DNA from: a virus
Virus record (IMG/VR): IMGVR_UViG_3300043772_001664
Coordinates: 1-24,260 of that record
Length of the DNA stretch: 24,260 nt
Reading direction: 5' to 3' (one strand)
Both the position numbers and the translations under genes were made by a program. The notes beneath the pieces were generated by a model. It was not told the DNA's origin. It saw only the letters and a program-made list of their open reading frames with translations, and did not search any database. Numbering within the stretch: position 1 is the stretch's first letter; each line of letters opens with the position of its first letter. Below are positions 1-24,260 of this stretch, piece after piece.

Positions 1-65
1 TTTTCATTTGTTTTCTTTGCATTCTTGAAGATTACTCCAGAATTAAACTTGTTTTTAGTTTCCAT
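1..65 (-). CDS. Partial small phage protein, N-terminus only
   Basis: An ATG at 63-65 opens a frame that runs off the left edge, giving about 21 residues that begin METKNKFNSG and continue VIFKNAKKTNE. The start overlaps the stop of the HTH gene by 11 nt, in the same ATGGAAA..TAA arrangement as two other junctions in this operon. The GVIFKN..K pattern resembles the start of a short conserved protein common in Bacteroidetes phage early regions, whose function I do not know. The rest of the gene is outside the window. Confidence 0.55.
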   Translation of the reverse strand, partial: METKNKFNSGVIFKNAKKTNE

Positions 66-300
66 TTTTCTTTTGTTTTTTATTGGTTATTGTAAATTCT
101 TTGAATCGTGTATTAGATTTAGAGTTGATGCACCATTGCTCATTAATGGTATAACCTTTTTCTCTTATCTTAGCCAATACTTTGTGTAGGTTAAGTGTGC
201 CACAGGCACATTCTTTTTTTGTGATAGCATAGGCATTTGAGCCTGTTATCACTTGCCCACCTAATAGAGCATCGAGGATTGCTTGTTCTTGTGTTTTCAT
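55..300 (-). CDS. Small helix-turn-helix protein (HTH_39-like)
   Basis: The product has 81 residues. Residues 1-50 fit a winged-helix pattern: MKTQEQAILDALLGG, then a region of small and polar residues, then LHKVLAKIREKGYTI, which matches the last helix and wing of the phage HTH_39 type ('..ri.dLr..Gy.I'). Two cysteines (CAC near residue 32) fall where the recognition region would be. The Lys/Asn-rich tail is probably disordered. It is likely a small DNA-binding regulator of the early operon. The start is the only good ATG and lies 16 nt after the stop of the preceding gene. Its 3' end overlaps the next gene by 11 nt. The fold is inferred by eye from pattern, not from a search. Confidence 0.7.
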   Translation of the reverse strand: MKTQEQAILDALLGGQVITGSNAYAITKKECACGTLNLHKVLAKIREKGYTINEQWCINSKSNTRFKEFTITNKKQKKNGN

Positions 301-316
301 ATTGCAAATTTAATAA

Positions 317-541
317 TTAATTTTTAACTGAATTATAATTTAAAAAATTATCTGTAATTGTTTCTAATTGATTTTGAAGTAGATAGTACTTTTCTGTTAA
401 ATTTTGGTCGTAACGTTCTGCTCTTTGTACTTCGCCTAATCTTTCTGCAGTATCATAAAGCTCACTTTCTATTCTTTGAATATCATTTAGGGATTGTAAA
501 CTTCTTTTTGTTAAGCCATCTTTATAAAATTTATTTTCCAT
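317..541 (-). CDS. Small coiled-coil hypothetical protein
   Basis: The product has 74 residues, is highly charged and is largely helical: residues 10-65 show heptad-like spacing (SLNDIQRIESELYDTAERLG). No family is recognised. An ATG at 580 would add 13 hydrophobic residues, but I chose the ATG at 541 because it overlaps the previous stop by 11 nt through the same TATGGAAAATAA junction used just upstream, and because the longer start would overlap by 50 nt. It is probably a small cytoplasmic early protein. Confidence 0.6.
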   Translation of the reverse strand: MENKFYKDGLTKRSLQSLNDIQRIESELYDTAERLGEVQRAERYDQNLTEKYYLLQNQLETITDNFLNYNSVKN

Positions 542-746
542 AATATTTATTATAATATTGTTCAGCTGATAAATCACCATTTGTATATTTGTCTATTATT
601 GCTTTTATTATTTGTTGTTTCTCCATTTCTTTGGCTTGTTTAATTAAGTCTTCCCAAATAGCCCATGACATATTAACGCTTACTTGATTGCTTAATCTCT
701 CTGCCTCTGAATTAATCCAATCTATTGCTGTTTGTTTATTTTCCAT
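531..746 (-). CDS. Conserved small phage protein (KEMEKQQI..AEQYYN type)
   Basis: The product has 71 residues. Its second half, QAKEMEKQQIIKAI followed by LSAEQYYNKYYG, is a pattern that recurs in short proteins of Bacteroidetes phages and prophages; their function is unknown to me. Two helices are predicted by eye and there is no membrane segment or signal peptide. The start overlaps the previous gene by 11 nt (ATGGAAAATAA) and its own stop sits inside the next start in the same way, so it is very likely translated by coupling in this operon. Confidence 0.65.
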   Translation of the reverse strand: MENKQTAIDWINSEAERLSNQVSVNMSWAIWEDLIKQAKEMEKQQIIKAIIDKYTNGDLSAEQYYNKYYGK

Positions 747-945
747 ACTTTTTAATTTTTAAGTTATAAAATTCATCTATTAAGTCGAGTAAATCGTCAT
801 GGCATTCACCCTCTTTAAAAGCCTTGCCAATGGTTACTAAGCTGAAGTATTTTTTCTTTGCCATTCCAAAACGTTTTATTTTTGTGTGGTCTCCATGAGT
901 GTAATACTCAGTCATTTTAAATTTAATTGTTTGTGGTATTTTCAT
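736..945 (-). CDS. Hypothetical basic protein
   Basis: The product has 69 residues and is rich in Lys, Tyr and His (TEYYTHGDHTKIKRFGMAKK), with an acidic helix near residues 45-62 (EGECHDDLLDLIDEFYN). No family is recognised. The basic N-terminal half could bind nucleic acid, but that is only an inference from charge. The ATG lies 3 nt after the stop of the preceding gene, and the stop overlaps the next ATG by 11 nt, so it sits firmly inside the operon. Confidence 0.6.
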   Translation of the reverse strand: MKIPQTIKFKMTEYYTHGDHTKIKRFGMAKKKYFSLVTIGKAFKEGECHDDLLDLIDEFYNLKIKKYGK

Positions 946-948
946 AAT

Positions 949-1302
949 TTATTTTCTAAAATTTATATTGTTTTCTATTAATATTTGTTCAACTATTTTC
1001 CATGATTTTATTCCAACATGCCTTAATTGCAAAAATTTTTTTTTGCTTATTTCATCCGCATATTTGAATAAATAACCATTTTTAACGTATTCATTTCCAT
1101 CCCATTTTTCAGGAATATACAATAAAGCATCAACTATTTTATTGCTTAATTTTTCATTATTTACAAAATCTTCAATTGGAATACGATGTAAATTTTTATG
1201 TACATCTTCTTTTTCTTTTGCTATTTTTTCTTTTAAAAAGTAGCTTTTTAATTCCTCTTTTTCATCATCTGATAATGACTGAATAAATAAATAAACGTTC
1301 AT
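949..1302 (-). CDS. Protein with RNA polymerase alpha-CTD-like domain
   Basis: The product has 117 residues. Residues 1-45 form a charged helix (SDDEKEELKSYFLKEKIAKE). Residues 52-115 resemble the C-terminal domain of bacterial RNA polymerase alpha: LSNKIVDALL at the first helix, then KKKFLQLRHVGIKSWKIVEQIL near the end, matching the family pattern 'LlkiRNlGkkSl.EI...L'. The Gly, Lys and Ser of that helix-hairpin-helix turn are kept (G97, K99, S100). In the host subunit this domain contacts promoter DNA and activators, so a free phage copy could act in transcription takeover or as a regulator; that role is inference. It starts with an ATGA overlap on the preceding stop. The fold match is visual and moderate. 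Confidence 0.6.
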   Translation of the reverse strand: MNVYLFIQSLSDDEKEELKSYFLKEKIAKEKEDVHKNLHRIPIEDFVNNEKLSNKIVDALLYIPEKWDGNEYVKNGYLFKYADEISKKKFLQLRHVGIKSWKIVEQILIENNINFRK

Positions 1303-1610
1303 ATTATTATTTGGTTTTTAATATCTATTGACTTAAACATTTTAATGAGTTCCTGACTTAATTGTAAGTTCCAATCAAATTCAAGCTGGTTATTTCCTAT
1401 GTAGATTTTATGCTTACCAACTACCTGACCTTTTTTATAGAAGTCAAAACAAAAATGTGTTTCTGTATCCGTTATAAACATTTCCATAGTTGTATTGTCT
1501 AAGCTAACATTACTTATATTTATTCTGTTATAGTGAACTAAGTTAGCATCTATAAACCCATACCAATACTCTAAATTGTTGTTGAGTTCTATTTGATTTT
1601 CGTTATTCAT
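1299..1610 (-). CDS. Hypothetical protein
   Basis: The product has 103 residues, is acidic and looks beta-rich, with alternating hydrophobic strands (INISNVSLDNTTMEMFITD; VGKHKIYIGNNQLEFDWN). It has no signal peptide, membrane segment or recognised family. It overlaps the preceding gene by 8 nt (ATGAATAA) and the following gene by 4 nt (ATGA). It is the second gene after the promoter at 1874-1903, so it should be well expressed together with the rest of the small-gene operon. Confidence 0.6.
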   Translation of the reverse strand: MNNENQIELNNNLEYWYGFIDANLVHYNRINISNVSLDNTTMEMFITDTETHFCFDFYKKGQVVGKHKIYIGNNQLEFDWNLQLSQELIKMFKSIDIKNQIII

Positions 1611-1848
1611 AAATCTGTTTTTTAATTATGTTATAAACTTCGTTAAATTCTTTCTCTTCTATTTTCTCATAGCTGCACGGATATTGCATCATGTGTTGAG
1701 TAACTGTTATTGATTGCTCGTTTTCACCAAAAAATAAAACAGTTGTTCTACTTTCTTCAACCATGTAATAATGGTAGTGGTTTTTTGAGAAGTAAGGTAA
1801 TTGCACCTCAACTACTACTTTTTCTTTTCTTTCAATTGTGATTTTCAT
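1603..1848 (-). CDS. First gene of small-gene operon, hypothetical
   Basis: The product has 81 residues starting MKITIERKEKVVVEVQLP, with a beta-rich N-terminus and several aromatic and His residues (YFSKNHYHYYMVEE). A TTG at 1887 would give 13 more residues, but that codon lies upstream of the expected transcription start of the promoter at 1874-1903, so I chose the ATG at 1848. The leader is then about 20 nt long. A similar 'IT...ekv..v.lPyF.k' pattern occurs in small Bacteroidetes mobile-element proteins, but I cannot assign a function. Confidence 0.6.
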   Translation of the reverse strand: MKITIERKEKVVVEVQLPYFSKNHYHYYMVEESRTTVLFFGENEQSITVTQHMMQYPCSYEKIEEKEFNEVYNIIKKQIYE

Positions 1849-1873
1849 TGTGTTTGTGTTTTTAATTATAAAG

Positions 1874-1903
1874 CAAATATAAAGCAAATTATAATATAAA
1901 CAA
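1874..1903 (-). promoter_or_regulatory. Bacteroidetes-type promoter (-33/-7) for small-gene operon
   Basis: Read on the minus strand, TTG (1903-1901) is followed after exactly 19 bases by TATATTTG (1881-1874), an exact match to the Bacteroidetes consensus TTG-N19-TAnnTTTG. The expected transcript start is near 1868, about 20 nt before the ATG at 1848. It lies directly after a terminator, as expected for an independent operon. This is the best promoter match I found in the window. Confidence 0.8.
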
Positions 1904-1904
1904 C

Positions 1905-1937
1905 AAAAAAAAGCAACTATTTTTTATAATAATTGCT
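1905..1937 (-). terminator. Intrinsic terminator after the small membrane protein gene
   Basis: The minus-strand RNA can form a 10-bp stem from AGCAATTATT (1937-1928) and AATAGTTGCT (1921-1912), with one G-U pair and a 6-base loop, followed by a run of seven more U. The stem is AT-rich but fully paired. It ends the late transcript that carries the 1968-2174 gene, and the next promoter's TTG follows immediately. Confidence 0.7.
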
Positions 1938-1967
1938 AACTACTTGAAAATCAATAAGAAAATTTTA

Positions 1968-2174
1968 CTACTTATTATATCTTTTTTTAATCTTTTTCTT
2001 TTCAAAATGCCTAATTGCTGCTGCTATAATTAAAGAAATAACAGAACCTATAATTCCATTATCAACTCCATTAATGATTTGAGAGCCGCCAGTAGCTTCA
2101 TGTACTGCAACCGCTGTGTTTACTACTTCGCTAACTACTAACTGAAGTGTGTCATTTATTACTTGTATTAACAT
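1968..2174 (-). CDS. Small one-helix membrane protein, candidate holin
   Basis: The product has 68 residues: an amphipathic N-terminal part (residues 1-28), a linker, one strong membrane helix around residues 41-56 (IIGSVISLIIAAAIRH) and a very basic tail (EKKKIKKRY). It resembles small holin-type or accessory lysis proteins in size and charge, but no family is recognised. It lies between two terminators and I see no consensus promoter just upstream, so it is probably expressed by readthrough of the terminator at 2241-2264. The leader at 2175-2210 is a TAAA-repeat A/T tract. The membrane location is well supported; the lysis role is inference from position. Confidence 0.55.
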   Translation of the reverse strand: MLIQVINDTLQLVVSEVVNTAVAVHEATGGSQIINGVDNGIIGSVISLIIAAAIRHFEKKKIKKRYNK

Positions 2175-2235
2175 ATTTATTTATTTATTTTATTTTATTA
2201 TATTTGCTCTTCGTTCTTTGTGTTTTTTCATAAAA

Positions 2236-2264
2236 AACTTAAAAGCACCCCGTAAGGTGCTTTT
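2236..2264 (-). terminator. Strong intrinsic terminator after the lysis gene
   Basis: Perfect inverted repeat: aaaagcacc (2241-2249), a six-base loop, ggtgctttt (2256-2264). On the minus strand it starts 6 nt past the stop of the DUF5675-like gene and is followed by TTTTAAGTTTTTT. The stem has nine base pairs with a GC-rich core, clearly unusual in this AT-rich DNA. It would end or weaken the long late transcript before the small membrane protein gene. Confidence 0.85.
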
Positions 2265-2269
2265 CTGCT

Positions 2270-2695
2270 TTATACTATTTCTATTGTGTGAACTTCTTGA
2301 TAATGTAAAAGTAATCGGTTTACTAAATCAGTTTCAGCTTTAGTACTTTCAAAGATTGAGTTATCGGCTTTTTTATAGCCCACAAGAATACATCCGAGTG
2401 AATGGTTAGCGTTATTGCCTCTGTGCAATAAAACACCGTCAAAGCCTTTAATATCAAGAATACGAGGTAACATCCTTTTAAACTTAGGACTTTGATTAAC
2501 TGTTAATTTATAGAAGCCTGAAGGTATTGCAGTCAAACCGAAAATCTTTTTAGCTTGAATAAATAGTAAAGAATCACTTTGCTTTAATCCTCTATCCTTA
2601 TCTTCTAAGGTATAACAAAAGAAAACATCATTGATAAATAAACTACCAATGGTACAAACATCGTTTTTAGTTTCCCTAACTACTTTTAGTTTCAT
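2270..2695 (-). CDS. DUF5675-like protein, candidate lysis enzyme
   Basis: The product has 141 residues, a usual length for DUF5675 proteins of Bacteroidetes phages. Visible landmarks are CYTLEDKDRG (residues 27-36), an AIPSGFYKLT strand (57-65) and the motif GVLLHRGNNANHSLGCILVG (87-106), with H91, H98 and C102. The H..GN...S.GC pattern recalls the catalytic motif of YkuD-type L,D-transpeptidases, so peptidoglycan remodelling or cleavage is plausible but not established for this family. No signal peptide is seen; export would need a holin. The gene sits between two small membrane-protein genes and just before a strong terminator, the usual place for lysis genes. The start overlaps the preceding stop by 20 nt. 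Confidence 0.7.
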   Translation of the reverse strand: MKLKVVRETKNDVCTIGSLFINDVFFCYTLEDKDRGLKQSDSLLFIQAKKIFGLTAIPSGFYKLTVNQSPKFKRMLPRILDIKGFDGVLLHRGNNANHSLGCILVGYKKADNSIFESTKAETDLVNRLLLHYQEVHTIEIV

Positions 2696-2879
2696 CTTCT
2701 ATTTTCTTAGGTAATATAGCTTCGTTTGGTTTACTATACAATTGTTCAAGTCTTTCACGTTCTAAACAATTATACAACTTAGCTTCTAAATGTTCTACTC
2801 TCGTATGAGTATGCCATAGCCACAATACAAGTACCGCAGTTGCGCCATGTTTCTTTATTAATTCTAATGCCTCTTTCAT
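2676..2879 (-). CDS. Small N-terminal-anchored membrane protein, lysis region
   Basis: The product has 67 residues with one hydrophobic helix (residues 13-23, GATAVLVLWLW), then a His/Arg-rich turn and a charged helix (VEHLEAKLYNCLERERLEQL) with a Lys/Glu-rich tail. This one-helix-plus-coil layout is common beside phage lysis genes and suggests a holin or holin accessory, but no named family is recognised. It starts with an ATGA overlap on the previous gene and overlaps the DUF5675-like gene by 20 nt, so the two are translated together. Confidence 0.6.
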   Translation of the reverse strand: MKEALELIKKHGATAVLVLWLWHTHTRVEHLEAKLYNCLERERLEQLYSKPNEAILPKKIEDETKSS

Positions 2880-3100
2880 GGTATTGGTGGTGTTGGTGGT
2901 GCTACATAAGGGCTTAAAGGAATCTGCAACAAAGATGCGTATTCCGTTTGTGCAATATCTTGTTCATCCTGCTCACTTAAAAATAAAAAGTAAATTCCGT
3001 TAATGTCTTGAACAAAATTAAAAAAAGTATCATGGTCAATGAATACTCCTTGTAATTGTTCTGCTTGTTCTGTTGTTACTATTCTACCGTAATATTCCAT
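2876..3100 (-). CDS. Small protein with proline-rich tail, fibre-region accessory
   Basis: The product has 74 residues, is acidic, starts MEYYGRIVTTEQAEQLQGV and ends in a proline-rich tail (YVAPPTPPIP). Short proteins of this kind often follow tail-fibre genes, where they act as fibre accessory or assembly proteins, but nothing here proves that. It begins 2 nt after the stop of the 272-residue fibre-type protein and shares an ATGA with the next gene. Confidence 0.6.
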   Translation of the reverse strand: MEYYGRIVTTEQAEQLQGVFIDHDTFFNFVQDINGIYFLFLSEQDEQDIAQTEYASLLQIPLSPYVAPPTPPIP

Positions 3101-3102
3101 AA

Positions 3103-3921
3103 TTATACGTTTATTCCAAAATGTGTCATTAATGTGTTTACTCTTGTATAAAAGTTACTCGCTTCTGTATCTGTTAAGCCGTTATCTCCGATTGATATAA
3201 ATGAAAATATTTTAGTTGAATACTGACTTGGCGTACCCTGTTCATTTCTACAACATATATATATTGGTCTATTAAAATTATTAGTGCCACTACTTGTATC
3301 AGTAGCTTTTAAAGTGCCATTTTTATAAGATTTTTGATTTGTGCTTGTAGTTCTTGTATTAATATAAAATCCTTTCGAATTTGTATTTGCATAAGTATTA
3401 AAATTAGCAGAAATAAAATTTCCATTGTAATGAACATTAGATACTCTTGATTCAATGTCAAAAGCTCTACCTGGAGAACCTTGATAAGCACCAATATCTA
3501 CTTTTGCTTCATTCACGTCTGTTTGAATATATATTGATAAATGATTGGAATTCTGTATGTTATTTGTTGAATAATATGAATTGGCATAACCCGTAGTACC
3601 ATTAGAATTAAACCCATTACTTACGTGTGACATTCCAGTCGCAAATTTTAATCTAAAAGCAGCATCTGTATCTAATGGATTAACTAGATTCCATTTATTT
3701 GAACTATCTGAACTCCACAATGGTAAATACATAGCCTTAATTTTAGTATAAATTGCATCGCTTTTAAGCCCTAAATAAAAGTCATTAATAGCGTTTTTAT
3801 CTGCTGCACTTGTTATTGCTGTATTAGCAGTAAAGTATGCTAAAGCATCAGCATCGTAAGTAGGTGCGCCACCTCCAGCTTTTACATTTGCTTTAAATAG
3901 ATTTTTGCCTATTCCTATCAT
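3103..3921 (-). CDS. Tail-fibre or receptor-binding-type protein
   Basis: The product has 272 residues. The N-terminal third carries a pattern recognisable from Bacteroidetes phage proteins: YDADALAYFTANTAIT, then KNAINDFYLGLK, IYTKIKAMY, and WNLVNPLDTDAAFRLKF (residues about 77-93). The remainder is rich in Asn, Ser, Thr and Tyr with alternating strands, as in a concanavalin/LamG-like beta-sandwich (residues ~95-245), and ends LTDTEASNFYTRVNTLM. Such proteins sit near tail fibres and are thought to bind surface glycans; binding specificity cannot be read here. It begins with an ATGA overlap on the previous gene. Confidence 0.65.
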   Translation of the reverse strand: MIGIGKNLFKANVKAGGGAPTYDADALAYFTANTAITSAADKNAINDFYLGLKSDAIYTKIKAMYLPLWSSDSSNKWNLVNPLDTDAAFRLKFATGMSHVSNGFNSNGTTGYANSYYSTNNIQNSNHLSIYIQTDVNEAKVDIGAYQGSPGRAFDIESRVSNVHYNGNFISANFNTYANTNSKGFYINTRTTSTNQKSYKNGTLKATDTSSGTNNFNRPIYICCRNEQGTPSQYSTKIFSFISIGDNGLTDTEASNFYTRVNTLMTHFGINV

Positions 3922-4196
3922 ATATTTTTTTCTTGGTAAGCAATAATACTTCCACTTGTTAAAGTAATTGCTGTTATGTATTCAAAATAAGGCACGTAAA
4001 ACCAGTCTCCTGCTTTTAATGTTTTTCCACTTATTCCAAATATGGTAACATAATTTTTACCACCACCAGTTGCAACACTTACAACTGTATCCTCACGAAC
4101 ATAAAAAGCACATATTTGTTCACCTGTTCTTGCTGCTGTATCTGCTATTAGTTCCGAACCACCCGAAACTCCTGCTCTATTTGAAAATGTTATCAT
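3918..4196 (-). CDS. Small beta-rich virion-type protein
   Basis: The product has 92 residues. After a flexible start (ITFSNRAGVSGGSELIAD) it has short strands: QICAFYVREDTVVSVATGGG, VTIFGISGKTLKAGDWFYVP, ITAITLTSGSIIAYQ. The closing 'F..I.L.SGS+IAY' pattern recurs in small proteins near fibre and head-fibre genes of Bacteroidetes phages. A trimeric beta structure or decoration role is plausible but unproven. It ends in an ATGA overlap with the 272-residue protein. Confidence 0.6.
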   Translation of the reverse strand: MITFSNRAGVSGGSELIADTAARTGEQICAFYVREDTVVSVATGGGKNYVTIFGISGKTLKAGDWFYVPYFEYITAITLTSGSIIAYQEKNI

Positions 4197-4219
4197 GTTT
4201 TTTATTTTTTAAAGTACCA

Positions 4220-4369
4220 TTATTTTATTTCTTTGTAACCATAACGAATGATTAATTCAGAGTCATTTAGTGAATAACCATAGAACTCTACTGTATCAAT
4301 AACACCATTTATGAAATAGTAAATATTGTATTTACCATTTTCTAGTTTTATTTTGTATTCAAATTTCAT
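4220..4369 (-). CDS. 49-residue small protein coupled to the tail-fibre gene
   Basis: A short frame starting MKFEYKIKLENGKYNIYYF and ending IIRYGYKEIK exactly fills the gap between the tail-fibre gene and the 92-residue gene. Its ATG overlaps the fibre stop as ATGA (4366-4369), the coupling used throughout this operon. The sequence is Tyr/Ile/Lys-rich and beta-like. No family is recognised. Its size means automated callers may miss it. A role as fibre accessory is only suggested by position. Confidence 0.6.
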   Translation of the reverse strand: MKFEYKIKLENGKYNIYYFINGVIDTVEFYGYSLNDSELIIRYGYKEIK

Positions 4370-6126
4370 ATAATGCTTAAATTAAATGTTCCCCATGTTA
4401 CTGTTGGATTAGTTACCCATGCTGGTGTTATTAACCTTAATACTATATAGCTATTTGCAGGTATTGCATAATTTAATCCTGTAATATAGTATTTATTTGT
4501 TTTACCAGCATTATTCCATTTTACAGTATTACTAATTGAATTAGTTGATTGCAAAACATCTGAACTATTATAAACTAATAAATCTATTTGAGAATTTTCA
4601 GATGAACCGATAGTGCTATTTACCCATATTTCAAATGAACATGCAATTACTGTAACAGCCGAACTAATTGGAATATATCTTGATATAAATCCCGTAGAAG
4701 GTAATGAAGTATTAGCAAAGTAGTATGTTGTCGAATCTGCTGGATTTAAAGTGTTTTGCGCAGATCCAAAATATAAAGGTAAAATAGATGCTTTTGCATT
4801 TAATGCTGTTTGTAAATCAGTTTGATTTGTTATCGTTCCTGTTATTGCACCCCAAACACCACTATTTGCTGCGACCTCAATATAAACACTACCAGACCAT
4901 CTATAAACTTTATTTGTATCTAATGCCAAATATATTTTTCCATTTTGACCAGTCGCAGGAAATAAAGCTAAATTTGCATATTCAAGAATATCACTAACAT
5001 AACTTGGTAAATAAGCAGCGTCTATTTTTGAATCACTTGCTAATGGTGCGTACCCGTTTGCCACCCCTTTATTTGCTAAGTTTTCAGCTGTATAACCTAA
5101 TGCAGTATTAACTGTTTTATTTTTCCAAAGTTGAGTTGAACTTTCGTAAGTTAATATTTGATTATTAGATGGACTTGAAATAAATACATTGTGTAATTCA
5201 TCAAGTTCCCAACCGTTCATTATCTTAACGTATATCTTACCATTGTTTTGGTGTGAGTACTCAACGTAACCAATAACAACAATATGTCCCGTACTTCCAT
5301 CAGGCTTTATGTTAGTTATATTACCTGCTGTAGTTGGACTTAAGTATAGAACATCACCATCTGCCCATGTTTCACCTTGTAAAGAACCAGTTGTATTTAT
5401 GTTTTCAATTGTTCCAACTGTAATAACAAACCCTTCTTGATTGTTATTAATGTTTTCAGCTACAATTCCAATTGTATCTGCGCTGTTATTATCATTGTTA
5501 GCTTGTGCAAAATTAACAGCTAATCTTTGCCCTTGTGCGCTTCGTACTTTTACAGCTTGGTAATTAGCTTTTAATAAATTTTGAGTTGTTTTATTTACAA
5601 CCCTTGCGTATAAATCTTGTGCTAATTTAGCATTGATGTTACCGCCCTTTAAACCTATTTCACCAGTTCCTAATGTATCATTCCAAACTACTTTACCAAC
5701 TGCATTTGTATTTGTTGCAGTTGTATCTAATTGTAAATAATCGCTTGTTATCCCTGCTGTATTAATTGCGTTTGTAGTTGTTGCCCCTAAATCAGTAACG
5801 CTTTGTAAATCTTGACTTCCACCAGCACCACCACCAACGTAAGATAAAACACTCCATAAATTAGTGCCATTACCTATTTTAAGCTTATATGTTGCGTTTG
5901 CTGTATCTTCTATACCTAACTGTCCTTTTAATAAAATAGTTGTTGTATCGGCATTCCATTGAGCTGTAGTCTTTGTTAAATGCTGAATGCTCCAATCTAC
6001 TAAACCATTATCTACATTGCCCGTTTGAGTTCCTAAATCCTTAATTCCAAAGATATTTAAAACCACATCCGCAAATGATTTTAACTTCAATACTCCGTTT
6101 AATATTTTTAATTTATAAGGTGTCAT
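4366..6126 (-). CDS. Tail fibre protein
   Basis: The product has 586 residues, rich in Thr, Asn, Gly and Ala. The N-terminus (1-120) would attach to the virion; the QDLQSVTDLGATTTNAI segment (~107-123) is a short repeat unit common in Bacteroidetes phage fibres. The middle (~140-310) follows a known fibre pattern: VVWNDTLGTGEIGLKGGN, QGQRLAVNFAQANNDNN, TTGSLQGETWADGDVLYLSP and GWELDELHNVFI. Then come YAPLASDSKIDAAYLPSYV and GKIYLALDTNKVYRWSG (~395-415), and a C-terminal beta domain that probably binds the receptor. It follows a BppU-like gene with an ATGA overlap and is followed by a 49-residue gene, again by ATGA. Confidence 0.75.
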   Translation of the reverse strand: MTPYKLKILNGVLKLKSFADVVLNIFGIKDLGTQTGNVDNGLVDWSIQHLTKTTAQWNADTTTILLKGQLGIEDTANATYKLKIGNGTNLWSVLSYVGGGAGGSQDLQSVTDLGATTTNAINTAGITSDYLQLDTTATNTNAVGKVVWNDTLGTGEIGLKGGNINAKLAQDLYARVVNKTTQNLLKANYQAVKVRSAQGQRLAVNFAQANNDNNSADTIGIVAENINNNQEGFVITVGTIENINTTGSLQGETWADGDVLYLSPTTAGNITNIKPDGSTGHIVVIGYVEYSHQNNGKIYVKIMNGWELDELHNVFISSPSNNQILTYESSTQLWKNKTVNTALGYTAENLANKGVANGYAPLASDSKIDAAYLPSYVSDILEYANLALFPATGQNGKIYLALDTNKVYRWSGSVYIEVAANSGVWGAITGTITNQTDLQTALNAKASILPLYFGSAQNTLNPADSTTYYFANTSLPSTGFISRYIPISSAVTVIACSFEIWVNSTIGSSENSQIDLLVYNSSDVLQSTNSISNTVKWNNAGKTNKYYITGLNYAIPANSYIVLRLITPAWVTNPTVTWGTFNLSII

Positions 6127-6458
6127 GAAGTTCTTATTGTAACGTGATTTTCAAAAATAATTTTATCAGTAATAACAGAATAAATAATATTATTTGTGTC
6201 CTTTACTTTTACATCATATAAAAAAGAACCAACTAAACTAACATTTGCTGAAGTCATAGTAAATTCTGTAATACCTTCCAATGCTGTAACATGTGAGCTT
6301 GTACTCAAACTGATTATAGCTTGTGCGTCTGTATCTTCATACCTTTTTTTTACAGTAAAAAAGCAAGTACATCCTGTTAAATTGAATGCAGTGCCATCTT
6401 CAGAAAGTATCTGAATTTTTACTGGATAAGTATCACCAACAATCCTTCGGATAACCAC
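6123..6458 (-). CDS. BppU N-terminal-like baseplate or fibre-adaptor protein
   Basis: The product has 111 residues of beta-rich sequence with the pattern of the N-terminal domain of baseplate upper proteins: GDTYPVKIQILSEDGTAFNL (residues 8-27), then LTGCTCFFTVKK, and later ITEFTMTSANVSLVGSFLYD (residues 63-82). In lactococcal phages this domain attaches the receptor-binding tripod to the baseplate; here it directly precedes the fibre gene, so an adaptor role fits. The start is a GTG at 6458 preceded at a normal distance by a G-rich GGAAGGGGG, one of the few Shine-Dalgarno-like sites in the window. It overlaps the connector gene by 26 nt. Confidence 0.6.
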   Translation of the reverse strand: MVIRRIVGDTYPVKIQILSEDGTAFNLTGCTCFFTVKKRYEDTDAQAIISLSTSSHVTALEGITEFTMTSANVSLVGSFLYDVKVKDTNNIIYSVITDKIIFENHVTIRTS

Positions 6459-6987
6459 AGAACCCCCTTCCTTTTTTAATTAATTTTTTTTGCCCTAATT
6501 GTCTAATGTTTTGTTCTTGCATTAACTCCCTTTTATCGTAAGTGTCATAAAAGTTATATTGCACCCCATCAAAAGTATAATTGTCATTAAACAATTTATC
6601 TTTTAACTTATTTAAAAATGCATTCTTTTTGCTTTGAACATCACCCATTAACTCCGCACGTCTTTTATCACTTACTTCCGAGCTTGTATCTTCATTGTTT
6701 TGTCTTATTCCATACTGACTAACATTAGCCCCATGCCATAATAAAAAGCGATAATAAGAACCTAAAACCAAAAAAGGCTTTATGTATTCATTAAATAAAG
6801 CTGTTAATTGTGGCTTAGTAGATAAGTTATCCATTAAGTCAGTATAAAAAGCTTCACTCACCCACGACTCAAATTCTACTTCCTGTGTATCTCGAATGTG
6901 TACATCTAAGTCAGAATCTTTTATGTTCTTACTTATTCTGCAATAAGCATCGAAATCGCTTTTAATTATTAGTGGTTTGTATGCCAT
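6433..6987 (-). CDS. Head-tail connector-like protein (DUF6712-like)
   Basis: The product has 184 residues, mostly helical. The N-terminus (LIIKSDFDAYCRISKNI) and the middle (FESWVSEAFYTDLMDNL; YIKPFLVLGSYYRFLLWHGA) match the pattern of DUF6712-type proteins, found next to portal genes of Bacteroidetes phages and considered connector or adaptor proteins. The C-terminus is basic (GQKKLIKKGRGFCGYPKD). It overlaps the portal stop by 26 nt, which supports stoichiometric co-translation with the portal. Function comes from position and pattern. Confidence 0.65.
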   Translation of the reverse strand: MAYKPLIIKSDFDAYCRISKNIKDSDLDVHIRDTQEVEFESWVSEAFYTDLMDNLSTKPQLTALFNEYIKPFLVLGSYYRFLLWHGANVSQYGIRQNNEDTSSEVSDKRRAELMGDVQSKKNAFLNKLKDKLFNDNYTFDGVQYNFYDTYDKRELMQEQNIRQLGQKKLIKKGRGFCGYPKDCW

Positions 6988-8335
6988 TACCTTTTACTAA
7001 TTTAGTTGCTTGTTCTTGAGTTAATCCAAATAAAATTACTAAAGTATTAACCTTTTGTTCAGTTGTTAATATATTATCTTGTAATATTCCAACTAAACTT
7101 TGTGTTCCACCAACACCCAATGTTTGAGCAAGTGTAATTGTACTTGTTTGTTTAGTTTCATCTGTTTGATAACCGCCTATCTCTCTAATTTCAGAATCAG
7201 TTAATTTTGCATAAACTTCAGGAGCGATATATTTAATCGGATTTAATTGAGTCATTTCAAAATCTAATTCAGGATAACATTGTTCTAATGCATCTGTAAT
7301 AATTTCTTGAAGTACCTTTACACGATTATTAAATAGTTCAATGTTATCTGCTATTATATTAGTTGAGAAACCAACATTACCGCCTAATCCAATTAAGAAT
7401 GGCGGAACTCCAAAAGCCCTTGCAACTTTATCTGCAACTCTTTTTGTGCTGTTTTCAATTGCATTTAAAATACCTTCATTACTCAATGGTTGGTAAACAG
7501 CAAGTTCCTCTTTTGTCTTAGCTTGTAAGATTAAAAGCTTTTGCCTTCCACTTGCTCCAGTTTCATCTTTTACATTACCAGTAAATTGTTCTAAAGTAGC
7601 ATCTAAATAATCTTGTTGAGTCATTCCGTTTTCATCTTCCTGTGTATTATCATAGTTGCCAACTATGTTTAAAATGCCACTTGGTAAAAATGAATTTGTA
7701 ACGCTTTCAAGTTCGTATTTACTATTCTCGCTATCTGTATTAATATCCTCAATCGCACTATAAAAAGTAGGAATAGGATAATAGTTTTTCATTGGTTTTT
7801 TTCTAAAGTAATAAAGGATTTCACCAGTATTATCGCCCCATTCCATTACATGTTCACGTAATTGTTCAGGGCTTATTTCAGCTCCATAAAATGCAGGAAA
7901 TTCTTTATCTTTTTCCTTTTTATATTTTGGAGTTCCAAAAGTATTATTAACAATAAAAGTACCTCTGTCTGTTTTTCTTATTTGCTCAAAAGGTATAATC
8001 TTTAATTCCTTTACTTTACCATCAAGTCCACGCATTACATACAAAGAAACAGCCTGAAAAGGCGCTACATAACTTGTAATATCTGCAATTAATTCATTAA
8101 ATGTTTGCTTTTCATTAATCTTAAAATCTCCTAATTGCTCATTTACTAAGCCATCTGCATATATATATTGAGTAAGTACATCAATACAAGCTGTTGCAGT
8201 TCCACTTTCATCTAATTGTTGTATTAGCTTTTGAGGAAAGTCATTATTTGCACCGTATTTTATTAAATCGGTGTTATTATCCTTGTAGATTTTAACAACA
8301 CGATTTTTATACGTTAAAGTGCGTGGTTTAAACAT
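6962..8335 (-). CDS. Phage portal protein
   Basis: The product has 457 residues, a normal size for the HK97-type portal family. Visible features: an early KYGANNDFPQKLIQQL segment (residues 26-41) seen in Bacteroidetes phage portals, a stem/clip region with IIPFEQIRKT (~115-124), and the strongly conserved portal core near residues 300-335 (RVADKVARAFGVPPFLIG followed by NVGFSTNIIADNIELFN), where a helix crosses into the tunnel. It forms the dodecameric DNA gate at the head vertex. The start ATG is 40 nt after the GT25 gene. Finding the portal after the capsid genes, separated by a glycan cassette, is unusual. Confidence 0.85.
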   Translation of the reverse strand: MFKPRTLTYKNRVVKIYKDNNTDLIKYGANNDFPQKLIQQLDESGTATACIDVLTQYIYADGLVNEQLGDFKINEKQTFNELIADITSYVAPFQAVSLYVMRGLDGKVKELKIIPFEQIRKTDRGTFIVNNTFGTPKYKKEKDKEFPAFYGAEISPEQLREHVMEWGDNTGEILYYFRKKPMKNYYPIPTFYSAIEDINTDSENSKYELESVTNSFLPSGILNIVGNYDNTQEDENGMTQQDYLDATLEQFTGNVKDETGASGRQKLLILQAKTKEELAVYQPLSNEGILNAIENSTKRVADKVARAFGVPPFLIGLGGNVGFSTNIIADNIELFNNRVKVLQEIITDALEQCYPELDFEMTQLNPIKYIAPEVYAKLTDSEIREIGGYQTDETKQTSTITLAQTLGVGGTQSLVGILQDNILTTEQKVNTLVILFGLTQEQATKLVKGNGIQTTNN

Positions 8336-8375
8336 GATTTCAAATTTAAGTTTTAATATATTTCTTTAAAGATAG

Positions 8376-8981
8376 TTAATATAAATCTTTATAATCTACC
8401 CACTTGTTTAATATAGTACTTTGATTAGGTGGATGCAAAATAAGTTTTTCTTTGCTTTTAAACCATTTTAATGAAGGCATTAACCCAGCAATGTAAGTGT
8501 CAATTTGTTTTTCCTCTTTTTCTATTTCTTTTAAAATTATTGGAATAGCTTTTTTATTTACTATGTAACCATAACCACCCCAACTTGCAAAGCATTTATT
8601 TAGCATGATTGAATAATTAACTGTACTTCCATTAGGTGAATAACCACCTAAGTGTATGCCATCCCAATCTTCAGGTAATTCCTTTAAGCAATCATTTAAC
8701 TTATTAATAAAGTCATCTGTAAAATCAACGTCATCTTCTAAAATAAAAACACTCTCTAAATTTTCATTCAAAGAGTGCTGAAGTATTGCCATGTGACTTC
8801 TAAGCGTTGCTATTTCAGTCGGCAATAAAAAACCATTATGTTTTATGCTTTCACTTTCGGTTGCCTTCCACGTTTGCGCTTTAATTCCTGCTCTTTCGGA
8901 ATTTCTTGTGAATTGTTTTCTCCTATCTCCAGAGGATTGTAAGTTAATGCAATAACATTTTCCGATATTTGCTCGAAAGTT
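8376..8981 (-). CDS. GT25-family glycosyltransferase, N-terminus in overlap
   Basis: The frame is open from 9023 to 8376. From 8957 down it reads CYCINLQSSGDRRKQF, then RAGIKAQTWKA, GFLLPTEIATLRSHMAILQ and FILEDDVDF, which is the GT25 (LPS glycosyltransferase) pattern from the first nucleotide-binding strand to the acidic metal motif; the whole domain is about 195 residues, the family norm. There is no ATG, GTG or TTG before a TTG at 8825, and starting there would lose the INL..S.DRR strand. I therefore place coding from 8981, just after a run of nine A where a -1 slip from the preceding gene would enter this frame. A non-AUG start (ATC 8966, ATT 8999), a broken gene, or a homopolymer error are alternatives. 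The likely role is adding a sugar to a phage or cell glycan. Confidence 0.65.
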   Translation of the reverse strand, partial: NFRANIGKCYCINLQSSGDRRKQFTRNSERAGIKAQTWKATESESIKHNGFLLPTEIATLRSHMAILQHSLNENLESVFILEDDVDFTDDFINKLNDCLKELPEDWDGIHLGGYSPNGSTVNYSIMLNKCFASWGGYGYIVNKKAIPIILKEIEKEEKQIDTYIAGLMPSLKWFKSKEKLILHPPNQSTILNKWVDYKDLY

Positions 8982-9175
8982 TTTTTTTCTTCCTGTAATT
9001 GTACATCGTACAAAGGATTCAATTCAATTAAATGGCTTTGCCCTGCAGCAAACATTAAGTTAGCAAAATAATCATTAAAGTTTAAATGATTTACTAAAAC
9101 ATCATTTCCTGATTTATCCTTAGTGATTATATCACAATGAATAAATTCTTGCTTAATTCTAAATTTTAAATTCAT
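8843..9175 (-). CDS. Small phage protein overlapping the GT25 frame
   Basis: The product has 110 residues starting MNLKFRIKQEFIHCDI with a beta-rich N-terminal half (LVNHLNFNDYFANLMFAAG) and an acidic linker, and ending in a basic tail, KRKRGRQPKVKA, of the kind seen at the ends of small phage proteins. No family is recognised. It starts with an ATGA overlap on the methyltransferase gene. Its last ~45 codons (after the A run at 8981-8989) are shared with the GT25 coding sequence in the -1 frame. The N-terminal ~65 residues could therefore be made both as this protein and as the front part of a GT25 fusion. Confidence 0.6.
   Translation of the reverse strand: MNLKFRIKQEFIHCDIITKDKSGNDVLVNHLNFNDYFANLMFAAGQSHLIELNPLYDVQLQEEKKTFEQISENVIALTYNPLEIGENNSQEIPKEQELKRKRGRQPKVKA
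8981..8989 (-). other. Nine-A run, possible -1 ribosomal slip site
   Basis: In the frame of the 110-residue gene the run reads GAA AAA AAA ACT, so A AAA AAA is in the phase of a classical -1 slippery heptamer. A -1 slip gives AAC TTT CGA and continues into the GT25 frame, whose first conserved strand begins about eight codons later. An AGGAAG directly precedes the run. I see no strong downstream hairpin. Frameshifting is an inference. Confidence 0.45.
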
Positions 9176-9744
9176 ACTCTTTTTAAAATAGTTAATCCGT
9201 TATTATTCGTGTATTGTCTGTAAATATACCATTCTTTATTAGCTTCTAAAAATTCATCTACAGCTGGCATCAATCCTTTTTTGTTTTCCGTTTGGTAGTT
9301 TTCCATGATTTCAGGAGTTTGCCAATCAGTCGGTTCATCATTTTGCCCGTAAGTAGTTGTATCGTGTAATACAATATATTTTTTTGCTTTTTTTGCATGT
9401 TTAAACAATTCTTTTTTAAGTTGTGAGTAAATATGTAAAGTGTCAATAAAAAGTAATTCTGTTGGCTCTATATCAATTTTAAGAGTATCTGCTTGAATGA
9501 ACTTCCAATTAGGGTAAACTTTTAAAGCTTCATCAATATTTGGATGAACATGTAAATCTATTCCAACTAAAATACTTGGATTTCTGTACATAAAAGCCCA
9601 TGTACTTACAACAGAACGAACCCCCATTTCTGTAATATGTGAACATTCTTTTGCTAAATCGTAAAGTACTTCCAAATGTTCGTTTATATCACTTGGGGTT
9701 TTACAAGCTTGGTGGTAATTATCTCTAATTAGTAATTGATTCAT
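9172..9744 (-). CDS. Class I SAM methyltransferase-like protein
   Basis: The product has 190 residues in a Rossmann-type order: HITEMGVRSVVSTWAF (36-51) as the SAM-binding strand and loop, ILVGIDLHVHP (58-68) with the acidic residue after strand 2, WKFIQADTLKI, ELLFIDTLHIYSQLKKEL (the 'IDg.H.Y' region of CmcI/MTase_24-type enzymes) and KYIVLHDTTTYG. This resembles sugar or small-molecule O-methyltransferases more than DNA methylases; no DPPY/NPPY motif is present. It lies between an FkbM methyltransferase (ATGA overlap) and the GT25 region, so methylation of a glycan is the natural guess. Substrate is unknown. Confidence 0.65.
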   Translation of the reverse strand: MNQLLIRDNYHQACKTPSDINEHLEVLYDLAKECSHITEMGVRSVVSTWAFMYRNPSILVGIDLHVHPNIDEALKVYPNWKFIQADTLKIDIEPTELLFIDTLHIYSQLKKELFKHAKKAKKYIVLHDTTTYGQNDEPTDWQTPEIMENYQTENKKGLMPAVDEFLEANKEWYIYRQYTNNNGLTILKRV

Positions 9745-10421
9745 ATTGTTGGTTTTCCTATTATATCGCCACTATTTAATATTATTGTTTTATAATTTAT
9801 TTCATTAAAAAATTCATCTATACTTCCTAAACTATTTCCGTATTGATTTAAATTTTCTTCTGAATATTCTGAAAATATTATTGGTTTATATTTTCCTATT
9901 GTTTTTAAACAACCTTTTAATACATTAATTTCATTTCCTTCAGTATCAATTTTAATAACATTAGGAATAATATTATTTTGTTTGCAAAAATAATCAATTG
10001 TAATTACTTCAACTTCTTTTTGAATTGTTTTTTTATGCCATGCAGGAACACCGCCCAACATTGATAATGCTATACAGCCATCAAATTCAACTTCATTAAA
10101 AATTTCTGTTCCAATTACATTAGATATTGCCTTTTTATGTGCAATTGTTTTACTATTATTAAATTTAATATTTTCTATCAATTCAATATAGGCTCTTGAA
10201 GGCTCAAAAGAATAAACCTGTAATGTTGGTAATATTAAATCTAAAAGAGAATAAGAACCAGTACACGCTCCAACATCAATTAAAATTGGATTATTATATT
10301 TGTTTAATTCATTTAAAACAAGTTCCAATAATTCTTTAGAATACACCTCATCATTTTCAAATGAACCTTTGTATTCATGTGTTTTTTCTGTTACTTTTAT
10401 TATTTTATCAAAGTATTTCAT
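9741..10421 (-). CDS. FkbM-family methyltransferase
   Basis: The product has 226 residues with the full FkbM pattern: PILIDVGACTGSYSLL (45-60) for SAM binding, VYSFEPSRAYIELIENI (69-85) with the acidic E73, KKAISNVIGTEIF, the later VITIDYFC (which precedes the core), and NVIKIDTEGNEINVLKGC (~158-175). Family members are O-methyltransferases acting on sugars and polyketides; many sit in surface-polysaccharide or phage glycan loci. It starts inside the end of the DUF5672-like gene (14-nt overlap) and ends with ATGA into the second methyltransferase. A cap-forming O-methylation of a glycan is a reasonable inference. Confidence 0.85.
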   Translation of the reverse strand: MKYFDKIIKVTEKTHEYKGSFENDEVYSKELLELVLNELNKYNNPILIDVGACTGSYSLLDLILPTLQVYSFEPSRAYIELIENIKFNNSKTIAHKKAISNVIGTEIFNEVEFDGCIALSMLGGVPAWHKKTIQKEVEVITIDYFCKQNNIIPNVIKIDTEGNEINVLKGCLKTIGKYKPIIFSEYSEENLNQYGNSLGSIDEFFNEINYKTIILNSGDIIGKPTI

Positions 10422-11013
10422 ATTGCTTTTTTATTTCGTTTACTTGTTCTAAAGGTAAATATTTTTCAACTGCATGATAACCTAAAGTTCCTAAATGAAA
10501 TTGAGTTTCACAGCTAAATTTATTTGCTACGTTTACTGGTGCTAAATTTAATTTTAAAACATTACAGCCCCATGCAAAATAAACATCTTCGTTAATATCG
10601 TTTTCAGGATTGCAAATTTCTAAAACTTTTAACATTGCTGATTTATGCCTAAAACTTAAACCACCATTACCAACAAAAGGATAAAAATCCCATGTTGCAC
10701 CAATGTAATCATATTCGTAAAAATCTTCAATCCCTTCCCTTAATAATCTGCTATCTTCCTGAAATATTAAAACGTTTTCCTCTTTAATTTTATTCCAAAA
10801 GTTTTTTGATTTTAAAAGCTTATTATATCCTCTAATATCATTGACTTCAACAACGTGAAATTCACAGTTAAGCATTTCTTGTAAATGCCTGTTATCTTCA
10901 GAACTAAAAATATAAAGCTTTGTGTATTTAGGTAAGTAAAATAAATGTTCTGTAATTACTTGGTATAAACTTAATCTTCGTGTATCTACTATTACAGCTG
11001 CTAATTCATGCAT
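10408..11013 (-). CDS. DUF5672-family, glycosyltransferase-like protein
   Basis: The product has 201 residues that follow the DUF5672 pattern closely: LAAVIVDTRRL (4-14), KYTKLYIFSSEDN, VLIFQEDSRLL (81-91) with the E-D pair where GT-A enzymes bind metal, YDYIGATWDF (101-110), VGNGGLSFRHKSAML (114-128), INEDVYFAWGC (140-150) and FHLGTLGYHAVEKYLP near the end. The family is GT-A-like and common in glycan clusters; sugar and acceptor are unknown. It is chained to the FkbM gene by a 14-nt overlap. No signal or membrane helix is present, so it acts in the cytoplasm. Confidence 0.8.
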   Translation of the reverse strand: MHELAAVIVDTRRLSLYQVITEHLFYLPKYTKLYIFSSEDNRHLQEMLNCEFHVVEVNDIRGYNKLLKSKNFWNKIKEENVLIFQEDSRLLREGIEDFYEYDYIGATWDFYPFVGNGGLSFRHKSAMLKVLEICNPENDINEDVYFAWGCNVLKLNLAPVNVANKFSCETQFHLGTLGYHAVEKYLPLEQVNEIKKQYEIL

Positions 11014-11081
11014 AATTCAATCGTATATAATTTACATTTCCAAACTTCAAATATCCCATCATAAAAATGATAAACTATCAT
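11001..11081 (-). CDS. Possible 26-residue micro-ORF between glycosyltransferases
   Basis: This frame begins with an ATGA overlap on the stop of the glycosyltransferase gene above it and ends at TAG 13 nt inside the DUF5672-like gene, thereby filling an otherwise unexplained 64-nt gap. It reads MIVYHFYDGIFEVWK and continues CKLYTIELCMN, a composition that looks protein-like. It may be a coupling peptide that carries ribosomes to the next gene, or a remnant of a longer product. It is too short for a family call. Confidence 0.35.
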   Translation of the reverse strand: MIVYHFYDGIFEVWKCKLYTIELCMN

Positions 11082-11818
11082 ATCAAAGTTTTATCAAAGT
11101 TAGGATGTTTTTTTAAAAATTCAGGCAATTTATTTTTATCGTAATTAATCGCATTCCAAAGGTTAATTGAAACTGGATGCAAATCACCAAAATTATTTTC
11201 AGGTGTCCATTTGTAAAATATTTTTTCTAAATAATCTGCTTTAATTTCATTAGCATGACCAAAGCATGAATACTTATATTCCATAACTGCTTTACTTTGT
11301 GCTGTACTAAAATGATAAATGGTTAAAGGACAGTTTAAATTCTGTAATGAATTATGGTTATTTAAATTCTCAATTCTTATTGGTCTAAAACCATCTAAAC
11401 AAATATAATTAAACGACCGCCAAAAATTAAGATAACCTTTTATTCCAAAATACCTTTCAGGATTTGTATAAGCGTATTTTAAAGCTATATCTATTTCAGT
11501 TGGTTCAAATACTTCATCAGCATCAATAGTTAGTATTAAATCAAATCCTTGTGAATATTTTTTTGCTACACTTCTGTGTATATTTTCAGCCCCATAAAAT
11601 TCAGCTTCGTCCCAAATTAATTTATTTCCTAAAACTTCCTCACAAACTTTCCTAATATCTTCAGCTTTATCAGGGCAATCCAAAATAGTTTTAAATCCAT
11701 GCGAAGGCTTGTGAACGTAACTGATAACCATTCCATCTACATTGTCTTTAATTGATAATAAACTTTCTTTTAAATATTCTAAACCATAGTGAATGGTCAT
11801 AAATCCTAAAACTTTCAT
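11078..11818 (-). CDS. Family 2-like glycosyltransferase
   Basis: The product has 246 residues. The start MKVLGFMTIHYGLEYLKESL (1-20) is the first strand and helix of a GT-A fold in which the enzyme 'follows' a nucleotide sugar, and LILTIDADEVFEP (94-106) holds the D-x-D metal motif (D99, D101) followed by E102. Later segments (GIKGYLNFWRSFNYIC, FRPIRIENL, LTIYHFSTAQS) fit the acceptor half seen in GT2-like enzymes of polysaccharide loci. It starts with ATGA on the CgeB-like gene. No membrane helix is present. Donor and acceptor cannot be told from sequence. Confidence 0.75.
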   Translation of the reverse strand: MKVLGFMTIHYGLEYLKESLLSIKDNVDGMVISYVHKPSHGFKTILDCPDKAEDIRKVCEEVLGNKLIWDEAEFYGAENIHRSVAKKYSQGFDLILTIDADEVFEPTEIDIALKYAYTNPERYFGIKGYLNFWRSFNYICLDGFRPIRIENLNNHNSLQNLNCPLTIYHFSTAQSKAVMEYKYSCFGHANEIKADYLEKIFYKWTPENNFGDLHPVSINLWNAINYDKNKLPEFLKKHPNFDKTLI

Positions 11819-12738
11819 TTTACTAATTTTATAATGTTTTCTACTTGATGCTTAAATGTATTTCTATTTAATACTAATTGTTGCCCGTTATAAGCAATTT
11901 GTTTTCTTTCATCTTCATTTTGTAAATAGTATTCAATCTTATTATTTAAATCTTCTATTGAATCAAAATAAACTAAATGCTTATAATTTTCGTAATCCTC
12001 TTCCATTTCTGGATGCTTATAAGACAAACAGAAAGCACCACTTCCCAATATTCTTAAAAGCCTATCTGAATTATAACGAGCTACATTATAATGGCTGCAA
12101 TTAATTGCAATCTTACATCCTTTATACCATTTAGCTTCCTCAAATTGCGAATGGTTTACATTTCCATTACCTTTTAACCAACCACTACCAAATAAACCAA
12201 AGGAACTTAATTTGTTTTTTAAGTTTTCTGCTATTTCAATTCTAAATTTACTAAATGGAAAATAACCAGCGCCATAATTATTAGCCATAAACAATACCTC
12301 ATAATCAGTATAAGCATCGCCAAAACTATTGTAAATGTTTTCATCATAACCAATTTCCAAGTATTCACTATCATATTCTAATTTTTTTAATTCTCTTACA
12401 TCTTCCATGTTACTGAAGGCTGTTAAACTAACAAAAGGTGCAGCATCAACCATCCATTGTGGTGCAGTATTTCTTTTGTCTCCAGTCCAATTAATTACAA
12501 AAGCACCATTACTTTTTAAATAATCAAATGTTTGATTTGCTACTATGCTTTCAGCTTGTATTTGAAAAAATACAACGTCAGGTTTACATTCGTTAAACTT
12601 CTGTAAAATTTTTACATTTAAATGCTGTTCGCCTGTGCTTAATTCAAAATAATTTTCATTCCCTAAAACATCTTTAAATGCTTTTTGAAATCCGTTTTCA
12701 CCTTCGGAAACGCAAAGACCTATGTGTAATAATTTCAT
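11815..12738 (-). CDS. Group 1 (CgeB-like) glycosyltransferase
   Basis: The product has 307 residues with a GT-B-like layout. The N-terminal half has strand patterns LLHIGLCVSEGENGF (3-17), KPDVVFFQIQAE and GAFVINWTGDKR (~78-89). The C-terminal half carries the CgeB/Glyco_trans_1_2 signature: CKIAINCSHYNVARYNSDRL (~210-229), ILGSGAFCLSYKHPEMEEDY (~232-251), HLVYFDSIEDLNNKIEYYL and a closing NGQQLVLNRNTFKHQVENII. These enzymes use nucleotide sugars in glycan assembly. It overlaps the neighbouring genes by 1 and 4 nt. Soluble, cytoplasmic. Confidence 0.8.
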   Translation of the reverse strand: MKLLHIGLCVSEGENGFQKAFKDVLGNENYFELSTGEQHLNVKILQKFNECKPDVVFFQIQAESIVANQTFDYLKSNGAFVINWTGDKRNTAPQWMVDAAPFVSLTAFSNMEDVRELKKLEYDSEYLEIGYDENIYNSFGDAYTDYEVLFMANNYGAGYFPFSKFRIEIAENLKNKLSSFGLFGSGWLKGNGNVNHSQFEEAKWYKGCKIAINCSHYNVARYNSDRLLRILGSGAFCLSYKHPEMEEDYENYKHLVYFDSIEDLNNKIEYYLQNEDERKQIAYNGQQLVLNRNTFKHQVENIIKLVK

Positions 12739-13523
12739 TAGTAATGAGGAAAAATAAAGTGATATGGTTCGCTTATTCTGTCTATTGCTTTATATGTTCT
12801 ATGATTAGATAGGTGCAAATGTATTGAGTGAATTGTTTTTGAAGGATTAAGCACATTGTAACCTGCTTGTTTTAATTCCCAAGCTATTCTATTATCACAT
12901 CCAGCAGTTCCTAAATGGTAATTTCCATCTTGTATTTTTTTTACTGCTCCATTAAATACCCAAGCATCTTGACTATCTTTTCTGTCAAATAAAACAGCAA
13001 GTCCATTTTCTTGGTAATCCCAGCGACTTAAAGCGTAACAGTCATCCTCTCTCATAAAACGAGAAAACAAAATTGTTTCATTGAAATAAATATCACTATT
13101 TGCAATCACATTAATACAGTCAGGATAATCGTTTGTTAATTCAAATATTTGTTTATATGTTAATCGTTCTGTTAAGCTAAAAACCTTATTGAAATGCTTT
13201 AATGAATGGTTTAATTTAGAACATGCATCAATTTCCTTTTGCCTTTCAATATTATCTTGTTGGTAGTATTGAACAAATAAATTAAGTGGCTTAAATTCAT
13301 ATTCACCATTTACCGCTTTTCTAAAATAGTTTTGAGCTTCCAACTTTATATTATTTTCTTTTATCCAATTAGTCAAAAGCATAACACCTTCTGTTACACA
13401 TGATGAACAATTAATATTTACTGCATGATTGCATAAAGTTTTGCATAATTCAAACAAATCATTTAATCTTTGTTTTGGATTATCTAAAACAGTTTTAACC
13501 TTATTAATTAATTCACTATTCAT
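12738..13523 (-). CDS. Glycosyltransferase-like protein, two domains
   Basis: The product has 261 residues. The N-terminal ~75 residues (with CSSC at 39-42) form a small separate helical domain. From about residue 80 a GT-A-like domain follows: NLFVQYYQ (81-88), INVIANSDIYF (137-147) with an S-D-x-Y metal-type motif, ALSRWDY (164-170), DSQDAWVF (183-190), GTAGCDNRIAWELKQAGY (205-222) and IHLHLSNHRTY (234-244). This order matches a glycosyltransferase group known from phages, bacteria and eukaryotic proteins, in which the GCDNR and H.H.SN motifs are conserved. It overlaps the HAD gene by 8 nt and the next GT by 1 nt. The specific sugar is unknown. Confidence 0.7.
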   Translation of the reverse strand: MNSELINKVKTVLDNPKQRLNDLFELCKTLCNHAVNINCSSCVTEGVMLLTNWIKENNIKLEAQNYFRKAVNGEYEFKPLNLFVQYYQQDNIERQKEIDACSKLNHSLKHFNKVFSLTERLTYKQIFELTNDYPDCINVIANSDIYFNETILFSRFMREDDCYALSRWDYQENGLAVLFDRKDSQDAWVFNGAVKKIQDGNYHLGTAGCDNRIAWELKQAGYNVLNPSKTIHSIHLHLSNHRTYKAIDRISEPYHFIFPHY

Positions 13524-14256
13524 TTAATAAATCCAATTCTCTAAGTTTTTTTCTGCTCCAAATAAAACCAGCTTTACCACCCCATAAAAGATAACTAATA
13601 GTTCCACAGGCTTCTGTATTGCTTTCATCATAATAAGTTTCAGCACGACTTAAATATGAATACATACGTTGTATAGTATCAATAGTTAAATTCTCTTTAT
13701 TAGCTAATTGCTGCGCTCTTACTTTACCAACTTGAGTTGCACACTTATTATTTACAGCATCATTTAATTCAATACCTCTTTTAGCATTGTTTGAAACGCT
13801 ATCAGGGTAATCATTATAACTTTCAGCATTTAAATAATTAGTAAAATGAATACCAATATTTTCAAGTTGTTTAATAACATCCATGTTATTATCATAGTGC
13901 TTTGATATCCCTAATTGCTTAATTTTTTCAACCTTAGCTTTATTAGAACCAGTTGCATAAACTCTTGAAATAGGTATATTTAAACTCCTTGCTGTACTTA
14001 ACATTCCTGCTCTTGATTGTCGTGCTGAAATTATATAAATGTCTCCATCTAAACTTTTAGCAAGTTCTTTTCCTTTTGCTGTTGTTAATGTCCCATCATA
14101 ATCAAATGAAATTTTAATAGCTGCGTAAGTATCTAATTTAGATTGACAAACTGCATATCGTTGGTCATTTTCAGGAAATTCACTTTGCATTTGAGAATCA
14201 CCCATGCAACGTTGTATAAATTCTTCGTCTGTTTCTCTCGGTCTTGGTCTTGGCAT
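13516..14256 (-). CDS. HAD-like hydrolase fused to phage head-associated modules
   Basis: The product has 246 residues in three parts. Residues 9-40 (EEFIQRCMGDSQMQSEFP, then QRYAVCQSK, with C17 and C37) match a short module common in Bacteroidetes phage head proteins and prohead proteases. Residues 46-140 are HAD-like: ISFDYDGTLTT (nucleophile D52, D54), IYIISARQS (motif II, S77) and HYDNNMDVIKQL. Residues 150-245 are a conserved phage module (SVSNNAKRGIELNDAVNNKC, RMYSYLSRAETYYDE, CGTISYLLWGGKA). The HAD part could dephosphorylate a sugar phosphate or nucleotide; the flanking modules suggest a head-linked role. It is the first gene after a terminator and a TATATTTG box. Activity is inferred. 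Confidence 0.65.
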   Translation of the reverse strand: MPRPRPRETDEEFIQRCMGDSQMQSEFPENDQRYAVCQSKLDTYAAIKISFDYDGTLTTAKGKELAKSLDGDIYIISARQSRAGMLSTARSLNIPISRVYATGSNKAKVEKIKQLGISKHYDNNMDVIKQLENIGIHFTNYLNAESYNDYPDSVSNNAKRGIELNDAVNNKCATQVGKVRAQQLANKENLTIDTIQRMYSYLSRAETYYDESNTEACGTISYLLWGGKAGFIWSRKKLRELDLLNE

Positions 14257-14274
14257 TAGTATAATTTATATCAA

Positions 14275-14282
14275 CAAATATA
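14275..14282 (-). promoter_or_regulatory. Candidate -7 box (TATATTTG) of the glycan cassette
   Basis: Read on the minus strand this is an exact TAnnTTTG box between the terminator and the HAD gene. A TTG is not present at the expected 19-base distance; that position lies inside the terminator hairpin. The transcript would start about 10 nt before the ATG at 14256. The box is good, the promoter as a whole only moderate. Confidence 0.45.
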
Positions 14283-14284
14283 AA

Positions 14285-14310
14285 TAAAAAAGCCCCACCG
14301 AAGTGAGGCT
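14285..14310 (-). terminator. Strong intrinsic terminator with UUCG loop
   Basis: The minus-strand RNA forms an 8-bp stem, AGCCUCAC (14310-14303) with GUGGGGCU (14298-14291), one U-G pair, closed by the very stable tetraloop UUCG and followed by UUUUUAUUUA. It lies 22 nt after the stop of the 188-residue virion gene and ends the head module. This separates highly expressed capsid genes from the glycan cassette and the portal. Confidence 0.9.
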
Positions 14311-14331
14311 CTTAATAATTAATTTTATCAA

Positions 14332-14898
14332 TTAGGTTAAAGCGTCTAAGTAAGCTTGGTTAGTTGCTAAACTTGCAGCTGCATTTACTCTGAAGATATT
14401 AGGTGCAGTTGTTTGTTCACCGCTTAAAGTAATCATGTAAGCAGTTGAATCATTTAACAATATACCTGAACCACCTTCACCAGCTGTTGCATTTAATCCT
14501 TTGTCTAAACCTAAAACATAGATTTTAGAATCATTACCTTCCATGAAAACTACAACATCGTCAGCATTCGCTAATTGATTAAGTGTTTCAAGTTCTGAAG
14601 GAGTTGAATAATACAATGCCATCATAGCTTGGTGGTTAAATGTATTAATGTTTTCACCTGCAGTTAAAGGAAATGCAAAAGAATTTTTATCACGCTTTCC
14701 TGTGAATGTATAAAGTTTAGAAGGTAAAGAACCTACAGTACCCATTGAAACAGTATTTACATAACCGTTTGAATCTTTAGTGTAAGTAATATTTCCTTTT
14801 AAGCCAATCCAAACACGCTTATTAACACCACCTACTTTATTAAGTGCGTCACATGCTGGATTTATTCCGCTTATTAAGTCATTACAATTTGTTGCCAT
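14332..14898 (-). CDS. Virion protein after capsid, possible tail tube protein
   Basis: The product has 188 residues. Landmarks are SGINPACDALNKVGGVNKRV (9-28), LYTFTGKRDKNSFAFPL (62-78), INTFNHQAMMALYYSTPSEL (84-103), ADDVVVFMEGNDSKIYVLGL (111-130) and LNDSTAYMITLSGEQTTAPN (147-166). Proteins with this order follow the capsid gene in several Bacteroidetes phages and look like an abundant structural protein; a tail-tube-like beta-barrel is my best guess, since no other tube gene is seen in the window. It is preceded by a stable hairpin after the capsid gene and followed by a strong terminator, so it shares the capsid transcript. No close functional assignment is possible by eye. Confidence 0.6.
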   Translation of the reverse strand: MATNCNDLISGINPACDALNKVGGVNKRVWIGLKGNITYTKDSNGYVNTVSMGTVGSLPSKLYTFTGKRDKNSFAFPLTAGENINTFNHQAMMALYYSTPSELETLNQLANADDVVVFMEGNDSKIYVLGLDKGLNATAGEGGSGILLNDSTAYMITLSGEQTTAPNIFRVNAAASLATNQAYLDALT

Positions 14899-14918
14899 TT
14901 TTTATTTTAATTAAATTG

Positions 14919-14945
14919 TTAAGGGAGTGTTTCCACTCCCGTTAA
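14919..14945 (-). promoter_or_regulatory. GNRA-capped hairpin after the capsid gene
   Basis: The minus-strand RNA reads UUAA-C-GGGAGUG, GAAA loop, CACUCCC-UUAA: an 11-bp stem with one bulged C and a GNRA tetraloop. No long U run follows (UUAACAAUUUAA), so it is a weak terminator at best. It sits 2 nt past the capsid stop, where it could partially terminate transcription or protect the capsid mRNA 3' end, keeping capsid output above that of the downstream gene. Confidence 0.6.
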
Positions 14946-14946
14946 A

Positions 14947-15963
14947 TTAGAATCCTGCGAAAACGTTTAATTCACCGAATGCATAGTTATAACCAGCCTT
15001 GTAACGTAAACGTGTGTAGTTTTTGTCATCTGTTTGGTCATACCACATTTGAACTTGTGAAGTAGAAGTTAAAGTATCTGTAGCTAAATAATGATTATCA
15101 GCTTTTGTTAAGATAGCTCTGTATGGAGTTGCTGCTGCTGCAGGTGAACCTGTTGCGAAATCAGTTGCAATGTATTTGTCTAAAACTCCTAAAGATACCA
15201 TTGGAATACCTCTGTAAGTAATACCAGTTAAACCATTAACTAAAGCATTTCTTTGCTCAACAATTCCGTAAGCAGTTGATGAAAGATATTTAACCCAAGC
15301 TTTGTAAATGTTATCAGTTACTAATAATACTTTTTGAGAATCTTCAATGAATTTTAATTCATAAGGTTGTACATCATAAATTTTAGTATCCAAAGTATTT
15401 ACAATGTTAGAAGTATTAATATCACTTGCAGAAACAGTACCACCATAAACAGTACCATCACCAGCTAAATAACCAGCTTTAATCTTTTTAAATACACCAT
15501 CAAATTGAGTGTAATCGCTATTAGATAAAGTAGTATCACCTAAGAACATAACTCTAAATAAATCACGTGCTGCAGCTTCAGCAACTCTTTCAAGAACGTA
15601 AGCTTCAATTTCAGTTCCTGTTAAGTCATTAATATCTGCACCTTTTTTACGAACGATTTCTGCAATTGTAGAATCAAATACAGCTGCACATTGTTCTAAT
15701 TGTGCTTGCATATTTGCAACTGACAAAGTGAAAGATGAAACTGCAATTCCAGTTCCTGTTTCTGTATTTTGACAAGTTGTAAATTTTTTTGTGATTTTAT
15801 CCAAGTAATTGTCTTTGTACATAATCTTATTAGATTGTACATCTTCAACTAATTGAAATCCTAATTGGTCAACTCTTGCATAACCAGCAAGTTTTTTCAT
15901 AACCAATTCTCTAAATTCTGATTGTTTACCTGTATAAGTTGTAAACGAAGTAACTACTGCCAT
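14947..15963 (-). CDS. Major capsid protein (HK97-like)
   Basis: The product has 338 residues, typical for HK97-fold capsids. Landmarks are a flexible start, VDQLGFQLVEDVQSNKIMYK (31-50), the P-domain helix around LTGTEIEAYVLERVAEAAAR (~114-133), DLFRVMFLGD, QKVLLVTDNIYKAW (~210-223), YRGIPMVSLGVLDKYI (~248-263) and the end, YTRLRYKAGYNYAFGELNVF, a C-terminal ending often seen in Bacteroidetes phage capsids. It follows the protease-scaffold gene by 20 nt, the standard pairing. Capsid codons look more regular than those of neighbours, in line with high expression. Gene order and pattern together make this call firm, though the fold itself is inferred. Confidence 0.8.
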   Translation of the reverse strand: MAVVTSFTTYTGKQSEFRELVMKKLAGYARVDQLGFQLVEDVQSNKIMYKDNYLDKITKKFTTCQNTETGTGIAVSSFTLSVANMQAQLEQCAAVFDSTIAEIVRKKGADINDLTGTEIEAYVLERVAEAAARDLFRVMFLGDTTLSNSDYTQFDGVFKKIKAGYLAGDGTVYGGTVSASDINTSNIVNTLDTKIYDVQPYELKFIEDSQKVLLVTDNIYKAWVKYLSSTAYGIVEQRNALVNGLTGITYRGIPMVSLGVLDKYIATDFATGSPAAAATPYRAILTKADNHYLATDTLTSTSQVQMWYDQTDDKNYTRLRYKAGYNYAFGELNVFAGF

Positions 15964-15983
15964 TTTGTTTTAATTTTTAGTTT

Positions 15984-16568
15984 TTAATTATTGTTTTTTA
16001 TTTTATTAATTGCCCATGCTCCAAATGAATTGTCGCTTGTAGCTTCCTTTTTAGTAAAGTCTTGTTCACTTGCTTGGAAGTTTGAACCTTTACCAATAAC
16101 CACTTTCTTAAGTGATTCAAATTCGTTTTTAAATGCATTAAATTCTGTTTCTGCTTTTGACTTTTCAGCTTTTACAGATTCCAATTCAGAAGTTAAATTT
16201 GCTTTTGTTGATTCCAATTCAGCAATCTTTGCAATTAAATCTTCCATTTTAGTTTCTTCCTCACCTTCATGCTTTTTGGCTTCGGCTTCAACAACTTCAG
16301 CAACTACACCTTCAGTAACTTTAATAACTCTGCCATTAGCATCTGTATAGTCTCCGTTTGGTGCTGCGCTTTCATTTCCTTCAGCATCTAATAAGTAAGC
16401 TGACTTACCAACTAAATCTTCAGTTTCAGAATCAACGTATAATAACACTTCATTTCCTTCCGCATCTTTAACAGGCATTTCCATGTTCAAAGTAACACCG
16501 TTTATCAATGCAGCTAACTTCGTGAATCCTCTTTTAATCCACGATACTGATTGTTCGTTTTTGTTCAT
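15984..16568 (-). other. Possible nested scaffold from an internal start
   Basis: Codon 204 of the protease-scaffold gene is an ATG preceded by AAACAAATAAAA, the same kind of A-rich leader seen before the capsid and 188-residue genes. It falls exactly at the linker between protease and scaffold-like part, and would give a 194-residue protein (MNKNEQSVSWIKRGFTKL...). Phage lambda makes its scaffold from an internal start of its protease gene in this way. Use of the start here is inference. Confidence 0.4.
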
Positions 16569-17177
16569 TTTTATTTGTTTTGGTTTGTTTTCTGTTGCTA
16601 CAAAAGCAACTAATTTATAAGGTGTATAATTTACACTTGTTGATATAATTTCATTTGCAAAGCCTAATTCAATAGCCTGTGTGCTTGTTAAGTCAGTAGC
16701 CTTTTGCATTAATGGTTCTAAATCTTCAACTGATTTTCCTGTTTGATTAGAATAGAAATCTAAAATCTTTTTTTGTTCAGCTTGTAAGCTTTCACCTAAA
16801 GAAATTAAGTCATCTGCTTCCATTGGAGTTGGTGAATCAGGCTGCCAATAAGGATTGTGAATAAAGAAACGTGAGTTTTCATGTAACTTTCTATAATCAC
16901 CAGCCATAAAAATAATGGTTGCAATTGAACCAACCATTCCTTCTCCTATTGTAGTAATTTTTTTACCACTTGTTTTTAGTTTGTCATAAATAGCCCATCC
17001 TTCAATCACAGAACCACCACCACTATTAATGTAAACATGAATGTCTGTTACATCACTTTCCAACGTATCTAAGAAACGTTTTAAAGTTGCTAAACTAAAT
17101 GTTTCTGCACCTGAAAATAATGATACCATATCACTACCACCGATGTAACCTTCAATATTTAATTTAGCTATTTTCAT
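15984..17177 (-). CDS. ClpP-like prohead protease fused to scaffold-like tail
   Basis: The product has 397 residues. Residues 1-185 are an S14 (ClpP-type) protease: INSGGGSVIEGWAIYD, then EGMVGSIATIIFMAGDYR with nucleophile S84, FFIHNPYW with H107, and ATDLTSTQAIELGFANEI with D162. Residues 204-397 differ: an acidic Ala/Glu-rich part, a coiled coil (IAKIAELESTKANLTSELE, SVKAEKSKAETEFNAF) and a short basic end (FGAWAINKIKNNN), as expected for a scaffold that the protease later removes. I chose the ATG at 17177 (MKIAKLNIEGYIG) over a TTG at 17198, because it matches the family start. An in-frame ATG at 16568 could give the scaffold part alone. The capsid gene follows by 20 nt. Confidence 0.85.
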   Translation of the reverse strand: MKIAKLNIEGYIGGSDMVSLFSGAETFSLATLKRFLDTLESDVTDIHVYINSGGGSVIEGWAIYDKLKTSGKKITTIGEGMVGSIATIIFMAGDYRKLHENSRFFIHNPYWQPDSPTPMEADDLISLGESLQAEQKKILDFYSNQTGKSVEDLEPLMQKATDLTSTQAIELGFANEIISTSVNYTPYKLVAFVATENKPKQIKMNKNEQSVSWIKRGFTKLAALINGVTLNMEMPVKDAEGNEVLLYVDSETEDLVGKSAYLLDAEGNESAAPNGDYTDANGRVIKVTEGVVAEVVEAEAKKHEGEEETKMEDLIAKIAELESTKANLTSELESVKAEKSKAETEFNAFKNEFESLKKVVIGKGSNFQASEQDFTKKEATSDNSFGAWAINKIKNNN

Positions 17178-17209
17178 ATTATTAGTAAATTTATTCAAAG
17201 GAAAAAAAT

Positions 17210-17217
17210 TAAATTTG
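17210..17217 (+). promoter_or_regulatory. Candidate -7 box for the lone plus-strand gene
   Basis: TAAATTTG matches TAnnTTTG on the plus strand, about 25 nt before the ATG at 17242. No TTG is found 19 bases upstream, so the -33 element is missing or weak. It is the only element I see that could start transcription of the plus-strand gene. Confidence 0.35.
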
Positions 17218-17241
17218 TTTTTTAATATTACTTAATATAAA

Positions 17242-17430
17242 ATGTCAAAAAAACCAAAGAATTATAAAGTATATCAAGTGTGTTTAGGCTCAACTACTTT
17301 GCATAAATTTGAATGTGATTTAGTAGATAGTGAACAAAGAGCTTCAGCAAAAATTCGTGATATATTAAAAGATTATTATAAAGACAAAGAACCTTTCGGT
17401 TGGAAGGATTATGTTAAAAAGTTAAAGTGA
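17242..17430 (+). CDS. Small basic protein, only gene on the plus strand
   Basis: The product has 62 residues, MSKKPKNYKVYQVCLGSTTL to KEPFGWKDYVKKLK, with a Lys/Tyr-rich N-terminus, two Cys, and a helical half around SEQRASAKIRDILKDYYKD. Coding is supported because the frame exactly fills the 244-bp gap between the tape measure and protease genes, starts with an A-rich leader, has a natural composition, and ends 9 nt inside the tape measure stop. No family is recognised. It is convergent with the tape measure and divergent from the protease. It could be a small regulator or lysogeny/superinfection gene; nothing proves that. Confidence 0.55.
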   Translation: MSKKPKNYKVYQVCLGSTTLHKFECDLVDSEQRASAKIRDILKDYYKDKEPFGWKDYVKKLK

Positions 17431-19908
17431 ACTAACGTTTACTGCCCTTTGTACACTATTCTGTGTTTTATTTATATCAGTTACTCTTACAACTGGATTA
17501 GGCATACTTTCAATAAATTTTTGCATCATTATTTGGTTTGATAACATGTTTGAAGTTTCCATTCCTGCGCTGCGACCAGTAAAACCACCGTCAAACATAC
17601 CGCTTATATGTGGCATAGGGTTGCTCATTCCCAACCTCATGTTTTCTAATTGCCCTGCTAAAGCCGAACCCATAGAAGTATTTAAAACTCGTGAGGGTAC
17701 TACATACTCATCCTTGTGATATGTGTAACTTTTACTTCCTAAGTTAGTAGAAACTTCATGTGGATTTCCTTCGCCTGTATAACCACCCTCTTCAAATGAA
17801 TTAATTAATTGTTTTGCTTGTACCATGTTTGAAGTAATAGTAACTAAACCTGCTGCTAACTTTGCGTAAGCTGCTATACCACCAGTTGCAACGTTATCGG
17901 GTGATAATGGTGAAAATGAAGTTGCTGTTAAATTTGAAATTGCTAAACCTGTGTTTGCTGCTATGTTTATTAATGCAGCCATCTTTGCAAAAGCTCCCTG
18001 TTTTTCTTGGTCTTTAGCAAGTAAAGCTCCTAAATTCATTATAACTTGCATTGTATTTGCAACTGATTGAACTTCTGCCTGTCTTAACTTTGCTTTTTCA
18101 TCTTGCTTTTGTCTTTCAAGTTCTATTTCTTGAAGGTTATACCTTGAAATTATTTCTTGGTATTTTAATGAATGTTCATCTAAACCATAAAGCTCTTGTT
18201 CTCTTTGAAGTAATAATAAATTTTGTTTTGCTTCAAATTGAGTTTCTAAAGTATTTATTGCATCTTCATAATTAACCTCTTGAAATGCTTGTTCTTCATT
18301 TATTATTATTTCTTGCTGTAATTTTCTCGCATTTAAATCCTTTTCAAAATACTCTTTATTTATTCTTTCCTCTTCCTCTTTTTGATTTTTTTGGAGTTCT
18401 AACATTGCAGTATCAAAATCAACTTGTGCTTTATACATAGCTTCATAATTACCATTAGCATTGTATTTAGCAACTTCATATTGATACTTAATTAAATCCT
18501 CTTGTTCAGCAAAACTTTTTTCTTGTAAGTTTTTACGTTCTTGAATTTTAGATTCTAATAAAGATATTTCCTCTTGTTGGTTTCTTTTTATTCCTTCTAA
18601 TAATTCTTTTTGTCTTTCTTTTTCTTTTTTGTCGGCTTCATCCCTTATTTGGTTTTGTTTTTCAGCTGCTTTCTTTGCATTTTCAATTCTTTGTTTTTCA
18701 GCTTCATTTTTAATTATAGTAATTTCATTTTCTGCTGATATTGATTCTTTTAAAGCATCATTATAATTAGCTTTTAATTTTCCTACTTCCTCTTGTCTTT
18801 TCTTTTCATCATTTTCATACCTTTTACTTGTAGCTGCTATTTCTTTAGAAATTAAATCTAATTTATTATCAAGGCTTTTTTTAACATCTTTTTGTTTTTG
18901 TATTTCTATTTCTGTAGTTGTTTTCCCTTCAGATTTTAAAAGTTTTATTTTTTGGTCGTATGTGAAATTTATTGTGTCTAAATTCCTTTCTTCACCTTTA
19001 ATTAATGCATCTTGATTTTTAATGAAAGTATCAAAAAGCTTTTGAGCTTCTATGTTTGTAATACCTAACCAATCAGAAAATGCTATAAAATCATTTTTTA
19101 AACCTTCTAATGCAGCACCTAACACTTTAAATGTTTCACCTAAAAAACCACCACTTTCTTTTAAAGTGTCAAAGTTTTCATATAATAATTTTAAACCTTC
19201 AATTACTAAAAATATTGGAATAGCTTTAAATGATGAACTTAAACCATTTATTGCTGTTTTTAATTTATCAGCATCTAAATTTGAAAATGATTCACGAAGT
19301 AAACCCATTGATGCATTAAGCTTTTCAACTCCACTACCTTTAAATGTTTGTGTTGCATCTTTTACATCGTCTAATTTATCTTTTAGTTCCGCAAGTTTTT
19401 CAGCAGCCCCAGCTTCACCACGAATAACAGCTGCAGTATATTCTTTTATTTGTTCTTTTAATTCTTTTAAACTATTAGCTTCATCAATAGCTCCTTTAAC
19501 ACGTTCTTGAAATAATGAAGGTATTTCTTTTTCAATATTTATTCTTTCTTGACTTAACCTTGCTTGTTCTTTTAATGCATTTTCATATTCTTTACTTCCA
19601 ATTACAGCTTTATCTAAAGCATCCCTATTTTCTTTTATCTGTTGTTTTAATCTTCCGTAACTACCTTCGGCAAATTTTGCAGCACTATTGATACCACCTA
19701 AAGCGTTTGTATTTGCTTTTAATGCATCATTCTGTTTCTTTATTTCAGCAGTTAATTCTTTTCCAGCTGACTGTGCTTTGATAAACTCTTCACTACCAAT
19801 AGCAGCTTCCTTATAAACTTTTTTAATTGCTTTTAATTCTTCCTCTAAACGTTTAATGTTATTAATCGTTTCGTTTAGATTTACTTCAAATAGTTTAACC
19901 TCTGCCAT
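17422..19908 (-). CDS. Tail tape measure protein
   Basis: The product has 828 residues and is the longest in the window. Residues 1-220 are helical with an internal repeat about 66 residues long (AAIGSEEFIKAQSAGKELTA near 35, AVIGSKEYENALKEQARLSQ near 101). A hydrophobic segment follows at ~228-243 (FKAIPIFLVIEGLKLL), then a long charged coiled coil (~300-630), an Ala-rich hydrophobic stretch (~665-745), and a Gly-rich end (FEEGGYTGEGN, YHKDEYVVPSR, GGFTGRS) typical of tape measure C-termini. It sets tail length and helps genome entry. It precedes the head genes, unlike most phages, and follows a tail protein gene by 1 nt. Confidence 0.8.
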   Translation of the reverse strand: MAEVKLFEVNLNETINNIKRLEEELKAIKKVYKEAAIGSEEFIKAQSAGKELTAEIKKQNDALKANTNALGGINSAAKFAEGSYGRLKQQIKENRDALDKAVIGSKEYENALKEQARLSQERINIEKEIPSLFQERVKGAIDEANSLKELKEQIKEYTAAVIRGEAGAAEKLAELKDKLDDVKDATQTFKGSGVEKLNASMGLLRESFSNLDADKLKTAINGLSSSFKAIPIFLVIEGLKLLYENFDTLKESGGFLGETFKVLGAALEGLKNDFIAFSDWLGITNIEAQKLFDTFIKNQDALIKGEERNLDTINFTYDQKIKLLKSEGKTTTEIEIQKQKDVKKSLDNKLDLISKEIAATSKRYENDEKKRQEEVGKLKANYNDALKESISAENEITIIKNEAEKQRIENAKKAAEKQNQIRDEADKKEKERQKELLEGIKRNQQEEISLLESKIQERKNLQEKSFAEQEDLIKYQYEVAKYNANGNYEAMYKAQVDFDTAMLELQKNQKEEEERINKEYFEKDLNARKLQQEIIINEEQAFQEVNYEDAINTLETQFEAKQNLLLLQREQELYGLDEHSLKYQEIISRYNLQEIELERQKQDEKAKLRQAEVQSVANTMQVIMNLGALLAKDQEKQGAFAKMAALINIAANTGLAISNLTATSFSPLSPDNVATGGIAAYAKLAAGLVTITSNMVQAKQLINSFEEGGYTGEGNPHEVSTNLGSKSYTYHKDEYVVPSRVLNTSMGSALAGQLENMRLGMSNPMPHISGMFDGGFTGRSAGMETSNMLSNQIMMQKFIESMPNPVVRVTDINKTQNSVQRAVNVSSL

Positions 19909-19909
19909 G

Positions 19910-22039
19910 TTAGTTTAATTTAATTAATTCAACTTTTGTACTCTCATTTGAAGTATAGTCAAATTGATTTATTTTGCTTAAAAAGAAATATGAATTGAAC
20001 TCTGAAATGTAAATTGGATAAAAATAATTTAAGTTTATAATATCCAAAATGTTTAACCTAATATCTGTTTTTACTACTTTTAAATTTTGCAAAATAGCTA
20101 TTAAGTCAATTGAATAATCTAATAAGTATTGGAATCCTGCATTGTAATTTTTAGCACTATCAATGAACCATGTTAATGGAATATCAGTTGAAACAATTGT
20201 ATTTGTAATCCCATCAGTATAAGTAACTGTAAAATTTTCTTTTGATGTATATCCTGTTCTTGGCTGTACATCGTTTTTAAAACTTTCTGTTGTTGTTAAA
20301 GAAACGCCATCATGTAAATTAATATACATAACTTTTTTTCCATTTAACCTTAATACTGTTTCTGTTGCTGCAAAAGGACTTTCATATAAATCCTTATTTA
20401 ATTCTAAGTTTTGATTTCCTATTGTAATAACTCCATTACTGCCTTGTGGTAATTGTAAAACAAATTTATCTTCTTTATGATTTAAGTAATTGTTTTGCCC
20501 GTAAGAATCAATTTTAAAAGTTAATTCCTTTTCGTTTGTTTCATTTAATTTTCCACTCCAATCAACTGCATTGGAAATATTGTCTTTAATTTGGTTAAAT
20601 TCAAATAAAGTAACCTTTTTATTATCTTCATTTACAATTGGCACTAAACAATATCTAATCAAAGTGTCTTTAAAAAATTCACTTTGCTTAATATTAGTTA
20701 AACAATTATTTGGGCTTACTAAACCATTAAAAGCTAAATTTTCATTTAATAAAATATCTATATAAGAATCAGTTGCTAATCTAATATTGAATTGAGAAAC
20801 TAATCTACTATTTAAAAATTCTTCAGGTGCATTGGTATAAAGTGTTAAAATTAATCTCGGATATATTTTAACAATATCGCCTTGATTTAATCTTACTACA
20901 AAATTTTCAGTAAAAGCTTCACTTTGTGATATATCAATATTTCCAGTTCCGTTTGGAATTAAACTTGAATTTGTATAAGAATAAATTGTTTCGTGAAATT
21001 TTTTAACCTGAATATTATTAACTGTAACCCACCATTCTATTTTATAATTTGCTGTGAATATTGGCACAGTAACAGTTCCTGGGTATTGTGAACCACCAGT
21101 ATTAAAGAAATTTAATTTATTTAAATAAGTTGAATTAAAATAAAATTCAAAATTAAAATCACCTGAATAATTTGAACGATAATAAGAATCATAATTTTGT
21201 GAAGATGCATTGTAATTATTAGCATTACCAATAACTGAATTAGCAAAAATAAATTGAATATTTAAATTGTTATAATCAAATTGTATGTTTTGAAAATAAG
21301 GTAAAGTACTTTGTATTAATCTTATTCCATTTGCCTGTGCGTAAGACCTATTTGCTTTGTATCTACTATTATCAATTGTATCTTGGTCATTATAAAGTTT
21401 ATTTGTCGCTGTTGGTATTATATCGTGATTGTAAGCATCTATTGTGTCTGTACCTATATTGTTAATTAAAGTATAACCAGCATCCTCAACAATAGCTTCT
21501 ATTAAAGTTTTACGATAAAATGAAGGTAATAATAAACGTACATCAACTAAGCTTGATGCTGTCGGCATACCATTGTAATCAATCATTGGAAAAAAAACAC
21601 CTTCTGTTGCAGTTCTTTTGGAAATAACGTTTGATAAACTCCAAGTAGTTTCTAAACTTGGTGTGTTATCTACATTAATGTCTGATAAATTTTTGGATTT
21701 TAATATTTCATAGAACCCTGCATTACCAGTAAAGAATTGTAAAGTTATATCCTCTTCAATACTTTCAACTGAAACAAAACCATTTTTAAATAAAAAGCCA
21801 TCAATTAATATTTGGCAATCTAAACGAGAATAAGGAAGTAAAGAGTTTGAATTTAGAAAATCAATATAATCTAAAGCCTGTAAATTATTATTTGTTCTTG
21901 GTACTTTAAATGTGTTTGAATATTCGCTTTCTCGTTTTGTAATATCTTCAATATTAATCAATGAAAAAGATTGCACGATTCTTTCTTCATCGTATAAATC
22001 AATGATTTTGTCTTGTATTTTAATTTCGAGAATAGCCAC
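19910..22039 (-). CDS. Large tail or baseplate protein, following tape measure order
   Basis: The product has 709 residues. The N-terminus is characteristic of Bacteroidetes phage tail proteins: IKIQDKIIDLYDEERIVQSF, INIEDITKRESEYSNTFKVP (28-47), then LLPYSRLDCQILIDGFLFKN. The middle is Asn/Tyr-rich beta sequence (~240-330); the end (LNLNYFYPIYISEFNSYFFL, STKVELIKL) fits a distal tail or hub protein. The start is GTG at 22039, 2 nt after the preceding stop. No enzyme motif is seen. The role as distal tail or hub protein is inferred from position before the tape measure gene and from the family pattern. Confidence 0.6.
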   Translation of the reverse strand: MAILEIKIQDKIIDLYDEERIVQSFSLINIEDITKRESEYSNTFKVPRTNNNLQALDYIDFLNSNSLLPYSRLDCQILIDGFLFKNGFVSVESIEEDITLQFFTGNAGFYEILKSKNLSDINVDNTPSLETTWSLSNVISKRTATEGVFFPMIDYNGMPTASSLVDVRLLLPSFYRKTLIEAIVEDAGYTLINNIGTDTIDAYNHDIIPTATNKLYNDQDTIDNSRYKANRSYAQANGIRLIQSTLPYFQNIQFDYNNLNIQFIFANSVIGNANNYNASSQNYDSYYRSNYSGDFNFEFYFNSTYLNKLNFFNTGGSQYPGTVTVPIFTANYKIEWWVTVNNIQVKKFHETIYSYTNSSLIPNGTGNIDISQSEAFTENFVVRLNQGDIVKIYPRLILTLYTNAPEEFLNSRLVSQFNIRLATDSYIDILLNENLAFNGLVSPNNCLTNIKQSEFFKDTLIRYCLVPIVNEDNKKVTLFEFNQIKDNISNAVDWSGKLNETNEKELTFKIDSYGQNNYLNHKEDKFVLQLPQGSNGVITIGNQNLELNKDLYESPFAATETVLRLNGKKVMYINLHDGVSLTTTESFKNDVQPRTGYTSKENFTVTYTDGITNTIVSTDIPLTWFIDSAKNYNAGFQYLLDYSIDLIAILQNLKVVKTDIRLNILDIINLNYFYPIYISEFNSYFFLSKINQFDYTSNESTKVELIKLN

Positions 22040-22041
22040 AT

Positions 22042-23148
22042 TTATTGTCTTTGTATGTTTAACCTTTCAGCATATAAAAAGTTCATTGAAATTTCATACA
22101 TGTTTTCCTTTGTATTGTATTTTTCAAATGAACCTATATCTAATATCAATGGAATAAAAACACCATTAATATACTGCCAACATTGAATTGAATACCTAAG
22201 CGTATCTAAAAAGTCTATTTGATTTAAAATTAATCCAGTTGAATAAACTTTGAATCCATTGTGAACATTTTTTATTTCAGAATACCTTTTAATATCATTT
22301 GTTAAGTAAGTTGATTTCTTACCTATTTCAACATTGAAATCTTTTCTTTGAGTGAAAATAAAGTTACCACGACCTCCCTGCCTGTTTAACCAAACTATGT
22401 TTACATTTTCATCTGAACAGCAATTATCTATTTCTTCAAATAATGAATCAACTACAATTACAGTTATTGCAGCAGCACCTTCAAAAGTATTTCTTAAATA
22501 AGCACTTGCATTGTAATAAAATGTTCCTGTAGAAGTTGGTGCTAAGCTCCAATATTGAGTATAAGAATTTATTGTGTTATTAGTTATCCATGCCGGTAAT
22601 GTGCTGTTAATTATAAGCTGTTCACCATTTGGAAATAAACCATCAGTTCCAAAACTTACTTGTGTTGTTTTGTTTTTTTCAACTCTTATAACTCTGTCAT
22701 ATTTATTATAAACTATTCCAGCATTATTGTAAGTTAATACGGGTGGTGGTTCAACAACATTAAATGTAAAAGTTTGAGCTTGATAAATCCCGACACTAAA
22801 TCCTTTTAAACAGAAAGCATTAAAGCTTAAAATATAAGTTCCTGCAGTATCAATTTTTACTTTTATTTCATTTACATAATCAGTTGAATTATAAAGTAAA
22901 CTTGGGTTTAATGCTGTTATATAGCTTAAAGGGTAATCTAAAGTATTTATATTTGTACTTTGTGTTACCGTTGCCCAATTAGGTAAAGAATATGTTGAAG
23001 ATGAATAAAACTCACCAATTATAAAAGTTTCCACATAATTTAAATAAACATTAAAAAGTGGTTCATAATCATTAACATAAACTTGGTTTAAGTCTATAGT
23101 TATTTCCTGACCTTTTAATAATGTAAATGTTTTATTTGGAATTGCCAT
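22042..23148 (-). CDS. Tail structural protein, beta-rich
   Basis: The product has 368 residues. The first ~235 are Ig-like beta sequence (FTLLKGQEITIDLNQVYV; WATVTQSTN; TAGTYILSFNAFCLKGFSVG; VEKNKTTQVSFGT). Near residues 237-270 lies the segment EEIDNCCSDENVNIVWLNRQ followed by GGRGNFIFTQRKDFNVE, a pattern found in tail proteins next to the large tail protein in Bacteroidetes phages. The C-terminal half (GLILNQIDFLDTLRYSIQCW; YEISMNFLYAERLNIQRQ) resembles distal-tail type domains. It overlaps the gene above by one base (TAATG). Confidence 0.55.
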   Translation of the reverse strand: MAIPNKTFTLLKGQEITIDLNQVYVNDYEPLFNVYLNYVETFIIGEFYSSSTYSLPNWATVTQSTNINTLDYPLSYITALNPSLLYNSTDYVNEIKVKIDTAGTYILSFNAFCLKGFSVGIYQAQTFTFNVVEPPPVLTYNNAGIVYNKYDRVIRVEKNKTTQVSFGTDGLFPNGEQLIINSTLPAWITNNTINSYTQYWSLAPTSTGTFYYNASAYLRNTFEGAAAITVIVVDSLFEEIDNCCSDENVNIVWLNRQGGRGNFIFTQRKDFNVEIGKKSTYLTNDIKRYSEIKNVHNGFKVYSTGLILNQIDFLDTLRYSIQCWQYINGVFIPLILDIGSFEKYNTKENMYEISMNFLYAERLNIQRQ

Positions 23149-23732
23149 TATGAAGTAGTTACTATTCTATATTTAATTGAATAATTAATCGTTCCATTAC
23201 CACCCGATATTCCTGCAGTTGAATAAATTTCAACACTTTGATTTATAATGTCATCACTATAAGTATTATTAGATGAATTTGATATTCTTATTGCTGTATC
23301 TAATGTATTTAATGTGCTGTCATCTAATGCATTTGAAATAATATCCCTTGCTGTTTCTAATGTATACCTAACTCTTAATGTAAACGAACCAGTAAATGCA
23401 ACTGTTAATGGTTTATAATGAAAAGATGCATTTTCAACAACGTAATATTTATTTGCCCCTGCTAAGCCTAATAAAACTAATGGGGTTGTGTCTAAAGCAT
23501 TTATTTGTGCAGCTGTTAAAGTTCCTGAAACTTCCAATAAAGGTAATGTTTGCCATGTTTTATCACCTCTCCAATATTGTGAAGTTGTCCCTGCTGTAAT
23601 TAAATTCTCGTAGGAATCAGTAATATCATTTACTACTGTTCTAACATCGTTTGCTGAAATATCCCCTGTTGTATTATCTGCCAACAAAGTTGAAATTTCA
23701 GTTAGTATCTGTGCTTTTGTTTTTACTGCCAT
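23148..23732 (-). CDS. Tail or fibre-type protein
   Basis: The product has 194 residues. The N-terminus, KTKAQILTEISTLLADNTTG followed by DISANDVRTVVNDITDSYEN (3-43), is a recurrent module at the start of Bacteroidetes phage tail and fibre proteins. A short YWRGDKTWQTLP segment (53-64), also typical of fibres, follows, then beta sequence (VAFTGSFTLRVRYTLETA; NGTINYSIKYRIVTTS). It may be a short fibre or baseplate component. It starts 7 nt after the stop of the preceding gene and shares one base with the next. Confidence 0.6.
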   Translation of the reverse strand: MAVKTKAQILTEISTLLADNTTGDISANDVRTVVNDITDSYENLITAGTTSQYWRGDKTWQTLPLLEVSGTLTAAQINALDTTPLVLLGLAGANKYYVVENASFHYKPLTVAFTGSFTLRVRYTLETARDIISNALDDSTLNTLDTAIRISNSSNNTYSDDIINQSVEIYSTAGISGGNGTINYSIKYRIVTTS

Positions 23733-23739
23733 TGTGTAA

Positions 23740-24260
23740 TTATGTTATATCAAAACCTTGTGCAAATTGATTTGTTTGAAATGCATTATTGAACCCTGCA
23801 ACCGCTTGTTCAAATCCATTGAATGCTTTTAATTTAGGATAACCGCCATCAAATATAGTGTAAAATGTATTTCCACAGCCCCACAACAATTGTTCATCTA
23901 CATTTGTCAATGGTAAGCCATTTGATAAGTAAACAGCATTTAATTCATCTGTTGGAATACTTGAATTAAGAACTAAAGCATAATCGGTAATTTCCTCATC
24001 CCAAACTAAACGGAATGCATTGAATACGCTAAAATCATAATCCTGTGTTAATACTGGCGGCTCAATAGTGAAACACTTTTGAACTAAACCTTTTATGTTT
24101 ATTTCTAATTGGTAATTAGAATTGAAAATATAAGTAAATGAAGTTACTAAAGTATAAGGTAAAGCTGCATCAAATTGTTCACCAGTATTAAAACCTTTGT
24201 ATAATTCAAATTGAGGCAATCTAAGCGACTTTATGAATACATCGCCTGTTATGTTAACAT
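23740..24260 (-). CDS. Partial tail-region protein, start outside the window
   Basis: At least 173 residues are in frame up to the right edge. A TTG at 24219 could start a 159-residue protein, but the frame stays open beyond it (VNITGDVFIKSLRLPQFELY), so the real start is likely outside. The visible sequence is beta-rich with aromatic patches (SFTYIFNSNYQLEINIKGLV; FTIEPPVLTQDYDFSVF; LLWGCGNTFYTIFDGGYPKL) and ends AGFNNAFQTNQFAQGFDIT. No family is recognised. Its place at the head of the tail transcript suggests a tail structural protein. Confidence 0.55.
   Translation of the reverse strand, partial: VNITGDVFIKSLRLPQFELYKGFNTGEQFDAALPYTLVTSFTYIFNSNYQLEINIKGLVQKCFTIEPPVLTQDYDFSVFNAFRLVWDEEITDYALVLNSSIPTDELNAVYLSNGLPLTNVDEQLLWGCGNTFYTIFDGGYPKLKAFNGFEQAVAGFNNAFQTNQFAQGFDIT

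Follow-up and report, generated by a model that had tools for sequence, protein, structure and literature searches.

A GT25 glycosyltransferase frame without a start codon of its own in a tailed phage, and its predicted expression through a -1 shift at an invariant run of nine A

The stretch of DNA analysed here (hereafter the window) comes from a tailed phage and is an IMG/VR virus record of 24.3 kb (24,260 nucleotides), in which matches to PHROG families mark a portal protein, a Clp-type head maturation protease and a tape measure protein. The nearest named relatives of the portal protein (~21% identity) belong mostly to phages of Bacteroides and related hosts, Cellulophaga and Tenacibaculum phages included. 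The minus strand carries all the genes discussed below. A gene for a protein of 110 amino acids occupies 9175-8843. The portal gene (8335-6962; phrog_11226, E 6.7e-42) lies directly downstream and was used as synteny anchor, and between the two runs a frame coding for a GT25 glycosyltransferase. The upstream genes (9172-13523, minus strand) include an FkbM methyltransferase, a DUF5672 protein and a Glyco_trans_1_2 protein together with others that have no Pfam match; they probably serve sugar modification, and for this reason the GT25 probably belongs to a glycan-modification block. One ATG-initiated ORF of 62 amino acids (17242-17430, plus strand), located between the protease and tape measure genes, runs opposite to its neighbours.

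The 110-aa gene, which we take as frame 0, starts with an ATG at 9175 and stops at 8843, and its product is a small protein conserved in the alignments that ends KRKRGRQPKVKA. The original prediction had this frame continuing to an end of its own, and all 21 related contigs described below keep the frame-0 stop. The Pfam search gave no family for this protein and no homologs were found in the phage records searched; its PHROG matches were dropped, being weak (E 0.06-0.6) and inconsistent between relatives. AlphaFold models of the small protein and of the GT25 were both poor (pLDDT ~50, 51 for the GT25), and the top Foldseek matches of the latter, sought as a sign of a GT-A fold of the LgtB/COLGALT1 type, were galactosyltransferases/COLGALT1 at E values above 0.001.

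The GT25 coding region lies in the -1 frame of this gene (8981-8376, minus strand; 201 aa after the predicted slip, NFRANIGKCYC...DYKDLY and a stop), reading from 8981 NFRANIGKCYCINLQSSGDRRKQF...AGIKAQTWKA...GFLLPTEIATLRSH. It is the single GT25 of the window and matches PF01755 (Glyco_transf_25) with E 1.6e-12 and 48.2 bits against a curated cut-off of 24; the GT25 protein of the relative L032 gives E 1.7e-12. Its N-terminus had been described as devoid of ATG, GTG or TTG, and actually none of these codons was found, in the window or in any relative, from the conserved strand (CYCINLQSS.DRR) upstream to the nearest stop. The first canonical start in this frame is a TTG at 8825, past some 50 residues of the GT25 N-terminus. 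Initiation at this TTG or at the next ATG was rejected, neither codon being conserved: the former is TTA in L047-L051 and the latter AAG in other relatives. The 50-residue piece of GT25 encoded upstream of that point, within the overlap of both frames, is enough by itself to match PF01755 positions 3-43 (E 0.006). Furthermore, in L084, a phage GT25 with an ordinary ATG that starts MSIINQIFDRVFVINL, this ATG coincides with the lysines encoded by the A-run described below (aligned by eye on VFVINL/CYCINL). Both facts indicate that what follows the A-run is a complete GT25 domain for which only a start is missing. No close relative of this GT25 could be confirmed by tblastn in the bacterial genome collection searched.

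Both frames meet at a run of exactly nine A (A9, 8988-8980), phased in frame 0 as GA A.AAA.AAA.ACT. It contains the slippery heptamer A AAA AAA (8987-8981), which is correctly phased within the gene pair and invariant among relatives. The conserved strand had been placed about 25 nt beyond, and C9 of the GT25 frame begins 24 nt past the slip codon. A -1 shift at A9 would produce a fusion of 266 aa (9175-8379, minus strand), made of 65 aa of frame 0 and the 201 aa of the GT25, with EEKKNFR as the predicted junction peptide and EEKKNFRANIGK as the stretch around it. With such a slip, the 135 nt that follow (8980-8846) would encode two different conserved sequences, the GT25 N-terminus and the C-terminus of the small protein, TFEQISENVIAL...KVKA. 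Other long A-runs of the same phages erode: an A8 is kept in 4 of 15 and an A7 in 3 of 15, against 15 of 15 for the A9 of the slip site. There is a second A9 in the window (1036-1044, minus strand), within a gene of 117 aa, and it looks ordinary since the run is absent from the sole relative in which this gene was found (98% identical).

Scanning IMG/VR at the protein and DNA level recovered 21 contigs sharing the arrangement. With the window included, A9 was found in 22 of 22 sequences, and in every one of the related contigs both frames are open and the overlap measures exactly 135 nt, with the 110-aa protein falling to ~75% identity. The comparison of the junction in related phages, proposed in the original prediction, gave no A10 and no GT25 with an ordinary start (0/21 each), the GT25 N-terminal frame being kept in 21/21. 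A junction scan tolerant to run length retrieved 20 contigs, all of them A9, with neither A8 nor A10. In several divergent relatives the GT25 frame is shut by a stop a few codons before the run (stop-GKK/NF in L032, stop-KSKK/NF in L029, stop-RKK/NF in L044 and L047-L051), which places the transition between frames at the A-run itself. The next relatives of the portal (21-24% identity) had neither the 110-aa gene nor the GT25 in the stretches fetched, and the arrangement is thus known from one phage clade of ~75-100% amino acid identity. Within this clade the portal protein occurs in two lengths, 457 and 403 aa; the C-terminal regions differ, but both forms end in identical residues (NGIQTTNN). 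In contig L050 a short deletion near the end of the GT25 gene has taken its stop together with some of the spacer before the portal gene, and this GT25 ends DYKE at a new in-frame stop, two residues shorter.

The overlap is also distinct in composition. A GC content of about 43% had been counted by hand for 8843-8896 and the computed value is 42.6%, attained by ~4% of the 54-nt stretches in the window; the whole overlap has 38.5%, whereas the single-coded flanks have 25.1% and 29.5%. Parsimony counts of substitutions were made on a tree built from 17-19 distinct sequences, and the neutral rates were those of synonymous sites in the part of the GT25 region that is coded in one frame only. Upstream of the run, frame 0 accumulated 86 synonymous changes for 73 expected. 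At the three codons of the A-run (Glu-Lys-Lys) there were none for 2.2 expected, and none for 6.4 at the four codons after it, that is 0 vs 8.6 over the seven junction codons (Poisson 1.8e-4), while the lowest ratio in windows of the same length upstream was about 5 vs 8.0. The deficit extends over the overlap, with 6 changes vs 28 expected in its first 17 codons and 20 vs 44 in the remaining 27. Synonymous changes of the GT25 frame are as expected outside the overlap (213 vs 203) and fall inside it to 0 vs 35 and then to 30 vs 48, indicating that frame 0 is selected up to its own end. Stops arising in the overlap numbered 0 in frame 0, 1 in the -1 frame and 12 in the +1 frame, for ~28-34 expected in each under neutrality; the single one of the -1 frame is an intermediate of the reconstruction, found in no real sequence. 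Substitutions and stops together indicate that both proteins are maintained, including the 45-residue tail of frame 0. The synonymous-rate analysis suggested in the original prediction therefore detects purifying selection on each frame, with its onset at the A-run, and this onset can be seen in the substitution pattern at single-codon resolution. The codon immediately after the run is a TTC, rare (29 vs 177 TTT) yet invariant; with TTT in its place, the GT25 frame would run into a UGA two codons past the slip. The frame-0 tail is probably overprinted and the younger of the two sequences, since matches to a widespread family were obtained for the GT25 frame and none for the tail.

The first third of the overlap (8928-8980) is nearly invariant and could form two weak hairpins, UUUCGA/UCGGAA (8978-8960) and AAUGU/GCAUU (8959-8946). 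The first of them begins 2 nt past the heptamer and is invariant (folding z -0.7 to -0.9), and neither RNA folding nor consensus folding of the related sequences found a significant or covarying structure downstream of the run. No conserved element similar to a Shine-Dalgarno is visible, given that the sequence upstream of the run varies. This block was at first read as an RNA signal, which we do not claim, because the two protein constraints predict most of its invariance and only the missing GT25-synonymous changes exceed expectation. In the first 51 nt (8980-8930, minus strand) there are 0 of these, vs ~34-35 under neutrality and ~7.5 once frame-0 constraint is considered (34 x 0.22, the average nonsynonymous ratio of frame 0).

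The anatomy of the locus, the invariance of A9 and the selection on both frames from A9 onward can be read directly from the alignments, and from them we infer the occurrence, efficiency and type of the shift. A chance arrangement is excluded by its conservation in the 21 related contigs and by the per-codon substitution counts. We consider it very likely that a programmed -1 shift at A9 yields the 110-aa protein plus a 266-aa fusion with a complete GT25 domain. In most expression events the 110-aa gene would be read in frame 0 to its own stop, and a fraction would shift by -1 at A9 and be read in the -1 frame from there on, either by ribosome re-pairing on A AAA AAA or by the RNA polymerase adding one A. 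The slipped events would give the 266-aa protein, with residues 1-65 of the small protein ahead of the GT25 domain. The original prediction of a short protein and a longer GT25 fusion produced by ribosomal frameshifting is thus supported in its -1 shift, by A9 and by the conservation of both frames. The slip may be ribosomal or transcriptional: a run of nine A is also a known type of RNA polymerase slip site, and no conserved Shine-Dalgarno-like element or significant structure was found. A_AAA_AAA is an established -1 slip motif that is common in IS elements (PMC4066793), and transcriptional slippage or realignment is known at A-runs of more than seven (PMC3711429).

Programmed transcriptional realignment, in which the polymerase adds one A at A9 and the A10 mRNA is translated in the ordinary way into the fusion, is a version of the same explanation where the slipping machine alone differs. 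It is a serious possibility, if on balance somewhat improbable. A9 is fully conserved and longer than the ~7-8 A or T expected of such sites, no ribosomal stimulator is evident, and poly-A is a proven slip site of RNA polymerase, for example in tssM with 11 A (PMC4256274), runs of more than 7 A being used in this way elsewhere (PMC3711429). Against it, the constraint of the first 51 nt after A9 goes beyond the average of the proteins and could be a translational signal, although such absence of change may come from an RNA signal or just from a strict peptide. If instead the GT25 were translated separately, by internal initiation at a non-AUG codon (ATC or ATT) just past the run, the locus would be a plain gene overlap. 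GT25 proteins can begin near the A-run, as in L084, and there is an ATC or ATT at codon 5 or 6 of the GT25 frame in all relatives. However, the candidate codons shift between sequences (AAT-ATC in most, ATT-ATC, and ATT-GTC in L049-L051) and the invariance of A9 is left without a reason. The four codons between A9 and the candidate also lack the frame-0 synonymous changes expected there, among them that from TTC to TTT, which would matter only to ribosomes that read the GT25 frame before they reach the candidate codon; a hidden RNA constraint could account for this too. Taken together, we regard internal initiation as unlikely.

Classic contingency loci include homopolymer tracts located in genes for surface sugars. 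A9 could likewise be the "off" state of a replication-slippage switch and genomes with A10 would make the fusion, a kind of poly-A/T phase variation discussed in PMC3711429. Such a switch is very improbable at this locus, with no variation of run length among the contigs of the tolerant scan and with selection acting past the run on the C-terminus of frame 0, for which there would be no need in an "off" frame. The window is a metagenome contig and the site is a homopolymer, and so a sequencing or assembly error that hides a true A10 and a single ordinary ORF has to be considered, but A9, open frames and constant overlap in 21 further contigs argue strongly against it. Besides, a true A10 would not explain why stops and nonsynonymous changes are avoided in the conserved C-terminus of frame 0, and a decayed gene is not compatible with the nonsynonymous ratio of ~0.10 shown by the GT25; we give practically no credit to error or decay.

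A programmed -1 shift, the reading that we prefer, has several known counterparts. The frameshifts known from dnaX (A AAA AAG) and from transposases of the IS1/IS3 family (A AAA AAA/G) share with this locus a poly-A heptamer in A AAA AAA phase, the -1 direction and short and long products with a common N-terminus. Here, in contrast, the shift would lead to a glycosyltransferase domain, there is no clear stimulator, and the short product has its own conserved tail of 45 aa overlapping the GT25 for 135 nt. In tailed phages, the tail chaperones are the best-known case of a conserved frameshift. The lambda G/GT type of tail assembly chaperone likewise gives a short protein and a longer fusion by a conserved frameshift, but other genes are involved and the extension here is a complete enzyme rather than a tail chaperone domain. 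Citrobacter rodentium tssM (11 A) and Thermus dnaX have in common with this locus a long A-run, here a predicted slip site, and two length variants; both variants of tssM are needed (PMC4256274). Unlike tssM, the run has 9 A instead of 11, a long dual-coding region follows the slip, and slippage is predicted from sequence. Finally, the GT25 has the N-terminal strand INL..DRR, the LEDDV motif and the colinear match of its family (PF01755; LgtB-like transferases, COLGALT1), and it differs in having no start codon of its own and being predicted to exist only as a fusion. Poly-A frameshifts and phage frameshift fusions are already known; for a GT25 of phages, no frameshift was described in the literature that we searched, the coverage of which is incomplete.

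The first 65 residues likely bring the enzyme to its acceptor, and the 110-aa form would be produced in excess. A wider and rather speculative proposal, which we think has less than an even chance of being right, is that the GT25 is made solely as a frameshift product, fused to a small phage protein with an alternative tail overprinted on the enzyme N-terminus. The slip site would then fix the ratio of the bare small protein (possibly a virion or target-binding protein) to the enzyme-tagged form, which would glycosylate the binding partner of the small protein. In any case, slipping at this site would lead to a complete enzyme, part of what is probably a glycan-modification block, and 135 nt evidently serve two proteins. 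Gene callers would give a truncated GT25 from the internal TTG, or nothing, and similar enzymes may therefore be hidden elsewhere. The locus is small, making a direct test of which machine slips at A9 feasible. In addition, a GT25 domain was found behind another domain in a single ORF (1-1488 of LR756501.1) of a large uncultured phage. The domain ahead of this GT25 resembles, compared by eye only, the protein encoded at 12738-13523 of the window (LSRW...SQDAW...GCDN...NPS).
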